A stretch of DNA of 64,000 nt from Candidatus Eisenbacteria bacterium. GTDB lineage: Bacteria; Eisenbacteria; RBG-16-71-46; JAFGJU01. The notes under the pieces are model-generated. The model was given only the letters and a program-made list of their open reading frames with translations. It searched no databases and had not been told where the DNA came from. Positions 1 through 64,000 of this stretch are shown here, in pieces. A program made the translations under genes and the position numbers. Location: contig JAPLKG010000011.1 in assembly GCA_026388185.1 (NCBI GenBank), forward strand, positions 310,001 through 374,000, read 5' to 3'. Position 1 is the first letter of the stretch. Every line of letters begins with the position of its first letter.

Positions 1-1
1 C

Positions 2-445
2 GGAATTCCTCACTTCACCAAGGATCTCTCGCTTGGAAGTCACACTGTGGTCGAAGCGCTTCAGAGAGAGCACGGCCTTTCCCACGACGAGGCAACCAAG
101 GTCCTCAAGGGCCAGTCTGAGGGCGCTCATAACTATAATATTCCCCAGTTCGTTCAAGTGGCGTGCGACGACCTGGTCGTGACACTCGATAGGGCACTCG
201 CATATCTCAAGACGTCAGGCGAAGCGGGGGCCCTCACAAGGCTATTCTTGAGCGGCGGGAGCTCTCGTCTGCAGGGTCTCAGGGAGCTTCTGGCGGAGAA
301 ATTCAACGTTCCGGCCGACATAGCAAATCCTCTTTCGAAAATCAATTGTGACTCGTCGCTTTTCGAGGGTGGTGATCCCTCAACGGTAGCTCCCGTGCTT
401 ACGGTGGCAATCGGGCTTGCGCTGCGAAGGGCGGGAATCCAATGA
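2..445 (+). CDS. pilM: PilM, type IV pilus assembly protein (5' truncated)
   Basis: This is the C-terminal part of PilM, an actin/FtsA-like cytoplasmic ATPase that docks with the N-terminal tail of PilN on the inner face of the membrane during type IV pilus assembly. The reading frame is open from the left window edge, so the start lies upstream. Near the edge it carries the FTKDLSLG stretch typical of PilM, followed by the glycine-rich FLSGGSSRLQGLRELL segment that forms the nucleotide-binding lobe. The stop overlaps the pilN start by four bases, which implies translational coupling. Identity is strengthened by the PilN, PilO, PilP and secretin genes that follow in order. Confidence 0.93.
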   Translation, partial: GIPHFTKDLSLGSHTVVEALQREHGLSHDEATKVLKGQSEGAHNYNIPQFVQVACDDLVVTLDRALAYLKTSGEAGALTRLFLSGGSSRLQGLRELLAEKFNVPADIANPLSKINCDSSLFEGGDPSTVAPVLTVAIGLALRRAGIQ

Positions 446-996
446 TAAAGATTAACGTTCTTCCCATCGAGCTACGAACCAAGAAGAGAGTAATGACCAT
501 TCCCCACGTGGGGAACATGGGCTTCGTCGCTCTCGTTGGTGGAGTAGTGGCCTTGATCATCATAACCTCCTTGGTGGAGGGAATGCGAATCGGAAGCCTG
601 AAGGGCAGGATTGCCGAGGCCGAGGGTCAGGCGGCACAATTGAGGCCGCAGATCGAGCAGATCGAGAGGCTCACGGCAGAGCGCGCAGAGCTTGACGCGC
701 ACATGAGAGTCATTACCGAGCTGGAGAACAGTCGAGCCTTTGAGGTTATGTTGCTTGCCGAGCTCAACAAGCGGATTCCAGAACACCTCTGGCTCACCTC
801 GTATTTCCGATCCGATCCCAACACTGTCGTCCTTGAGGGGGTCACGTTCTCCAACCTGATAGTTGCCGATTTCATGACGCGACTTGAGCGTTCCGTTCTC
901 TTTCAGAATGTGGACCTCACCATAGCTGAGAGAGGCAAGATCGATGAGATGGACGTCGTCAAGTTCTCCTTGTCGTCAGGTGTGAGGCCGGAGTAA
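442..996 (+). CDS. pilN: PilN, type IV pilus alignment protein
   Basis: PilN is a bitopic inner-membrane protein that pairs with PilO and binds PilM through its short cytoplasmic tail. The N-terminus carries the expected INVLPIELR motif (the PilM-binding tail; family consensus is INLLP), then one membrane helix at about residues 28-46, a coiled-coil stretch at about 50-90, and a small ferredoxin-like periplasmic domain. Length, 184 residues, is normal for the family. It overlaps pilM by four bases and is separated from pilO by nine, so the genes are one operon. Confidence 0.93.
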   Translation: MIKINVLPIELRTKKRVMTIPHVGNMGFVALVGGVVALIIITSLVEGMRIGSLKGRIAEAEGQAAQLRPQIEQIERLTAERAELDAHMRVITELENSRAFEVMLLAELNKRIPEHLWLTSYFRSDPNTVVLEGVTFSNLIVADFMTRLERSVLFQNVDLTIAERGKIDEMDVVKFSLSSGVRPE

Positions 997-1005
997 GAGG
1001 CAGAG

Positions 1006-1605
1006 ATGGACCTCAGAAATCCGAAACATCAGAAGATGCTGATGGGGGTGGTGCTTCTGGCCGCCCTGCTCTATCTGTACTTCCTGGCGTCGTTCTTGCC
1101 ATTCGGATTCAGAGCTCAGGCCTCCAAGTACAACGAGCTGAAGCAGCATTACGAGAAACTGACGTTGGATTTGTCCAAGGCGAGGCAACTGGTCGGCAAT
1201 TTGCCCAGACTGAAGAAAGAATACGAAGAGCTGCACGAGTCGTGGCTGCTCGCGAAGGAGCTCCTGCCGGAAGAGAAGGAGCTTGCGACCCTGCTGAGCA
1301 GGGTCACGATCGCGGGCCAGCAGTCTGGCGTCAAGTTCACGCTCTTCAAGCCCAATCCTCCTGTGGATCGCGGCTACTATGTAGAGCACCCCGTTGAGGT
1401 AAGCGTCGTGGGCGGTTTCCACGAGACGGCTGCCTTCCTCAGCGAGATCGCGAATCTTTCCAGAATAGTGAACGTTTCCGGGTTGAAGCTTGCGTCCTAC
1501 ACTGGAGGCAAGCCTGACGAGGTGGTTCAGGCCACGTTTATCGCCTCGGCCTACACGCTAACAAGAGGTGTTTCGGATGTCCGCACGATTCCCACGGGCA
1601 AGTAG
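1006..1605 (+). CDS. pilO: PilO, type IV pilus inner-membrane protein
   Basis: PilO forms heterodimers with PilN in the inner membrane and links the cytoplasmic PilM ring to the periplasmic part of the pilus machine. The 199-residue product has a short charged N-terminus, one membrane helix near residues 12-27, a periplasmic coiled coil (about 35-95) and a ferredoxin-like C-terminal domain, the standard PilO plan. Sequence is poorly conserved in this family, so the assignment leans on architecture and on its place between pilN and the PilP-like gene. Confidence 0.9.
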   Translation: MDLRNPKHQKMLMGVVLLAALLYLYFLASFLPFGFRAQASKYNELKQHYEKLTLDLSKARQLVGNLPRLKKEYEELHESWLLAKELLPEEKELATLLSRVTIAGQQSGVKFTLFKPNPPVDRGYYVEHPVEVSVVGGFHETAAFLSEIANLSRIVNVSGLKLASYTGGKPDEVVQATFIASAYTLTRGVSDVRTIPTGK

Positions 1606-2071
1606 GGCCCGCATAGTTTGTCTGCTTTGCATGTTTCTTGTGACGACGTGTGTTGTTGTCGTGCTGGAAGCGACAGAGGCCGCAGATAAGACGGCTGGGG
1701 CGGGCATCAGAAGAGCAGGCGAGCCCGAACTCCTGCTTTCGAGACCCCGGTTTATATATTCGAGCTTGGGTAACAGAGACCCATTTGTGTCGCTCATTGG
1801 CGGTGAGTTCCAAGGAGAAGGCGCAACCGGTCTAGTGAGTGTCGGAGACATGGAGTTGGTGGGCATTCTGTGGGGAAGCAAGGAAAAACTTGCGATGGTT
1901 GAGGACAGTCGTGGAAGAGGTTATGCGTTGCGAGTAGGCGACGCGGTGATCGGCGGTGTGGTGACAGACATTACCAAGGACAGCCTCACGATTTCGCAGA
2001 CTTTCTATGGAGAGACGCAGACTGTAGTAATACGCATGAAAGGCAAAGAGGGTGAGCGCAATGAGAAATAG
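1577..2071 (+). CDS. pilP: PilP-like pilus lipoprotein-type protein
   Basis: PilP connects the PilN/PilO complex to the PilQ secretin in the periplasm. The product has a hydrophobic N-terminal export segment followed by a linker containing the NRDPF motif that marks PilP-like proteins, then a small beta-rich domain in which a mature protein module (MELVGILWG, YALRVGDAVIGG) resembles the PilP/HR secretin-binding fold. I see no clear lipobox cysteine at a +1 position. I chose ATG 1577 because AGAGGTG lies at 1563-1570; a GTG at 1568 is an alternative. The gene overlaps pilO upstream and pilQ downstream. Confidence 0.78.
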   Translation: MSARFPRASRARIVCLLCMFLVTTCVVVVLEATEAADKTAGAGIRRAGEPELLLSRPRFIYSSLGNRDPFVSLIGGEFQGEGATGLVSVGDMELVGILWGSKEKLAMVEDSRGRGYALRVGDAVIGGVVTDITKDSLTISQTFYGETQTVVIRMKGKEGERNEK

Positions 2072-3707
2072 GTTCGAAAGCGGCTTTCTGATCCTGATGG
2101 TAGCCGTGCCCTTCCTGTGGGCAGCGCCCCTTGGAGGCGCCGATCTGTGTCAGGTGGAAGGCATCACGGTTGCTCAGAAGGGAGACGTCTCGGAGGTAGT
2201 GATCAGCGCCAGTGCACCGCTGTCCTACAGAGATTTTGCCCTCTCGAACCCGCCGAGAATCGTCGTTGACTGTTTTGACGCATTGTATGCCTCGAGTTCT
2301 CCCGTCGAGGTGCCCTCCGGCCTTGGGATCAGTGAGATAAGGGCGAGTCAGTGGCCGGGTGAACCTGGCCGGAACATAACTAGAGTCGTCGTCGAGCTCG
2401 GTTCGGAGAGGTCATATTCGCTCAGCACAACCGAGAAGGGGCTGATCATTGTGATTGGGAAGAAGACGGCCGAACCCAAGTCCGTTAAGTCTTCAAATCA
2501 CAATTCTGATCCGCCCACGAGTCGCAATGGGCTAGTCTCGCTTGATGTCCAGGGGGCCGACATCAACACCGTGATGCGCAGCCTGGCTGAATTCGGCGGC
2601 AAGAACATCGTCTGCAACAAGGCGGTGAAGGGGGTCGTCTCGGTGCGGCTCAAGGCCATGCCCTGGAGGGACGCTCTTGACATCATCTTGAGAACTCAAG
2701 GTCTCTCATACGTGGAGGAACAGGGTGTCTTGCGTGTTGCCACGGCGGAGGAGCTTCGTAACGAGGAAATAGACAAGCAGACCGCCGAGAGAAAGAAAGA
2801 GGAGTTGCTGCCGCTGATAATGGAGAGAGTGGAGGTCAAGTTCGCCAACGCCGCGGAGCTCAAGGTGTCTCTCGAGAAAATGCTGACCAGGCGAGGCTAC
2901 ATCGAGGTTGACCAGAGGACCAATTCACTCATCATCACGGACATAGCAGACAGAGTGGCCAGTGCCGAGAGTATGGCAAGGGAACTCGACTCCATGACGC
3001 CGCAGGTCGAGATTACGGCCAAGTTGGTCGACGTCGACGTCAGCGTAGCCAGAAACCTCGGAGTCGTCTGGAGCGCTGAAGACATGGACATCGGGAAGCA
3101 GAACGTCAGCGAGGACATATCCGTGGATGCCGATATTGAGAACCCTGCCGGCACGCTGAGGATAGGCGCAATCAGGGACTACGTAACGCTGGACGCAACG
3201 CTTCACGCGCTCGAGACGCAGAACAAGGCGGACATAATCTCGAACCCGAGGATCACGACGGTGAACAATCGAGAGGCCTCGATCCTGGTCGGGAAAGAGA
3301 TTCCATTGATTGTCCAGGACAACGCTGGGAATCCGATAACGCAATTGAAGAAGATAGGAATCACTCTCAGGGTTACCCCGCACATAAACTCCGAGAAAGA
3401 CATAACGCTTGACATCCATCCGGAGGTCAGCGATCTGTCCTCCGCTTCGACCGTCCAAGGCGGAGTCATCATAAACACGACCGAAGCCGACACGAGGGTG
3501 ATCGTGCAAGACGGTGAGACCGCGGTGATAGGAGGCCTCATCAGAGAGAACACGACCAAAGACAAGAGCGGCGTGCCCATTCTTCAACACATTCCGTTGC
3601 TTGGCTTCTTGTTCAGATCGTCGAACGACGTGAAAAGCAAGCGAGAGCTTCTGATTTTCATAACCCCGAGGATCGTTCCGGTTTCGTCCCATTCTTCACC
3701 TCAATAG
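2061..3707 (+). CDS. pilQ: PilQ, type IV pilus secretin
   Basis: PilQ forms the outer-membrane ring through which the pilus exits. Visible domains are an N-terminal signal peptide with an Ala-rich cleavage region, one AMIN domain (peptidoglycan binding, roughly residues 25-110), a linker, an STN/N0 domain beginning near LVSLDVQGADINTV, a secretin N1 domain and the C-terminal secretin barrel with the hallmark VPILQHIPLLGFLF signature close to the end. At about 548 residues it is a compact PilQ with a single AMIN domain. ATG 2061 follows AGAGGGTGAG; GTG 2052 is in frame and also possible. It is the last gene of the pilus operon. Confidence 0.93.
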   Translation: MRNRFESGFLILMVAVPFLWAAPLGGADLCQVEGITVAQKGDVSEVVISASAPLSYRDFALSNPPRIVVDCFDALYASSSPVEVPSGLGISEIRASQWPGEPGRNITRVVVELGSERSYSLSTTEKGLIIVIGKKTAEPKSVKSSNHNSDPPTSRNGLVSLDVQGADINTVMRSLAEFGGKNIVCNKAVKGVVSVRLKAMPWRDALDIILRTQGLSYVEEQGVLRVATAEELRNEEIDKQTAERKKEELLPLIMERVEVKFANAAELKVSLEKMLTRRGYIEVDQRTNSLIITDIADRVASAESMARELDSMTPQVEITAKLVDVDVSVARNLGVVWSAEDMDIGKQNVSEDISVDADIENPAGTLRIGAIRDYVTLDATLHALETQNKADIISNPRITTVNNREASILVGKEIPLIVQDNAGNPITQLKKIGITLRVTPHINSEKDITLDIHPEVSDLSSASTVQGGVIINTTEADTRVIVQDGETAVIGGLIRENTTKDKSGVPILQHIPLLGFLFRSSNDVKSKRELLIFITPRIVPVSSHSSPQ

Positions 3708-3732
3708 ACGGCGCCTTTGCGATGATCGTGCG

Positions 3733-3771
3733 GTCCCTGTCTGTTCGACCAGACGGACAGGGACTCTCTTT
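3733..3771 (+). terminator. Likely intrinsic terminator after pilQ
   Basis: A nine-base stem (GTCCCTGTC pairing with GACAGGGAC, 3733-3764) encloses a loop that can itself pair, and is followed by the pyrimidine-rich TCTCTTT. It lies 26 bases after the pilQ stop. The rest of the 210-base gap up to rsmD shows no further gene. Confidence 0.6.
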
Positions 3772-3917
3772 GCCTGCCTCCAGTCCGTTTCCGACACACG
3801 GTGCAGCTCCACCCTCGGCCCAGTAGCGTCGGTCTTCTTGAGCCAACTCGTTTTCTCGGTGCCCGCAGCTTGACAGGGCATGTTCTCTCTGCAAGAATAC
3901 TTGAAACGGAGGGCGCA

Positions 3918-4487
3918 ATGCGCATCACAGCGGGCACTCTGAGAGGCAGGAGCGTTGCCACGCGTCCCGGGAAAGCGATCAGGCCGACGTCGGGTAGGGT
4001 GAGAGAGGCGATCTTCAACTTGCTGCAGAACCGAATCGACGGTGCGAGAGTGCTTGACCTCTTTGCCGGCGCCGGGGCACTCGGAATAGAGGCGTTGAGC
4101 AGGGGAGCGGCCTTTGTGCTGTTCGTGGACTCTTCCGGGACAGCGCGAAGGATCATTGAGAGAAACCTCAGACAGCTTGAGATCGAGGAGCGCGGACGGG
4201 TTTTCTGCTGTGAAGCGGGGAAGGCCGTAGAGGCCCTTTCCCAGAATGGTGAGAAATTCCAAGTGGTTTTCATGGATCCTCCGTACGGGCAGGGATTGGC
4301 GCATGCCGGTCTTCAAGCCGTTGCGGACGGAGGCATTCTCGCTCAAGATGGCGTAGTTATAGTGGAGCACGACAAGAGGGAGCAGCTCGCCGGCGAACAT
4401 GGTATCCTGCGACTCAAGACCAAGAAGCGCTATGGCGACACTCAGGTATCCGTGTTTGTGATGGTTCCAAAAGGAGGTAGTGGATGA
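3918..4487 (+). CDS. rsmD: 16S rRNA (guanine966-N2)-methyltransferase RsmD
   Basis: RsmD methylates G966 of 16S rRNA on the assembled small subunit using S-adenosylmethionine. The 189-residue product starts with the family motif MRITAGTLRGR, has the SAM-binding glycine loop DLFAGAGALGIEALSRGA near residues 50-67, and the catalytic DPPY motif near residue 119. The start is ATG 3918 with GGAGGGCG just upstream; a longer reading frame from 3801 adds 39 residues with no family similarity. It overlaps coaD by four bases, the common rsmD-coaD pairing. Confidence 0.95.
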   Translation: MRITAGTLRGRSVATRPGKAIRPTSGRVREAIFNLLQNRIDGARVLDLFAGAGALGIEALSRGAAFVLFVDSSGTARRIIERNLRQLEIEERGRVFCCEAGKAVEALSQNGEKFQVVFMDPPYGQGLAHAGLQAVADGGILAQDGVVIVEHDKREQLAGEHGILRLKTKKRYGDTQVSVFVMVPKGGSG

Positions 4488-4975
4488 AAAAGGCCCTCTT
4501 TCCAGGCACCTTCGATCCTGTTACTAACGGGCACATTGATTTGATGGAAAGGGCGCTCAGACTATTTGACCGGCTCACAGTCGCTGTCGGCCACAGGGGC
4601 GAAAAAGATGTTCTTTTCTCGGTGGAAGAGAGAGTGGACATGCTTAGAGAGACGACTCGGCACATGGGTGCCATAGAGGTGACCCACTTCGGAGGTCTGC
4701 TTGTCAATTACGCGCAGGACATCGGCGCAGACGTTGTCATACGTGGTCTGCGTTTCATCTCGGACTTCGAGTATGAGTTCCAAATGGCGCTGATGAACAG
4801 AAGGCTGAGCGGATCTCTTGAGGCCGTATTCCTGATGCCCAGCGAGCAATATTCGTACTTGAACTCGACTCTGGTCAAGGAGATCGTCAGGCTCGGCGGC
4901 TCAGTCAACCAGTTTGTGCCGCCCACGGTCGAGGAACGATTGAAGAGAAAACTGGCGCAGCGTGAAGAGCTCTGA
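4484..4975 (+). CDS. coaD: Phosphopantetheine adenylyltransferase CoaD
   Basis: CoaD transfers AMP from ATP to 4'-phosphopantetheine to give dephospho-CoA, the penultimate step of coenzyme A synthesis. The nucleotidyltransferase signature is at the N-terminus (PGTFDPVTNGHIDL, with the TxGH motif), and the C-terminal half has the NSTLVKEI segment and the GGSV loop found in nearly all bacterial CoaD proteins. Length, 163 residues, is standard. Its start overlaps the rsmD stop. Confidence 0.97.
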   Translation: MKKALFPGTFDPVTNGHIDLMERALRLFDRLTVAVGHRGEKDVLFSVEERVDMLRETTRHMGAIEVTHFGGLLVNYAQDIGADVVIRGLRFISDFEYEFQMALMNRRLSGSLEAVFLMPSEQYSYLNSTLVKEIVRLGGSVNQFVPPTVEERLKRKLAQREEL

Positions 4976-4994
4976 GTCACCGCGACGCTATTGT

Positions 4995-5016
4995 GGCCGG
5001 CCCTGCGGGGCCGGCC
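4995..5016 (+). other. GC-rich hairpin between coaD and zinc-ribbon gene
   Basis: A perfect nine-base stem GGCCGGCCC / GGGCCGGCC with a four-base loop sits 19 bases past the coaD stop. No T-tract follows, so it is not a standard intrinsic terminator; it could be a Rho-assisted or RNA-stabilising element. Confidence 0.5.
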
Positions 5017-5050
5017 GGGATTCCCGGCATGGAGGAGGGTGATCTGCTGG

Positions 5051-5380
5051 ATGCCTACCTACGAATACGAGTGCAAGAAATGTGGTCACGCTTTTGAGGA
5101 ATTTCAAAGAATGAGCGAGAAGCCCATCTGCAAGTGCCCGAAATGCTCTGGGCCGGTTGTGAGGCTCCCTGGGCGGGGCGCGGGCATTATCTTCAAGGGA
5201 TCGGGGTTCTACGCGACTGACTATAGAAGCGAGAGCTACAAGCAGAAGGAAAAGGCCGAGAGGGGGGCGGCTGGAGGGAAAACTGCGGACAAGGAAAAGG
5301 TGAGGGAGAAGGGAGAAGGGCACAAAGTTGGAGAAAAGAGATCGGAATCGAAGGGCAACCGCGCAAAGCGTGAAGATTAG
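5051..5380 (+). CDS. FmdB-family zinc-ribbon protein
   Basis: This small protein begins with the FmdB/CxxC_CxxC_SSSS zinc-ribbon signature: MPTYEYECKKCGHAFE, then the second knuckle CKCPKC at about residues 28-33. A glycine/lysine-rich, highly charged low-complexity tail fills residues 60-109. FmdB was named from a formamidase/amidase regulator, but for most members the function is unknown. ATG 5051 is chosen because the zinc ribbon starts exactly there and GGAGGAGGG lies upstream. The 3' end overlaps the following flavoprotein gene by about 50 bases, which suggests translational coupling. Confidence 0.85.
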   Translation: MPTYEYECKKCGHAFEEFQRMSEKPICKCPKCSGPVVRLPGRGAGIIFKGSGFYATDYRSESYKQKEKAERGAAGGKTADKEKVREKGEGHKVGEKRSESKGNRAKRED

Positions 5381-6770
5381 GCCTTCCGTAGTCCGTGCCT
5401 TTCGGAGAATCGTGGGAGCGCAGGACGTCTTCACTTCTGTTGAAGACAGAATGTGTTATTCCTTCGACGCCACGACATTCTCGTCTATTCCTGGAGTTGT
5501 AGTAAGACCTTCAGACTCTGAACAGGTATCCGGCATTGTGTCGCTTGCGGCGACTGAGGGCATACCGGTCGTCCCCAGGGGGGCGGGCACCGGGTTTGCC
5601 GGGAGCTCCGTTCCTCTGGAGGGTTCCGTCGCTCTTTCGTTCGAACGCATGAACAGGCTCATCAGTCTTGCACCCGGGGATCTCCGTTGCTCAGTGGAGC
5701 CGGGTCTGGTGAACGGAACTCTGCAGAAGCTGCTGGCCAAGAAGGGCCTTTTCTTCCCGCCTGATCCCTCAAGCCTGGACGTCTGCACGATAGGGGGAAA
5801 CGTTGCGCAATGTGCAAGCGGGCCGAGAGCCCTCAAGTTTGGATCCACGAAAGATTATGTCGTAGGCCTTGACGTCGTGGGCAGTGACGGACGCGCCTGG
5901 TCGGTGTCGGAGAAGACCAAAGGGTATGACCTGCTTTCATTGCTTGTGGGAAGCGAGGGCACGCTGGGGATCTTTACGGGAGTGGGGCTGAGGCTCGTTC
6001 CCCTGCCGGAGTCCTGGTCGACCTTCATGGTTTATTTCGCCACTTTGGAGGATGCGTCTCTCGCCGTGGTGAAACTGAGTTCGCGGGGTGTCCTCCCGAC
6101 GGTCCTGGAGGTCATGGACGAGGTGACCCTGAGGTGCGTCGAAGAATATCTGGGCCGACCATCGCACACCCGAGCTGGGGCCGTTCTCTTCGTTGAGGTT
6201 ATGGGGGGGAAGGATGAAGTTAAAGCACTTTCTGAGGTGATCGTCGGAACATTCAGTACTTTGAAGCAGTTAGGCTTCGAGTTTGCAGCGTCTCAGTGTG
6301 AAAGGGATAGACTCTGGATTCTACGACGGTCGGTCTCGCCTGCCCTGTCCAGAGTGGCGCCGACGAAGATCAACGAGGACGTGTGTGTCCCGAGAAGTCG
6401 TCTGCCGGAACTTATCACGAACATGGAGATGCTGGCCAAGCGCTACGCGCTGAGGATATATGCGTTCGGGCACATAGGCGATGGCAATCTCCACGTGAAC
6501 ATAATGGCGGACGCCAGAAACAGCGAGGAGATGGAAAGGGTCTACGCCTGCGTCGATTCGCTGTTCGAGGTCACCCTTTTTCTGGGCGGAACCACGAGCG
6601 GTGAGCACGGAATCGGGATAGCAAAGTCAAAGTACCTTCCGGACGAACGCGGCGCCGTGGGAATGGAAGCTCTCCGCAAGGTAAAGCACGCCTTTGACCC
6701 GGCGGGGATCCTGAACCCAGGGAAGGTCATCGTTAAGCCTCCGTTTTCCAGCTCCTGCGCTCATGGTTGA
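5328..6770 (+). CDS. GlcD/D-lactate dehydrogenase-type FAD-linked oxidase
   Basis: The product is a VAO/PCMH-family flavoprotein of the glycolate oxidase GlcD / D-lactate dehydrogenase type, which oxidises 2-hydroxy acids. The FAD-binding pyrophosphate loop PRGAGTGFAGSSVP is near residue 86, and the C-terminal substrate domain shows the conserved GHIGDGNLHVNIM and GTTSGEHGIG segments with metal/active-site histidines. At 480 residues it is close to GlcD length. No GlcE, GlcF or iron-sulfur partner is adjacent, so its electron acceptor is not evident. TTG 5328 follows GGGAGAAGGG; GTG 5370 is an alternative start. Confidence 0.88.
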   Translation: MEKRDRNRRATAQSVKIRPSVVRAFRRIVGAQDVFTSVEDRMCYSFDATTFSSIPGVVVRPSDSEQVSGIVSLAATEGIPVVPRGAGTGFAGSSVPLEGSVALSFERMNRLISLAPGDLRCSVEPGLVNGTLQKLLAKKGLFFPPDPSSLDVCTIGGNVAQCASGPRALKFGSTKDYVVGLDVVGSDGRAWSVSEKTKGYDLLSLLVGSEGTLGIFTGVGLRLVPLPESWSTFMVYFATLEDASLAVVKLSSRGVLPTVLEVMDEVTLRCVEEYLGRPSHTRAGAVLFVEVMGGKDEVKALSEVIVGTFSTLKQLGFEFAASQCERDRLWILRRSVSPALSRVAPTKINEDVCVPRSRLPELITNMEMLAKRYALRIYAFGHIGDGNLHVNIMADARNSEEMERVYACVDSLFEVTLFLGGTTSGEHGIGIAKSKYLPDERGAVGMEALRKVKHAFDPAGILNPGKVIVKPPFSSSCAHG

Positions 6771-6807
6771 GGCGCTCCGCACGAGTGACTCCCGCGAATT
6801 GCTCCGT

Positions 6808-6836
6808 TTGACAGGGGAACATGTATCTGCTATTCT
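6808..6836 (+). promoter_or_regulatory. Sigma-70 promoter of the dehydratase operon
   Basis: Consensus -35 TTGACA (6808-6813) and -10 TATTCT (6831-6836) are separated by exactly 17 bases, about 80 bases ahead of the LeuC-type gene. Confidence 0.75.
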
Positions 6837-6916
6837 GAGATACTTTTGGGACGTAACTCAGCGTCCTCACGATTCGTAGTACGCTGGAACCGTTCTTAGT
6901 AATAGTGGAGGCCGCG

Positions 6917-8170
6917 ATGGGAAAGACTCTGGCAGAGAAACTATTAGGTACCAAGGCTGGTAAGGATGTCGTCGCGGGGGAACTTGTCATCGCGGGGGTC
7001 GATGTTGCGTTCTTTCAGGACGGGACCGGGCCTCTGGCAGTTAGGCAACTCCGGAAGGCAAACCTGGAGAAGGTTGCGAATCCTGCGCGTTCCATTCTCT
7101 TCATCGACCACGCTGCACCAAGTCCTCGCAGGGAGCTGTCCAACGACCACATCCTTCTTAGAGAGTTCGCCGGGAAGACCGGCGCGGTACTGTCCGACAT
7201 AAACGAGGGAGTCTGCCACCAGCGCGTGGTCGAATCTTTCGCCAAACCCGGGGACGTTGTCATCGGGGCGGACTCACATTCCTGTACGGCGGGTGCTCTG
7301 TGCGCCTTCGCGACCGGAATGGGGTCTACGGACATCGCGGTGGGCATGGCGCTCGGCAAAACGTGGTTCAGGGTGCCTTCGACATTCAGAGTGGTGGCGC
7401 GCGGTGAGTTTCCCAAGGGAGTCTACTCCAAGGACCTCATCCTGCACCTCATAGGACTGATAGGTGCTGACGGCGCGACCTACCGGGCTTTGGAGTTCGG
7501 CGGGTCCGCCATCGAGAATATGCAGATGTCCGAGAGATTCACGCTGAGCAACATGGCCGTGGAGGCCGGGGCGAAGGTGGGGCTCATAGCCTCTGACCAG
7601 ACGACTCGCGCATTTCTCAAGAAGAGCGACAGGGAGTCTGATTTCAAGGAACTCGGTCCCGACCCCGATGCTTCCTACGAAAGAGTGATAGCGATAGACG
7701 TCAACAAACTCGAGCCCGTGGTTTCCTGCCCGCACACGGTGGACAACACGAAGTGGGCGCGTGAGCTGAAAGGCACCAAAGTCAACCAAGTTTTCATCGG
7801 CAGTTGCACCAACGGGAGAACCGAGGACTTGGAGGTTGCGGCACGAATACTCAGGGGCAAGAAGAGACATCCCAACACGCGTCTCATAGTCATCCCGGCT
7901 TCCAGGCAGGTCTACCTTGAAGCCTTGAAGGCAGGACACGTCCAGACGTTCGTCGAGGCCGGCGCCACCGTGCTCGGCCCCGGCTGCGGTCCCTGCGTAG
8001 GCGTACACGAAGGCGCTCTTGGAGACGGTGAAGTCTGCCTCTCGACCCAGAACAGGAATTTCAAGGGGAGAATGGGTAATCCAGAAGCTTTCATATATCT
8101 TGCTTCTCCTGCGACGGCCGCTGCATCTGCAATCAAAGGTGAGATATCTGATCCAAGGGAGGTGCTGTGA
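6917..8170 (+). CDS. leuC: 3-isopropylmalate dehydratase-type large subunit (LeuC/HacA family)
   Basis: This is the large, iron-sulfur subunit of an aconitase-superfamily hydro-lyase of the two-subunit LeuC/HacA type (about 420 residues), which isomerises 2-isopropylmalate, homocitrate or related citramalate-type substrates. The three cluster-ligating cysteines are present in GSCTNGRTEDL and GPGCGPCVG, and the family segments GADSHSCTAGALCAFATGMG and NEGVCHQ are clear. ATG 6917 follows GTGGAGG. The gene overlaps the small-subunit gene by one base. No leuA or leuB is adjacent, so which substrate it uses cannot be read from this window. Confidence 0.88.
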   Translation: MGKTLAEKLLGTKAGKDVVAGELVIAGVDVAFFQDGTGPLAVRQLRKANLEKVANPARSILFIDHAAPSPRRELSNDHILLREFAGKTGAVLSDINEGVCHQRVVESFAKPGDVVIGADSHSCTAGALCAFATGMGSTDIAVGMALGKTWFRVPSTFRVVARGEFPKGVYSKDLILHLIGLIGADGATYRALEFGGSAIENMQMSERFTLSNMAVEAGAKVGLIASDQTTRAFLKKSDRESDFKELGPDPDASYERVIAIDVNKLEPVVSCPHTVDNTKWARELKGTKVNQVFIGSCTNGRTEDLEVAARILRGKKRHPNTRLIVIPASRQVYLEALKAGHVQTFVEAGATVLGPGCGPCVGVHEGALGDGEVCLSTQNRNFKGRMGNPEAFIYLASPATAAASAIKGEISDPREVL

Positions 8171-8670
8171 TGATTCTCGAAGGAAAGACGTGGAAATTCG
8201 GTGACGACATAAGCACGGATCACATCGCCCCGGGCAGACTCTTCCATCTTCGCTCCAACCTTGAAGAGCTCGCCAAACATGTGTTGGAAGACGCGGACCA
8301 AGAGTTTGCGAAGAAGGTGCAGAAAGGTGATTTCGTGGTCGGAGGCAACAACTTCGGACTCGGATCCAGCAGGGAGCACGCTCCCACAATCATAAAGATG
8401 GCCGGGGTCAGCGCCGTTCTGGCAAAATCGTTCGCCCGGATTTTCTTCAGGAATTCCATCAACGTGGGACTGCCGGTCCTTGAATGTGACACGGAGAAGA
8501 TCAACCGGGGTGACGTACTCCGTGTGGACCTCGGCGCCGGTATTGTCGAGAACAAGACCAGCGGGGAGAAGCTGACCTTTGTTCCGCTTCCAGAGGCCAT
8601 GCTCAAGATACTGAACGATGGTGGGTTGCTGGCCCACATAGAAAAGCACGGGGGCTTCAAGTTTGACTGA
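8170..8670 (+). CDS. leuD: 3-isopropylmalate dehydratase-type small subunit (LeuD/HacB family)
   Basis: The small swivelling subunit pairs with the preceding large subunit to complete the hydro-lyase active site. At 166 residues it is the short archaeal/HacB-like form. It opens with the WKFGDDISTDHIAPGR motif and contains the strongly conserved FGLGSSREHAP active-site loop; the short substrate-specificity loop that in LeuD reads YLRT or YLVY and differs in homoaconitase is at DDISTDHI. ATG 8170 overlaps the upstream stop (TGATG) and follows GGGAGGTGC. Confidence 0.88.
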   Translation: MILEGKTWKFGDDISTDHIAPGRLFHLRSNLEELAKHVLEDADQEFAKKVQKGDFVVGGNNFGLGSSREHAPTIIKMAGVSAVLAKSFARIFFRNSINVGLPVLECDTEKINRGDVLRVDLGAGIVENKTSGEKLTFVPLPEAMLKILNDGGLLAHIEKHGGFKFD

Positions 8671-8675
8671 CTTGA

Positions 8676-9671
<996 letters not shown>

Positions 9672-9714
9672 GAGGATTACTACAGCAGCGAGATTGCGAG
9701 GAAAGGGTTACGTC

Positions 9715-10434
9715 ATGGTCGACGAACGAATCCCACTCAGTAAGACTCTGATCGATCTCCGAGTCAAGGAACTGGAGCTCGAAGAAAAGGCCAGAGTCAT
9801 CTCTGAATTGAAGTCAAAGAGGGATGAAGCCTCGATAAGAGAGCTGATCAAGAAGCTCGCGGACGATAGCTGGCACTTGCGAGAGTTGGCCGTGCGCGCA
9901 CTGAGTGAGTTGGGAGGGGAAGTCGAGCAATACCTGATAGCGGTGGTGCCGGGCGCACTTTGGTACACGCGGGCTTGCGCCGCGGAGGTGCTGGGAAATA
10001 TCAAGAGCAGGGCGGGCATCAATTGCCTGATCGATCTTCTAGACGACTGTAACGCCACCGTGGGTGAAAACGCGGCAAAGGCGCTTGTGAGGATGTGCAT
10101 AGGTGGAGACACCGTCTGGGTTGCGCGCGCGGGATTCTTGAGGGGTGAGGCGACGACGAAGAGACTCCAGGTCGTTCTTGAGAAGTCCGACAGGGAGCTG
10201 GCGCAGGGCTTTCTGTCCCTGGCGAGGGACGTAGATCTTATGAAGGCTCCGCCTGAGCAGGTGGAGAAGATCGCAGAGGAAATGCTGAGATCCTCCGAAG
10301 CCCAAGACCTGGTGTGGGAAGAGTTGACGGGGCCCAGAGGAAAGAAGCCCGGCCATACGAGCACAGAGGAAGGGAACGAGAATCAGGGAATGAAAGAGGG
10401 CGGTGGTGAGGCTGGAGAACACGGAAGCCTGTAA
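9715..10434 (+). CDS. HEAT-repeat protein
   Basis: A 239-residue protein with alternating helices typical of HEAT repeats: residues about 40-120 contain two or three repeats, including DDSWHLRELAVRALSELG and WYTRACAAEVLGNIKSRAG, and NATVGENAAKALVRM. These build scaffolds for protein binding. The C-terminal 35 residues are charged and low in complexity. ATG 9715 follows GAGGAAAGGG. Its end overlaps the dprA start by 32 bases. I cannot assign a partner; the place between obg and dprA is suggestive of nothing specific. Confidence 0.8.
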   Translation: MVDERIPLSKTLIDLRVKELELEEKARVISELKSKRDEASIRELIKKLADDSWHLRELAVRALSELGGEVEQYLIAVVPGALWYTRACAAEVLGNIKSRAGINCLIDLLDDCNATVGENAAKALVRMCIGGDTVWVARAGFLRGEATTKRLQVVLEKSDRELAQGFLSLARDVDLMKAPPEQVEKIAEEMLRSSEAQDLVWEELTGPRGKKPGHTSTEEGNENQGMKEGGGEAGEHGSL

Positions 10435-11512
10435 GGCCAGGATAATGCTGGCTCTCCTGAAAGGAATCCCCAGGGCCCGACTGATCGAGATCCTTGAAAC
10501 GGCGGGGTCACCCGAGAGACTCTTCTCGCCGGAACTGGAGAGAGTCTCGAAGAACCTGAGCCCCGATGAAATGTCCGCCTTGGTGCAAGGTCGGCCCGAC
10601 GACCTCGATGAGCAACTCAGACTCGCAGGCCCGGCCGGAAGCGAGATTGTGTCCTGGACTGACGAGGACTACCCAAGCCTTCTGAAACACATTCAGTACG
10701 CACCTCCCGTTGTTTTCTTCAAGGGATATATCACAATTGCGTCACAACCGGCCGTCGCCATTGTCGGTTCGAGAGCCTGCTCGCCCTCGGGAAGATATGT
10801 TGCCGAAAGGCTGGCTCGAGACATCGCCGCTAGAGGATTCGTTGTCGTCAGTGGCCTGGCCAGAGGAATAGACTCTGCGGCCCACAGAGGGGCGCTCGCT
10901 GCCGGCGGCCTCACGATCGCCGTCCTGGGATGCGGTGTTGACATTTGTTATCCTCCAGAGAACAGGAAGCTCCTCAAGGAGATTCTGGTAAGGGGCGCAG
11001 TTGTCTCGGAATTTCTGTTGGGCACGCCACCCCTCAAACAGAACTTTCCCCTTCGGAACCGTCTCATAAGTGGAATGAGTCAGGCCGTCGTGGTCGTCGA
11101 AGCGGGAGAGGGCAGTGGTGCCTTGGTGACGGCCGGCTATGCCCTTGAACAAGGAAGGGAAGTCTTTGTGGTGCCAGGAGATACGACCCTCACTTCAACC
11201 GTCGGTTCAAATAGATTGCTGAAGGAGGGAGCGAGGCCGATTACAGACGCGGAGGACGTGTTTGATGAGCTTCTGCCCAGGTTAGGCGACGGGCCGCAGG
11301 CCATCCCTCAGGCTCAGCCATTCCTGGAGGTACTCTCGGGCGAGGAGGAGGCAGTCCTGGAATGTCTCTCTCTTGTTCCGGCTCACGTCGACGAGGTTTG
11401 TGACCGGCTCGGACGCGGGTCGTCAGTCATTCTTTCGTTGCTGCTATCGCTGGAACTGAAGGGATTCGTGAGACAGGAGACGGGAAATCGCTTTGTGAGG
11501 AGTAACGTCTGA
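10403..11512 (+). CDS. dprA: DNA-processing protein DprA
   Basis: DprA binds incoming single-stranded DNA during natural transformation and loads RecA. The central Rossmann-like domain shows the family landmarks VAIVGSRACSPSGRYVAERL, VSGLARGIDSAAHRGAL and VLGCGVDICYPPENRKL, then the PLKQNFPLRNRLISG motif. An N-terminal SAM-like region and a C-terminal winged-helix (DML1-type) domain complete the 369 residues. GTG 10403 is the start. With the type IV pilus genes upstream it suggests that the organism may be transformable, although no comEA/comEC is seen here. Confidence 0.94.
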   Translation: MVRLENTEACKARIMLALLKGIPRARLIEILETAGSPERLFSPELERVSKNLSPDEMSALVQGRPDDLDEQLRLAGPAGSEIVSWTDEDYPSLLKHIQYAPPVVFFKGYITIASQPAVAIVGSRACSPSGRYVAERLARDIAARGFVVVSGLARGIDSAAHRGALAAGGLTIAVLGCGVDICYPPENRKLLKEILVRGAVVSEFLLGTPPLKQNFPLRNRLISGMSQAVVVVEAGEGSGALVTAGYALEQGREVFVVPGDTTLTSTVGSNRLLKEGARPITDAEDVFDELLPRLGDGPQAIPQAQPFLEVLSGEEEAVLECLSLVPAHVDEVCDRLGRGSSVILSLLLSLELKGFVRQETGNRFVRSNV

Positions 11513-12633
11513 TGAAGTCCCTCGTCCACCTGGAGAAATGCCAAGACTATTCGGAAGAGAAGCTGAGGAGGTCGGTCAGAAGAGGGCTTGAGGCGGTGGG
11601 TGGACTGGGTGAGCTGGTACGGCCGGGGTGGCGGGTCTTGGTGAAACCCAACCTGCTTTCCGCACGAGAACCTGAGAGAGCTGTCACCACGCATCCTTCC
11701 CTGGTCGGCGTTGTGATCGAGGAAGTGAAGCGTTGTGGGGCGGTCCCAGTAGTGGGTGACAGCCCTGGAGGAGCCCTGAGAGGTGTGAGTAGGGTGTGGA
11801 GAAACACGGGGATGGAGGAAGTGTGCGGGAAGAACGGAGTGACTCTTGTCGGGTTCGAGGCGTCGGGCAGCTACGCCAGGAGCACAAACGGAAACACATA
11901 CAGCATCTCAAAACCCGTGCTTGACGCGGATTTCGTCATAAACCTGCCGAAGCTCAAGACCCACACGCTCGAGGTGTACACAGGCGCCGTAAAGAACATG
12001 TTTGGCTCGGTGCCTGGCTTTGCGAAGGGAGAGCTGCACAAGCGATATCCCAAGCCGTACGAGTTCGCCGAGGCTCTCGTGGACATTTTTTCTCTGACGA
12101 CACCCGGCCTGAGCATCATGGATGGAATACTCTCCATGGAAGGACACGGTCCGTCGTCGGGGACTCCTCGATGGCTCGGCGTCTTGGCCGTCAGCCGGGA
12201 CGCGGTTGCCATGGACACGGTGGTCTGCGAGCTGATCGGGGCCGACCCGGCTGAGATTCCCACGAACAAGGTCGCAGCGACGAGGAAAATAGGGGCTTCG
12301 AGTCTCCGTGACGTTGAACTGAGCGGCGTGAGTCTGGACGAGGTTTCAGTCAAGGATTTCAAGATTCCGTCCAACTTTCTTCACAGGCTCGTGCCGAGAG
12401 GGCTGCTCTGTCTGTTGAGACGGTACGTCTGGATACATCCGGTGGAGAACCGGGCGAAGTGCCAACTGTGCAATCTCTGTGTCGAGAGCTGTCCCGTGGA
12501 AGCCATACGGAACAGCGGGAGCTCGCTCAGATTCGACTACGCGCGCTGCGTCACGTGCCTGTGTTGCCACGAGATCTGCCCGCACGAGGCGATTGAGTTT
12601 GAAATGAGTTGGATTGCAAAGAGGATTTCGTGA
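11512..12633 (+). CDS. DUF362 protein with C-terminal 2[4Fe-4S] ferredoxin domain
   Basis: The N-terminal 290 residues are a DUF362 domain (VLVKPNLLSAREPE, THPSLVGVVIEEVK, NLPKLKTHTLEVYTGAVKNMFG), and the C-terminus holds two ferredoxin motifs, CQLCNLCVESCPVEAI and CVTCLCCHEICPHEAI, that would bind two [4Fe-4S] clusters. DUF362-ferredoxin proteins are widespread in anaerobes and their substrate is unknown. The start overlaps the dprA stop by one base and the stop overlaps the next gene by one, so it is translated within a tightly coupled operon. Confidence 0.9.
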   Translation: MKSLVHLEKCQDYSEEKLRRSVRRGLEAVGGLGELVRPGWRVLVKPNLLSAREPERAVTTHPSLVGVVIEEVKRCGAVPVVGDSPGGALRGVSRVWRNTGMEEVCGKNGVTLVGFEASGSYARSTNGNTYSISKPVLDADFVINLPKLKTHTLEVYTGAVKNMFGSVPGFAKGELHKRYPKPYEFAEALVDIFSLTTPGLSIMDGILSMEGHGPSSGTPRWLGVLAVSRDAVAMDTVVCELIGADPAEIPTNKVAATRKIGASSLRDVELSGVSLDEVSVKDFKIPSNFLHRLVPRGLLCLLRRYVWIHPVENRAKCQLCNLCVESCPVEAIRNSGSSLRFDYARCVTCLCCHEICPHEAIEFEMSWIAKRIS

Positions 12634-13523
12634 TGAAGCGCCGACTATCACATCCTTTGGAGTATCTCCTGACAATCGTCCTGGTGCGCTTGTTCCAGAT
12701 TCTTCCTCACGAGACTGCCTTGCGCTTGGGAGGTTCTCTGGGTCGCTTTACGTTCGAAGTCGTGAGACTCAGAAGGAGAGTCGTCCTCGAGAACCTGAGA
12801 CGTGCGTTTCCCGAAAAGAGCGAAGCGGAAATCCTTGCGATTGCGAGAGGGACTTACAGAAACCTTGCCATGTCGCTCGTGGAATACGCTCGCCTGCCCG
12901 TGACGTCGGACGAAGAGATGAGAGGGAGAGTCACCGTCGAGGGTCTCGAGAGCTTTAGGGAGGCGCTCGCGGGTTCGAAAGGGGCGGTGCTCGTGACGGG
13001 TCATTTCGGAAGCTGGGAGCTCATGGGCGCAGCCTTGAGGGCTCTCGGTTATCCCGTCAATTTTCTCGTCGGGGAGCAGAAGAACAAGGCCGTGGACAAC
13101 CTCATGAATCAGCTCCGGCGCTCGAAGGGAATAGGGATCATCAAGATGGGAGTCTCGATGAGAAGAGTGCTCGAGGCTCTCAAGAAGAACGAATTCGTCG
13201 CCATGCTCTCCGATCAGGACGCGGGTTCGCGGGGGGTGTTCGTGGATTTCCTGGGGAGGCCTGCGTCAACGCCCTTCGGTCCCGCGAGCTTCGCTCTGAG
13301 GACCGGCGCATGCCTGGTTTCGGGATTCATTCTGAGAGAAGACCTGTCCCACCACCGCGTTGTCCTCGAGACGCCGATATTGCCTGCGATAACCGGGGAC
13401 AAGGAAAAGGACCTCGCACATTTCACTCAAGCATACACAAGTCTGCTTGAGAAATACGTGAGGGAGAGGCCGGACCACTGGTTGTGGCTTCACAGGAGAT
13501 GGAAGACGAGGCCGCTCCGCTAA
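12633..13523 (+). CDS. Lipid A biosynthesis-type acyltransferase (LpxL/HtrB family)
   Basis: Members of this family transfer a secondary acyl chain onto Kdo2-lipid IVA or, in some phyla, other glycolipids, at the inner face of the cytoplasmic membrane. The HxxxxE catalytic motif is present as GHFGSWE near residue 120, followed by the conserved FLVGEQKNK and LSDQDAG segments, and the protein has one N-terminal membrane-anchoring helix. Length, 296 residues, fits. ATG 12633 overlaps the upstream stop (TGATG). Its presence supports a lipopolysaccharide-bearing outer membrane. Confidence 0.88.
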   Translation: MKRRLSHPLEYLLTIVLVRLFQILPHETALRLGGSLGRFTFEVVRLRRRVVLENLRRAFPEKSEAEILAIARGTYRNLAMSLVEYARLPVTSDEEMRGRVTVEGLESFREALAGSKGAVLVTGHFGSWELMGAALRALGYPVNFLVGEQKNKAVDNLMNQLRRSKGIGIIKMGVSMRRVLEALKKNEFVAMLSDQDAGSRGVFVDFLGRPASTPFGPASFALRTGACLVSGFILREDLSHHRVVLETPILPAITGDKEKDLAHFTQAYTSLLEKYVRERPDHWLWLHRRWKTRPLR

Positions 13524-13554
13524 GAAACGGTTCGGGCGCCTCTGGCGGTTTTCG

Positions 13555-13845
13555 TCAGAATCCGATGTCTCTCGGCTTGTCGTTCTGAGAAAACGCCTTG
13601 ATGGCCCCGTTCTGCGCTTCGTACTTCGCGACGTTCTCTTTGAGGGCGTCCAGCAATCCCTTGACGTGCTGAGGGGTCATCACAATTCTGGCGAACACCT
13701 TGCTTTTCGGAACTCCAGGCAGCACTCTCGCGAAGTCCAGTACGAACTCCGCGGGAGAGTGCGTGATGACGACCATGTTCGAATAGATCCCTTCTCCTTC
13801 TTTCTCTCCGAGCTCGATGCTGATCGGGGTTTGTTTTTTTTCCAT
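13555..13845 (-). CDS. DUF3467 family protein
   Basis: A 96-residue protein that matches the small DUF3467 family by pattern: YSNMVVITHSPAEFVLDFA near residues 21-39, then a central ARIVMTPQHVKGLLDALKENV helix block. Members are common in Bacteroidetes-Fibrobacteres-like and deltaproteobacterial genomes; function is unknown. It faces the preceding acyltransferase (convergent, 31-base gap) and is divergent from the histidine kinase gene, so it is its own transcription unit. Confidence 0.85.
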   Translation of the reverse strand: MEKKQTPISIELGEKEGEGIYSNMVVITHSPAEFVLDFARVLPGVPKSKVFARIVMTPQHVKGLLDALKENVAKYEAQNGAIKAFSQNDKPRDIGF

Positions 13846-13896
13846 TTGCAGTACCGTCCTTGCAAAATGTGTCTCAAGCCGCCCCTGTTCAGTGAG

Positions 13897-13925
13897 ACGC
13901 TAACCGAGAGCGCGACAAATGTCAA
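13897..13925 (-). promoter_or_regulatory. Probable promoter of the DUF3467 gene
   Basis: Read on the minus strand, a perfect -35 TTGACA (13925-13920) is followed after 17 bases by TAGCGT (13902-13897), about 50 bases ahead of the DUF3467 start. Confidence 0.45.
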
Positions 13926-13949
13926 GCGAGGTAACGGGCTCAATTTCTG

Positions 13950-13977
13950 TTGACAAGGGTGATTGGATTGCTATATT
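13950..13977 (+). promoter_or_regulatory. Sigma-70 promoter of the histidine kinase gene
   Basis: TTGACA (13950-13955) and TATATT (13972-13977) with a 16-base spacer lie about 70 bases ahead of the proposed kinase start. Together with the opposite promoter it fills the divergent intergenic region. Confidence 0.65.
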
Positions 13978-14047
13978 GGCCTTACAGACGATCCTTCATG
14001 TTGTGGCATGAACGTTGCTTCCTACCCTCGTCAGATTGGAGCACCCG

Positions 14048-16045
14048 GTGAGCGAAGGCAAGGCCGCTGGCAGTGACCGTGTGGAGATTTCATCAGTGGA
14101 ACACCTGAATCTCGAGGCAAGGGTCCGCGAGGTATCAATACTCTTCAAGATATGCAACGTGATGCACGGGACGATGGAGCTCGACAAGATTCTGAAGATC
14201 ATTCTCGCCTCCGTGACGTCCGGGAACGCGCTTGGGTTCAACAGGGCGATGATTCTGCTGGTCGATGAAGAGAAGGGCGTGCTCAGTGGACGCATGGGGA
14301 CCGGCCCCTCCAATGAGGAGGAGGCAGCGCGCATCTGGAACGAGCTTGACGCGAGCAACGTGTCCTTCGAGACCGTCGTGCGAATGTCTACCGAGGACGG
14401 GGAAGGATCCGACGATTCGCTCACTCGCACTGCGACGTCGCTCGTCTTTCCGCTCAAGCCGGGCGTAGACGTTACCGTCGACAGCGTCCTTGAGAAGAGG
14501 CCGTTGCACATAAAGGACCTGGACTCCTACGGCGGTGCGATCAGCCAGAAGCTGCGGGACAGTTTTGTCAGGAGCGAATTCGTCGTGGTTCCCATCATGA
14601 CCAAGGGAAGGGCGATGGGGGCACTCCTTGCCGACAACGTGTTCAGTCGAAGGCCAATCACTGAAGAAGAAGTAGATCTTCTGTTGAGTCTCGCTGATCA
14701 GGCGGGTCGCGCGGTGGAGAACGCTGCCGTGTACGAGAGCATGAAGCTGCGGCTCTCCGAGGTCGCGACGCTCCAGGAGATTGGGAAAGGCATCCTCTCG
14801 ACGACCAACCTGGCAGAGGTTCTAGAGCTCATAGCCAGAATATCGGCGCAAGTTATCGGAGCCAGGGGAAGCGTTCTTTGGCTCTACGAAGAGGCGGAGG
14901 ATAAGGTGACGCCGGGAGCGCGCTTCGGGACCGGTGAGAGCATAGTTGAGAAAGGCGTCACGGAGTTGGGCGAGAAGCTCGCAAGATGGGCCATTGCAGA
15001 GAAGGCTCCGGTGCTTGTGCCGGACTGCTGCTCTGACCCGAGATCGGCCGAGATCGAGAAAGGTCTTGCCTCATCGGTCATGGCAGTGCCTCTGGTGGCT
15101 CTGGGCAACATCGTGGGCGCGATAACTGTCTACGACAAGGTGGCTCGCTCGGACTTCGACTCCAACATGTTTGACCGCGACGACGAGAACTTCTTGGCAA
15201 TTCTCGCCGATCAGGCGGCCATAGCCGTGCAGAACGCCAGGCTCTTTGAAGCCGTGAAGGAGACAGAGAAGAGACTCAGGGAAACTCAGGCACTTCTCCT
15301 GCGCACGGAGAAACTGGCGGCGCTCGGCGAGATGAGCGCGAAGGTGGCCCACGAGATTCGTAATCCCCTCACTTCGATCGGCGGCTTTGCGAGAAGAGTG
15401 AGCAAGGGCCTGCGGGCAGGCGATCCGAATCGTGATTACCTTGACATCATCATAAAGGAGACCGAGAGACTTGAGAGAATCCTCAGCGAACAGCTTCAGT
15501 TTGCCCAACTCTCGAGGCCCCGGTTGCAGATGGAAGACATAAACGCCGTAGTCGAGGAATCACTTCAGTTGGTGAGCGAGGAGGCGCTTGGGAGGAGGGC
15601 AAAGATTCTGAAGAAACTGTCGATGGATCTGCCCAAGCTCCTTCTTGACTACGACAAGATCAAACAGGTGCTGATCAATATCCTGCAGAATGCTCTCAAG
15701 TTTCTTCCCGTGGGCGGCAAGATAAGAGTGGAAACGAAAAAGGCCGGCGACAGTGTCCACGTGATAATGGCGAACGAAGGCGAGAGGATTCCGGGCGAAC
15801 TGATGGATCGCCTTTTTGTGCCTTTTTTCACTTCGGGCAAAGACGGAACTGGTCTCGGGTTGGCGGTGGCCTATCAAATTGTCAGGGAACACGGCGGCGA
15901 GATCAGGGTAAAAAGCGATAAGGAGTGGGGCACTGTTTTCTGTGTTTGTTTGCCGGTGAGCACGAACCAGGATAGAAGAAGGACGCCAAAGGATAGGCGA
16001 GTTCGTGGCGCCGACAGACGTAAGTCATTCCAAGAGGAGTTCTAG
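14048..16045 (+). CDS. Sensor histidine kinase with two GAF domains
   Basis: A soluble two-component kinase with no membrane helix. Residues about 30-220 and 240-400 are two GAF domains (GIAVQNARLFEAVK-type ends are visible at NAAVYESMKL and AIAVQNARLF), a short coiled coil leads to the HisKA dimerisation helix with H-box KVAHEIRNPLTSIGGF, and the HATPase domain carries the N-box NILQNALKFL and the G-box GTGLGLAVAYQIVREHGGEI. The C-terminal tail is very basic. GTG 14048 is preceded by TTGGAG; TTG 14015 is in frame and possible. The response regulator gene follows 29 bases later, so the two probably form a cognate pair sensing a cytoplasmic small molecule or redox state. Confidence 0.9.
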   Translation: MSEGKAAGSDRVEISSVEHLNLEARVREVSILFKICNVMHGTMELDKILKIILASVTSGNALGFNRAMILLVDEEKGVLSGRMGTGPSNEEEAARIWNELDASNVSFETVVRMSTEDGEGSDDSLTRTATSLVFPLKPGVDVTVDSVLEKRPLHIKDLDSYGGAISQKLRDSFVRSEFVVVPIMTKGRAMGALLADNVFSRRPITEEEVDLLLSLADQAGRAVENAAVYESMKLRLSEVATLQEIGKGILSTTNLAEVLELIARISAQVIGARGSVLWLYEEAEDKVTPGARFGTGESIVEKGVTELGEKLARWAIAEKAPVLVPDCCSDPRSAEIEKGLASSVMAVPLVALGNIVGAITVYDKVARSDFDSNMFDRDDENFLAILADQAAIAVQNARLFEAVKETEKRLRETQALLLRTEKLAALGEMSAKVAHEIRNPLTSIGGFARRVSKGLRAGDPNRDYLDIIIKETERLERILSEQLQFAQLSRPRLQMEDINAVVEESLQLVSEEALGRRAKILKKLSMDLPKLLLDYDKIKQVLINILQNALKFLPVGGKIRVETKKAGDSVHVIMANEGERIPGELMDRLFVPFFTSGKDGTGLGLAVAYQIVREHGGEIRVKSDKEWGTVFCVCLPVSTNQDRRRTPKDRRVRGADRRKSFQEEF

Positions 16046-16074
16046 ACCTGAGTTTTTCGGGGGGGTGAGCGCAA

Positions 16075-16443
16075 TTGAAAGCACTTCTGATTGTAGACGA
16101 TGATGGGAACTGTCGGAAGCTCTACGAGAGCGAGTTTTCCGACGAAGGGTACGTTGTGGCCGGGGCATCGAGCGGTCCCGAAGCCCTGAAGATGCTCGAG
16201 GAGTCGGAGTTCGACCTCGTCATCCTCGACGTGAAAATGCCCGGCATGAATGGGTTGGAAACCCTATGTGAGATCATGAAGACGAAGAGGAATCTCCCTG
16301 TCGTGATTAACTCTGCCTACGACACCTTCAAGAGCAACTTCACGACATGGAACGCCGACGCCTACGTGGTGAAATCCTCCAATCTCGATGAGCTCAAGCG
16401 CACCGTAAGGTCCATCCTTGAACAAAAGCTCTGCGCCCGTTGA
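16075..16443 (+). CDS. Single-domain response regulator (CheY-like receiver)
   Basis: The 122-residue product is a receiver domain alone. The acidic pocket is D9 and D10 (VDDD), the phospho-accepting aspartate is in LVILDVKMPGMNGLE near residue 52, the switch hydroxyl is the Ser of VINSAY and the conserved lysine is in YVVKSSN. There is no output domain, so it probably acts by protein contact or in a phosphorelay. Translation starts at TTG 16075 behind a run of G (GGGGGGGTGAG). Confidence 0.92.
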   Translation: MKALLIVDDDGNCRKLYESEFSDEGYVVAGASSGPEALKMLEESEFDLVILDVKMPGMNGLETLCEIMKTKRNLPVVINSAYDTFKSNFTTWNADAYVVKSSNLDELKRTVRSILEQKLCAR

Positions 16444-16519
16444 TGCACTGAAGGCACTGACTCGTTGACGCCAAGAGGGCAGTCTGCCACTCTGCGGCCA
16501 TCTTTACACCCTCTTTTGG

Positions 16520-16549
16520 TTGACTCCACCCCCGTTTTTGTGGTATCTA
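16520..16549 (+). promoter_or_regulatory. Probable promoter of the tRNA pair
   Basis: TTGACT (16520-16525) followed after 18 bases by TATCTA (16544-16549) precedes tRNA-Phe by 13 bases, the right place for a tRNA promoter. The -10 is imperfect. Confidence 0.45.
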
Positions 16550-16562
16550 TTTCACATGAGGT

Positions 16563-16638
16563 GCGACCCTAGCTCAGTTGGTAGAGCACCAGACTGAAAA
16601 TCTGGGTGTCCGCAGTTCAATTCTGCGGGGTCGCACCA
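16563..16638 (+). tRNA. tRNA-Phe (GAA)
   Basis: Acceptor GCGACCC pairs with GGGTCGC, the T arm is CGCAG/TTCAATT/CTGCG, and the anticodon stem CCAGA/TCTGG closes the loop CTGAAAA, giving anticodon GAA. The 3' CCA is encoded. Confidence 0.97.
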
Positions 16639-16682
16639 GTTCTGTTTGCGAATAAGGCCTGTATCTTATTGCATACTATGGG

Positions 16683-16758
16683 GCTGGTGTAGCTCAGCAG
16701 GTAGAGCAACGCACTCGTAATGCGTAGGTCAGCGGTTCAATTCCGCTCACCAGCTCCA
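16683..16758 (+). tRNA. tRNA-Thr (CGT)
   Basis: Acceptor GCTGGTG pairs with CACCAGC; anticodon stem ACGCA/TGCGT closes loop CTCGTAA, anticodon CGT reading ACG. CCA is encoded. It lies 44 bases after tRNA-Phe and is probably cotranscribed with it. Confidence 0.96.
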
Positions 16759-16792
16759 GAGCGAGAATTCGCGGCCTCCGTAGTCCTCGCGC

Positions 16793-17698
16793 TCAGGTTC
16801 TGCACGTTTCCTTATACGTCTCCAGCTCGGGAATGGGTGCATTCGTCCTCAGGCTCTCGAACGTATACAAAGCCAGCGAGATCCAGACTGCCACGAATCC
16901 TGCCAGGCGCGCACTCGTGAGAGCCTCGCCAAAGACAATTACGCCTATCAAGAACTGAAACGTGGGAGAAATATACTGCAAGAGCCCCACATTCGTGAGG
17001 CTGATTCTCCTCGCGGCGGAGCCAAACAAGAGCAAGGGCACCGCCGTCACTATTCCGGTGAGGGCAAGGAGCAGGGTCTTAATTGCGCTCACGTGTCCGA
17101 ACGCAGCCGTGCCGGCGTGCTGACAATACAACAGATAGGCCAGTGCCGGAACAAACAGAAGTGTCATCTCGAGAGACAATCCCTCGAGAGAGCTCAGGGC
17201 CCCGATCTTGCGAAGCAGGGCATACAGGCCGAAGGAAAACGCGAGGGTGAGCGCTATCCACGGGAAGGAGCCGTAGCCGAAAGTCAAGAAGAGCACGGCG
17301 GCGGCCGCTATCCCGATTGCGAACCATTGCAGGAAACGCGGCCTTTCCCCGAGAAATATCACTCCCAGCAGCACGTTCACGAGCGGGTTTATGAAGTACC
17401 CGAGGCTTGCCTCAACCACGTAATTGCTGTTCACGGCCCAGATGAAGATGCCCCAGTTGAGACTCAGAAGGCATGCCGTCAAGAAGAAGTACAGGATCGT
17501 GACAGACTTTCTTGATTTGTGTAGCCATGATTTCAGGCGATTCTTGCGCACCAGGATTATTCCGAGGAAGAGAAACGACCACACTACGCGGTGGCACAGA
17601 ATCTCGGTCGCAGGAATGGGACTGAGAAACCTCCAGTAGAGGGGAAAGAGTCCCCACAAAGTGTATGCAGCGATTCCGTAGAGAATTCCTCTCTTCAT
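16793..17698 (-). CDS. rarD: RarD-type EamA/DMT family transporter
   Basis: A ten-helix drug/metabolite transporter of the EamA superfamily, RarD subgroup. The N-terminus shows the subgroup pattern GILYGIAAYTLWGLFPLYWRFL and CHRVVWSFLFL; the second EamA repeat has NVGLLQYISPTFQFLIGVIVFGE. RarD proteins are thought to export or import amino-acid-like or hydrophobic compounds; the substrate is not established. ATG 17698 is used; a TTG at 17713 is in frame. It lies 39 bases after the ammonia-lyase gene on the same strand, so it may move that enzyme's substrate or product. Confidence 0.9.
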   Translation of the reverse strand: MKRGILYGIAAYTLWGLFPLYWRFLSPIPATEILCHRVVWSFLFLGIILVRKNRLKSWLHKSRKSVTILYFFLTACLLSLNWGIFIWAVNSNYVVEASLGYFINPLVNVLLGVIFLGERPRFLQWFAIGIAAAAVLFLTFGYGSFPWIALTLAFSFGLYALLRKIGALSSLEGLSLEMTLLFVPALAYLLYCQHAGTAAFGHVSAIKTLLLALTGIVTAVPLLLFGSAARRISLTNVGLLQYISPTFQFLIGVIVFGEALTSARLAGFVAVWISLALYTFESLRTNAPIPELETYKETCRT

Positions 17699-17737
17699 AA
17701 AGATAGAGCGCAAGCCCCGCGTGTTTGAGGAAGCAGA

Positions 17738-19261
17738 TCATCCCAAGCTGCCGACCGCCTTTTCCACCTCATCCAGAATCTCACAGGACCTGACCAGTTC
17801 CATCAGTCGTGTGTGGTCGGGATACAACGGTCGGTCTTCCTCAAGGTGCTCCACGTACTTGCGGATGACACGCTTCGCCGCCAGCACTCCGCGACCCGGT
17901 GTGAAGTCGCGAAAGTCCAGGGCCTGTGCAGCCGCCATGAATTCGATTCCGAGGACTCCGCAGGCGTTTTCCAGGATTTGCCCGTTCTTGATGGCCGTGT
18001 TCATGCCCATCGAGACGAAGTCTTCCTGGTCTGCGGCAGCCGGGATGGAGCCGATGCTGGCAGGGGCCGAGAGTATTCTTTGCTCCACGATCAACGTGTC
18101 CGCCGTGTACTGGCTGAGCATCATTCCTGAAAACATGCCTGCCCCTTTCGTGAGGAAGGCGGGCAGGCCGACGCTCAGGGCGGGGTTGGTCAGCCGATTG
18201 AGTCGCCGTTCTGAGAGAACACAGACCATGGTTATGGCGACTCCGGCCATGTCCATCGGCAGGGAGACCGGTGAACCCTGGAAATTAGCGCCCGTCAGAG
18301 TGAGGTTGTATTCGGGAAGGAAGATGGGATTGTCCCCCACGCCGTTCAACTCTATTTCCACCTGACTCCTTGCAAAAGCGATTGCGTCATGAGCAGCCCC
18401 GATGACCTGAGGGGACGAGCGCATGGAATATGCGTCCTGAACCTTCGTCTTCATCTTGCCGGACAGGAGATCGCTTCCCTCTATGCACTTCATGATGGCC
18501 TTGGCGCTCCGCACGGCTCCCTTGAATCCGCGCAACGTGTGAAGACGCGTGTCGTAAGGTTTCAAGTTGGCGTACAGCGCTTCGAGGGTCATCGAGCAGG
18601 CAATCTCGGTCTGTTTCAACCAGCGGTTCATGTCGTAAAGATGGAGCGCGCTCATCGCAGTCAAAAGATTGGAACCGTTGATGACCGCGAGACCGTCTCT
18701 GGCCTCGAGACCAGGGATTGTGATACCCGCCTCGGCCATTGCCTGTCTGCCTGGCAATCGGTTGCCTTTGTAGTACGCCTCGCCTTCTCCCATCAGGAGC
18801 AGGGCGATCTGCGACATCGGGGCCAGGTCTCCACACGCACCGACTGAACCCTTCTGGCACACGACGGGAGTCACGCCCTTGTTCAGCATTTCGACCAGGG
18901 CCTGGGTAATCTCGGGACGACAGCCGGAGTTCCCGTGCGCGTGAACGTTCACCCTGGCAGTCATGGCGCCTCGGACGTAATCGACGGGCGCCGCGCCGCC
19001 GATGCCCGCGGCGTGGTTGTATATGAGATATTTCTGAAACTCTTTGACCTGGTCGTCGTTCAGGACGACCTCCGACAACTCGCCGATACCGGTGTTCGTG
19101 CCGTACATGATTTCCCGGGCCCGGAGCTTGTCCTCCAGCATGGCGCGGCATACCTTGATGCGTTCGAGGGCCTCCGGGTGGAGTTCCACGTTTTCCCCAC
19201 CGCGCGCGATGCGTTGGAGCTTTTCGATTGTCAGTCCGGAACCGTCAAGAACTATTGCCAT
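17738..19261 (-). CDS. hutH: Histidine ammonia-lyase-like enzyme with an Ala-Cys-Gly triad
   Basis: An aromatic amino acid ammonia-lyase (HAL/PAL/TAL superfamily), 507 residues, which would deaminate L-histidine to urocanate or a related aromatic substrate. Numbering matches Pseudomonas HAL closely: Y53 (MYGTNTGIG), H83 (YNHAAG) and N195 (INGSN) fall at the same positions. The MIO-forming triad, normally Ala-Ser-Gly, is A142-C143-G144 here (codon TGT at 18833-18835). NGSN instead of NGTQ also departs from typical HAL. No hutU, hutI or hutG is nearby. It sits between a decarboxylase and a transporter in one minus-strand operon, so the substrate could be histidine or another aromatic amino acid. 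Confidence 0.85.
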   Translation of the reverse strand: MAIVLDGSGLTIEKLQRIARGGENVELHPEALERIKVCRAMLEDKLRAREIMYGTNTGIGELSEVVLNDDQVKEFQKYLIYNHAAGIGGAAPVDYVRGAMTARVNVHAHGNSGCRPEITQALVEMLNKGVTPVVCQKGSVGACGDLAPMSQIALLLMGEGEAYYKGNRLPGRQAMAEAGITIPGLEARDGLAVINGSNLLTAMSALHLYDMNRWLKQTEIACSMTLEALYANLKPYDTRLHTLRGFKGAVRSAKAIMKCIEGSDLLSGKMKTKVQDAYSMRSSPQVIGAAHDAIAFARSQVEIELNGVGDNPIFLPEYNLTLTGANFQGSPVSLPMDMAGVAITMVCVLSERRLNRLTNPALSVGLPAFLTKGAGMFSGMMLSQYTADTLIVEQRILSAPASIGSIPAAADQEDFVSMGMNTAIKNGQILENACGVLGIEFMAAAQALDFRDFTPGRGVLAAKRVIRKYVEHLEEDRPLYPDHTRLMELVRSCEILDEVEKAVGSLG

Positions 19262-19345
19262 CTCGATCTCCTCATAGAAGATTGCCTCGTACAGGATGAA
19301 CGTATGGAAACACGTCAGACAAGATTACCACATCCGGGAATCCGT

Positions 19346-20797
19346 TCAAGCAGAGCTGGGAGTGCCGATCTCTGCTGCCGTTTCCAGGATTCGTTGCCAG
19401 GCCCGTTTGACGTGGCGTTCTTCCGTGTGAGTCTGGCCCACGCAGAAGCGAAGAGTGTACTTGCCGTTGAGCGTGGTGTGGGTCATGTAGACGTTCCCGC
19501 CCGCATTGATTCGATCAAGCAATCGCTCATTGAACGAATCTCCGCCGACATGTCGGAAGCAGACGAGGTTCAATGCCGGAGGTACGGCGAGTTCGAACTC
19601 GCTTGTCCCCGCAACCCATCCAGCGAACTCTTGCGCGAGCTCCACGTGGCGCCTGACGTGGTAGCGCAGACCCTCTATCCCGTAGTGGCGAATGACGAAC
19701 CAGAGCTTCAACGAACGAAAGCGCCGGCCAAGTTGTATGTGCCAGTCGCGGTAGTCTATGACTGCGCCCGATTCAGTGGCTTTGTTGCGCAGGTATTCAG
19801 GCAGCACGCTCAAGGTCTTGATCAAGGCGGCTCGATCGGCCACGTAGAAGCAATCGCAATCGAAATTCGTAAACATCCACTTGTGCGGATTGAAACAGTA
19901 GCTGTCGGCGAACTCGATTCCGGTGAGGATGTGCCGAAACTCCGGGCAGATTGCCGCCGTACCCGCCATCGCTCCGTCGACGTGGAGCCAGAGACCCTCC
20001 TCCTTGCAGATGCGGCCGATTTGCGGCAGGGGATCGACGGCGTTCGAGGACGTCGTACCGACCGTGGCGCAGACGAAACAGGGAACGAGGCCCGCTCCGC
20101 GGTCTTGTCCGATTTGCCTCGCCAGTGCGTCGGGGCGGAGAGCGAAGCGATCGTCCACGTCTATCAAGTGGAGATTCTGACGGCCCAACCCGACTATCTT
20201 GACCGCCTTCTCGATGGACGAGTGTGCCTGGGTGGAGGCGTACGCTACGAGGCGCCCGTCGCAACCGCGCTCGTTGCTCCTGTAGTCGGTAGCGCGCTCC
20301 CGCGCGGCCAGAAGCGCACAGAGGGACGCGCTCGAAGCCGTGTCCTGGATGACCCCGCCGCCGGCCCGGCCAGACTTGAATTTCGGCGGGAGCCCCAGCA
20401 TGTCGGCGAGCCAATCCAACACGTGAGTCTCGAGCTCGGTGCAGGCCGGACTCGTTACCCAGAGCATTCCTTGAACGCCAAGACCCGCCGAAAGCAGCTC
20501 CCCGAGGATTGATGGCCCTGAGGCGTTGCTGGGAAAATAGGCAAAGAAGTTGGGCGACTGCCAGTGGGTGAGCCCCGGAACTATGAGCTTGCGGACGTCT
20601 TCCAGGATGCGTTCGAAAGGTTCTCCGTGCAGCGGAGGCTCCGAAGGGAGCGAAGCCCGGATCTGGCCAGGCGTTACCTGCGACAGGACCGGGAACGATT
20701 CGATCCGTTCGTAGTAGTCGGCGATCCAGTCGACGACGGCGTGGCCGTGGCGGCGGAAGTCCTCTGGTACCATGTGGAAGCTCTGTTCTTTGGGCAT
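19346..20797 (-). CDS. Aromatic-L-amino-acid decarboxylase family enzyme (PLP)
   Basis: A group II PLP-dependent decarboxylase of the animal/plant AADC type, 483 residues. The cofactor lysine is in NPHKWMFTNFDC, the PLP-stacking histidine in TQAHSSIEKA, the PLP-nitrogen aspartate in LHVDGAMAGTA, and the substrate-region motif THWQSPNFFAYFP corresponds to THWHSPYFFAYFP in animal enzymes. The catalytic-loop tyrosine that separates decarboxylases from aldehyde synthases appears to be kept (VLPEYLRNKA). It would produce tyramine, tryptamine, phenethylamine or histamine. It is the first gene of the minus-strand trio and ends 84 bases before the ammonia-lyase start. Confidence 0.9.
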   Translation of the reverse strand: MPKEQSFHMVPEDFRRHGHAVVDWIADYYERIESFPVLSQVTPGQIRASLPSEPPLHGEPFERILEDVRKLIVPGLTHWQSPNFFAYFPSNASGPSILGELLSAGLGVQGMLWVTSPACTELETHVLDWLADMLGLPPKFKSGRAGGGVIQDTASSASLCALLAARERATDYRSNERGCDGRLVAYASTQAHSSIEKAVKIVGLGRQNLHLIDVDDRFALRPDALARQIGQDRGAGLVPCFVCATVGTTSSNAVDPLPQIGRICKEEGLWLHVDGAMAGTAAICPEFRHILTGIEFADSYCFNPHKWMFTNFDCDCFYVADRAALIKTLSVLPEYLRNKATESGAVIDYRDWHIQLGRRFRSLKLWFVIRHYGIEGLRYHVRRHVELAQEFAGWVAGTSEFELAVPPALNLVCFRHVGGDSFNERLLDRINAGGNVYMTHTTLNGKYTLRFCVGQTHTEERHVKRAWQRILETAAEIGTPSSA

Positions 20798-20879
20798 CGC
20801 TAACCTCGTGCGTTCGGGTAGGTTCTCACTTCAAAACGTGCAGACGAGCCTCAAGAAGGCAGGCTGGATTCGAGAGTCG

Positions 20880-20908
20880 AGAATTCCATACAGTGCGAGT
20901 GTTGTCAA
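20880..20908 (-). promoter_or_regulatory. Possible promoter of the decarboxylase operon
   Basis: On the minus strand a perfect TTGACA (20908-20903) is followed after 17 bases by a weak AATTCT (20885-20880), about 85 bases ahead of the decarboxylase start. Only the -35 is convincing. The divergent 310-base gap 20798-21107 otherwise holds only the glmM promoter. Confidence 0.3.
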
Positions 20909-20982
20909 GAAAAGCGATTGGACACGGAAGCTAAGCCTCCCGCCGAGACGTCTCTTCCCTCTGGCGCCGGCTTCGTCTCCCT

Positions 20983-21011
20983 TTGACAGAAGTCGTTTCC
21001 GGTTGTACCAT
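20983..21011 (+). promoter_or_regulatory. Sigma-70 promoter of glmM-glmS
   Basis: TTGACA (20983-20988), a 17-base spacer and TACCAT (21006-21011). It lies about 95 bases ahead of glmM. Confidence 0.65.
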
Positions 21012-21107
21012 AGTTCCGGTGTCACGGGGCGGTTTCCCGCACGAGAGGGCCCAAGCCTGAGCCCCGGCCGCGCCTTTTGACGCTTCTATTTGAACAAGGA
21101 GTACTAA

Positions 21108-22463
21108 TTGGAAGGACTAATGATAGGTGTCTCTGGGGTCAGGGGAGTCGTGGGCAAGAGCTTCACTCCCGAGCTGGTAAGTCGTTTTGCTTCCGCTTTC
21201 TCCACTTTGGTGAGGCGTGGGAGAGTCGTCGTGGGCAGGGATTCGAGACCTTCGGGCGAGATGCTCAAACACGCAGTCATGTCAGGCCTCGTCGCCGGGG
21301 GGTCTGACGTCGTCGACGTGGGCATATGCGCCACACCGACCATCCAGATGGCCGTCGAGGAACTCGGCGCCGCGGGCGGAATAGCCGTTACCGCAAGCCA
21401 CAATCCGGAAGAGTGGAACGCGCTCAAGTTTGTCTCTTCGAGCGGCATCTTCCTGAACGATGCTCAAGGCGCGGAGCTTTTGAAGCTCTACAAGAAGCGG
21501 CTGATAAACTACGCGGGCCATCGCGAACTCGGGCACGTCTCCAAAGACAACGAGGCCTCTGCGCGACACGTCTCCAAGATTCTGGCGCTCGATCTGATTG
21601 ACGCAGCGAGAATCGCCGAACGGCGATTCCGCGTGGCGATCGACTGCTGCAACGGGGCCGGCTGCGAAGGGGTGAAGAGGCTCGTCGAGGCTCTGGGATG
21701 CGAGGTTCACGAGATACACTCCGAGCCTACCGGCATCTTTCCTCGCGGGGCCGAGCCGCTCGGAGAGAACCTCTCCGACCTGGCCGGCAAGGTTTCCAGA
21801 GAGGGGGTGGACGCCGGTTTCGCGTTCGATCCTGACGCCGACAGGATGTCGCTTGTGAGTGAGGAAGGAAACCCTCTGGGGGAGGAAAGAACGGTCTGCC
21901 TTTCGACCGCGTTTGTCCTGGGCAAGTGTAAGGGGCCGGTCTGCACAAACGTGTCCACTACCGCCGCCCTTGAGGACATCACTCGGTCCCACGGATGCAA
22001 ACTCTACAGGTCGAAGGTCGGCGAGGCTCACGTCGTTGAAAAGATGAAGAAGACCGGCAGCATTGTGGGTGGAGAGGGAAACGGCGGTGCGATTCTCCCC
22101 GCCCTTCACTACGGAAGAGACGGACTCCTGGCCGCGGCCCTCACGCTCCAATTCATGGCCGAAAGCGGGAAGAAGCTCTCGGAACTGGACAGATCGTTTC
22201 CCAGGTACCAGATGGTCAAGAAGAAAATCGACGCCGTGGGTATTGCGGGGGAGGCGATCAAAGAGATTCTGCTCAATAGATTCAAGGATGGGTCGATAAG
22301 TTATGTAGACGGCATACGCATCTCCTGGCCGGGTAAATGGTTACACGTGAGGAAATCCCGCACGGAACCCGTGGTCAGGGTCATCGTGGAGTCGTCCTCT
22401 GCGGACGATTCCGCTTCTCTCGCTGAGGAAATCTCTACGCTCGTGCGCGCAGCGAGGGCGTAG
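21108..22463 (+). CDS. glmM: Phosphoglucosamine mutase-type phosphohexomutase
   Basis: The enzyme interconverts glucosamine-6-phosphate and glucosamine-1-phosphate (or another hexose phosphate) in the cytoplasm. The four phosphohexomutase signatures are visible: SGVRGVVGKSFTPE, the phosphoserine loop TASHNPEEWNALKF (Ser at about residue 99), the metal loop DPDADRMSL, and the C-terminal phosphate-binding loop RKSRTEPVVRVIVE. Adjacent glmS makes a phosphoglucosamine mutase role the best guess, but archaeal-type phosphomannomutases look similar. TTG 21108 sits six bases after AAGGAG; ATG 21120 is in frame. Confidence 0.85.
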   Translation: MEGLMIGVSGVRGVVGKSFTPELVSRFASAFSTLVRRGRVVVGRDSRPSGEMLKHAVMSGLVAGGSDVVDVGICATPTIQMAVEELGAAGGIAVTASHNPEEWNALKFVSSSGIFLNDAQGAELLKLYKKRLINYAGHRELGHVSKDNEASARHVSKILALDLIDAARIAERRFRVAIDCCNGAGCEGVKRLVEALGCEVHEIHSEPTGIFPRGAEPLGENLSDLAGKVSREGVDAGFAFDPDADRMSLVSEEGNPLGEERTVCLSTAFVLGKCKGPVCTNVSTTAALEDITRSHGCKLYRSKVGEAHVVEKMKKTGSIVGGEGNGGAILPALHYGRDGLLAAALTLQFMAESGKKLSELDRSFPRYQMVKKKIDAVGIAGEAIKEILLNRFKDGSISYVDGIRISWPGKWLHVRKSRTEPVVRVIVESSSADDSASLAEEISTLVRAARA

Positions 22464-22499
22464 GGGCGCCAGACCGTGGTAACATAGAGTAAGAACATC

Positions 22500-24326
22500 A
22501 TGTGTGGCATAGTAGGGTACATCGGAAAGAAAGACTGCGTTCCAATACTTCTCGAGGGCCTGAGGAGACTGGAATACAGGGGCTATGATTCCTCGGGTAT
22601 CGCCGTCCTCACGCAGAACAGCGTGATTGTAGAGAAGACGGCCGGTAAGATTGGCCTTCTCGAGGAAAAGCTCAAGCACGGGCATCCGAGCGGTTACGCC
22701 GGAATCGCCCACACGAGATGGGCCACCCACGGCGAGCCTTCAACTGAGAACGCTCATCCCCACCTCGATTGCAGCCGCAGAATCGCAGTCGTACACAACG
22801 GAATAATCGAGAACTACACCGTCCTGAAGGAGAAGCTTCAGGATGAAGGACACGTTTTCACGACTGAGACGGACACCGAGGTGCTCGCCCATCTGATCGA
22901 GAAGTACTACGAAGGAAATCTCGAGGTGGCGGTCGGGAACGCGCTTTCAATGGTCAAGGGTACCTACGGGATCGCGGTAGTGTGCGCCGACACGCCGAAC
23001 AAAATAGTCGGTGCAAGAAACGGAAGCCCTCTCGTCGTGGGAATCGGGAAGGGCGAGTACCTGCTTGCCTCCGACGTGGCGGCGATGCTGAGGCACACAA
23101 ACCAGGTCATTTATCTGGACGACGGCGAGATGGTCGTGCTCGAGAGCGATGGCTTCCGTACGACTACTATAAGCCAGCAGAGAGTCTCGAAGAAGATTGA
23201 AGAAATCTCGTGGAACCTTGAGATGATCGAGAAGGCCGGCTTCCGGCACTTCATGTTGAAGGAGATCTTTGAGCAGCCGCAATGTTTGCGGAACGCCATG
23301 AGGGGAAGGCTGATTCCCGAGGACGGCGCCACGAGGTTGGGCGGTCTCAATCTCTCCGACAGCGAGCTGCGCAAGATGGACAGGCTGATCATCACGGCTT
23401 GCGGCACGTCCTGGCATGCGGCGTCGATAGGCGAGTACATGCTTGAGGAGCACGGCAGGATTCCGGTCGAGGTCGAGTACGCTTCCGAGTTCAGATATCG
23501 CAATCCAATCCTGAGAAAGGGAACCGTCGTCACGGTCATCAGCCAATCCGGTGAGACTGCCGACACACTTGCGGCAATGAGGGAAGCCAAGAAGAAGGGC
23601 GCCAAGGTGCTGGGAATCTGCAACGTGGTCGGTAGCACCATAGCCCGAGAGGCGGACGGAGGAGTGTACATTCACGCCGGACCCGAGATCGGTGTCGCGT
23701 CCACGAAGGCCTTCACGTCGCAGCTCGCCGTTCTCGCGATTCTCACGGTGTACTTCGGCCGCATGAGAACGATGTCCATCGATGAGGGAAAGCTCATAGT
23801 CAATGAGCTCCGCACAATTCCAGAGAAGATAGAGAGAATACTGGCCGAAAGCTCGAAAATCGAGGCCATAGCAAAGGAATACTACACGCACTCCAACTTC
23901 CTCTACCTTGGACGGGGATACAATTTCCCCGTTGCCTTGGAAGGAGCGCTCAAGCTCAAGGAGATTTCGTACATCCATGCCGAGGGTTACCCGGCGGCAG
24001 AGATGAAACACGGTCCGATTGCTCTCATCGACGAGAACATGCCCGTCGTGTTCATCTGCATAAAGGACAGCGCCTACGACAAGATAATGAGCAACATGGA
24101 AGAAGTGCGCGCACGCCGGGGGAAGATAATCGCCGTTGCCACGGAGGGCGACAGGGAGATTCAGAAAAGAGCAGACCACGTCATCTATGTCCCGGACACT
24201 CTGGGCATGCTTACCCCGTTCCTCACCGTCATTCCATTCCAGCTACTCGCATACTACATCGCAGTCCAGAGGGGCTGCGACGTCGACCAGCCCCGCAACC
24301 TTGCCAAAAGCGTAACAGTAGAGTAG
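22500..24326 (+). CDS. glmS: Glucosamine-6-phosphate synthase GlmS
   Basis: GlmS makes glucosamine-6-phosphate from fructose-6-phosphate and glutamine, the entry step to peptidoglycan and LPS amino sugars. The N-terminal glutaminase domain starts with the catalytic Cys directly after Met (MCGIVGYIG), with HTRWATHGEP and HNGIIENY; two SIS isomerase domains follow (CGTSWHAA, SQSGETADTL, STKAFTSQ) and the C-terminus ends in the invariant NLAKSVTVE. Length, 608 residues, is standard. The 36-base gap behind glmM is too short for a glmS ribozyme. Confidence 0.98.
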   Translation: MCGIVGYIGKKDCVPILLEGLRRLEYRGYDSSGIAVLTQNSVIVEKTAGKIGLLEEKLKHGHPSGYAGIAHTRWATHGEPSTENAHPHLDCSRRIAVVHNGIIENYTVLKEKLQDEGHVFTTETDTEVLAHLIEKYYEGNLEVAVGNALSMVKGTYGIAVVCADTPNKIVGARNGSPLVVGIGKGEYLLASDVAAMLRHTNQVIYLDDGEMVVLESDGFRTTTISQQRVSKKIEEISWNLEMIEKAGFRHFMLKEIFEQPQCLRNAMRGRLIPEDGATRLGGLNLSDSELRKMDRLIITACGTSWHAASIGEYMLEEHGRIPVEVEYASEFRYRNPILRKGTVVTVISQSGETADTLAAMREAKKKGAKVLGICNVVGSTIAREADGGVYIHAGPEIGVASTKAFTSQLAVLAILTVYFGRMRTMSIDEGKLIVNELRTIPEKIERILAESSKIEAIAKEYYTHSNFLYLGRGYNFPVALEGALKLKEISYIHAEGYPAAEMKHGPIALIDENMPVVFICIKDSAYDKIMSNMEEVRARRGKIIAVATEGDREIQKRADHVIYVPDTLGMLTPFLTVIPFQLLAYYIAVQRGCDVDQPRNLAKSVTVE

Positions 24327-24383
24327 AATAGCGCTGCGTTCTTGCGCAAAGAGCACCGTGCTGCCGGCCGAACTTGCGTTCCG

Positions 24384-24447
24384 GAGACGCCGTCCTTGGA
24401 AGGATGGTCTCGGGAGTCGGGTTTGAGTGAGGTTTCACCGGCGTCTC
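24384..24447 (+). promoter_or_regulatory. Structured leader ahead of ridA
   Basis: A perfect nine-base helix (GAGACGCCG 24384-24392 with CGGCGTCTC 24439-24447) encloses smaller hairpins: TCCT/AGGA (24393-24404) and GTGA/TCAC near 24427-24438. It lies 42 bases ahead of the ridA start in a 160-base gap with no gene. It could be a cis-regulatory RNA; I do not recognise the class. Confidence 0.4.
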
Positions 24448-24488
24448 GGGGTAGTTATGTGACACTCGAATTGCGAAGAGGAGTGCCC

Positions 24489-24884
24489 ATGGTAAGGTCC
24501 ATAAGATCCGAATCCGCTCCGGCTCCGGTCGGTCCGTACAGCCAGGCAGTCCTAGCGCGGCCGGGCGACGTTCTGTTCAGCGCGGGGCAAATTCCCCTTG
24601 ACCCCGCAACGGGTCAAATGAGACCTGGCGGAGTGGAGGAGCAAACAAGACAGGTTCTCGAGAACGTCAAGGCGGTTCTGGAGGCCGCGGATTTCGGTCT
24701 TTCTGACGTGGTCAAGACAACGGTGTACATGTCAAACCTGGGAGAGTTCGGAGTAATGAACCAGGTGTACACGGAATATTTCACCGAACCGTTTCCGGCG
24801 CGCTCGTGCGTGGAGGTCAAGGCTCTGCCGAAGGGCGCGCTCGTTGAAATGGACGTTATCGCCGTGAGGGAGAGCGCAAAGTAG
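24489..24884 (+). CDS. ridA: RidA/YjgF family 2-iminobutanoate deaminase
   Basis: RidA proteins hydrolyse reactive enamine/imine intermediates released by PLP enzymes. The 131-residue product shows the family motif PVGPYSQAVLARPGDVLFSAGQIPLDP and the C-terminal PARSCVEVKALPKGALVEMDVIA, whose arginine binds the substrate carboxylate in known structures. ATG 24489 follows AGAGGAG; the longer reading frame from 24342 is not coding in the family. It lies 41 bases ahead of selD. Confidence 0.95.
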   Translation: MVRSIRSESAPAPVGPYSQAVLARPGDVLFSAGQIPLDPATGQMRPGGVEEQTRQVLENVKAVLEAADFGLSDVVKTTVYMSNLGEFGVMNQVYTEYFTEPFPARSCVEVKALPKGALVEMDVIAVRESAK

Positions 24885-24925
24885 CTCCGCGGGTGCGCGG
24901 CCTAGAGGCAGGAATTGGAGATGGG

Positions 24926-25978
24926 ATGACCAGAAAAGAGAAGATCCGGCTCACGACGAGAGTCGCGTGCTCCGGGTGAGCATCCAAGATAGGTCCGGGA
25001 GACCTTGAGAAGCTACTCACCGGGATTCCTAGAAAGTCCCGGAGCAGGAAAGTCCTCGTCGGGCTTGCTGCCCCGGACGACGCTGGAGTGTACCTAATTC
25101 GAAGGAATCTTGCGCTCGTCCACACCGTGGATTTCTTTACGCCTATTGTGGACGACGCCTACGATTTCGGGGCGATTGCCGCCGCTAATGCCTTGAGCGA
25201 CATTTACGCGATGGGCGCGAGACCCCTGAGCGCTCTTTGCATAGTCTGCTTTCCCACGGGCGACATGGACCTGGGAATCCTCAAGCAAATGCTTCGTGGC
25301 GGCATAGACAAGCTCAGAGAAGGAGGGGCCGAGCTGCTCGGAGGGCATTCGGTCAAGGACAAGGAATTGAAGTTCGGATTTGCGGTGACCGGAACGGCGG
25401 ATCCCTCCAGGCTCGTCCTCAAGTCCGGAGCGCGAAGCGGGGACGCGCTGGTGCTCACGAAGCCCCTGGGCACGGGGGTGCTGAGCACGGCGCTCAAGGC
25501 CGGAATGCTGGGCAGGAAGAGAGAGCGAGAGATCACGAAGCAGATGGCCACTCTCAATTGTGAGGCGTCGCGGGTCATGATGAGGGTCGGAGTGAACGCC
25601 TGCACGGATGTGACCGGGTTTGGTCTTCTCGGCCACGCTTGCGAAATGGCGGTGGCAAGCAAGCGCACCTTGAGAATAGACTCCTCCGCCGTACCGTTCA
25701 TGAGTGATGTATTGGGCCTCATAGGGAAGGGTGTGTTTCCAGGTGGGCTTTCCTCCGTCCACAAATTCCTCAAAGGAAAGATGAGGGTCGAGGGAAGAGT
25801 GAGGGACGAGGCGGTTTACGGCATGTGTGATCCTCAGACCTCCGGCGGACTTCTCATGTGCGTGCCCGGAAAAAAGGCCGGTGCGCTCGTGCGTGGAATA
25901 ACGCAAAGCGCGGGTGGACCGGCAGCGGTCATCGGCAGGGTGGTGCCCAGAGAGAAAGTGCCGCTTGTGATATACTAA
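24926..25978 (+). CDS. selD: Selenophosphate synthetase SelD, itself a selenoprotein
   Basis: SelD makes selenophosphate from selenide and ATP, the selenium donor for Sec-tRNA synthesis. From ATG 24926 (GGAG upstream) the frame runs through an in-frame TGA at 24977-24979, codon 18, to TAA at 25978. The segment reads ACSG-TGA-ASKIGPGDLE, exactly the SelD active-site loop in which Cys/Sec is followed three residues later by the catalytic lysine (K21). Downstream the family motifs TVDFFTPIVDDAYDFGAIAAANALSDIYAMG and GGHSVKD are intact to the end, so the TGA is decoded as selenocysteine and not a mutation. A tRNA-Sec gene follows ten bases later. Standard gene callers will start it at 25088 and lose 54 residues. 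Confidence 0.94.
24977..25005 (+). promoter_or_regulatory. Sec UGA codon and candidate bacterial SECIS element
   Basis: After the UGA (24977-24979) a stem AGGTC (24991-24995) pairs with GACCT (25001-25005), with a five-base loop CGGGA. The loop begins 17 bases after the UGA and has a G in its first two positions, as the general bacterial SECIS pattern asks. The stem is short, so this is tentative. Confidence 0.55.
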
Positions 25979-25987
25979 CCGGATTGC

Positions 25988-26085
25988 GGGAGCGGATGAG
26001 TTCTGGTGGACTCCAAGGACTTCAAATCCTTCTGTTGGGCGCTGATAACGTCCGAGGTGGGTTCGATTCCCACACGTTCCCGCCA
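25988..26085 (+). tRNA. selC: tRNA-Sec (TCA)
   Basis: A 98-base tRNA with the features of bacterial selenocysteine tRNA: an 8-bp acceptor (GGGAGCGG with ACGTTCCC, including a G-U and one mismatch at its inner end), a 6-bp D stem GAGTTC/GGACTC with a 4-base loop, anticodon stem AAGGA/TCCTT closing loop CTTCAAA (anticodon TCA), a long variable arm with stem GGGCG/CGTCC, and a 5-bp T stem GTGGG/CCCAC. Discriminator G and CCA are encoded. It lies directly after selD. Confidence 0.95.
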
Positions 26086-26137
26086 ACACTAGGTCGTCAT
26101 TCTGCGTGACCATGAGAGGTGATAGTACCTGAAGTAC

Positions 26138-26809
26138 TTGGGCGTATTTGTTCTGGTTCTCCTTGTCTCCCTCACGACTGTACAGGTGAGCGCAGGAGCC
26201 TCTTCGGACGCTGTGATCTCTCCTGACATTGTGATCTTCCCTGACACTGTGACCTCCCAGGGCGGCGATGCCTCTCCTGACAGCGTCATCTCCTCGGGCA
26301 CTGATGTTTCCGTGAGTGCGGAGGTCTCTTCCCAGGTTGACAGTTCCCGTAGTGCGGAGGCCCCTTCGAAGTCGTTGAAAGGTGAAGCGCATGTCGAGCC
26401 CCCCTACAGGATTGTCTTGAGGTCGCTCGTCTATCCGGGCTGGGGGCAGCTTTACAACAGAAAGTATATGAAGGCGCTGGCAGTGCTTGCTTCGGAGGCA
26501 ACGCTACTTGGCATGATCTACACCGAATCAAGGGAGGCATCCAGAGCCTACAACGACCACTTGGTCACGCCCGACCTGGCCACTTCCGAGAGGCTGTACG
26601 CAGAGTATGAGAAACACTTTGAGAGAAGAGACTCTCTCATTTGGTGGACGGCCGGTCTGGTGCTTTTCAGTCTCGCCGACGCGTACGTGGACGCGCACCT
26701 GTTCACTTTCGACGAAGAGTTCGGTGAGCCACGGCAGACTAAGGACATTTCTCTCACGACCGGCGGCTACTCAAAGGGCGGGTTCGTGGGGATAAAGTAT
26801 GTTTTCTGA
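26138..26809 (+). CDS. DUF5683-type membrane protein with signal peptide
   Basis: The N-terminus is a hydrophobic export signal (VFVLVLLVSLTTV). Residues about 20-85 are a low-complexity Asp/Ser/Val stretch made of imperfect repeats (SPDIVIFPD, SPDSVISSG). The C-terminal part, from PPYRIVLRSLVYPGWGQLYN, matches the DUF5683 pattern of two short membrane helices with the PGWGQ motif, a family seen in Bacteroidetes/FCB genomes. Function is unknown. TTG 26138 is the nominal start; the better-placed ribosome site GAGAGGTGA (26114-26122) would favour an in-frame CTG at 26129. Confidence 0.75.
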   Translation: MGVFVLVLLVSLTTVQVSAGASSDAVISPDIVIFPDTVTSQGGDASPDSVISSGTDVSVSAEVSSQVDSSRSAEAPSKSLKGEAHVEPPYRIVLRSLVYPGWGQLYNRKYMKALAVLASEATLLGMIYTESREASRAYNDHLVTPDLATSERLYAEYEKHFERRDSLIWWTAGLVLFSLADAYVDAHLFTFDEEFGEPRQTKDISLTTGGYSKGGFVGIKYVF

Positions 26810-26860
26810 CGGCAGCGGGCTGCCGCAACGCAGTGACGGCCCGATTGAGAGAGGCGGATT

Positions 26861-28666
26861 ATGACCGGCACGTCTGACAACACGCGAAACTTCTGCATCA
26901 TCGCGCACATAGACCATGGCAAGTCCACGCTCGCGGACAGGTTTCTTGAGATCACCGGCACCATATCACGAGAAAAGATGCGCGAGCAGGTGCTTGACGA
27001 CATGGACCTTGAGCGTGAAAGAGGCATCACGATCAAGTCTCACCCCGTCACGATGCACTATTCGCTGGCGGGCGAGAAGTACGTCATCAACTTGATAGAC
27101 ACGCCGGGTCACGTTGATTTTTCCTACGAGGTGTCGAGGAGTCTGGCGGCGTGCGAGGGGGCCCTGCTGCTCGTGGATGCTGCGCAGGGTGTGCAGGCTC
27201 AGACGGTGAGCAACCTCAACATGGCCAGAGAAGTGGGGCTGACTATCATTCCCGTGGTAAACAAGATAGATCTTTCCTCGGCAAGAACCGACGATGCAAG
27301 GAAGCAGCTTTGCTCGCTGCTGGGAGAAGACGTCCAAATCAGCTACTGCAGCGCCAGAACAGGTCAGGGTGTCCTGGAGGTTTTGGACAGAGTCGTGAGG
27401 GAGATCCCGCCTCCTTCGGGTTCCGACAAGAACCCGTTGAGGGCGCTTGCGTTCGATTCGGAGTTCGATCAGTTCAAGGGAGTCATCACGTACGTGAGAG
27501 TTATGGAAGGTACTCTCGGCGTCGGAAGGCGGATAAGATTTCTGTTCTCCGAGAAGGAATTCGAGGTGACGGAGCTGGGCACGTTCAGACCCGCGATGGT
27601 GGCTTGTAGTATACTGAGGGCCGGGAATGTCGGTTACGTGATGGCGGGAATAAAAAGGGTGGCGGATGCAAAGGTGGGGGACACCGTGGCCGACGCAGAC
27701 TGCGAAGACGTTACGCCCCTGCCGGGTTATCGTCAAGTCAAGCCGATGGTTTTTTGCGGCATTCACCCCGTGGAAGGTGAAGAATTCGAACCCCTCAAGG
27801 ATTCGCTGGCAAAGCTCCAGCTCAATGATGCCTCCCTCGTTTTTGAACCTGAGACGTCGGCGGCTCTGGGTTTGGGTTTCAGGTGCGGATTCTTGGGACT
27901 TCTTCACATGGAAATAGTGAAGGAGAGACTCGAGCGCGAGTACGGCGTCTCGCTCATAGCCACCGCACCGAACGTGAAGGTGAGGGTGAACCTCAAGAGT
28001 GGCGAGGCCGTGTACGTTGAGAATCCGAGCAAAATGCCTCCTTCGGGCGACATTGTGTCCGTGGAAGAACCCTACGTTCTGACTGAGATACTCACGCAAG
28101 CCGAGTTCCTCGGAAATCTGCTGAAACTATGCGCAGAGAAGCGTGGTATTCATTGTGGCATGCACTATCTCAGTGAGACGACCGTGCAGGTGGCATGTGA
28201 GCTCCCTCTCTCGGAGATCGTGCTGGATTTTCACGATCGGCTAAAATCGACGTCGAGGGGTTACGCCTCTTTTGACTATGAATTCTGTGGATATCGAGAG
28301 TCGAAACTGGTAAAGATGGACATACTTTTGAACGGAGAGTCGGTCGACGCTTTCTCGGCGATTGTTCATCAGGACAAAGCTTACGCGTGGGGCAGGGAGA
28401 CGGTGGCCAGGCTGAAGCAGATTATTCCGAAGCAACTCTTCCTGGTCGCGATACAGGCCGCCGTGGGTAACAAGGTCATTGCCAGGGAGACAGTCGGTGC
28501 CCTGAGGAAACACGTGACCGGGAAGTGTTACGGAGGCGATATCACGAGAAAGAGAAAGCTGCTTGAGAAACAGAAAGCCGGCAAGAAGAAGATGAAACTA
28601 CTGGGTCACGTCACGGTTCCACACGAGGCGTTTCTTGCCGTCCTGAAAGTTGGAGACAGATCATGA
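26861..28666 (+). CDS. lepA: Elongation factor 4 (LepA)
   Basis: LepA is a translational GTPase that acts on ribosomes in initiation or back-translocation. The G domain has P-loop AHIDHGKSTL, effector LERERGITIK, DTPGHVDF and NKID; domains II, III and V follow, and the LepA-specific C-terminal domain ends with GKCYGGDITRKRKLLEKQKAGKKKMK-type sequence (split by me only by position, about residues 545-575). Length, 601 residues, is standard. It overlaps the region upstream of lepB, the common lepA-lepB pairing. Confidence 0.97.
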   Translation: MTGTSDNTRNFCIIAHIDHGKSTLADRFLEITGTISREKMREQVLDDMDLERERGITIKSHPVTMHYSLAGEKYVINLIDTPGHVDFSYEVSRSLAACEGALLLVDAAQGVQAQTVSNLNMAREVGLTIIPVVNKIDLSSARTDDARKQLCSLLGEDVQISYCSARTGQGVLEVLDRVVREIPPPSGSDKNPLRALAFDSEFDQFKGVITYVRVMEGTLGVGRRIRFLFSEKEFEVTELGTFRPAMVACSILRAGNVGYVMAGIKRVADAKVGDTVADADCEDVTPLPGYRQVKPMVFCGIHPVEGEEFEPLKDSLAKLQLNDASLVFEPETSAALGLGFRCGFLGLLHMEIVKERLEREYGVSLIATAPNVKVRVNLKSGEAVYVENPSKMPPSGDIVSVEEPYVLTEILTQAEFLGNLLKLCAEKRGIHCGMHYLSETTVQVACELPLSEIVLDFHDRLKSTSRGYASFDYEFCGYRESKLVKMDILLNGESVDAFSAIVHQDKAYAWGRETVARLKQIIPKQLFLVAIQAAVGNKVIARETVGALRKHVTGKCYGGDITRKRKLLEKQKAGKKKMKLLGHVTVPHEAFLAVLKVGDRS

Positions 28667-28685
28667 GATCGCGAGGATTCGAAAC

Positions 28686-29354
28686 ATGAAAGAGAAAAGG
28701 TCACACAACATGAGACCTTCCACCGTGCACGCCCTGACCGAGAGATCCAAGAGAAAATCGGTTGCCAGGGAGTATGCCGAGGCCATAATCATAGCCTTGG
28801 TGCTCACTTTCTTCGTGAGAGCCTTCGTCATACAAGCTTTCAGAATCCCTACGGGCTCCATGATGGACACTCTGCTTGTCGGAGACTTTCTTTTTGTGAA
28901 CAAGTTCGTGTACGGCGCAAAGGTCCCGTTGACTGACTCGAACCTGCCCGCCATAAGGCAGCCGAAACCGGGGGACATTATCGTGTTCAAGTATCCCGCG
29001 GACCTCAAGAGGGATTTCATCAAGAGGTGTATCGCCGTCGGGGGGCAGACCGTGGAGATAAGGGACAAGGTGGTTTACGTGGACGGGGTAGCGCGCGATG
29101 AACCTTACGTTATTCGCGGCGACCCACGGATTTTCCCGAAAGAAATCTCGCCTCGAGACAACATGGCCCCGCTGTACGTCCCCGAAGGATACATTTTCAT
29201 GATGGGCGACAATCGCGACAACAGTCACGACAGTAGATTCTGGGGTCCGCTTGACGTCAGGCTCGTGAAAGGCAAAGCCATGATTCTCTACTGGTCATGG
29301 AATGGCGAAAGACATTTACCCAGGTTTGATAGACTGTTCCACATAATCCACTGA
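28686..29354 (+). CDS. lepB: Signal peptidase I (LepB)
   Basis: LepB removes signal peptides from exported proteins at the outer face of the inner membrane. One membrane helix (about residues 28-50) precedes the catalytic serine in [15 protein letters not shown]; the general-base lysine is in [13 protein letters not shown], and the C-terminal box [17 protein letters not shown] is intact. ATG 28686 follows GAGGA; a TTG at 28650 inside lepA is in frame. Substrates in this window would include PilQ and the DUF5683 protein. Confidence 0.95.
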
Positions 29355-29419
29355 GAGCGGACGTACGGGCCTACCTTTGGCTTCACCCGCGTCCTTTTGA
29401 GGGCAAAGTCGGTTCAGTT

Positions 29420-30571
29420 GTGACGAAAAGAAGAGATTATTACGAAATACTCGGTGTCTCGCAAGGCGCCGGCGAGGCAGAGATAAAGAAGGCGTACCGT
29501 GCGCTTGCCCTCAAGTACCATCCAGACAGAAATCCGGAAGACAAGGGCAGCGAGGACAAATTCAAGGAGACGACCGAAGCATACGAGGTCCTGAGGGATC
29601 CAGAGAAGAGAGCGCTCTACGATAGATACGGACACGAAGGGTTGAAGAGAGGGAGCGGGTTTGATTTCGACTTCGGCGCCCTGGACCTTGCGGACGCCCT
29701 GCGTGCCTTCATGAGGGACTTCGGCGATTTCGGATTGGGAGACTTGTTCGGGGGAGTGACCTCGGCGGGGACTCTGGAGACGCGCGGGAGCGACGTTCGG
29801 ATTCGGCTCAACCTCTCACTGGAGGAGGTCGCGGACGGCGTGACCAAGAAGGTGCGGGTGAAAAAACTCGTCTCGTGCGATGCCTGCAAGGGTTCAGGCG
29901 CGCGAACCGGGACCGGGAAAACTGCATGTAAGAGTTGCGGAGGGACCGGGCAGATAAGACACGTGCAACGATCTTTCCTGGGACAGTTTGTGAGCGTGGC
30001 AACGTGTGCGGGCTGCCGGGGCACAGGCAGCGTCGTGCAGAATCCCTGCCCCGACTGCAACGGCCAGGGTCGGGTGGAGGCAGAGGAAACTCTGAGCCTG
30101 GATATACCGGCCGGCGTCTCAACTGGGAACTACATTGCGAAGAGGGGGCTGGGCAACGCGGGTTCGCGTGGAGGGCATGCCGGAGATCTGATCGTCCTCA
30201 TCGAGGAGACGCCGCACGAGACACTCGGCAGAGACGGAGACAACGTCGTCTGCCAGGCGGAAATCTCTTTCTGCGAGGCCGCCCTCGGTTGCGAAATTGA
30301 AGTCCCGGGGATCCGAGGCCCGGAGCGCCTGAAGATTCCTCGTGGCACCCAGTCGGGCTCGATTCTCAAGATTGCGGGAAAGGGCATCCGCCCACTTCAT
30401 GGTCGAAGACACGGCGACCAGCTCGTGTACGTGCACGTCGCGACGCCGTCAAAGCTCTCTCAGCGCGAAAGGGAGCTTCTCGAGGAACTGGCAAGATTGG
30501 AGAAAGAGGACGGGGGAAGAGGGAAGAGATTCGTCGGAAGGCCTCGGGAAGTCCATCGAGGGGAGGGCTGA
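29420..30571 (+). CDS. dnaJ: Chaperone protein DnaJ
   Basis: DnaJ delivers unfolded clients to DnaK and stimulates its ATPase. The J domain (residues 5-70) has the HPD motif in [10 protein letters not shown]; the G/F linker is short and unusually rich in Asp and Phe (GSGFDFDFG); four zinc-finger CxxCxGxG repeats occur between about residues 155 and 220; the two C-terminal beta domains follow. GTG 29420 is the start. dnaK and grpE are not adjacent. The gene marks the left edge of the accessory island; rsmE, often its neighbour in other bacteria, is now 7.9 kb away. Confidence 0.95.
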
Positions 30572-30576
30572 GTCCA

Positions 30577-30664
30577 GGTGAACCGTGCTTTACCTGCGGC
30601 AATAGTGAGTGGGCCTATGCGAGGGCACTGAGCTTCTAGCGGCCTAAGCAGTTGGAGATTGCCA
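30577..30664 (+). repeat. Diverged leader repeat, copy A
   Basis: This sequence, starting six bases after dnaJ, aligns with 34115-34205 (copy B) over about 88 bases with roughly three quarters identity by eye. Allowing one frameshift both copies read as the end of the same lost protein: EWAYARALSF-stop here, EWVYARVLRF-stop in copy B. It therefore looks like the tail of a degraded gene that marks the left end of the island. Confidence 0.6.
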
Positions 30665-30669
30665 GTCTT

Positions 30670-30704
30670 GAGGGGTCTGACAAACGTCAGGCCTCTTGTT
30701 GTTT
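30670..30704 (+). terminator. Likely intrinsic terminator after dnaJ
   Basis: GAGG/CCTC and CTGAC/GTCAG stack into one bulged stem with an AAAC loop (30670-30695), followed by TTGTTGTTT. It would insulate dnaJ from the island. Confidence 0.6.
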
Positions 30705-30733
30705 GCCACTGGAACGCCACTAGGCGTTTTCGC

Positions 30734-30762
30734 TTGTACAGCAGGTACTTTGGTGATACGAT
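30734..30762 (+). promoter_or_regulatory. Probable promoter of the sigma-paralog module
   Basis: TTGTAC (30734-30739), a 17-base spacer and TACGAT (30757-30762), about 110 bases ahead of the first island reading frame. The 303-base gap 30572-30874 holds this promoter, repeat A and the terminator. Confidence 0.55.
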
Positions 30763-30874
30763 GGATACCGCAGGGTCGTTGGAGACGTGCGGGCAACGAG
30801 TGTTATCCGGAAACGGCATAAGCCGTAGTTATGCCGCCCTCAGAGTTCGAAGACCAGACACCGGAGTGAGAACC

Positions 30875-31180
30875 ATGCCGGGAAGGAAACGCGGGACCGC
30901 CAGAACAGTGACGGGAGCCAAGACGCTTTCCCTTCTCGATCTCTTTCCGGGTCATAGAAAGACGGACTACCTTCGCAAGCTCAAGCAACGATGGTTGAAG
31001 GAGTCTATCAGGTCTCTCGAGGAGGAAATCAGGAAGAAGGAAAGAGCTAACGAAAGCAAGGAGCTGCAGAGCCTGTTCGCCAAGCTCCAGGCCCTTGCTG
31101 CCGAAAGAAGTGCTCTGGACGGCGGGCGTCAAAAGCCGTCGGAAAATGTGGTTCAGCCGAGGAGAGAAAACAGTCAATGA
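30875..31180 (+). CDS. Small protein made of a novel head and the DnaG C-terminal tail
   Basis: A 101-residue reading frame. The first 29 residues ([20 protein letters not shown] onward) are unrelated to anything else here. From [15 protein letters not shown] to the end it is almost identical to the last 72 residues of the resident DnaG primase (43867-44082), the helical C-terminal region that in primases contacts DnaB helicase. The frame is intact, has GGAGTGAG upstream of ATG 30875, and its stop overlaps the sigma-paralog start (ATGA) exactly as dnaG overlaps rpoD. It may be only a by-product of the duplication that carries the ribosome site for the sigma gene, or a real helicase-binding decoy. 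Confidence 0.6.
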
Positions 31181-31375
31181 AGAAGAAGAGGACGCAGAGC
31201 TTCGATGAGATCAAGACCTTGGCCGTGAAGCAGGGTTTTGTGACTCACGAGCAGATTGAGTCCTTACTGGATGAAGACGCTTCTCCCGACGAGCTGGATG
31301 AAGTTTACATATCCCTCGCGGGGATGAAGATCGACGTCTTCGACACCGTGGAAGAGGCCAGGGAGAACCTCAAGA
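30962..31375 (+). repeat. Duplication of the dnaG-rpoD junction (copy of 43864-44277)
   Basis: The two segments differ at only about 25 of 410 aligned positions by my count, including the dnaG tail, the ATGA overlap and the first 66 or so codons of the sigma gene. Beyond about 31375 similarity at DNA level falls abruptly while both proteins remain 583 residues long. Confidence 0.9.
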
Positions 31376-32928
31376 AGGCAAAACGACAGGAAGGGAGACG
31401 AGCGGAGAGTCGCTTGCTTGCCGTGCAGCCGATCCGCCTTGACGATCCCGTGGCGATGTATCTGCGCGAGATGCGGAACTCGCCGTTTCTCGACAGCGAT
31501 AGCGAGATAGAGATCGCCAAGCGCATAGAGGACGGCCACCTGCGTGTCTCCCAGGCTATCTTCAAGCTCGACGCAGCGACGAAGGAGCTCATAGGATACG
31601 CCCGGCGGGTCGAGAAGGGCACGATGCGCCCTGAGGATATCTTCGGGCTCGGGAGCAGCTGGCTGTATGCGCACACTCCCGGCACGAAGGAGCAAGAGAG
31701 GTACGTCGGGATCCTCAGGAGGATCATCAAGCTCCGCAGGGAGACAATTGGGCTTGGCACGAGGCTCCACAAGTGCCAGAGGGGCGCATCGGCCGCGCAG
31801 CTCCGTAAGCAGCTCGAGGCGCGTAACGACGAGCTCCGGGAAGAGTATCGCAAGATCAGGTTCAGTCCGCGCCTGGTCCATGAGCTAGATGGCAAGGCTA
31901 AGGAAATCCTCCGGCGCATGGACTTTTCGCGCAAGCAGATCCAAGAATGCGAGAAGCTGGCAGGGATGAGTGCTGCAGAGATAGATCGCTCGATCAGGGT
32001 GATCGCGCACGACTCACCAGAGAGTCCGCAAGCCCTGAACAAGAGGAAAGGTCGGTGGGCGCTAGCCGACCTCCTCACGTTCGCACAGAGAATCCGAGAT
32101 CTCGAGAACACTGTGCACGCAATTGAGAGAGAGGAGAACGTTCGCTACGACGATCTGAGGAAGATCGTTCAGGATATCGTTGAAGGGGAGCGTAGCTCAC
32201 AGAGGGCGAAACAGGAGATGATCGAGGCGAACGTGCGTCTCGTCATCTTGATCGCGGAGCGCTATACGAACCGCGGCCTGGAGTTCCTTGATCTCGTCCA
32301 GGAGGGGAACAGCGGGCTCATGCGTGCCGTCGATGAGTTCGACTATCGAAAGGGTTACAAGTTCAGCGGATACGCCGCCTGGTGGATAAGGCAGGCCATC
32401 ACGCGGGCCATCGCCGATCAGGCGCGCACGATCCGGGTGCCTGTCAAGATGATCGAGGCAATCAACAAGGTGGCACGGACGCAGCGCAGGCTCATCCAAG
32501 AGCTCGAACGCGAGCCCAGCCCTGAGGAAGTGGCTCATAAGCTCAACTGCTCGGTCGGAAAGGTCAAGAGTCTCATGGAAGCGAGGGTCGAGCCGATTTC
32601 GCTCGACCGACAGATTGACGAGGACGACGACGCCAGCCTGGGCGACCTGCTCGAAGACACCTCCGCCCTGGCCCCTGACCAGTCGGCGGCCCGCGCGATG
32701 CTCCGCGTGCAAATGAGGCAACTCATAAGCGAATTGTCAGAGATCGAGAGAGCAGTAGTGGAGATGCGTTACGGTATCCGAGATGGCACTCCTCGCGCAA
32801 TCGCCGAGATAGCCGATCATCTCGGCCTTTCATTCCTACAGGTGCACTTCATTGAACTGAATGCATTGAAGAAGAATCAGAGAATGTTGATTAGTGAGCT
32901 TTCACGCAGACTGTTGCAGAACGGATAG
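31177..32928 (+). CDS. Diverged RpoD-family sigma factor paralog
   Basis: A second full-length sigma-70, 583 residues, the same length as the resident RpoD (44079-45830). Region 1.1 (residues 1-80) is nearly identical to RpoD; the non-conserved region is different. Regions 2.1-2.4 are kept ([36 protein letters not shown]) with changes at positions equivalent to E. coli T429 (G), T432 (A) and H455 (K). The sigma finger [12 protein letters not shown] is kept. Region 4.2 is altered: where RpoD has [18 protein letters not shown] this protein has [18 protein letters not shown], so the -35-contacting arginines are gone. It probably binds core polymerase and -10 elements but not normal -35 boxes. 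It may direct island promoters or act as a decoy. Confidence 0.93.
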
Positions 32929-32994
32929 TAACCTATGATGTCAGAACGAAGAGTCTAGGTTTGTATTACAGTACGGGTGGGTTCGTGCCGAGAA

Positions 32995-33945
32995 ATGATT
33001 ATCAGATCTGAAGATGTCCAGGAGTTTATCGAAGCCTACTCTGATTTCCAGACTGGATATGCTTATATAGGCACCCAGAAGCGTCGCTTTGGCGATTCTT
33101 TGTCTGAATTCCTCAACTGGCTGAACGAGCATCCGCAATGTCTGATTGCGTCTGGCTTTAGAGAATACGTCGCCGGGGGAAATCTGCAATTCGACATTCA
33201 TCCGAAAGTAGTTGATCCAACGCCTCATCCCTTTTTCAGGACTCCAGAGGGAGTCTGGTTCATGCCCGGTCATATAGACTGCGCGCAAGAGGTGCCTTGG
33301 CGGGCATGGACCTATAGCCAGATATTGGAAATGGGGCGATTGGCAGAAACGAGAAGTGAGTTAATTGATGAAATAGTCGACAATCCCTCAGTCGTGCTAC
33401 CTTCCGCGCAGGATATAATTCAGAACTTGGAGAAGCAAGTTAGCTGTCCTCGAATTGGACCAGCTACTCTTATTTCGCCGCAGCTGTGGACCCCGAGAAT
33501 GCAGAGAGAGCAAAGCGAACAGCTTAAGAGTTGCGCTCTGCCTATATTGATCGCTCTCCAGCATCAGAAACGCGAACTGAAGGACCTTACTTGGCGCCAA
33601 TTCGAAGACATTGTTGCTGAAGTACTTCGGGCCAGTGGCATGGAGATTCACGCAATCAGGAATTCTCCTCAGGGTGGCCGCGATATTGTCGCTAGAGGAG
33701 CTCTCATTCCGGGAACTGAATTAGTGTACATAGCGATAGAAGTGAAGCACCGACAATACGTTGATCGGCCCGAGCTCGACAAGGCTCTTTACCAGAACCG
33801 CCAATTCCCTGCGCTGATGTTTGTGACATCCGGGCGCTTTTCTGCTGGTGTGATCAGAGAATCCCAGCTCCCAGAGAATCGACTGCGGTTGTTTCTAAAA
33901 GACGGTGTAGCCATTCGCGATCTAATCCGAGCCTATGGACTCTAG
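32995..33945 (+). CDS. Mrr-like restriction endonuclease-fold protein
   Basis: The C-terminal 120 residues form an Mrr_cat-type PD-(D/E)xK nuclease domain: TWRQFEDIVAEVLRASGMEI, then GGRDIVARG (D230) and IAIEVKHRQ (E249, K251) supply the metal-binding triad. The N-terminal 190 residues have no domain I recognise and could be a target-recognition or regulatory part. Such proteins cut modified or foreign DNA. ATG 32995 is used; GTG 32977 is in frame. Codon usage is visibly more A/T-rich than in the flanking housekeeping genes, which suggests transfer. It follows the sigma paralog after 66 bases and may be cotranscribed with it. Confidence 0.82.
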   Translation: MIIRSEDVQEFIEAYSDFQTGYAYIGTQKRRFGDSLSEFLNWLNEHPQCLIASGFREYVAGGNLQFDIHPKVVDPTPHPFFRTPEGVWFMPGHIDCAQEVPWRAWTYSQILEMGRLAETRSELIDEIVDNPSVVLPSAQDIIQNLEKQVSCPRIGPATLISPQLWTPRMQREQSEQLKSCALPILIALQHQKRELKDLTWRQFEDIVAEVLRASGMEIHAIRNSPQGGRDIVARGALIPGTELVYIAIEVKHRQYVDRPELDKALYQNRQFPALMFVTSGRFSAGVIRESQLPENRLRLFLKDGVAIRDLIRAYGL

Positions 33946-34443
33946 TATCGAATCAAAGCTGGGATATCTTCCCTTCCTGCGGGGCCGGATTCTGTCAGGG
34001 GTCACTTAACATCGGCCATCTATGAGCCCTATCCAGAAACTGATCCAGTCAAGAAGCAGAGTTTCCCGACCTTTTGACCCCGCGGCGACCTCAGCGTGCG
34101 ACTGATTTCCCAACGAACCCTGCTTCACTTGCGGCAGAATGAGTGGGTGTATGCAAGGGTGCTGAGGTTTTAGGGATACAAGCAATTAGAGTTCTTGGGT
34201 GAAAGGGACCCGCACATCTGTGTGAGTGCCTTCCGTTTTGCGCATTGCAAGGACGAGTGACAGGACTAGCTCGCAGTGGCACTCCCATCTCCAGCAGAAC
34301 TTTCTTGTGGATGCTAATCCACTCGTGTGATACACTTCGACAACACTACGGATCCAACCAGATGACTGTACTTCACACAACCAAGCTGGAAGTAACATTG
34401 GGCTTCTTGACTACGGTGTCATTCATGCTACGGAGGACGACCT
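33946..34443. other. 498-base intergenic region inside the island
   Basis: No convincing gene. It contains leader repeat copy B (34115-34205). A TTGTGG / TACACT pair near 34305-34336 with a 20-base spacer is a weak promoter candidate at the place equivalent to the promoter downstream of copy A. Confidence 0.5.
34115..34205 (+). repeat. Diverged leader repeat, copy B
   Basis: Aligns with copy A at 30577-30664. Here the remnant reading frame is open for longer upstream (RTLLHLRQNEWVYARVLRF then stop), supporting the view that both copies descend from the end of a lost coding gene, such as a mobile-element protein, that I cannot identify. Confidence 0.55.
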
Positions 34444-34803
34444 ATGCTAGAACCGTATGAGCAGATTGCACGGAACGCTGCGGCTAGGCTTGCTGCTACC
34501 TTGGGCTCGGAACTGCCACAGATGACCGAGAAGGCGCTCGACATGCCAGATGCCCGTGGGGTGCCGGATCAATACCTTGACAGTGCCACCGCAATCAACT
34601 TGGCTTCGCTAGTGGTGAGCATTGCAAGTCTGGTGTGGAGTATGTGTCAGGATCGGCCCCAAAAGACCTCCAAGTCGAATCGGGACGTGATCCAGCGTAG
34701 GATCACGTTGAAGGTGGGTCGGCCAGATGGAGTTTCGGTTTCACAACGTGACCGCATCATTGAGGTTGTGATTGACGAGGCCATGAAGATGGAAATCCCT
34801 TGA
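34444..34803 (+). CDS. Small membrane protein paired with the CHAT-STAND gene
   Basis: A 119-residue protein of unknown function. An amphipathic N-terminal region (residues 1-45) leads to one predicted membrane helix (AINLASLVVSIASLVWSM, about 50-67) and then a basic C-terminal domain of about 50 residues with a regular strand-helix pattern (RRITLKVGRPDGVSVSQRDR). GGAGGA precedes ATG 34444 at good spacing. It lies 64 bases ahead of the CHAT-STAND gene on the same strand, so it is a candidate effector or membrane target: a CHAT protease could release or activate it by cleavage. That role is inference. Confidence 0.7.
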   Translation: MLEPYEQIARNAAARLAATLGSELPQMTEKALDMPDARGVPDQYLDSATAINLASLVVSIASLVWSMCQDRPQKTSKSNRDVIQRRITLKVGRPDGVSVSQRDRIIEVVIDEAMKMEIP

Positions 34804-34867
34804 TGACACGTGGGTTGGCAGTACGGAGTCGCTGCATGTCGTTTGGACCCCGCAAGGGGAGTTTCGT

Positions 34868-37800
34868 ATGCCCAATAGGCTAATTGTTCAGGAGCAAGCG
34901 GGTCGGATCCGCGTTTTCTTGCATCGAAAGGGTCAGGTCTCACCCGAACAGTTCGGTACTGAGCTCTCGTTTTCATCTCCGCTGACTCAAGAAAATCTTG
35001 AGGACCTGCGCTGGTATTTGGAAGAATACTTGCGGGCCCCGTTTGCAGTTTGGGAAAACAGAGGATTAGCTATACAGACCGAGCTAAGGAGGTGGGGCGA
35101 GCAGCTATTCGAGGCGGTCTTCGGTACAGGCAAGCCTGGTCGGGACGCCTACGTTCAAGCACGCGAAAGTCGTAGGTTCGACCTATGGCTGCAATCGTCG
35201 TCACCGGCATTTCTGGGCCTACCCTGGGAACTCCTCCATGATCCTGAGCGTCCTACTGCTGTGGCCCTGTCTCCAGCAGGGATCAACCGAACCATTCCGA
35301 CGCCAGGTGAGAAGGCTGCAGAGATCCGGCGCGGTGATCGCCTGCAAGTGCTGATGGTGATTGCCAGACCATACGCAACGAGAGACGTCCCGTATCAGAT
35401 GATTGCGCGACCCCTGTTGGAGCTTCTGAGAGCGATCTCAGGGCAAGTGAGTCTGGAGGTGCTGCGTCCGCCCACATTTGAAGCACTGAGGGCGCGGCTT
35501 AGGGAAGTCAAGGAAAACGGTGACCCATTTGATATTTTTCACTTCGACGGACACGGGACATTCGGAGAAGTCTTGGGGGGGCGCGCTCAGCTTGATCCAT
35601 GGCGTTACCGGTCACCAGAAGGGTATCTGGTGTTTGAGAAAGAGTCAGGTGAACCGGACCCGGTGAGTGCCACTGATTTCGCGACACTCATGAAGGATGC
35701 CGAGATTCCGCTACTAATCTTCAATGCGTGCAGATCTGGGACGGTGGTGTCGGGAGTGGGACCAGAGGCTACTGTGGCGACGCGTCTGCTGCAGGAAGGT
35801 GCCGGTGCTGTGGTGGCCATGGGTTACAGCGTGTACGCTGTGGCAGCCGCAGAGTTCATGGCGCTTTTCTACGAAGCTCTCTTTGCTGGCTACTCGGTTT
35901 CTCAAGCCGTCATAGAAGGACGGTGTGAATTACACCGTAGGGCCCTGCGTCCCAGCCCTAGAGGTTTGATGCCACTCGAAGACTGGATCGTGCCGGTCCA
36001 CTATGCCCGTCGCGAAATCAGCTTCCCGCAGCTGAAGCGGACTGCTGTCGAGGGGAAGGCCTCTCTTGCCAAGACCTTGGAGCAAGTACAACAAAGAGAC
36101 AAGCATTCTGCTCTAGCCGGTGAAACTTCGGCAGAGGATCCATTGGCTGCAGCTGAGACCTTTGTTGGTCGGGACGCAGAGTTCTATGAGTTGGAGCGGG
36201 CGCTGCGCAACAAACGAGTCGTTGTCATACACGGTGTTGGCGGAACGGGGAAGACAGAACTCGCTAAGGCTTTTGCTCGCTGGCTTCAGGCTTCCGGGGG
36301 TTTAGAGGATCCTGGATTGGTCTTCTGGTATTCATTTGAACCTGGTTTGGCTTCGTGCAATCTGGAGGGAGTAATCACATCTCTTGGCCTAAGACTCTTT
36401 GGCCCCGATTTCGTAAGGATCTTTCCCAAGCATGAGGCTCGTCGTGGAGCAATACTTGAGGTTTTGCTGGGGCACCGATTGCTTATCATCTGGGACAATT
36501 TTGAGACGACTCGCAGCATGCCCGATCTTACCAGAGGTACACCGCCATTGGATGAGAAAGAGCAGGCGGAGGTGCAGACGTTCCTGGCGGAGGTAGTGCG
36601 TGACAGTCGAAGTGGAATTCTCATCACCAGTCGTTCTTCGGAGGAATGGCTGGGTGAGAAGATACACAGGCTTGAGCTAGGTGGGCTCAGCCCGCAGGAT
36701 GCTGCGGAGTACGCTGACCAGCTTCTTGCACCGTATCCTAAGGCTCAGGAGCGCAGGAAGGCTCGAGCCTATGGGACGTTGCTTGAGCTGCTTGGTGGGC
36801 ATCCACTTAGTATGCGGCTGATCCTTTCACGCTTGAACGAGGAGGATGCCCAGACTCTTGTGGACGCTCTCCGGGGGGAAGGGGATCTCCTGCACGAGCT
36901 GGACGCAGGCGAAGGTAGGCTGGAATCGCTTGGAGCTTGCATTAGTTATTCATTCCGTCAGCTTGCCGAGGGGCATCGTCGTCACTTGCCTGCTCTAGCT
37001 CTCTTTGAGGGTGTTGTGGATGCTGACGCGTTGGCTGTGTTGTCAAAGCAGGAAGGGGTGCCTGAGCGATTCAGGCGGTTAGCCAAGAAGACGTGGGACG
37101 AGACCCTCCAAGCCTGTGTTGGCGCAGGATTGCTGAGTAAGATCGGCGGCGGGATGTACAGGATACACCCTGCTCTGCCTGCTTACTTAGTTGCGCTGTG
37201 GCGGAAGGAAGCTGGTGAGGCGTTTGACGCTGAGTTCGATGGAGCACATTTGGCAAGTATCAAAGCGCATGCAATCCTGGGAGCATGGTTAGACGAGCAA
37301 ATCGCGGGGGGCAGCGCGGAGACAGCCATGATGGTGCTTGCATTGGAGAGACGCACATTCTGCGCTTTTGCGTTTGAGGCTCTTGAGCGAGAGCTCTTCT
37401 CAGAAGCTCAGTATATTCTCCAACCGCTGGCTGAGTTCTGGGATGCGCGTGGTCTCTTTGAAGAAGCGAGGGAGTGGGTGGATAGGTGTCGGCTGGTGCT
37501 TGAGGATGCTCAAGGTAATCCCCCTGATCTTGACACACCAGAGGGCGCTTTATGGCTCTTCGTGGTCGGCAGCCAGGCCAGCCGCCTCATGCTTGGTGGT
37601 GATCTGGACGCTGCCGAGCGTGCCTATGATTCCATTCAGCGGATGCTGGAAGGATCTGACAGCGAGTCGGCGCGACTCCGCCTTGCAATAACCTATCACC
37701 AGCTTGGGATAGTGGCCCAGGATCGTGTTGACCTTGATGCTGCTGAGGAGTGGTATCGGAAGTCACTGGAGATTAGTGAGGCTCTTGGAAACCGACCTAC

Positions 37801-38413
37801 GATGGCGATCAATTATCACCAGCTTGGGATGGTGGCCCAGCATCGAGGTGATCTTGATGCTGCTGAGGAGTGGTATCGGAAGTCACTGGAAATAGACAAG
37901 GCTCTTGGGCACCGTCCTGGGATGGCGAGCAGCTATCACCAGCTTGGGATGGTGGCCCAGCATCGAGGTGATCTTGATGCTGCTGAGGAGTGGTATCGGA
38001 AGTCACTGGAGATCAAGAAGGCCCTTGGGAACAGGCCCGGGATGGCGATCAATTATCACCAGCTTGGGATAGTGGCCCAGTATCGAGGTGATCTTGATGC
38101 TGCTGAGGAGTGGTATCGGAAGTCACTGGAGATTGAGGAGGCTCTGGGCAACCGGCCTGGGATGGCGATGTCGTATGGGCAGCTCGGGATGCTAGCTCAG
38201 AGACGTGGCAGGGACACTGAAGCCTTGGACTGGATAGTTCGCTGTGTATCGCTCTTTGATGAGTTTCCTCATCCATCGACGAAGCCCGGCCCGGAGTATC
38301 TTGCACGTCTGACTAATAGACTTGGAATCAAAGCACTGGAGGAAAGCTGGCTACATTGCACAGGGAAGCCGCTTCCCGAGAAGATTCGGAAGGCAGTACG
38401 CCATCCGAGTTGA
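34868..38413 (+). CDS. CHAT protease - STAND NTPase - TPR protein
   Basis: An 1181-residue multidomain protein. Residues about 60-385 are a CHAT (caspase-like) domain with catalytic H229 (FHFDGHG) and C288 (FNACRSG). Residues about 430-740 are a STAND/NB-ARC NTPase: Walker A GVGGTGKTELA (K462), Walker B LLIIWDNFE (D543), sensor GILITSRS and the GGHPLSMRL motif. Residues about 920-1115 are TPRs, including four nearly identical 40-residue repeats. STAND proteins of this plan bind a trigger through the repeats, oligomerise with ATP and switch on the effector, here a protease. In bacteria this is typical of anti-phage abortive defence. ATG 34868 follows AAGGGGAG. The membrane protein encoded upstream may be substrate or partner. 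Confidence 0.9.
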   Translation: MPNRLIVQEQAGRIRVFLHRKGQVSPEQFGTELSFSSPLTQENLEDLRWYLEEYLRAPFAVWENRGLAIQTELRRWGEQLFEAVFGTGKPGRDAYVQARESRRFDLWLQSSSPAFLGLPWELLHDPERPTAVALSPAGINRTIPTPGEKAAEIRRGDRLQVLMVIARPYATRDVPYQMIARPLLELLRAISGQVSLEVLRPPTFEALRARLREVKENGDPFDIFHFDGHGTFGEVLGGRAQLDPWRYRSPEGYLVFEKESGEPDPVSATDFATLMKDAEIPLLIFNACRSGTVVSGVGPEATVATRLLQEGAGAVVAMGYSVYAVAAAEFMALFYEALFAGYSVSQAVIEGRCELHRRALRPSPRGLMPLEDWIVPVHYARREISFPQLKRTAVEGKASLAKTLEQVQQRDKHSALAGETSAEDPLAAAETFVGRDAEFYELERALRNKRVVVIHGVGGTGKTELAKAFARWLQASGGLEDPGLVFWYSFEPGLASCNLEGVITSLGLRLFGPDFVRIFPKHEARRGAILEVLLGHRLLIIWDNFETTRSMPDLTRGTPPLDEKEQAEVQTFLAEVVRDSRSGILITSRSSEEWLGEKIHRLELGGLSPQDAAEYADQLLAPYPKAQERRKARAYGTLLELLGGHPLSMRLILSRLNEEDAQTLVDALRGEGDLLHELDAGEGRLESLGACISYSFRQLAEGHRRHLPALALFEGVVDADALAVLSKQEGVPERFRRLAKKTWDETLQACVGAGLLSKIGGGMYRIHPALPAYLVALWRKEAGEAFDAEFDGAHLASIKAHAILGAWLDEQIAGGSAETAMMVLALERRTFCAFAFEALERELFSEAQYILQPLAEFWDARGLFEEAREWVDRCRLVLEDAQGNPPDLDTPEGALWLFVVGSQASRLMLGGDLDAAERAYDSIQRMLEGSDSESARLRLAITYHQLGIVAQDRVDLDAAEEWYRKSLEISEALGNRPTMAINYHQLGMVAQHRGDLDAAEEWYRKSLEIDKALGHRPGMASSYHQLGMVAQHRGDLDAAEEWYRKSLEIKKALGNRPGMAINYHQLGIVAQYRGDLDAAEEWYRKSLEIEEALGNRPGMAMSYGQLGMLAQRRGRDTEALDWIVRCVSLFDEFPHPSTKPGPEYLARLTNRLGIKALEESWLHCTGKPLPEKIRKAVRHPS
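37681..38253 (+). repeat. Array of near-identical 120-bp TPR-coding repeats
   Basis: Four full 120-bp units start at 37681, 37801, 37921 and 38041, followed by a partial, more diverged unit at 38161. The block coding for LDAAEEWYRKSLEI is identical at the DNA level in all four full units apart from one or two bases. Such identity implies recent expansion or ongoing conversion. Confidence 0.95.
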
Positions 38414-38434
38414 GGTGCATACGAAGGAAGGCGA

Positions 38435-39214
38435 ATGAAGAAGGCGAGATGTCTCGAAGAGTGTTTCTTTGCGCCGCCCCAGAGCTTCGGTGAAGGATCT
38501 CTTGCAATTACGGGTTCGGAGGCCAGGCATATCGCCGTTGTGCTTCGCCGCAGGCCCGGGGACGCTGTCTGCGTGCTGGACGGTCGGGGCGGAAGGTACA
38601 GCGTCGAACTGACCGAGTGCTCGCCGGAAATGATAAGGGGCCGAATAATAGAGAAACAGGAATTCTCACCCAGAACTCCGGAGATATGGCTTGCGGCTGG
38701 GATCATACGCGCTGCAAGAATGGATCTTCTGGTGGAGAAGTGCACCGAGGTGGGCGTTGGGACCATTTTTCCTGTTTTTACCAAGCGTTCGCTGTCGTCG
38801 AAGGGTGTGTCTGACTCCAGGCTCGCAAGGTGGCAGCGGATCTCCGTGGGCGCGATGACGCAGTGCGCGCGGGTCTTTCTTCCCGAGGTTCGCAAGCCCG
38901 TCTCCCTCGAGGAGCTTTTCGGCGTAATCGGAACCGACGCGACTGTCCTTCTGGCTCATCCTTCGGGTAAGAGCATGCACTTGCTCAATGAGAACGACCT
39001 GTCTCGGGCAAGGGTGGTTGCCTGCGTGGGGCCGGAAGGCGACTTCACGGCGGCGGAGATCGAGTTCCTCATCAGGCATGACGCCATACCCGTGTCCCTG
39101 GGAGAAGTGGTGCTGAGAGCCGAGACGGCGGCCGTGGTCGTATTGGACAGACTCAACTTCCTTCTGGAGCGTCGCGGGTCTGCTGCGCCTACGTCTTGCG
39201 AGATAAGGAGTTAG
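38435..39214 (+). CDS. rsmE: 16S rRNA (uracil1498-N3)-methyltransferase RsmE
   Basis: RsmE is a SPOUT-class methyltransferase that modifies U1498 in the decoding region of 16S rRNA. The N-terminal PUA-like part contains HIAVVLRRRPGDAVCVLDG; the knotted SAM-binding C-terminus shows GPEGDFTAAEIEFL and the closing LGEVVLRAETAAVV motif. Length, 259 residues, is close to the family norm. GAAGGAAGG precedes ATG 38435. This gene marks the right edge of the island. Confidence 0.95.
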   Translation: MKKARCLEECFFAPPQSFGEGSLAITGSEARHIAVVLRRRPGDAVCVLDGRGGRYSVELTECSPEMIRGRIIEKQEFSPRTPEIWLAAGIIRAARMDLLVEKCTEVGVGTIFPVFTKRSLSSKGVSDSRLARWQRISVGAMTQCARVFLPEVRKPVSLEELFGVIGTDATVLLAHPSGKSMHLLNENDLSRARVVACVGPEGDFTAAEIEFLIRHDAIPVSLGEVVLRAETAAVVVLDRLNFLLERRGSAAPTSCEIRS

Positions 39215-39307
39215 CGGCCTGACAGTTCTACGATTACGTCCGTCCGGCCCGGGACGAAGGGTGCGATACGCGGGGAGCGACATTCAAAAAATCTTCACCG
39301 GTAGGGG

Positions 39308-39336
39308 TTGACAGGGTTTAGGTTGGGTGATATATT
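39308..39336 (+). promoter_or_regulatory. Near-perfect sigma-70 promoter of rpsU operon
   Basis: TTGACA (39308-39313), exactly 17 bases, TATATT (39331-39336). It should drive rpsU and probably mutS2-dnaG-rpoD. Confidence 0.85.
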
Positions 39337-39347
39337 AAGAATGACGG

Positions 39348-39396
39348 CTGTGGCAGTCCTATTTTTTTGCTGCGCACACAGTTCGGCTATTTTTTT
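39348..39396 (+). promoter_or_regulatory. Possible hairpin/T-tract leader element of rpsU
   Basis: CTGTG-GCAG (39348-39356) can pair with CTGC and CACAG (39370-39381); a run of seven T (39390-39396) follows. Another run of seven T lies in the loop. It could be an attenuator of ribosomal protein expression, but the hairpin is eight bases from the T-run. Confidence 0.35.
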
Positions 39397-39428
39397 ATTA
39401 TTCGGCGTCAGAGGAGGGGATGAGAAGC

Positions 39429-39620
39429 ATGCCGGGGATTCGGCTTAGGGACAATGAATCCTTTGAGAGTGCTTTGCGACGCTTCAAGAAAAAATGTGAG
39501 AAGGCCGGAGTACTTTCCGACCTTAGGAAACACCAGCATTTTGAGAAGCCGAGTGAAAGGCGCAAGAGAAAGCTAAACGCTGCAAGAAGAAAAGAGAACT
39601 CTAGGCGTCAAGAACCTTAG
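39429..39620 (+). CDS. rpsU: 30S ribosomal protein S21
   Basis: S21 is a small basic protein of the 30S platform near the anti-Shine-Dalgarno region. The sequence [20 protein letters not shown] is the family signature, followed by a basic tail. ATG 39429 gives the standard MPGI start with GAGGAGGGGA at good distance; ATG 39420 would leave no spacing. It heads the macromolecular synthesis operon. Confidence 0.96.
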
Positions 39621-39731
39621 GCGGGAGTTCAGAGGGGAAGCGCGGAATTTGAGCTGGCCACCCTGATCAGAGGTTCTTTGCTGACGACTCGTCCATTTTC
39701 CCTAAACGGGTATCGCGAGAATTGATTCCAG

Positions 39732-39759
39732 GCAACGCGGATGAGTCTATCCGCATTGC
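39732..39759 (+). terminator. Hairpin between rpsU and mutS2 (terminator or attenuator)
   Basis: An 11-base stem GCAACGCGGAT / ATCCGCATTGC with one mismatch and loop GAGTCT, followed by the weak T-rich GCGATATTTCTTTA. It could make rpsU more abundant than the downstream genes. Confidence 0.5.
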
Positions 39760-39773
39760 GCGATATTTCTTTA

Positions 39774-39788
39774 CCATGCCGGGCATGG
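39774..39788. other. Perfect 15-base palindrome upstream of mutS2
   Basis: CCATGCC-G-GGCATGG, a dyad of the size of a dimeric repressor site, 61 bases ahead of mutS2. No binding protein can be named. Confidence 0.35.
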
Positions 39789-39848
39789 CACTGATCTTTT
39801 TCGCTTGGCTCCTGTCCGGGAGAGACTCTTTTCCCTTGCCAAGGACCC

Positions 39849-42212
39849 TTGATTTTTCCTGTGGATACACACTCTCTCGAAGTTCTCGAACTTCACAAGA
39901 TCATAGCTCTGGCCGAGAGGAAGGCTCAGTCTGTCCCCGGCCGGGAGGCCGTTGCGCACAGCCAGCCGCTCCTGGATCCTGAGGCCGTCGAAAGACAGCT
40001 ACATTGGACGACGGAGCTACGGGAGATCCTCGCCTCTTGTGACGTGCCGTCGTTGGATTTTCCCGACGCGAGGCCGCAGCTCGAGAAAGTCCACGTCGAA
40101 GGTTCGATCCTGGAGCCCGCGGAATTGCTGGGCATCGCCCGGCTTCTTTCGGTGGCGGCGAGCGTCGTTCGGTTTTTTAAACCCAGGAACTTGACTTCTC
40201 CACTCTCGTGGGCCTGCGTCGAAAACGTGAAAGCGAACGAGGAGTTGAGGAGGAAAATAGAGAGTTCCATCGATCCCTCCGGCGAGTTGCTCGACTCGGC
40301 CAGTCCCGCCCTCAGGAACATAAGACGCGAAATAGAAAGAAACAGGGAAAAGGCCCGAGGCGTGCTCGAGCGTTCCCTCGAGTCTTTGGGGTCGCCGCCG
40401 GAATCGTTTCTCACGCTCCGGAACGACAGATACATGGTGCTCATACCGTCCCAGGCAAGGAAGAAGCTCAAGGGGATCGTGCACGATCAGTCCGGCAGTG
40501 GCGCGGGCATCTACTTCGAACCGCTCCAGGCCGTGGACGTTAACAACGCGCTGAGCAATCTGAGCGGCGAGGAGAAGGAGGAGAAGCTTCGGATTCTGCG
40601 CGAGCTCTCCCTTTCCGTGCGGGGTTGTGCGGCAGAGTTCAGGCAATCCCTGAGTGCGTTGGCCAGGCTGGACGCCGTGTTTGCGCGAGCCAGGCTCTCG
40701 AACGAAATGGGAGCGACCTGCCCTCGCGTCTCCGAGAACGGGACGCTCAGGATACGAGGCGGCCGTCATCCTCTTCTCTTGATTCAAGGAAAAGAAAAGG
40801 GCTATGACGTCGAACCTCTGAATCTGGAGATGGGGGGCGGCTTCAGGATACTTCTCATCAGCGGTCCGAACATGGGGGGCAAGACGGTTGCCTTGAAGAC
40901 GGTCGGACTGCTCTCACTCATGATGAGATGCGGGTTCCATCTCCCCGCCGGGCAGGGAACGGAAATTCCGATTTTTACCCGCGTGTTTTGCGACATCGGC
41001 GACGAGCAATCCATAGAGGAACAGCTCAGCACTTTTGCGTCGCACATGAGGAACGTCGCAGGAGCCGTGAACGAGGCCGACTCCTCTTCGCTCGTCCTGA
41101 TAGACGAGCTCGGAGCGGGGACGGATCCGCTTGAGGGAGCGGCTCTGGCCAAGGCCGTTCTGGAGGAGCTCGAGAGAAGGAATGCTATGTCCGTGACCAC
41201 CACTCATCTTGGTCTTCTCAAGAACTTCGTGGCTTCGAACCGAGGCATGCGCAATGCCTCGATGGTGTTCGACCCTCGGACACACGAACCTCTTTATAGA
41301 CTGGAGGTGGGCATCCCGGGTCAGAGCAGGGCTCTCGAGACGGCTGCCCGAATGGGGATTAGCAAGGAAGTCATAGAGCGCGCCGTGGCCTCGCTCAGCG
41401 AGGAGGAGAGAGAGATGAGTGCGCTTCTCTCAGAACTGGAGACCCTTCGCAGGGAGGTCGAGAGAGACAAAGAGGTTCTGGAGAAGGAGGGCCGCAGGCT
41501 GTCCGAACTTGCCGGGGAGTACGAAAAGAAGATGGCCGCCTTTGAAGGAGAGAAACGGGAACTGCGGGCCCACGCCGCAAGAGAGGCGAAGGATCTCGTG
41601 GCCGAGGCCAAGTCTCTCGTGCGGAGCGTCAAGGAGGAGATAAAGGTCATCCAGAAAAAACCTGCCGAAGTGGCGCGGCTTAAGCGGGCCGTTGAACAGG
41701 TGGAAACAAAACTTACGGAAGATGAGTCTTCGACACCTCAATTGCCGTCCATGGAACCATTGAACGTGAAGCCCGGTATGAAGGTGTGGGCCTACGACAT
41801 CGGCTCCGCCGCGACGGTGGTGGCCGGTCCCGATGCCGAGGGAAGGGTAAAGGTGGAAAGAAAGGGCGTCAGAATAGACACTCACGTCTCACGCATTACG
41901 AAGGCCCCGGAAGATGGCGAACCGAAAGAGCGCGCGACTGTCATCACCTCCGACAGTGCCGACGGCTTTTCTTCCACGCTCAACTTGCGAGGTCTTCTGG
42001 TCGACGAGGCGCTGGAATCCGTGGACAGGTTTCTGGACGCTGCCTTCCTGAGGGGCCTTTCGCAAGTCACGATCATACACGGGAAGGGGAAGGGGATCTT
42101 GAGGCAGAAAGTGCAGCAGGCCTTGACCGGTTACACGTTCGTCAAGAGCCACAGGTTGGGCGGAATCAACGAGGGAGGAGTGGGCGTAACCGTCGTAGAG
42201 CTTTCGACGTAG
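39849..42212 (+). CDS. mutS2: Endonuclease MutS2
   Basis: MutS2 is a MutS-family ATPase that suppresses homologous recombination and acts on stalled or collided ribosomes in some bacteria. It lacks the mismatch-recognition domain; a core/lever part spans residues 1-320, Walker A is SGPNMGGKTVALKTVGLL near 340, Walker B LVLIDELGAGTDPLEG, and a coiled coil spans about 515-650. The C-terminal Smr nuclease domain has NLRGLLVDEAL and the HGKGKGILR motif. TTG 39849 is preceded by CAAGGA; GTG 39861 is an alternative. Its position between rpsU and dnaG is unusual compared with the classical rpsU-dnaG-rpoD operon. Confidence 0.94.
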   Translation: MIFPVDTHSLEVLELHKIIALAERKAQSVPGREAVAHSQPLLDPEAVERQLHWTTELREILASCDVPSLDFPDARPQLEKVHVEGSILEPAELLGIARLLSVAASVVRFFKPRNLTSPLSWACVENVKANEELRRKIESSIDPSGELLDSASPALRNIRREIERNREKARGVLERSLESLGSPPESFLTLRNDRYMVLIPSQARKKLKGIVHDQSGSGAGIYFEPLQAVDVNNALSNLSGEEKEEKLRILRELSLSVRGCAAEFRQSLSALARLDAVFARARLSNEMGATCPRVSENGTLRIRGGRHPLLLIQGKEKGYDVEPLNLEMGGGFRILLISGPNMGGKTVALKTVGLLSLMMRCGFHLPAGQGTEIPIFTRVFCDIGDEQSIEEQLSTFASHMRNVAGAVNEADSSSLVLIDELGAGTDPLEGAALAKAVLEELERRNAMSVTTTHLGLLKNFVASNRGMRNASMVFDPRTHEPLYRLEVGIPGQSRALETAARMGISKEVIERAVASLSEEEREMSALLSELETLRREVERDKEVLEKEGRRLSELAGEYEKKMAAFEGEKRELRAHAAREAKDLVAEAKSLVRSVKEEIKVIQKKPAEVARLKRAVEQVETKLTEDESSTPQLPSMEPLNVKPGMKVWAYDIGSAATVVAGPDAEGRVKVERKGVRIDTHVSRITKAPEDGEPKERATVITSDSADGFSSTLNLRGLLVDEALESVDRFLDAAFLRGLSQVTIIHGKGKGILRQKVQQALTGYTFVKSHRLGGINEGGVGVTVVELST

Positions 42213-42279
42213 TAAATAGAGGGAGAAGAGCGGCGGGGCACATTACGAGCCGGTACTGACTGAGGCGGCGAGGAGAGGG

Positions 42280-44082
42280 ATGAGATTCTCCGACGAGACG
42301 TTGGAAAAGGTGAGAGAGGCGTGTGACATCGTCGAGATCGTCGGCGAGCACGTCACGCTGAGGAAATCGGGACAGAATTTCAAGGGACTCTGCCCCTTTC
42401 ACTCGGAACGCACTCCTTCCTTCGTCGTGAGTCCGAGCAAGGAAGTCTTTCACTGTTTTGGGTGCGGCGCCGGAGGGAACGTCTTCACCTTTGTGATGCA
42501 GGTCGAGAATCTCTCTTTCGTGGAAGCCGTTCGCTCGCTGGCGAAGCGTAAAGGCATCGAGCTGCCGGTAGAGCGGAGCGAAACGGACAGCCTTACGCAA
42601 AGTCTCCTCTCTGCGACTGAATTCGCCGTCAGCTTCTACAAGCAGCAACTGGCGGCGCCCCCGGGGAAGAAGGCAAGAGAATATCTGAAGAGCAGGGCTC
42701 TCAACGAGGGGGAGCTTCAGGAATTCGCGTTGGGCTACGCGCCCCCCGGCTGGGACAATCTCTTGAACGCGGCGAGAAAGCATTTTTCTGAAGGAATTCT
42801 TCTCCAGGCAGGACTACTCGTGGCGCGAGAGAGCGGGTCCGGCGCTTACGACAGGTTCAGGGACAGACTCATGTTTCCCATCCTGGGCACCGGCGGAAAA
42901 CCGATAGGATTCGGCGGGAGGGCACTCGATGGATCTGAGTCCAAGTACATGAACTCGTCGGATTCGCCCGTGTTTCAGAAGGGTTCGATACTCTACGGAC
43001 TCTACCAGAGCAAACAGGAAATCCGGGCAAAGGAATCCGCCATAGTCGTGGAGGGCTACACCGATCTCCTGTCGCTCTTCACGAACGGTTTCAAGAACGT
43101 GGTCGCAAGCTGCGGTACTGCGTTCACGGACGCTCAGGCGAAGCTGCTCAGGCGCTACACCCAGGACGCGATTCTGATTTACGACGGAGACGAAGCGGGC
43201 ATACGTGCCGCGAGAAGAACTCTTCAGGTCTTTGTCCAGGCAGGGCTCAGGATTCGAATAGTGTGTCTGCCCGGCGGCAGCGATCCCGACAGTTTCATCA
43301 GGGAGCAGGGCGCCGAAGCTTTCGGCAGGGCCGTCGAGAGTTCCTGCAGCGTCGTCGAATTCGTCGTCAAGACGAGCCCCGAGAAAATGAATCGTGAGGC
43401 GGTGCTTCGTTCGCTCATCGAAGTCTTCACGCTGATAGACGATTCCATCTATCGAAGACTGCAGGTTCAAGAGTCGGCCGAAGCTCTCAGATTCGACGAG
43501 AACACGATTTCGTACGAGGTTGAAAGGCTCAGGAAGAAGGGAACAATCAAGGGCGAGCCGACGGAATTCGGAGTTGCGGGCATTGGCAGCGTGGAAAAAG
43601 TCGACAGAGTCGAGAGAGAGCTTATGAAACTGATTCTCGAAGACGACGCCGTTCTCAAGGCCGCACGCAGCTCCCTCAATGAGCAGTACCTCAGCTCATC
43701 CTTGTGCAGGCAGGCGTTCGACGTTCTCAAGAACGCAGGCGGCCGTAAGAGAGCGAAACCCGCAGAGCTTCTGGGCTCGATAGAGAATGTGGATGTCAGG
43801 AATTTTGTGTCGTCCATTCTTTTGGAGGAAGGTTTCGAATTCGAGGAGCCGATGGCAGTCTTCACCGACTACCTTCGCAAGCTCAAGCAAAGATGGTTGA
43901 AGGAGTCTATCAGGTCTCTCGAGGAGGAAATCAGGAAAAAGGAAAAAGCTAACGAGAGCAAGGAGCTACAGAGCCTGTTCGCCAAACTCCAAGCCCTTGC
44001 TGCCGAAAGAAGTGCTCTGGACGGCGGGCGTCAAAAGCCCTCGGAAAATTCGATTCAGCCGAGGAGGGAAAACAGTCAATGA
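42280..44082 (+). CDS. dnaG: DNA primase DnaG
   Basis: DnaG lays down RNA primers for replication. The N-terminal CHC2 zinc finger is in [11 protein letters not shown] and [10 protein letters not shown]; the RNA polymerase core has MFPILG and GFGGRAL; the TOPRIM domain contains the acidic residues in [11 protein letters not shown] and [14 protein letters not shown]. The C-terminal helical region that binds DnaB covers about the last 150 residues; its final 72 are duplicated at 30965-31180. The stop overlaps the rpoD start by four bases. Confidence 0.97.
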
Positions 44083-45830
44083 AGAAGAGGAAGACGCAGA
44101 GCTTCGATGAGATCAAGACCTTGGCCGTGAAGCAGGGTTTTGTGACTCACGAGCAGATCGAGTCCTTACTGGAGGAGGACGCTTCTCCCGACGAGATGGA
44201 CGAAGTTTACATATCTCTCGCGGGGATGAAGATCGACGTCTTCGACACCGTGGAGGAGGCCAAGGAGAAACTCAAGAAGGCCAAGAGGCAAGAGGAGCGG
44301 CGCGCGGAGAGCCGACTCCTTGCGGCACAGCCCCTGCGCTTCGACGACCCCGTGAGGATGTACCTGAGAGAGATGGGCCGGGTGCCGCTTCTTGACCGCG
44401 AGGGCGAGGTCGAGATTGCCAAGAGAATAGAAAAGGGCGAGGCAATGGTCGTCAACGCCATGTTTCAGACGGCGACGTCCATCAACGAACTGGCTGCGAT
44501 GGCCAAGAAGCTCGCCGGCGGGAAACTGAAGGTCGAGGACTTCATCCAGGTCGACATGGGGAGCTGGAGCCCTGATTTTTCGGCGAAGAGAGAGAGACAG
44601 AGAGTCCTCGGCGCGGTCAACAAGGTCGTGCGTTACCAGGCCAATCTTGAGAAGCTGGAGAACAAGCTTGCAAAGAAGCTCAAGAGCAAGACGCGCGCGG
44701 CGACTGAAGCCAGCATCGGCAAGCTCAAGGAAAAGATTCTGAACGAACTCAACAAGTTGACGTTCAATCCTAGACTGGTCGAGAGATTTGCGCTGAGGCT
44801 GAAGGGATTGGCGGAGAGAATCCGCGAAGCCGAGGGCGAGATAGCGACGACTCTCGCGGAAGTGGGCATGGCGCCGGAGGACCTCAATTCCTCCGCCAGG
44901 AAAATCGCGAGAGGCAAGAGAGAAGCGACCCGCGTGGCCCGACACGTGAGGAAATCCCCCCAGACGATTCTCGCTGCCGTAAAGAGAATCAAGAACAGCA
45001 AGCGCAAGGTAAGGCGCGTCGAGCTCGAGGCCAGGATATCGAAGGAGGCCCTCCTCTTCGTCGTGGACCAGATACGGGAAGGGGAACTCCTGAGAGACAG
45101 GGCCAAGAGAGAAATGATAGAGGCAAACGTCAGGCTCGTCATCAGCATTGCGAAGCGCTACACGAACCGAGGTCTCGAATTCCTGGACCTCATTCAAGAG
45201 GGCAACAGCGGACTGATGAGAGCCGTCGACAAGTTCGATTACAGGAAGGGCTACAAGTTCAGCACGTACGCGACGTGGTGGATAAGGCAGGCCATAACGA
45301 GAGCGATCGCCGACCAGGCGAGGACGATTCGCGTGCCCGTTCACATGATCGAGGCCATCAACAAGGTGATGAGGACTTCGAGGAGACTCGTCCAGGAGTT
45401 TGGCAGGGAGCCTTCCCCGGAAGAGATCGCCGAGAAGCTCGAATACCCGCTGGACAAGGTGAAGAGCATCCTCAAGGCGTCGCAGGAGCCGATCTCGCTC
45501 GACAGGCCGATGGGCGAGGACGACGACAGTAGCCTGGGTGACATCATAGAGGACACGAGCGTGGTCTCGCCGGCGCGTTCCGCCACGTACTCGATGCTGA
45601 AGGACGAGGTGGGGGAAGTCCTGGAGACTCTGAGCAAGCGCGAGGCCAAGGTGATAAGACTCCGTTTCGGGCTTACCGAAGACGGTTGCCCCAGAACTCT
45701 CGAGGAGGTCGGGGCCTTTTTCAACGTGACCAGGGAGAGAATCAGACAGATAGAGGCGAAGGCTCTGCGAAAACTGAGGCATCCTACGAGGAGTAGGAGA
45801 CTCAGGAGCTACATGGAGATGGGTTCGTAG
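44079..45830 (+). CDS. rpoD: Primary sigma factor RpoD
   Basis: The housekeeping sigma-70, 583 residues. Region 1.1 (1-80), region 1.2 ([20 protein letters not shown]), a moderately sized non-conserved region, region 2 ([39 protein letters not shown]), region 3, the sigma finger [14 protein letters not shown] and region 4.2 with the full recognition helix [20 protein letters not shown] are all canonical. This predicts ordinary TTGACA/TATAAT promoters, which agrees with the promoters seen at 6808, 13950, 39308 and 57782. It is the reference against which the island paralog is judged. Confidence 0.98.
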
Positions 45831-45884
45831 AACATCTTGACGGACAAAGCACTGCTGTGCTAGCTTCCGAAGTTAGCTCAAGCA

Positions 45885-45958
45885 GGGCCCATAGCTCAGT
45901 TGGTTAGAGCTACCGGCTCATAACCGGTCGGTCCCTGGTTCGAGTCCAGGTGGGCCCA
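45885..45958 (+). tRNA. tRNA with CAT anticodon (elongator Met, or Ile2)
   Basis: Acceptor GGGCCCA/TGGGCCC, anticodon stem ACCGG/CCGGT around loop CTCATAA. The 1-72 pair is matched and the anticodon stem lacks the three G-C pairs in initiator order, so it is not the initiator. Met versus lysidine-modified Ile cannot be decided by eye. CCA is not encoded. Confidence 0.9.
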
Positions 45959-45965
45959 AAAGAAA

Positions 45966-46041
45966 GGGCGGATAGCTCAGTTGGGAGAGCATCGGCGTCA
46001 CAAGCCGGGGGTCGCAGGTTCAAGCCCTGTTCCGCCCACCA
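45966..46041 (+). tRNA. tRNA-Val (CAC)
   Basis: Acceptor GGGCGGA/TCCGCCC, anticodon stem TCGGC/GCCGG, loop GTCACAA with T33 and anticodon CAC. CCA is encoded. It follows the CAT tRNA by seven bases, downstream of rpoD. Confidence 0.92.
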
Positions 46042-46137
46042 TACCTGAATAGAAGCGGGTGCAAATAGAAATGGCGGCTAGCCGGATGTGTAGCAGCGTG
46101 GAAAATAACCTGGCTCTCGCGAGAGAGCTTCGGGCAA

Positions 46138-46175
46138 AGAGAGGTGTGCGCCCGCTCGCACACCTCTCTTTTTTT
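46138..46175 (+). terminator. Strong intrinsic terminator after the rpoD-tRNA unit
   Basis: A perfect 13-bp stem AGAGAGGTGTGCG / CGCACACCTCTCT (15 bp counting flanking A-T pairs) with loop CCCGCT and a T-run through 46175. Confidence 0.93.
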
Positions 46176-46258
46176 GTGCCTGCATCGCAACCGGCGACTT
46201 GTTTTCTGCGGCGCGTCGGGCCGCTGGTGTCTTTTGACGGAAGGAGCTGGTCGAATAA

Positions 46259-46975
46259 ATGACGGACGAAATCGCAGCGTTGGCGGAGCTGAAAGACGTT
46301 GACATAAGGGTGGTCCACCTCACGAAAGTCATAAGCTCAGTCCCGGAACGACTGGGTGAGCTCAACAACAAGGTTGAATTCATCAGGGAAGAGTATGCCA
46401 AGAAACGGGCGCAACTGGAGGAATTCAAGGTGAAGAGGCGGGCGAAGGAGAAGGGCATCGAGGACTTCTCCGAGAAAATCCGCAAGTTCGAGTTTCAACA
46501 GTACGACGTGAAGACAAACAAGGAGTATCAGACCCTGCTCCACGAGATAGCTGTGCAGAAGGAAAAGCGTTCGCATCTCGAGGGCGAGATCATCGAACTC
46601 ATGGAACTCGAGGAAACCTCCGCCAAGGAACTGAAGGAATTCGAGGTCAAAATCAAGAAGGAAGAGGCGCTTGCGGCAGATGAAAAGGGCAGGCTCGAGC
46701 AGGAACTTGAAGATGCCAAGCGCCAGCTCGATGTAATCATGGAGCAGAGGGAGTTTCTTCTGGACAGATTGAGTGTGCCGGTGCGGTCGCGCTATGACAG
46801 AGTCATAGGCGGGAAGGGCAGGACGGCAGTCGCCGCCGTGAAGAATAGGGGCTGCGGAGCATGCTTCACGGGTCTCCCACCTCAGACGCTAAACGAGATC
46901 AGGAAGGGTCTCGAAGTGATAAGCTGCGAGACGTGCGGACGGATGCTCGTGTGGTCGAATGAGAGCGGGCAATGA
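46259..46975 (+). CDS. Coiled-coil protein with C4 zinc ribbon (zf-RING_7 type)
   Basis: A 238-residue protein: a long antiparallel coiled coil (about residues 10-170) followed by a C4 zinc ribbon with CGACFTGLPPQTLNEI and CETCGRMLVW. This is the widespread CT398-like family, often encoded next to RNase H as here. Its role is not settled; links to ribosome or secretion-system handling have been proposed for individual members. ATG 46259 is the start, 84 bases after the terminator. Confidence 0.88.
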   Translation: MTDEIAALAELKDVDIRVVHLTKVISSVPERLGELNNKVEFIREEYAKKRAQLEEFKVKRRAKEKGIEDFSEKIRKFEFQQYDVKTNKEYQTLLHEIAVQKEKRSHLEGEIIELMELEETSAKELKEFEVKIKKEEALAADEKGRLEQELEDAKRQLDVIMEQREFLLDRLSVPVRSRYDRVIGGKGRTAVAAVKNRGCGACFTGLPPQTLNEIRKGLEVISCETCGRMLVWSNESGQ

Positions 46976-47033
46976 CGCGGGGTGAGGCACGCGCGGCGCT
47001 CACCTTGTCTCAAGGGGGTTGCCGGGGGATTTG

Positions 47034-47558
47034 ATGAAGATTACTGAAAAGTTGTGGCATGACGGGCCGGACAAGATATCGATTTGCACAGACGGATGTG
47101 CGAGGGGGAATCCCGGGCATGCGGGATGTGGCCTTCTCGTTAAGGACGGCGAAGGGCGAATCCTCGTCAAGAAAGCGCGTTACATCGGGACCGCGACAAA
47201 CAACGTTGCCGAATACACCGCACTAATCGACGGCCTGAGGGAAGCCGTTGACCTCGGACCTCGGGAGGTCACGATTCTGACCGACAGCGAGCTCGTCGTG
47301 CGGCAGATGACCGGAGAATACAAGGTCAAGGACGTCAAGCTCAAGGAACTGTTCGCCGAGGCCCAGAGACTCTCGCGCGGTTTTTCGCGCTGCAATTTTG
47401 TGCACGTCGAGAGAGAGAACAACAAGGATGCCGACTCCCTGGCGAACGACGCGGTGGACAGCTTTCTGAAGACAGGCAAGCAGAAGGCGGGGAAGGGCAG
47501 AGTAAGGGGAGCTGAAGTCGTTGAGGGAGCATCTGGGGCAGGCAAGGAAGAGGGCTAG
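47034..47558 (+). CDS. rnhA: Ribonuclease HI family protein
   Basis: The enzyme cleaves RNA in RNA-DNA hybrids. The four metal ligands are visible: Asp in ICTDGCARGNPG, Glu in NNVAEYTALIDGL, Asp in ILTDSELVVRQM and Asp in NNKDADSLAND. The protein belongs to the RNase HI-like group with the TATNNVAEY loop rather than the E. coli type with a basic protrusion. A low-complexity Gly/Lys/Glu tail follows residue 145. ATG 47034 behind GGGGGAT is chosen over TTG 47019. Confidence 0.92.
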   Translation: MKITEKLWHDGPDKISICTDGCARGNPGHAGCGLLVKDGEGRILVKKARYIGTATNNVAEYTALIDGLREAVDLGPREVTILTDSELVVRQMTGEYKVKDVKLKELFAEAQRLSRGFSRCNFVHVERENNKDADSLANDAVDSFLKTGKQKAGKGRVRGAEVVEGASGAGKEEG

Positions 47559-47652
47559 CTTCTTTCCAAGCTTCTAGATGCACTGTTTTCGCCTTCCTAA
47601 TGGCGGGCGCCATGGCGGGCAGCCGCGATCGTAGACAAGGACTGAATGCAGA

Positions 47653-47940
47653 ATGACAGACACAGTGAAACTACAGATTCAAGCACTGGTGGATCTCGAA
47701 ACAAGAGGCTGGGATACGAAGAATCCAGACCTCTTCCTATCGGTGATCCATCCCGACATGGTTTGACCGTGGTCGCCTACGACTGAGGCTCATGATCCTG
47801 TTGAGTGGGTGTTTGTCATGGGCCGCTTCGACAGAGAACGATGGCGGAAGAACTGGCAGGACATCTTTGATAGCCACGATTTAATTCGTACGCCGCTGAA
47901 GCCTGGCCGTTGGCCATCATTGAACCCGGGTAAGATATGA
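47653..47940 (+). pseudogene. SnoaL/NTF2-like gene broken by an in-frame TGA
   Basis: From ATG 47653 the frame reads LVDLETRGWDTKNPDLFLSV, IHPDMV, then TGA (47764-47766), then continues in the same frame with PWSPTTEAHDPVEWVFVMG, FDRERWRKNWQDIFDSHDL to a stop at 47940. Relatives, as I remember them, have Trp at the stop position (HPDMVWPW), so TGG became TGA. The product is also short at the C-terminus. The 95-codon frame overlaps the next small gene by ATGA. Selenocysteine decoding is unlikely because the position is a Trp, not Cys. Confidence 0.72.
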
Positions 47941-48098
47941 ACAAGCTCTGTATCTTTGTTGGCATGACAATCCTCGGTTGGATTGGGTGGTGGATAGGGA
48001 ACAGAATTGGATTCATGACTGGTTTCCTGCTTAGCGGTGTCGGCAGCGTGATTGGAGTCTACGTAGGGTGGCGTATCAATCGTGATTACCTAAGCTGA
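47937..48098 (+). CDS. Small membrane protein, 53 residues
   Basis: A short gene with two hydrophobic segments: FVGMTILGWIGWWIGNRIG and FMTGFLLSGVGSVIGVYVGW, ending in a basic RINRDYLS tail. Gly-rich two-helix hairpins of this size are common in bacteria and have no known function. ATG 47937 overlaps the stop of the broken upstream gene, which suggests that the two were once translationally coupled. Confidence 0.7.
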   Translation: MNKLCIFVGMTILGWIGWWIGNRIGFMTGFLLSGVGSVIGVYVGWRINRDYLS

Positions 48099-48155
48099 TA
48101 GTCCGTTGAACAGTCGGGGAAAACCACTGAAAGTGAGAGTAAGAGGAGTTACCAC

Positions 48156-48527
48156 GTGAACCAACACACGTTGCTGGGATATTGCGGGCTCTATTGCGGC
48201 GGGTGCAGATCTTATGAGGAGAATTCAGATGTTGGCTGTAAGGGATGCAGAGATGAAAAAGTGCTGGTCAATGATTGCCCGACAAGAGAGTGCGCCATGC
48301 GTAAGGGAATCTTGCATTGTGGCGAATGCGAGGGCTTTCCGTGCAAGGTACTCAACGATTTCTATAAGGCTGGAATTGCTCATCACGCATTGGCCTGCGA
48401 CAATATCGAGCGCATTAGGCTAAGCGGGGTAGAAGAGTGGTTGTTGCAGCAAGAAACGGAACATACTTGCCAATGCGGAAAGAGGCGATTGTGGTTTGTC
48501 AAAGAATGCATACACGACAGCAAATGA
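48156..48527 (+). CDS. DUF3795 cysteine-rich protein
   Basis: A 123-residue protein with 13 or so cysteines in the DUF3795 arrangement: YCGLYCGGCRSY, CKGCRDE, CPTRECAMRKGILHCGECEGFPC. The pattern suggests metal or iron-sulfur binding; function is unknown. GTG 48156 follows AAGAGGAG. The stop overlaps the next start (ATGA). Confidence 0.85.
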   Translation: MNQHTLLGYCGLYCGGCRSYEENSDVGCKGCRDEKVLVNDCPTRECAMRKGILHCGECEGFPCKVLNDFYKAGIAHHALACDNIERIRLSGVEEWLLQQETEHTCQCGKRRLWFVKECIHDSK

Positions 48528-48964
48528 GCAACGGGCTCGACCGATACAGAAGGAATGCCATCGCGATTGTTCTGGGTGCGATGTTGGCCATCTTGGCTGT
48601 TCACGTCGTACGGCCGTACTTCCTCGGTTCATCTGGCGTGCCTCGGTTCGTTCTGGGGGTTCTGCCGAACGCCGCGGCTGCGCTGGCGCTGCCGTTTCTG
48701 CCGATGGTCATTCGGCGTGGTGAGTGGCTGGGGCGGCGGACGCTACGTGGGTTCACGGCTGTAGCCGTTCTGGTGTTCATGCTCTTGCTCGTTTGGGAAA
48801 TGATCCAGCAAACGGTGTGGGGGATAAGGTTCGACCCGTTCGATATTGCCGCATCAGCCAGCGGTGCCGTAATCGCGATCGCAATCCACGCTGGGTCGTC
48901 ATCTAGAGAGGGGTTGACATCGGAGCGGGCTGAGCCGATTCAATCTGGGGCGGCGCATAACTAG
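48524..48964 (+). CDS. Membrane protein of unknown function, 146 residues
   Basis: Four hydrophobic segments (about residues 12-30, 45-62, 75-95 and 105-120) in a small integral membrane protein; the loop after helix 3 carries WEMIQQTVWGIRFDPFDI, a pattern seen in VanZ-like or DUF2809-like small membrane proteins, which I cannot separate by eye. ATG 48524 overlaps the DUF3795 stop. Confidence 0.65.
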   Translation: MSNGLDRYRRNAIAIVLGAMLAILAVHVVRPYFLGSSGVPRFVLGVLPNAAAALALPFLPMVIRRGEWLGRRTLRGFTAVAVLVFMLLLVWEMIQQTVWGIRFDPFDIAASASGAVIAIAIHAGSSSREGLTSERAEPIQSGAAHN

Positions 48965-49041
48965 CGTTCGTTTGCACTGAGAAGCCCCGCCGTTACCCGC
49001 GCCGTTGGGGAGCCAGACGGCGGTCCCGATTTGGAAGTGAG

Positions 49042-49869
49042 ATGCCTTATCCACCCATGCAACCGGATCTCCTTGAGCGTTACCTCGGCATACTAGGCGT
49101 TCCAAGACGAAAGCCGAATATTGATGCCTTGTTCGAGCTCGTCAGGGCGCACGCGCTACGAATCCCCTTTGAGAACATTTCGAAGCTATACTATAGAAAG
49201 CATCATGATCTGCGTGCGTTAGCAACTCTCGGACTGTTTTTGGATGGCATCGAACGATTCAATTTTGGCGGGACGTGCTATGCGAACAACTTCTACCTCT
49301 ATCAGCTACTCACGAACCTGGGTTATCAAACCACGTTGTGTGGTGCGGATATGTCCAATCCTGATGTTCATTTGGTAACCGTTGCGACTGTGGAGAAGCG
49401 AGAATATCTGGTCGACGTCGGTTATGCTGCTCCATTCTTGACACCTCTTCCACGCGACCTGGCGACAGATTACGTCATCGTGCTTGGACGGGACCGCTAC
49501 GTTCTCAAGCCTCAGGATGCACGGGGCTGTTCCCGCCTGGAGTTGTACAGGGATGGAAACCTAAAACACGGCTACTTGGTCAAACCCGTGCCCAAACAGA
49601 TTCGTGATTTCGAACAAGTCATCGCCGCTTCATATCGAGAAGACGCAACCTTCATGAATGCGCTCTTGCTCGCCCGGTTCTTCCCCAACCGATCCGTTGT
49701 CATTGATAATCTGACAGTTGTTGAATCTCGAGGGGCCGTATCAAGAATCCAAACTCTGGCCGGCCCGGACGAACTAGTTCAAGTCGTCCATGAATACTTC
49801 ACGATTCCTTTGGAGTTCATAATAGAGGTGGTGAATGATCTCGGACGATTAGGGGATGCATGGGAGTGA
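49042..49869 (+). CDS. Arylamine N-acetyltransferase family protein
   Basis: NAT enzymes move an acyl group from CoA to arylamines or hydrazines. The Cys-His-Asp triad is intact: Cys in FNFGGTCYANNFYLYQLL, His in NPDVHLVTVA and Asp in YLVDVGYAAPF. The 275-residue length fits. Usual RGGxCxExN is FGGTCYANN here, so the glutamate is replaced. ATG 49042 is used. It lies in an accessory patch with small orphan genes and has lower GC than its housekeeping neighbours, which suggests transfer. Confidence 0.85.
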   Translation: MPYPPMQPDLLERYLGILGVPRRKPNIDALFELVRAHALRIPFENISKLYYRKHHDLRALATLGLFLDGIERFNFGGTCYANNFYLYQLLTNLGYQTTLCGADMSNPDVHLVTVATVEKREYLVDVGYAAPFLTPLPRDLATDYVIVLGRDRYVLKPQDARGCSRLELYRDGNLKHGYLVKPVPKQIRDFEQVIAASYREDATFMNALLLARFFPNRSVVIDNLTVVESRGAVSRIQTLAGPDELVQVVHEYFTIPLEFIIEVVNDLGRLGDAWE

Positions 49870-49990
49870 GACGGCGTAAGTCACAATTGATTACTGGGCG
49901 CCGAAGGACGGCATGAAGGTTGACGGCGGCTTTGCCGCCAGTGGTATGGGCGCGGCTGACTGGCAATCATTCGGGTGAGTGACACTTCCG

Positions 49991-50284
49991 TCACGCAACT
50001 TTTCTTCGGGGCTTGAGAATGAAGCCGACACGTAGGCCGGCATGTCCGAGCATTTCGATCAAGTTGTCAGTACTGAACCGGTCGATCTTGCCGCGCATGA
50101 GATCGCTGATTCGTGGCTGTGTCACACGTAGCCATTTGGCCGCCGCAGCCTGCGTCAGGTGGCGAGCCTTGATAAGTTTCGTAAGCTCGATCATGAGGTC
50201 GGACCGCGCTCGGAGGTTCTCGGCTTCTTCAGGAGAGAATCCGAGATCTCGGTACACGTTGCCAGATGAACGCTGGGTTTTCAT
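49991..50284 (-). CDS. higA: HigA-type XRE antitoxin
   Basis: A 97-residue helix-turn-helix protein: SPEEAENLRARSDLMIELTK followed by the HTH LTQAAAAKWLRVTQPRISDLMRGKIDRFS. It belongs to the XRE/HigA antitoxin group that pairs with Gp49-like toxins. It neutralises the toxin encoded six bases upstream on the same strand and probably represses the operon by binding the palindrome at 50652-50671. Confidence 0.88.
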   Translation of the reverse strand: MKTQRSSGNVYRDLGFSPEEAENLRARSDLMIELTKLIKARHLTQAAAAKWLRVTQPRISDLMRGKIDRFSTDNLIEMLGHAGLRVGFILKPRRKVA

Positions 50285-50290
50285 GTGCGT

Positions 50291-50644
50291 CTAGCTCTCC
50301 TTTGGGTGTGTGTGAAGGTTTAGCACCTCAGCGAGTCGTCTCTTCGCCAGATTCATGTCCGTTTGTCGCGTCTGGCGAGTTCGCTTTTCAAAGGCATGAA
50401 GCACGTAGACGACTTCGGCCATCCGTGCGATGTAGAAGACTCGATGCTCGAGTCGTGTGTGAATACGTATTTCGTACACTCCGGGCCCTACGCCCTTGAC
50501 TGGTCTGTAATCGCTTGGGATCAGTCCGGCCTGCACCCGGCGCAGTTGGTAACCGGCGAGTCTGCGCGCATCGGGGGGAAATGCTCGGAGATCCTCGAGG
50601 GACGAACCGAGCCAGACCAAGGGTTTGTCGTGCATGTCGTCCAT
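50291..50644 (-). CDS. higB: HigB/Gp49-like RelE-superfamily toxin
   Basis: A 117-residue RelE/HigB-fold toxin, a ribosome-dependent mRNA interferase in characterised relatives. Family features are SLEDLRAFPPDARRLAGYQL, the central GVYEIRIHTRLEHRVFYIAR block and YVLHAFEKRTRQT with its basic residues. Toxin-first order matches higBA. Start ATG 50644 (MDDM) or ATG 50635; the longer frame to 51016 runs into the RNase P promoter and is not coding. Confidence 0.88.
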   Translation of the reverse strand: MDDMHDKPLVWLGSSLEDLRAFPPDARRLAGYQLRRVQAGLIPSDYRPVKGVGPGVYEIRIHTRLEHRVFYIARMAEVVYVLHAFEKRTRQTRQTDMNLAKRRLAEVLNLHTHPKES

Positions 50645-50650
50645 GTGGGT

Positions 50651-50679
50651 AGTATACACCAATGTGTATATACACGCAA
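50651..50679 (-). promoter_or_regulatory. Promoter and palindromic operator of higBA
   Basis: On the minus strand TTGCGT (50679-50674), 17 bases, TATACT (50656-50651). An inverted repeat GTATACAC-CAAT-GTGTATAT (50652-50671) overlaps the -10, as expected for antitoxin autorepression. The predicted start of transcription is at or next to the toxin ATG. Confidence 0.65.
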
Positions 50680-50924
50680 GAGTTGCCTTCCTGACAACCA
50701 GAGCGGGGTCACGAACTACTCGTGGCAATACGGCCAGAGGCTTGTTCGGGAATCCGTCGGAGGTGAGCGGTGCGCCGACGTGTTCGGCTCGTTCAGGCTC
50801 TCCACCCGAGAGATATCCTTGTATAACTTGCATACAATCGTATGCATACTGCATATAGGAGCAAGAGATAGGGAGCGTTACCTCCGCCGTTCGCAACCCC
50901 CATCCAGCCTGCCCCGTCCCCCCC

Positions 50925-50953
50925 TTGCCGTCTGACCCTCCTCGTGCTAGAAT
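50925..50953 (+). promoter_or_regulatory. Promoter of rnpB
   Basis: TTGCCG (50925-50930), 17 bases, TAGAAT (50948-50953), a few bases ahead of the RNase P RNA. Confidence 0.7.
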
Positions 50954-50960
50954 GACAACG

Positions 50961-51386
50961 CCGGTGGAAGCTAGATGGCCGCGGGCCGTCCTGTTTCCCG
51001 GCTTGCCGCGCGGCACAGCCGGGAGAGAGGGTGGTCCGAGGAAAGTCCGGACTCCGTAGGGCAGGGTGCTGGGTAATACCCAGTGGGAGAAATCCCAAGG
51101 AAAGTGCCACAGAAAACGAAACCGCCCGCGACGTTAGCCGCGAGCAAGGGTGAAACGGTGAGGTAAGAGCTCACCAGTGCCCGTGGTGACACGGGCAGCT
51201 AGGTAAACCCCACCTGGAGCAAGGCCAAATAGAAGAGGAGAGGTGGCCCGCCTCGTTATGACTCTCGGGTAGGCTGCTTGAGGCGCGCGGTAACGCGCGT
51301 CCCAGATAAATGGTCATCGCGGCCCGCGGGAGCCGATTCAATCGGCTTGCGTGGGTCGACAGAACCCGGCTTATTGCTTCCTCCGG
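50961..51386 (+). ncRNA. rnpB: RNase P RNA, bacterial class A
   Basis: The catalytic RNA of RNase P, which matures tRNA 5' ends. The universal core GAGGAAAGTCCGGACTCC begins near 51036, and the 3' conserved ACAGAACCCGGCTTAT near 51359. The terminal helix P1 is clear: CCGG-GGAAGC at 50961-50971 pairs with GCTTCC-CCGG at 51376-51386. Further hairpins, such as GCGCGCGGTAACGCGCG near 51283-51300, fit class A. Ends are estimates from P1. Confidence 0.95.
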
Positions 51387-51427
51387 CATACTACGTTTCA
51401 GAGCGATCCGGCGGTGCCGACGCCCTT

Positions 51428-51530
51428 GACTGAAGAACGCGTCGGATGCACGCACGCCTGTGATGCAAGGACCGTCTTTGATACTAGAATGCCTTTGATG
51501 CAACAACGCGTTTGACGCAGGAGCAGCAAG
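51428..51530 (+). repeat. Degenerate 17-bp tandem repeats after rnpB
   Basis: Units beginning with GA(T/C)GCA-like hexamers start at 51428, 51445, 51462, 51480, 51497 and 51514, a period of 17 (once 18). The loose consensus is GATGCA, four or five variable bases, ACGC, then TTT. The period is not a multiple of three, so it is not coding. The 220-base region 51387-51604 has no gene. Confidence 0.6.
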
Positions 51531-51604
51531 ACAGGAGCAGCAGGAAGAAAACGCGCGAAGCACCTGTTGCGTCTCCACACACTTGAGAAATCAGGGAGAG
51601 TGAT

Positions 51605-53350
51605 GTGTTCAACTCAGGAAGAAGGAGCGGAGCGCTGTCAGGTCTGAGACCCCACTGGGTCGGGCCATCTCAGCCACCGGCAGAATGCGTGAATGAACTT
51701 GCGTCCTGCCTCGCGATACCACGGGCATTTGCCGCGATCCTGGCGGCCAGGAAAGTGGACACGCCTGAGAAAGCACGGAAATTTCTCAATCCGTGCATCT
51801 CTTTCCTTTACGATCCCTTCCTTCTGCCCGACATGGAGAAGGCCGTTCAGAGGATTCTCACCGCAATCCGCAACAATGAGAAGATGCTAATCTTCGGCGA
51901 TTACGACGTGGACGGGATTACATCCGTTTTCCTTCTCACGTCTTTCTTGAGAGAGCTTGGAGGCGACGTCGAGTACATCATCCCTCACCGGCTTCGCGAT
52001 GGATATGGGCTTTCGGAAAAGGGCGTTCTTGCGGCGAAAAAGCTGGGCGCCACGCTCATCGTGACGGTGGACAACGGAATCGCCGCGCTGGCGGAGGTTT
52101 CGCTTGCTAATTCTCTCGGCATCGACGTAATCGTGGTCGACCATCACGAGCCCGGTGCAAAGATGCCGGACGCCTGTGCCGTCATCGATCCCAAGCGCGC
52201 CGATTCTAACTACCCGTTCCTTGACCTGGCGGGTGTTGGAGTCGTCTACAAGTTTACACAGGCGCTTCTAATGGCCGCGCCAAGGGAAGTGCCGCGGGAC
52301 GTGAACGAGTATCTTGACGTCGTGGCGTTGGGAACGGTGGCAGACGTGGTTCCTCTCACGGAAGAAAACAGGGTCTTCACCAAGCTTGGTCTTGAGACTC
52401 TGCAATCGAGTAATAAGCCGGGTATCGAAGCGCTGAAGGAGTTGTCCGGACTTGCGGGAAGGAAGATCGGAAGCGAGCACGTGGCGTTCATTCTGGCTCC
52501 CCGCATCAATGCCGCCGGCAGAATGGGAGATTCGGAATCTGGCATACGACTTCTCTTCTCCAAGGACATGGACGAGGCTCGTGCGATTGCAGAGGGCCTC
52601 GAGGACGACAACTCGCGGAGGCGACAGGTCGACGAAGAGACGCTTCGCCAAGCGATAGCGAAACTCGAGAAGACGTACGGGAATGAAGTGCCTCCCAGTA
52701 TTGTTCTTTGGTCGAGGCGATGGCACCCCGGTGTGCTGGGCATAGTCGCATCCAGGCTCGCCGAGCGCTACAGAAGGCCCACCGTCCTCATCTCGGTGGA
52801 AGGCGAAACCGCGAGGGGTTCGTGCAGAAGCGTTCAGGGATTTGATTTGTACGGGGCGCTCTCGCAGTGCAAGAGCATACTCACCGGCTTTGGAGGCCAC
52901 AGCCACGCCGCCGGCATAACACTGAACAAGAGCGATCTCGAGAAGTTCAGAGACACGTTCGTTCCACTCGTGGAGGAGAGTCTCAGGGGTATTGATGTGA
53001 CACCGAAGCTGTATCTGGATTACGAACTCCATCTTTCAGAGCTCAATGAGCGACTGGCCGGGCTTCTCGGAGAACTCGCGCCTTTCGGCGTGGGCAACCC
53101 GGAGCCGGTGTTCGTGACCAGCGGGGTGCAGGTGATGGACAGATCTCTGGTGGGCGGAGGTTCCCACCTCAAGATGTCGGTGAGGCAGGGTAGCTTCTAC
53201 GCGGACTGTATCGGTTTCAACCTCGCACATCTGGAGAGGGAGATAGCCTGTTCTGCGGGAGAGGTCTCCATCGCGCACATACCGTGGCTCAGTACCTGGC
53301 AGGGAAGGAACAGGCTCCAATTGAAACTCAAGGATCTCAAGGGTCCGTGA
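51605..53350 (+). CDS. recJ: Single-stranded-DNA exonuclease RecJ
   Basis: RecJ degrades single-stranded DNA 5' to 3' in recombination and repair. The DHH domain motifs are FGDYDVDGITS, the VDNGI and VDHHEPG segments, and VIDPKRADSNYPF; the DHHA1 domain has GGHSHAAGITL, and an OB domain forms the C-terminus. Length, 581 residues, is standard. Start is GTG 51605: an ATG two bases earlier is in another frame that stops after 14 codons. The stop overlaps the rel start. Confidence 0.95.
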   Translation: MFNSGRRSGALSGLRPHWVGPSQPPAECVNELASCLAIPRAFAAILAARKVDTPEKARKFLNPCISFLYDPFLLPDMEKAVQRILTAIRNNEKMLIFGDYDVDGITSVFLLTSFLRELGGDVEYIIPHRLRDGYGLSEKGVLAAKKLGATLIVTVDNGIAALAEVSLANSLGIDVIVVDHHEPGAKMPDACAVIDPKRADSNYPFLDLAGVGVVYKFTQALLMAAPREVPRDVNEYLDVVALGTVADVVPLTEENRVFTKLGLETLQSSNKPGIEALKELSGLAGRKIGSEHVAFILAPRINAAGRMGDSESGIRLLFSKDMDEARAIAEGLEDDNSRRRQVDEETLRQAIAKLEKTYGNEVPPSIVLWSRRWHPGVLGIVASRLAERYRRPTVLISVEGETARGSCRSVQGFDLYGALSQCKSILTGFGGHSHAAGITLNKSDLEKFRDTFVPLVEESLRGIDVTPKLYLDYELHLSELNERLAGLLGELAPFGVGNPEPVFVTSGVQVMDRSLVGGGSHLKMSVRQGSFYADCIGFNLAHLEREIACSAGEVSIAHIPWLSTWQGRNRLQLKLKDLKGP

Positions 53351-55632
53351 TGGACAAGGCTTCAGGCAACGACAATATCACAAACGACAAGAAGAGTACG
53401 GGCGACAGCAAAGTCCCACGCGACGACAGGCCTGCGGGGGACACGGAGAATCTGCTCAGCTCCCTGGTGAAGGAATTGAACACAAGGTGTCCCCGCGTGA
53501 AGGTGGACGCAGTCGAGAGAGCCTTCACGTTTTCAGACACTGCTCACAAGGGTCAACTCAGGAAATCCGGGGAACCGTTTGTCACCCATTGCGCCGAGGT
53601 TGCGGGCATCCTGATCGATCTCCTCGAGCGAAGGATGGACACTCCGCTCGTTTGCTCGGCGCTTCTCCACGACGTGATAGAAGACGGAAATGTGACTGCC
53701 GCCCAGATCGAGGAAGACTTCGGGAAGGAAGTCGCGTACCTCGTGGACGGAGTGACCAAGATAAGCGGCTTCAGATTCAAGAGCAGAGAGATACAACAGG
53801 CCGAGTACTTCCGAAAGATGCTCCTCTCGATGGCGAAGGACGTCCGCGTTGTTCTGATCAAACTCGCTGACAGGCTGCACAACATGCGCACGCTGGGCTC
53901 GCTCGATGCGACGAGGATCATGCAGACCGCAGAAGAGACGCGCGATATTTTCGCGCCGTTGGCTCACAGGTTGGGAATCTGGAAGCTCAAGTGGGAGCTC
54001 GAGGATTTGGCCTTCAAGTACCTGGACCCGGACACGTACCGTGAGATTTCCGACAAGGTCGCCCAAGCGCGCGAGGACAGGGAACGCTACGTCGAGGACG
54101 TAATAGAGACCGTCAGCAAGCGAGTCACGGCTTCGGGAATCAAGGCGGACGTCGTGGGAAGGCCCAAGCACTTTGCGGGCATCTACAGAAAGATGAAAGA
54201 GCGCGACTGTCAGTTTGAGGAGATATACGACCTCATCGGGATAAGGATAATCGCCACGAGCAAGGCGGAGTGCTACAGGGTTCTGGGTATCGTCCACGAT
54301 CTCTACGCTCCGGTTCACGACAGGTTCAAAGACTATATCGCTACCCCGAAGAGCAACATGTATCAGTCGCTCCACACAACGGTGTTCGGTCCGAAGGGGG
54401 AGATGGTCGAATTCCAGATACGAAGCAGGGAGATGGACAGGACCGCGGAGCTTGGAATCGCGGCACATTATTCTTACAAGGAAGGTGTGGCCGTCGGCGG
54501 CGAATTGCAGAAAGTGCGCGAACTTCTGAAGCAGGCGACGGAATGGCAGGAGAACACGAGCGATCCGGCGGAATTCATGAGTCTCGTCAAGGAATCTCTT
54601 TACCACGCCGAGGTCTTTGTGTTCACGCCGAAGGGAGACGTGAAACACTTGCCGAGAGGTTCTACGGCACTCGATTTCGCCTACGCCGTGCACACGGAAG
54701 TCGGTAATCACTGCGTCGGGGCGAAAGTTAACGGAAAGCTTGTGTCCACGAAGCACGTGCTTGAGAGTGGCGACACGGTCGAGATTGTCACGTCTTCGTC
54801 GGCGAGACCGAGCGAGGATTGGCTCAAGGTCCTGAAGAGCTCCGAGGCCCGGGGCAAAGTTCGTCACTGGCTGAGACTGGTGAGTCAAGAGGACAGCATC
54901 GCCCTCGGAAGGGAGATTCTCGAGAAGGAGCTCAAGAAAAACCGGGTAGCGGCTCCCGACGACCTGACCGAGATTGCCGTGGCGATGGGTCTTAAGTCCG
55001 AAGAGCAGCTCGCGGCTGCAATAGGCAGAGGCGAGACGAGCGTCGAGAGCGTTCTGCTGAGGATATCGCCTCGGCCTTCCAGGGGCGGAATAGAAAGCGT
55101 CTTTCCTTTCAAGAGGCTGCGTGAGTTCGCGGAGAGGCGCAGGCACTACGTAAAGATCCAAGGTATTTCGAATCTCATGGTTTCCTTCGCCCACTGCTGC
55201 GAGCCCATCCCCGGGGACAGGATAACCGGAATAATAACGCGCGGCAGGGGAGTCTCCGTGCACAGAATCGATTGTCCCAACACGCATGACGATCGCGTGG
55301 AAAAGGGACGACGCATCGACGTCGAGTGGGACGTAGGTAAGGAAGACCTCTTCATGGTGAACCTCATAGTGAGGGGGAGCGACAGGCAGAACCTGCTCTT
55401 CGACATTGCGAAGGCGATTTCTGAAACGAGGACAAACATCAAGCGCACGGACATGGGGCTGGTGAACGGCGAAGTCAGGGGCAGATTTGTGGTGGAGGTA
55501 CAGAATCTCCGGCACCTGGGGGGGGTAATAAAGGCGATCTCCAAGGTTAAGAACGTGACGGGAGTCGAAAGAGGGCAGTTCCTGGTTGAGGCCTTTCCGA
55601 AGCTGGAGCCCGAGAAGGACGCCGAGAGATGA
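53350..55632 (+). CDS. rel: Bifunctional (p)ppGpp synthetase/hydrolase Rel
   Basis: Rel controls the stringent response. The HD hydrolase domain keeps HDVIEDG and the rest of its metal site; the synthetase domain has RFKDYIATPKSNMYQSLHT (the RxKD form typical of bifunctional Rel/SpoT, not RelA), with YDLIGIRII; TGS, a helical/zinc region with HCCEPIPGD, and a C-terminal ACT domain follow. The first 40 residues are a hydrophilic extension of Asp/Lys/Asn. ATG 53350 overlaps the recJ stop (TGATG). It is the only Rel-like gene in the window. Confidence 0.95.
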   Translation: MDKASGNDNITNDKKSTGDSKVPRDDRPAGDTENLLSSLVKELNTRCPRVKVDAVERAFTFSDTAHKGQLRKSGEPFVTHCAEVAGILIDLLERRMDTPLVCSALLHDVIEDGNVTAAQIEEDFGKEVAYLVDGVTKISGFRFKSREIQQAEYFRKMLLSMAKDVRVVLIKLADRLHNMRTLGSLDATRIMQTAEETRDIFAPLAHRLGIWKLKWELEDLAFKYLDPDTYREISDKVAQAREDRERYVEDVIETVSKRVTASGIKADVVGRPKHFAGIYRKMKERDCQFEEIYDLIGIRIIATSKAECYRVLGIVHDLYAPVHDRFKDYIATPKSNMYQSLHTTVFGPKGEMVEFQIRSREMDRTAELGIAAHYSYKEGVAVGGELQKVRELLKQATEWQENTSDPAEFMSLVKESLYHAEVFVFTPKGDVKHLPRGSTALDFAYAVHTEVGNHCVGAKVNGKLVSTKHVLESGDTVEIVTSSSARPSEDWLKVLKSSEARGKVRHWLRLVSQEDSIALGREILEKELKKNRVAAPDDLTEIAVAMGLKSEEQLAAAIGRGETSVESVLLRISPRPSRGGIESVFPFKRLREFAERRRHYVKIQGISNLMVSFAHCCEPIPGDRITGIITRGRGVSVHRIDCPNTHDDRVEKGRRIDVEWDVGKEDLFMVNLIVRGSDRQNLLFDIAKAISETRTNIKRTDMGLVNGEVRGRFVVEVQNLRHLGGVIKAISKVKNVTGVERGQFLVEAFPKLEPEKDAER

Positions 55633-56078
55633 AGGCGGTGGTACAACGGGTGACCTCCGCGTCGGTGAGCGTCGCGGGAGAAGAAGTGTCGCGCGTGGGC
55701 CCGGGGCTTCTGATATTGCTCGCCGTCGGGAACGGCGATACCGAGGAAGAGGCGCGATGGACCGCGGTGAAATGCGCGGAGCTCAGAGTCTTCCAGGACG
55801 AAGACGGCAAGATGAACAAGTCCCTCCTCGACGTGGGCGGCTCTGCGCTGGTGGTGTCACAGTTCACGCTGTACGGCGATTGTTCCCGTGGCAGACGGCC
55901 GAGCTTCACGGGGGCGGCGGTTCCGGAGAAGGCGCGGGAGCTTTTCGGTGCGTTTTGCGATTTCATGCGTGGCACCGGCGTTGAAGTGAAGACGGGCGTG
56001 TTCGGCGAGAGAATGATGGTGAGGATGGAGAACGACGGCCCCGTCACTCTTATAATTGAAAGAGAGAAGAAAGAGTAA
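55629..56078 (+). CDS. dtd: D-aminoacyl-tRNA deacylase Dtd
   Basis: Dtd hydrolyses D-aminoacyl-tRNAs and also Gly-tRNA-Ala, guarding translation. Signature motifs are SQFTLYGD in the middle and the cross-subunit GPVT (DGPVTLII) near the C-terminus; the N-terminal KAVVQRVTSASVSV is also typical. 149 residues. It overlaps rel by four bases and maf by one. Confidence 0.96.
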   Translation: MKAVVQRVTSASVSVAGEEVSRVGPGLLILLAVGNGDTEEEARWTAVKCAELRVFQDEDGKMNKSLLDVGGSALVVSQFTLYGDCSRGRRPSFTGAAVPEKARELFGAFCDFMRGTGVEVKTGVFGERMMVRMENDGPVTLIIEREKKE

Positions 56079-56674
56079 TGTTCATCTCGCCTCCGCGCAA
56101 GAGAATGGTTCTGGCTTCGGGGTCTCCCAGAAGGCGCGAGCTCGTCAAGATGATCGGACTTGAGTTCGAGCTCGCCGTCCCGGAAATCCACGAAGACTCT
56201 GCGCCGCACGCGAGGCCCTCTAAGTTCGTCGTCGAGCTGGCGCTTGCGAAGGCGCTCTCGCTTGCACAGAGGTTTCCGAACGCCGTCATCCTCGGTGCCG
56301 ACACCGTGGTTGTTCTGGATGGACGGATTCTGGGGAAGCCCCGGAGCGTGGCCGACGCGAGGAGAATGCTCCGCGCGCTGAGCGGGAGAACCCACGTAGT
56401 GTACACGGGGCTTGCGCTGGTTGACGTACCGACGGGCGTTCGCGAGACCGCATACGAGAAGAGTCGCGTCACGATGAAGAATATCGGGAACGCGGAGATT
56501 GACGATTACCTGGCGACGGGAGAGCCGATGGACAAGGCCGGAAGCTACGGGATCCAGGGTTTCGGAGCAGTCTTCATAAAGCACATTAACGGATGTTTCT
56601 TTAACGTTATGGGGCTTCCGGTGGCGAGGCTTTACGACATGCTGAGGGAGCTCTCCGAGAAGCTGGGCCGATGA
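56078..56674 (+). CDS. maf: Maf-like nucleotide pyrophosphatase
   Basis: Maf proteins hydrolyse non-canonical or modified nucleoside triphosphates (dTTP/UTP or m7GTP types). The N-terminus has LASGSPRRRELVKMIG and the middle GADTVVVLDGRILGKP and the AxRMLRALSGR helix, with SYGIQGFGAVF near the end, all hallmark segments. 198 residues. ATG 56078 overlaps the dtd stop. The exact substrate subgroup (YhdE or YceF) is not certain; the QGFGA pattern leans to YhdE. Confidence 0.92.
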   Translation: MFISPPRKRMVLASGSPRRRELVKMIGLEFELAVPEIHEDSAPHARPSKFVVELALAKALSLAQRFPNAVILGADTVVVLDGRILGKPRSVADARRMLRALSGRTHVVYTGLALVDVPTGVRETAYEKSRVTMKNIGNAEIDDYLATGEPMDKAGSYGIQGFGAVFIKHINGCFFNVMGLPVARLYDMLRELSEKLGR

Positions 56675-56689
56675 AAGGAGTCCTGACAC

Positions 56690-57748
56690 GTGACGTCACC
56701 ATTTAGCGAGCCCAGGACGATCGAGTGGACCGGGACCGCCGTGAAGATAATCGACCAGACCATTCTGCCCGGGCGGCTCAGATATCTGGAGCTTTCTTCC
56801 GCGGAGGAGACGGCAGACGCGATTCGAACCATGAAGGTGAGAGGAGCTCCTGCGATCGGCGTGGTCGCTGCTCTGGGCGTGGCGCTTTCCGTGCGAGGCC
56901 GTGGTGGGTCAAGCGCAACGGAATCTGACGCGGCGAAACGCGCCCTCGATGCCATCGAGCTTCTGCGCTCTACGAGGCCCACGGCGGTCAATCTAGCCTG
57001 GGCACTCGAACGAATGAGAGGGGTAGTCGGGAAGACGAAGCGCTCGCGGACCGGAGGGTTGAAGGAGGCACTTCTCTCGGAGGCGCTGTCCATCATGGAA
57101 GAGGACAAGCGTCTGTGTCGGAGGATCGGCGAGAACGGGGCGAGGCTTCTCAGAGACGGTTCGACGGTCCTCACGCACTGTAACGCGGGAGCGCTCGCAA
57201 CTGCGGGGATGGGGACCGCCCTGGCGGTGATCTACGTTGCCGTGAGTCAGGGAAAGAAAATACGGGTGATAGCTGATGAAACCAGGCCCCTGCTCCAGGG
57301 TGCAAGGCTCACTGCCTGGGAGTTGGTGGCGCGGGAGATTGACGTTACCGTGGTGTGCGATTCCGCTGCGGCGTGGTTGATGAAGCAGGGCAAAGTGGAC
57401 TGCGTGCTGGTGGGCGCGGACAGAGTCGCTCGAAACGGTGACGTGGCCAACAAGATCGGTTCCTATTCTCTGGCGATCGTGGCGAAGGAGCACGGGATAC
57501 CATTCTACGTGGCATGTCCGTATTCAACCATAGATGAATCCCTGCCGGACGGTTCGAGCATTCCGGTCGAAGAGAGGGGAGAGGAAGAGATAAGACTCGT
57601 GGCAGGAAAGAAGGTCGTGCCGGACAAGGCACGCGTCTATAATCCTGCCTTCGATATTGTTCCTCACGATTACGTGGCGGCGATAGTCACGGACAGAGAC
57701 GTCACAACTCCGCCCTTTGAGGGAAAGCTGGGCATTGCGGGGGGGTAG
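56690..57748 (+). CDS. mtnA: Methylthioribose-1-phosphate isomerase MtnA
   Basis: MtnA converts 5-methylthioribose-1-phosphate to the ribulose form in methionine salvage; relatives also act in related 5'-deoxyribose salvage. Key segments are TMKVRGAPAIGVVAALG, the catalytic cysteine in THCNAGALATAG, and the GADRVARNGDVANKIGSY block with the catalytic aspartate. GTG 56690 is the start; 352 residues is standard. Other methionine-salvage genes are not adjacent. Confidence 0.92.
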   Translation: MTSPFSEPRTIEWTGTAVKIIDQTILPGRLRYLELSSAEETADAIRTMKVRGAPAIGVVAALGVALSVRGRGGSSATESDAAKRALDAIELLRSTRPTAVNLAWALERMRGVVGKTKRSRTGGLKEALLSEALSIMEEDKRLCRRIGENGARLLRDGSTVLTHCNAGALATAGMGTALAVIYVAVSQGKKIRVIADETRPLLQGARLTAWELVAREIDVTVVCDSAAAWLMKQGKVDCVLVGADRVARNGDVANKIGSYSLAIVAKEHGIPFYVACPYSTIDESLPDGSSIPVEERGEEEIRLVAGKKVVPDKARVYNPAFDIVPHDYVAAIVTDRDVTTPPFEGKLGIAGG

Positions 57749-57781
57749 GGCCAGGGTAGTCCGTTTTGGGTTAGTATTGTG

Positions 57782-57810
57782 TTGACATGACGAGAGTTGA
57801 CGGTTATTAT
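57782..57810 (+). promoter_or_regulatory. Sigma-70 promoter of rplM-rpsI
   Basis: TTGACA (57782-57787), 17 bases, TATTAT (57805-57810), 54 bases ahead of rplM. Confidence 0.85.
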
Positions 57811-57835
57811 CGTAGTTTGACAAAAAAGCCTAATG

Positions 57836-57867
57836 GGAGTTGATTTCATCAGGAGTTGATTTCATGA
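57836..57867 (+). repeat. Tandem 16-bp duplication of the rplM ribosome-binding site
   Basis: GGAGTTGATTTCATCA (57836-57851) is followed at once by GGAGTTGATTTCATGA (57852-57867). Only the second copy has an ATG; the first has ATC at that position. The effect is two Shine-Dalgarno sequences in a row. Confidence 0.9.
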
Positions 57868-58304
57868 AGACTAGTATCGCGAAGAAGGAACAGTTTCCCG
57901 CTGAATGGCTTGTGGTTGACGCGGCGGGAATGATCCTGGGCAGGCTCGCCAGCCGAGTCGCTTACAGGCTGATGGGAAAAGGCAAGCCGGCGTTCAGCCC
58001 GCACCAGGACCTCGGAGACCACGTGGTCGTCGTCAACGCAGAGAAGATTCGTGTGACGGGCTCCAAGGTTTCCACGAAGACCTATTTCAGGTACTCCGGC
58101 TACCCCGGCGGAGCCAAGTTCACCTCTCTCAAGGAACTGCTCGAGACGAAACCTGAGGAGGTCATAAGACACGCCGTCAAGGGCATGCTTCCGCACAGCA
58201 AATTGGGAAGGCAGATGTTCAAGAAACTTCATGTTCACAAAGGCCCGAAGCATCCCCACGCGGCACAGAACCCGAAGCCCTGGACGTCTGAAGAATTCGT
58301 GTGA
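57864..58304 (+). CDS. rplM: 50S ribosomal protein L13
   Basis: L13 is an early-assembly 50S protein. Signature segments are WLVVDAAGMILGRLASRVA, GDHVVVVNAEKIRVTGSK, the KTYFRYSGYPGG and VKGMLPHSKLGRQMFKKLHV blocks. ATG 57864 is set by AGGAG at 57851-57855 and by family N-termini; an in-frame start at 57840 would add eight residues. rpsI follows in the usual pair. Confidence 0.97.
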   Translation: MKTSIAKKEQFPAEWLVVDAAGMILGRLASRVAYRLMGKGKPAFSPHQDLGDHVVVVNAEKIRVTGSKVSTKTYFRYSGYPGGAKFTSLKELLETKPEEVIRHAVKGMLPHSKLGRQMFKKLHVHKGPKHPHAAQNPKPWTSEEFV

Positions 58305-58321
58305 GGAGATGGAGGTAGAGA

Positions 58322-58714
58322 ATGTCAGTTGAGCGGTATTACGGAACCGGCAGGCGAAAAGAGGCAGTCGCCAGAGTCAGAATCTTGCTTGGCACGGGCC
58401 GAAGGAGCGTAAACAATCTGAGCTTTGAAGAGTACTTCAGGCGGAAGACCCTCGTGGCTCACGCACAGCAACCAATGGTCGTGACGGAGACCGCCACCAA
58501 GTATGACGTCATTGCGTCGGTGAACGGAGGGGGCCTGAGCGGTCAGGCGGGCGCCGTCAGCCTGGGGATTGCCAGGGCTCTAAAGCTGGCGCACCCGGAG
58601 CTTGTCACGATTCTGCGCAGGGAAGGACTTCTCACGCGAAATCCGAAGATGAAGGAACGCAAGAAATACGGGCAGCCCGGAGCGAGAAAGAGATTCCAGT
58701 TCTCCAAGAGGTAG
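58322..58714 (+). CDS. rpsI: 30S ribosomal protein S9
   Basis: S9 has a C-terminal tail that reaches the P site of the 30S subunit. YYGTGRRKEAVARVR at the N-terminus and the ending PGARKRFQFSKR are diagnostic; GGGLSGQAGAVSLGIARAL is the central motif. 130 residues; ATG 58322 is 17 bases after rplM behind GGAGATGGAGG. Confidence 0.98.
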   Translation: MSVERYYGTGRRKEAVARVRILLGTGRRSVNNLSFEEYFRRKTLVAHAQQPMVVTETATKYDVIASVNGGGLSGQAGAVSLGIARALKLAHPELVTILRREGLLTRNPKMKERKKYGQPGARKRFQFSKR

Positions 58715-58813
58715 GCTGTCAACACACACGTCTCTGCGAAGTACGCAGTGGTTCCAAGAGTACAGGAGCCTTCTAGAGACGGCGGACCAAAACTGCGATA
58801 CGAGGAGGAATTG

Positions 58814-59716
58814 ATGTCTCAGATTGGAATGAAAGAGCTGCTCGAGGCAGGGGTTCACTTTGGGCATCAGACCCGCAGGTGGAACCCGAAGATGAAGGAC
58901 TACATCTTCATCGAGAGAAGTGGAATCTACATCATCGATCTTCAGCAGACTCTGAAGTGTATCGACGTCGCTAGAGAAAAGATCAGGGAAGTGGCGAGAG
59001 GCGGCGGCAAGATCCTTCTTGTCGGCACAAAGAAGCAGGCCAGAGACACTGTCGCCGAAGAGGCGGCCAGATGCAAAATGTTCTACGTCTGTGAACGCTG
59101 GCTTGGAGGAATGCTCACCAACTTCCGAACCATCCGCTCCAACATTCGGAAGTTGAAAGAGCTGGACCAAATGAGCCTGGACGGCACCTACCAGAAGCTC
59201 TCGAAGAAGGAAGTCGCGCAGCTCGAGAAACAAAGGCAAAAACTCGAGAAAATCTTCAAGGGAATCAAGGAACTGGACACTCTACCCAAGCTGGTGTTCA
59301 TCATAGACACGAAGAAAGAAAAGATCGCGGTCGCCGAGGCCAGTAAACTCAAGATTCCGATCGTCGGAATCGTCGACACGAACTGCGATCCCGACCTTAT
59401 AAGTCATCCCATCCCCGGAAACGACGACGCCATAAGGGCGATAAAACTCTTCTGCAGAATGGCAAGCGATGCCGTTATCGAAGGGCTCGCCGAGGCGAGC
59501 GAAGGCGAGGACCTGGGCGCGCAGGAGGGTGAGGTTCCGGAGGGTAAGGAAGTCGGGCTGCCTCAACCCGAGGAGGTAGTGGTAGAGGAAGTAGTTCCTG
59601 ATCCGGCACGCAAGGCGGGTCCACGTGATTCCAGAACACACGAAGTAAGAGGCCGCGGCAAGGAGGATCCGAGAACAGGGCAGGCAGGAAAGCCGGAGGG
59701 CAGCGATGGAGATTAG
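58814..59716 (+). CDS. rpsB: 30S ribosomal protein S2 with an extended acidic tail
   Basis: S2 binds late to the 30S head and platform interface. The core is clear: [26 protein letters not shown]-type [28 protein letters not shown] and [20 protein letters not shown]. After residue 228 there is an unusual tail of some 70 residues, first acidic ([19 protein letters not shown]) then Gly/Arg/Lys-rich. ATG 58814 follows GAGGAGGAA. The tail overlaps the tsf start by 11 bases. Confidence 0.96.
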
Positions 59717-60305
59717 CACCGAGCTGATACGACAGTTGAGGGAACGAACAGGCGCAGGCGTTGTGGACTGCAAGAAGGCGTTGACGGAGTGCGCCTGCGA
59801 TCTCGAGAAGGCGATAGAGCATCTCAGAAAGATGGGAATCGCTGCTGCTGCAAAGAAGGCTTCACGGGTCGCTTCGGAGGGACTTGTTGAAGCCTACATT
59901 CATCCAGGAAGTCGGATGGGTGCTCTGGTGGAGGTCAATTGCGAAACCGACTTCGTGGCAAGAACCGCTGAATTCAGGACGCTCGTTCGAGACATTGCGA
60001 TGCAGGTCGTGGCGAGCGATCCGGTCGCTGTTTCGCGTCAGGAAGTCCCAGGTGATCTTCTGGAGAAAGAGAAGGAGATTCTGGCTGCCCAAGTTGCAGG
60101 CTCGGGAAAACCTCCACAAATCATCGAGAAGATCGTCCAGGGCAAGCTCGACAAGTTCTACAAGGACAATTGCCTTCTTGAGCAGCCCTTCATAAAGGAT
60201 CCAAAGAGATGCGTGGAGGACATAGTCAAGGAGGCGACGGCGAAGTTTGGAGAGAACGTCGTCGTCAGGAGATTCTCGCGTTTCCGTCTGGGCCAGTGCT
60301 CTTAG
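59706..60305 (+). CDS. tsf: Elongation factor Ts (short form)
   Basis: EF-Ts regenerates EF-Tu-GTP. The N-terminal UBA-like domain has [16 protein letters not shown] and the core has the EF-Tu-contacting TDF motif in [16 protein letters not shown]. At 199 residues it is the short form (as in Thermus-like proteins) with only one core subdomain. It overlaps rpsB and precedes pyrH by 12 bases. Confidence 0.96.
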
Positions 60306-60317
60306 CAGGCAGCATAG

Positions 60318-61037
60318 ATGCCTCAGATCCGTTACGAAAGAATCCTGCTCAAATTGAGCGGGCAGGTTCTCACCGGCGAGAAAGACTACGGTATTTCCCA
60401 CACCCGTGTTGCCGCGTTGTGTTCGGAGATTCATGATGTTGCGGCCGCGGGCGTCCAGGTCGGGATGGTAGTCGGTGGCGGCAACATCTTCAGGGGTTCG
60501 GAGGCCGAGCGTGCGGGGATGGACAGGGTGAGCGCCGACTACATGGGAATGCTGGCCACGGTCATTAACGCTCTCGCCCTGCAAGATCACCTGGAGAAGC
60601 TCGGTCTACACACCCGCGTTTTGTCGGCAATCAACATGGCAGAGATAGCCGAGCCGTACGTCCGTCGCAGGGCCATCAGGCACCTGGAGAAGGGACGTGT
60701 CGTCATAATGGCCGGCGGGACGGGCAACCCTTACTTCACCACTGACACGGCCGCCGTTTTGCGAGGAATCGAGATTCACGCGGACGTTCTCCTCAAGGCC
60801 ACCAGGGTCAGAGGTGTCTTCACTTCTGACCCTGTCACGAATCCCGATGCAACGTTTTTGGAAGAGGTGAGCTATCTTGAGGTCATCAACAAGGGTCTCA
60901 AGGTAATGGATTCCACTGCTATTTCCCTTTGCATGGAAAACAGACTGCCCATAATCGTGTTCGACGTAAACAAGAAGGACAACATCAAGAAGGCAGTCGC
61001 GGGAGAAAAGGTCGGAACATTAGTCGGAGAGGGTTAG
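60318..61037 (+). CDS. pyrH: Uridylate kinase PyrH
   Basis: PyrH phosphorylates UMP to UDP and is a hexameric amino-acid-kinase-fold enzyme. The sequence shows [14 protein letters not shown] at the start, [27 protein letters not shown] and [15 protein letters not shown]. 239 residues. It is part of the conserved rpsB-tsf-pyrH-frr string. Confidence 0.97.
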
Positions 61038-61038
61038 G

Positions 61039-61596
61039 ATGGAAAAGGAGACTATCGCCAGGATCGAACAAAAAATGAAGAAGGCGGTCGAGCACTTGAG
61101 ACAGGAGCTTGCCTCCGTGAGAACCGGCAAGGCCACGACCGCTCTGCTCGACTCGGTCAAGGTGGATTATTACGGCTCTAACGTTCCTCTAAATCAGGTC
61201 GCGGGTGTTAGCGCGCCCGAACCGAGACTGCTGATCGTGCACCCGTGGGAAAGGACGATGGTCCCCGCGATCGAAAAGGCGATTCTCAAGGCCGACCTGG
61301 GCCTAAATCCCGCCAACGACGGAACTGTGATACGAATTCCGATACCTCCTCTCACCGAGGAAAGAAGAAAGGACCTGGTGAAGATTGTGAAGAAGATGGT
61401 GGAGGAGGGACGCGTCGGCGTAAGGAATCTGAGGCGCGAGGGGAATGAAGAGATCAAGAAACTGGAGAAGGACGCAAAGATCTCCGAAGATACGGCCCGA
61501 AAATCACAGAACGACGTACAGAAGCTTACGGACAAGTACATTCAGCTGATGGAAGAGCTTCTCTCCAAGAAGGAAGCTGAAATCATGGAGGTCTGA
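61039..61596 (+). CDS. frr: Ribosome recycling factor
   Basis: RRF splits post-termination ribosomes with EF-G. The three-helix bundle and small beta domain are recognisable from LASVRTGKATTALLDSVKVDYYG, PLNQVAGVSAPEPR and the RRKDLVKIVKKMVEEGRVGVRNLRRE block. 185 residues; one base after pyrH. Confidence 0.97.
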   Translation: MEKETIARIEQKMKKAVEHLRQELASVRTGKATTALLDSVKVDYYGSNVPLNQVAGVSAPEPRLLIVHPWERTMVPAIEKAILKADLGLNPANDGTVIRIPIPPLTEERRKDLVKIVKKMVEEGRVGVRNLRREGNEEIKKLEKDAKISEDTARKSQNDVQKLTDKYIQLMEELLSKKEAEIMEV

Positions 61597-61608
61597 GGGG
61601 AGGAGAGA

Positions 61609-62358
61609 TTGCCCGTCACCGATGGTAACAAGAGAGCCGGCGAGATAAAGGCCGCGGGAAATCTTCCGGGGCACATCGCAATCATAATGGATGGAAACGG
61701 GAGGTGGGCGAGGAAGAGAGGCCTTCCGCGAATCCAGGGACATCGAGCGGGGAGAAAAGGGGTGAGGGAGGCCGTGGAAGGCTGCGTCGAACTCGGCATA
61801 GGGGTCCTCACTCTGTACACTTTTTCTGTGGAAAACTGGAGTAGACCTGAGAGAGAGGTTTCTGCCTTGATGCGTTTTTTGCATCAGACTCTGAAGGAAG
61901 AAAGGGAAGAGCTCAAGAAGAACGGCGTGAGATTGGGAGTGATCGGGCGCGTGTCGGACCTGCCCAAGAGCGTGCAGAGGGTCTTGAACGAAAGTATCGA
62001 TTGTTTGAAAGAAGGAAAGGGCCTCCTGCTGAATCTTGCGCTGAGTTACGGGGGGCGGGCCGAAATAGTGGACGCCGTGAAGAGAATTCTCTCGGAGGCA
62101 TCGGTCGCCGGGACGAGGCCGGAACTGATTGACGAGAAGCTCATCGAGAGCCGCCTCTATACGTCGGGACTTCCGGACCCCGATCTGCTCATCAGAACAA
62201 GCGGAGAGATGCGGCTGAGCAACTTCCTGCTGTGGCAACTCGCTTACTCCGAGATGTGGGTCACCGATACACTCTGGCCCGACTTCCGGAAGAAACACCT
62301 CTTCGAGGCCGTGCGGGACTATCAGAAGCGTGAGCGGCGCTTCGGGAGGATAGATTGA
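61609..62358 (+). CDS. uppS: Isoprenyl (undecaprenyl) diphosphate synthase UppS
   Basis: UppS makes the C55 lipid carrier for cell-wall and LPS synthesis by cis-condensing isopentenyl diphosphate units. Motifs are IAIIMDGNGRWARKRGLPR with the catalytic Asp, GHRAGRKGVRE, YTFSVENWSRPEREV and RTSGEMRLSNFLLWQLAYSE. 249 residues. The start is TTG 61609 after GGGGAGGAGAG. It overlaps cdsA by four bases. Confidence 0.95.
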   Translation: MPVTDGNKRAGEIKAAGNLPGHIAIIMDGNGRWARKRGLPRIQGHRAGRKGVREAVEGCVELGIGVLTLYTFSVENWSRPEREVSALMRFLHQTLKEEREELKKNGVRLGVIGRVSDLPKSVQRVLNESIDCLKEGKGLLLNLALSYGGRAEIVDAVKRILSEASVAGTRPELIDEKLIESRLYTSGLPDPDLLIRTSGEMRLSNFLLWQLAYSEMWVTDTLWPDFRKKHLFEAVRDYQKRERRFGRID

Positions 62359-63218
62359 GCCGAGTAATGGAGGCGATTTCTCGCTCGAAAGAGAACAGAT
62401 CTTTCCGCCTGAGATTCCTCATGGGCGTGATATTCGTGCCGCTGCTCGTCTACCTGGCGCACGTCGGGAAGTTCTTCTTCCTGGGCCTCGTGGATCTGGT
62501 GCTGCTCTTGGGCATACTCGAATTCTATCGCATGATGAGAAAGGCGGGTTATCAGCCGTACAGAGCCATAGGGGCCGGCACGACGCTCGCCCTCACGTGG
62601 TACGTGTACTTCGGGAGCGCGTTTTACTCCAACTTTCTGCTGACCGCGGTCCTGATACTTATCGCAATCCTGGAGCTGTTTCGCGAGGGAGGAAACTTTT
62701 CCGTCACGCACATGGCCGTCACGATCTTCGGCGTGTTTTACGTCGGCTGGTTGGGGACGCATCTCGTTTTTCTGAGAGAGCTGCCGTTGAGGATTGGCCA
62801 ACCGTACAGCGAGGGCGCGAGATACGTCCTGCTGCCTTTCTTTCTCGCATGGAGTTCCGACACCGCGGCCTACTTGGCCGGCAGGTTTTTTGGAAAGACG
62901 AAGCTCATGCCCAGGATAAGTCCGAACAAGTCGCTCGAAGGCTCCGCGGGCGCGCTCATCGCGTCCCCGTTCGTGGCTTGGGTCGCCAAGGTGACGTTCG
63001 CACCGTTTCTCACCACGGTCGATGTCGTCGCTCTTGGGCTCATCTGCGGCGTGGCTTCTCAATTGGGAGACCTCGTGGAATCCATGATAAAGAGAGAGGC
63101 CAGTGTGAAGGACGCCTCGAGTGTGATTCCTGGACACGGTGGATTGCTTGACAGATTCGACAGCCTTCTATTTGCGGCTCCCGCCGTCTACTACTACCTC
63201 GCTATTGCTGTGTTCTAA
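62355..63218 (+). CDS. cdsA: Phosphatidate cytidylyltransferase CdsA
   Basis: CdsA makes CDP-diacylglycerol, precursor of all phospholipids. The protein has about seven membrane helices and the CdsA signature near its end, KREASVKDASSVIPGHGGLLDRFDS, read here in two parts (KREASVKDASS and PGHGGLLDRFDS). 287 residues. TTG 62355 overlaps the uppS stop. The uppS-cdsA-dxr order is the common one. Confidence 0.95.
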   Translation: MSRVMEAISRSKENRSFRLRFLMGVIFVPLLVYLAHVGKFFFLGLVDLVLLLGILEFYRMMRKAGYQPYRAIGAGTTLALTWYVYFGSAFYSNFLLTAVLILIAILELFREGGNFSVTHMAVTIFGVFYVGWLGTHLVFLRELPLRIGQPYSEGARYVLLPFFLAWSSDTAAYLAGRFFGKTKLMPRISPNKSLEGSAGALIASPFVAWVAKVTFAPFLTTVDVVALGLICGVASQLGDLVESMIKREASVKDASSVIPGHGGLLDRFDSLLFAAPAVYYYLAIAVF

Positions 63219-63239
63219 CCCAACCAGGCTGGAACTAGA

Positions 63240-64000
63240 GTGAAAGAAATCGTCGTCCTCGGTAGCACAGGTTCAATCGGCCGGAATTGCCTCGCCGTGG
63301 CGAGGGAGTTTAGCTCGGCCTTCAGGATCGTTGGTCTGGCAACGGGTTCCAACGTTGATGCACTTGCAGAGCAAGTCGAAGAATTCAGGCCCGAAGTCGT
63401 TTCCATTGCACAGGAAGCGGCGGCGGAAGAGTTCTCCAAACGCCACGCTGCATCCGGGCTCAGGGTTCTGAGCGGCACCGAGGGCCTGAGGGAACTTGCC
63501 AGGTGGAAGCGATCCCAGATGATCGTGAACGGCCTGGTGGGAGCAATAGGGCTGGTCCCGACTGTCGAGGCCATCGAGGCCGGCAAGGATGTTGCTCTGG
63601 CGAACAAGGAGTCGATGGTACTGGCCGGTGAGCTTGTGATGAGCCTGGCGAGAGCGCGCGGCTCGACGGTCCTCCCCATAGACAGTGAGCACTGCGGAAT
63701 TCACCAGTGCCTTGTGGGCCGGAGTGCCGGGATAAGACGAATCGTTCTGACCGCCTCCGGCGGCCCCTTTCTCAATCGGGAGCCGGACGAGCTGAGGGAC
63801 GTGACGCCGGAGGAAGTGATGCAGCACCCCGTCTGGAACATGGGGCGGCGAATCTGCGTCGACAGCGCCACGTTGCTCAACAAGGGCTTTGAGCTCATGG
63901 AGGCGAGATGGTTTTTCGGGGTGGAGCTCTCGAGCCTTGGGGTTCTGATACACCCTCAGTGCGCGATTCACGCGATGGTCGAGTTTGCTGACGGAACTGC
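63240..64000 (+). CDS. dxr: 1-deoxy-D-xylulose 5-phosphate reductoisomerase (3' truncated)
   Basis: DXR commits carbon to the MEP isoprenoid pathway, supplying the UppS substrate. From GTG 63240 the frame is open to the window edge (about 253 codons). Motifs are the NADPH loop VLGSTGSIGRNCL, LANKESMVLAGE, the metal site PIDSEHCGIHQC, LTASGGPF, HPVWNMGRRICVDSATLLNKGFELMEA and IHPQCAIHAMVEF. Cys replaces the usual Ser in SEHC and HPQC, which I regard as variation. The C-terminal domain lies beyond the window. Confidence 0.95.
   Translation, partial: MKEIVVLGSTGSIGRNCLAVAREFSSAFRIVGLATGSNVDALAEQVEEFRPEVVSIAQEAAAEEFSKRHAASGLRVLSGTEGLRELARWKRSQMIVNGLVGAIGLVPTVEAIEAGKDVALANKESMVLAGELVMSLARARGSTVLPIDSEHCGIHQCLVGRSAGIRRIVLTASGGPFLNREPDELRDVTPEEVMQHPVWNMGRRICVDSATLLNKGFELMEARWFFGVELSSLGVLIHPQCAIHAMVEFADGT

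Follow-up and report, generated by a model that had tools for sequence, protein, structure and literature searches.

A predicted selenocysteine-containing SelD encoded directly upstream of tRNA-Sec in a Candidatus Eisenbacteria genome

Introduction

Selenide, water dikinase (SelD) uses selenide and ATP to make selenophosphate, the activated form of selenium that selenocysteine (Sec) decoding requires. In the 64,000-nucleotide stretch of Candidatus Eisenbacteria DNA analysed here (the window), the selD frame itself contains a UGA codon and is followed directly by a gene for tRNA-Sec (selC). The question is how this UGA is read. We consider it nearly certain that the locus is a Sec-SelD gene with selC directly downstream, and that it belongs to a complete bacterial Sec-decoding system. 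The explanation is based on gene content, a conserved UGA, a conserved hairpin and the tRNA.

Results

The selD gene (24926..25978, + strand) runs from ATG to TAA over 351 codons and encodes 350 residues when its single internal stop, the TGA at 24977-24979, is read through. Translated with TGA as U, the product matches the SelD profile TIGR00476 over residues 8-317, spanning the UGA, at 350.2 bits (the curated equivalog cut-off is 125 bits), and AIRS and AIRS_C domains are both present. The UGA (24977..24979, + strand) is codon 18, the catalytic position, and is followed by Ala-Ser-Lys, with Lys21 three residues past it. It aligns with the Cys/Sec of relatives and with the Cys of Aquifex SelD (2yye), within the unbroken block SGCA(S/A)K(I/V)GPGDL. 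The placement of the UGA at the catalytic Cys/Sec of SelD, with the lysine three residues on, had been proposed from the window and is borne out by the profile match and the alignments. The protein thus has both a score over the family cut-off and the catalytic Cys/Sec with the essential Lys; it is about 47-53% identical to most relatives in its class and 67% identical to the nearest. We take the locus to be the gene of a Sec-containing selenophosphate synthetase, with Sec predicted at position 18.

SelD loci were searched in 59 genomes, and most members of the class have a SelD with exactly one internal TGA. Among 33 aligned loci, the window's own included, codon 18 is UGA in 25 and Cys in 8 and never specifies any other residue; the surrounding motif is G[U/C]A(A/S)K. 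The UGA is therefore aligned with Cys/Sec in homologues and the homology downstream of it is intact, which is the pattern of a selenoprotein gene.

A candidate SECIS upper hairpin, AGGUC-CGGGA-GACCU (24991..25005, + strand), has a stem of 5 bp and a 5-nt loop and lies 16 nt after the UGA. Bacterial SECIS elements are modelled as having a loop of 3-9 nt, a stem of at least 4 bp, a distance of 16-37 nt from the UGA, a G at the first or second loop base and an energy of at most -7.5 kcal/mol (PMC13188914). The selD hairpin fits this model at -8.1 kcal/mol; the model alone fits 215 of 798 arbitrary TGAs in the window (27%). The minimum free energy of the selD stretch is no better than that of shuffles, and the free-energy z-score, being not significant, was dropped as proof of a SECIS in favor of a comparison of Sec with Cys forms. 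The hairpin is found in all 25 UGA-SelDs, in one of two registers, and in none of the 8 Cys-SelDs, and a GG in a constant loop position is found in 25/25 and 2/8, respectively. Counting the U of the UGA as 0, bases 14-19 of the UGA-SelDs pair with a downstream strand and the GG is at 20-21. Synonymous recoding of each locus, following that locus's codon usage, gave a mean hairpin z of -1.36 for the 25 Sec forms versus -0.02 for the 8 Cys forms; the window's own hairpin is weak by this measure (z -1.2, p 0.17).

The second register is seen at four loci (L016, L028, L039, and L012), where the 5' strand and the GG at the loop start are unchanged and the 3' strand lies six bases further; the stem of L012 fits both registers. 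Read directly from the sequences, pair 17:31 of the longer-loop register is G-C, U-A or C-G and pair 16:32 is G-C or C-G, variation that we interpret as compensatory changes. RNAalifold gave no useful consensus on the Sec-form set, probably because the stem has two registers and little variation. A SECIS had been suggested downstream of the UGA. Its specificity for the UGA forms and its fit to the bSECIS model, rather than energy alone, argue that it is real; it is by comparing Sec with Cys relatives that this sequence-based assignment is established.

The gene for tRNA-Sec (25988..26085, + strand) was called by ARAGORN with anticodon TCA (UCA in the RNA) and scores 69.5 bits against Rfam RF01852, for which the gathering threshold is 47. 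G73 and CCA are encoded. Nine bases separate it from the selD stop, so the earlier figure of ten differs by a single base. Between them, the + strand showed no terminator-like site, and we infer that selD and the tRNA gene are co-transcribed. A manual count from the coordinates gives 26 class genomes, some with a Cys-SelD among them, in which the two share a contig and are no more than about 160 bases apart.

The acceptor stem of this tRNA has seven pairs and a G8.A66 mismatch, and the T stem has 5 bp. Instead of the thirteen standard acceptor and T-stem pairs that are typical of, although not strictly required for, the 8/5 fold, the length is kept and position 8:66 is G.A. In a set of 34 distinct sequences (L010-L072 and L141-L144, comprising those of the class together with L010 and L011, two close loci from outside it), the 8:66 pair is never standard: it is A.G in 16, G.A in 13, C.A in 4 and A.A in 1, so that the alternating A.G and G.A together make up 29/34. 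The mismatch also occurs in many sequences outside the class, where counts are approximate, some rows of other lineages being in a shifted register. For this reason we rejected the mismatch as a class-specific novelty. Since it is present in 34/34 of the class set and in many others, we regard it as a variant rather than a disqualification. A limited literature search found no description of it, and blastn of the window's tRNA-Sec against E. coli gave no match. In another lineage, six genomes of family f42 (G102, G107, G111, G115, G119, and G123) have two strong tRNA-Sec matches each.

The window's genome is a 20-contig draft of 2.62 Mb that is 97.9% complete. The original prediction, that the organism reads UGA as Sec, was to fail if selA and selB proved absent. 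A profile search of the genome found both above their curated cut-offs: selA at C8:90232-91590 (567.7 bits, cut-off 267.9) and selB at C4:40275-42140 (365.4 bits, cut-off 242.25), the SelB having a beta-barrel and two winged-helix domains. With selC and selD, all four sel genes are therefore in the genome, the gene set that defines the Sec-decoding trait, and the prediction is supported. Selenouridine synthase (TIGR03167) was not found in the genome, and Sec decoding is thus the only SelD-dependent trait seen.

The genome has at least three more UGA-containing genes, making a minimum of four with selD; that such genes should be sought elsewhere in the genome had also been proposed. A family search identified an mvhD/flpD gene with one in-frame TGA (C14:236280-236648; L078:11260-12093) and the read-through CCNW*AYGAADLAG. 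Two hdrA genes came from a codon-usage scan of the window, the stretches around selA and selB, and three FlpD-bearing regions. One (C14:233103-234431, TGA at L078 8263) reads DCSI*ILAPK and the other (C8:135306-137657, minus strand, TGA at L079 12082) reads DCSI*ILGPK, a known Sec site in each case; the latter, with one TGA inside, scores 1197.7 bits against the HdrA2 cut-off of 1100. Table-11 reading halts at the UGA of both hdrA genes and of mvhD/flpD. All three fit the bSECIS model (PMC13188914). The hairpins of the two hdrA genes are GGAUGCC-GGUC-GGCAUCC and GGAUGUC-GGUC-GACAUCC, and one C-G pair of the first is replaced by U-A in the second, a compensatory change. The scan flagged a few other TGAs, the strongest of which in the window (61594) looks by eye like an ordinary gene end. 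NiFe hydrogenase large subunits were found in the genome, without UGA. Formate dehydrogenase alpha, the commonest bacterial selenoprotein, was not found in the genome (TIGR01591).

Three observations lie beside these results. On C14, Hdr-like FAD/FeS proteins, NuoE/F-like subunits and FlpD genes are clustered (L078 651-16129; G000 C14:225650-241128), the Sec-HdrA and Sec-MvhD among them, which suggests electron bifurcation in an anaerobe. A SelD domain without UGA was found in frames of 740-890 aa (G001:C111:18489-19490; also in G012, G021, G026, and G033), which probably represent the NADH-dehydrogenase-like/SelD fusion already known from PMC4561486. The window also holds a bacterial class A RNase P RNA (50962-51389, + strand, 292.8 bits), which carries insertions when compared with the model.

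Discussion

How the parts would work together is drawn from knowledge of the families, as are the biochemistry and the insertion of Sec in vivo. SerRS would charge tRNA-Sec with serine, which SelA would turn into Sec-tRNA using selenophosphate from SelD. SelB would then deliver the Sec-tRNA to those UGA codons that have a marking hairpin immediately after them. SelD would itself be a product of Sec decoding, along with two HdrA proteins and one MvhD/FlpD.

Other readings of the UGA have been weighed against this one. A UGA at codon 18 breaks the frame, as would be expected if it were a nonsense mutation or a sequencing error and selD a pseudogene. However, most SelDs of the class have UGA at the same codon, the remaining frame is open and conserved in the family, and the genome has selA, selB and tRNA-Sec. 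Because the codon is UGA or Cys, and never anything else, across 33 loci, a nonsense mutation cannot explain it; the conservation of the UGA refutes the pseudogene or error reading, which we consider extremely improbable. An in-frame UGA does not by itself name its residue, and in principle it might be read as another amino acid such as Trp or Gly through genome-wide reassignment. Yet the in-gene UGAs that were found coincide with catalytic Cys/Sec sites of families already known as selenoproteins, the corresponding residue in relatives is Cys rather than Trp or Gly, and tRNA-Sec and SelB are present, leaving reassignment a vanishingly small chance.

Translation might instead start downstream of the UGA, at the GTG at 25088, and give a short, non-Sec SelD-like protein. 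The table-11 ORF listing for the region indeed contains only 25088-25978, which is what a gene finder using that table would report, and it is plausible that automatic annotation truncates selD in this way. The product would, however, be without the catalytic Cys/Sec and the Lys that are kept by the family and by all relatives, and we give this start almost no credence. Sec decoding of a full-length SelD remains by far the preferred reading.

A more far-reaching proposal is that the conserved tandem of selD(UGA) and tRNA-Sec is one transcript with built-in feedback, in which a shortage of Sec-tRNA would make ribosomes stop at selD codon 18 and so change the output of SelD and of the downstream tRNA, and that the clade-wide 8:66 purine mismatch reflects selection for a non-canonical pair, not drift. 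We regard this proposal as unlikely. What the Sec-SelD reading does provide is a corrected annotation for selD and at least three other genes (two hdrA and one mvhD), and documentation of Sec decoding across the class, with Sec and Cys forms of SelD both found beside tRNA-Sec. The understanding of Sec decoding is unchanged: this is an ordinary Sec system, useful for annotation and no surprise to the specialist.

The comparison with known systems is in keeping with this. Sec-containing SelD, FrhD/MvhD and HdrA are among the known bacterial selenoproteins (PMC1794560). The window's SelD shares with Sec-containing SelD (TIGR00476) the catalytic Sec, the Lys three residues on and a score far above the cut-off, and shows no difference of substance. 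Its hairpin has the features of the bSECIS model (PMC13188914): the stem is 5 bp long, the loop of 5 nt has a G within its first two bases, the spacing from the UGA is 16 nt and the energy is below -7.5 kcal/mol. It differs in that two registers are seen for the 3' strand of the stem among selD relatives. The tRNA has the UCA anticodon, long variable arm, 6-bp D stem, G73 and CCA of bacterial tRNA-Sec (RF01852). It also has the eight-base acceptor strand and 5-bp T stem of the 8/5 form, but its eighth pair is a G.A mismatch. Forms with the 7/5 fold are known to have only seven acceptor bases (PMC5330540), whereas eight lie between the T stem and G73 here. Since sel genes are reported to lie often near the tRNA-Sec genes of the 7/5 set (PMC5330540), the adjacency of selD and tRNA-Sec is not new in kind. 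Operons of selA-selB-selC are known (PMC1794560), as is the selDABC cluster of Eubacterium acidaminophilum (in the passage of PMC12013277 that cites it). Such clusters have in common with the present locus the placement of machinery genes beside selC, and differ from it in that here selD alone adjoins selC, selA and selB being on other contigs.
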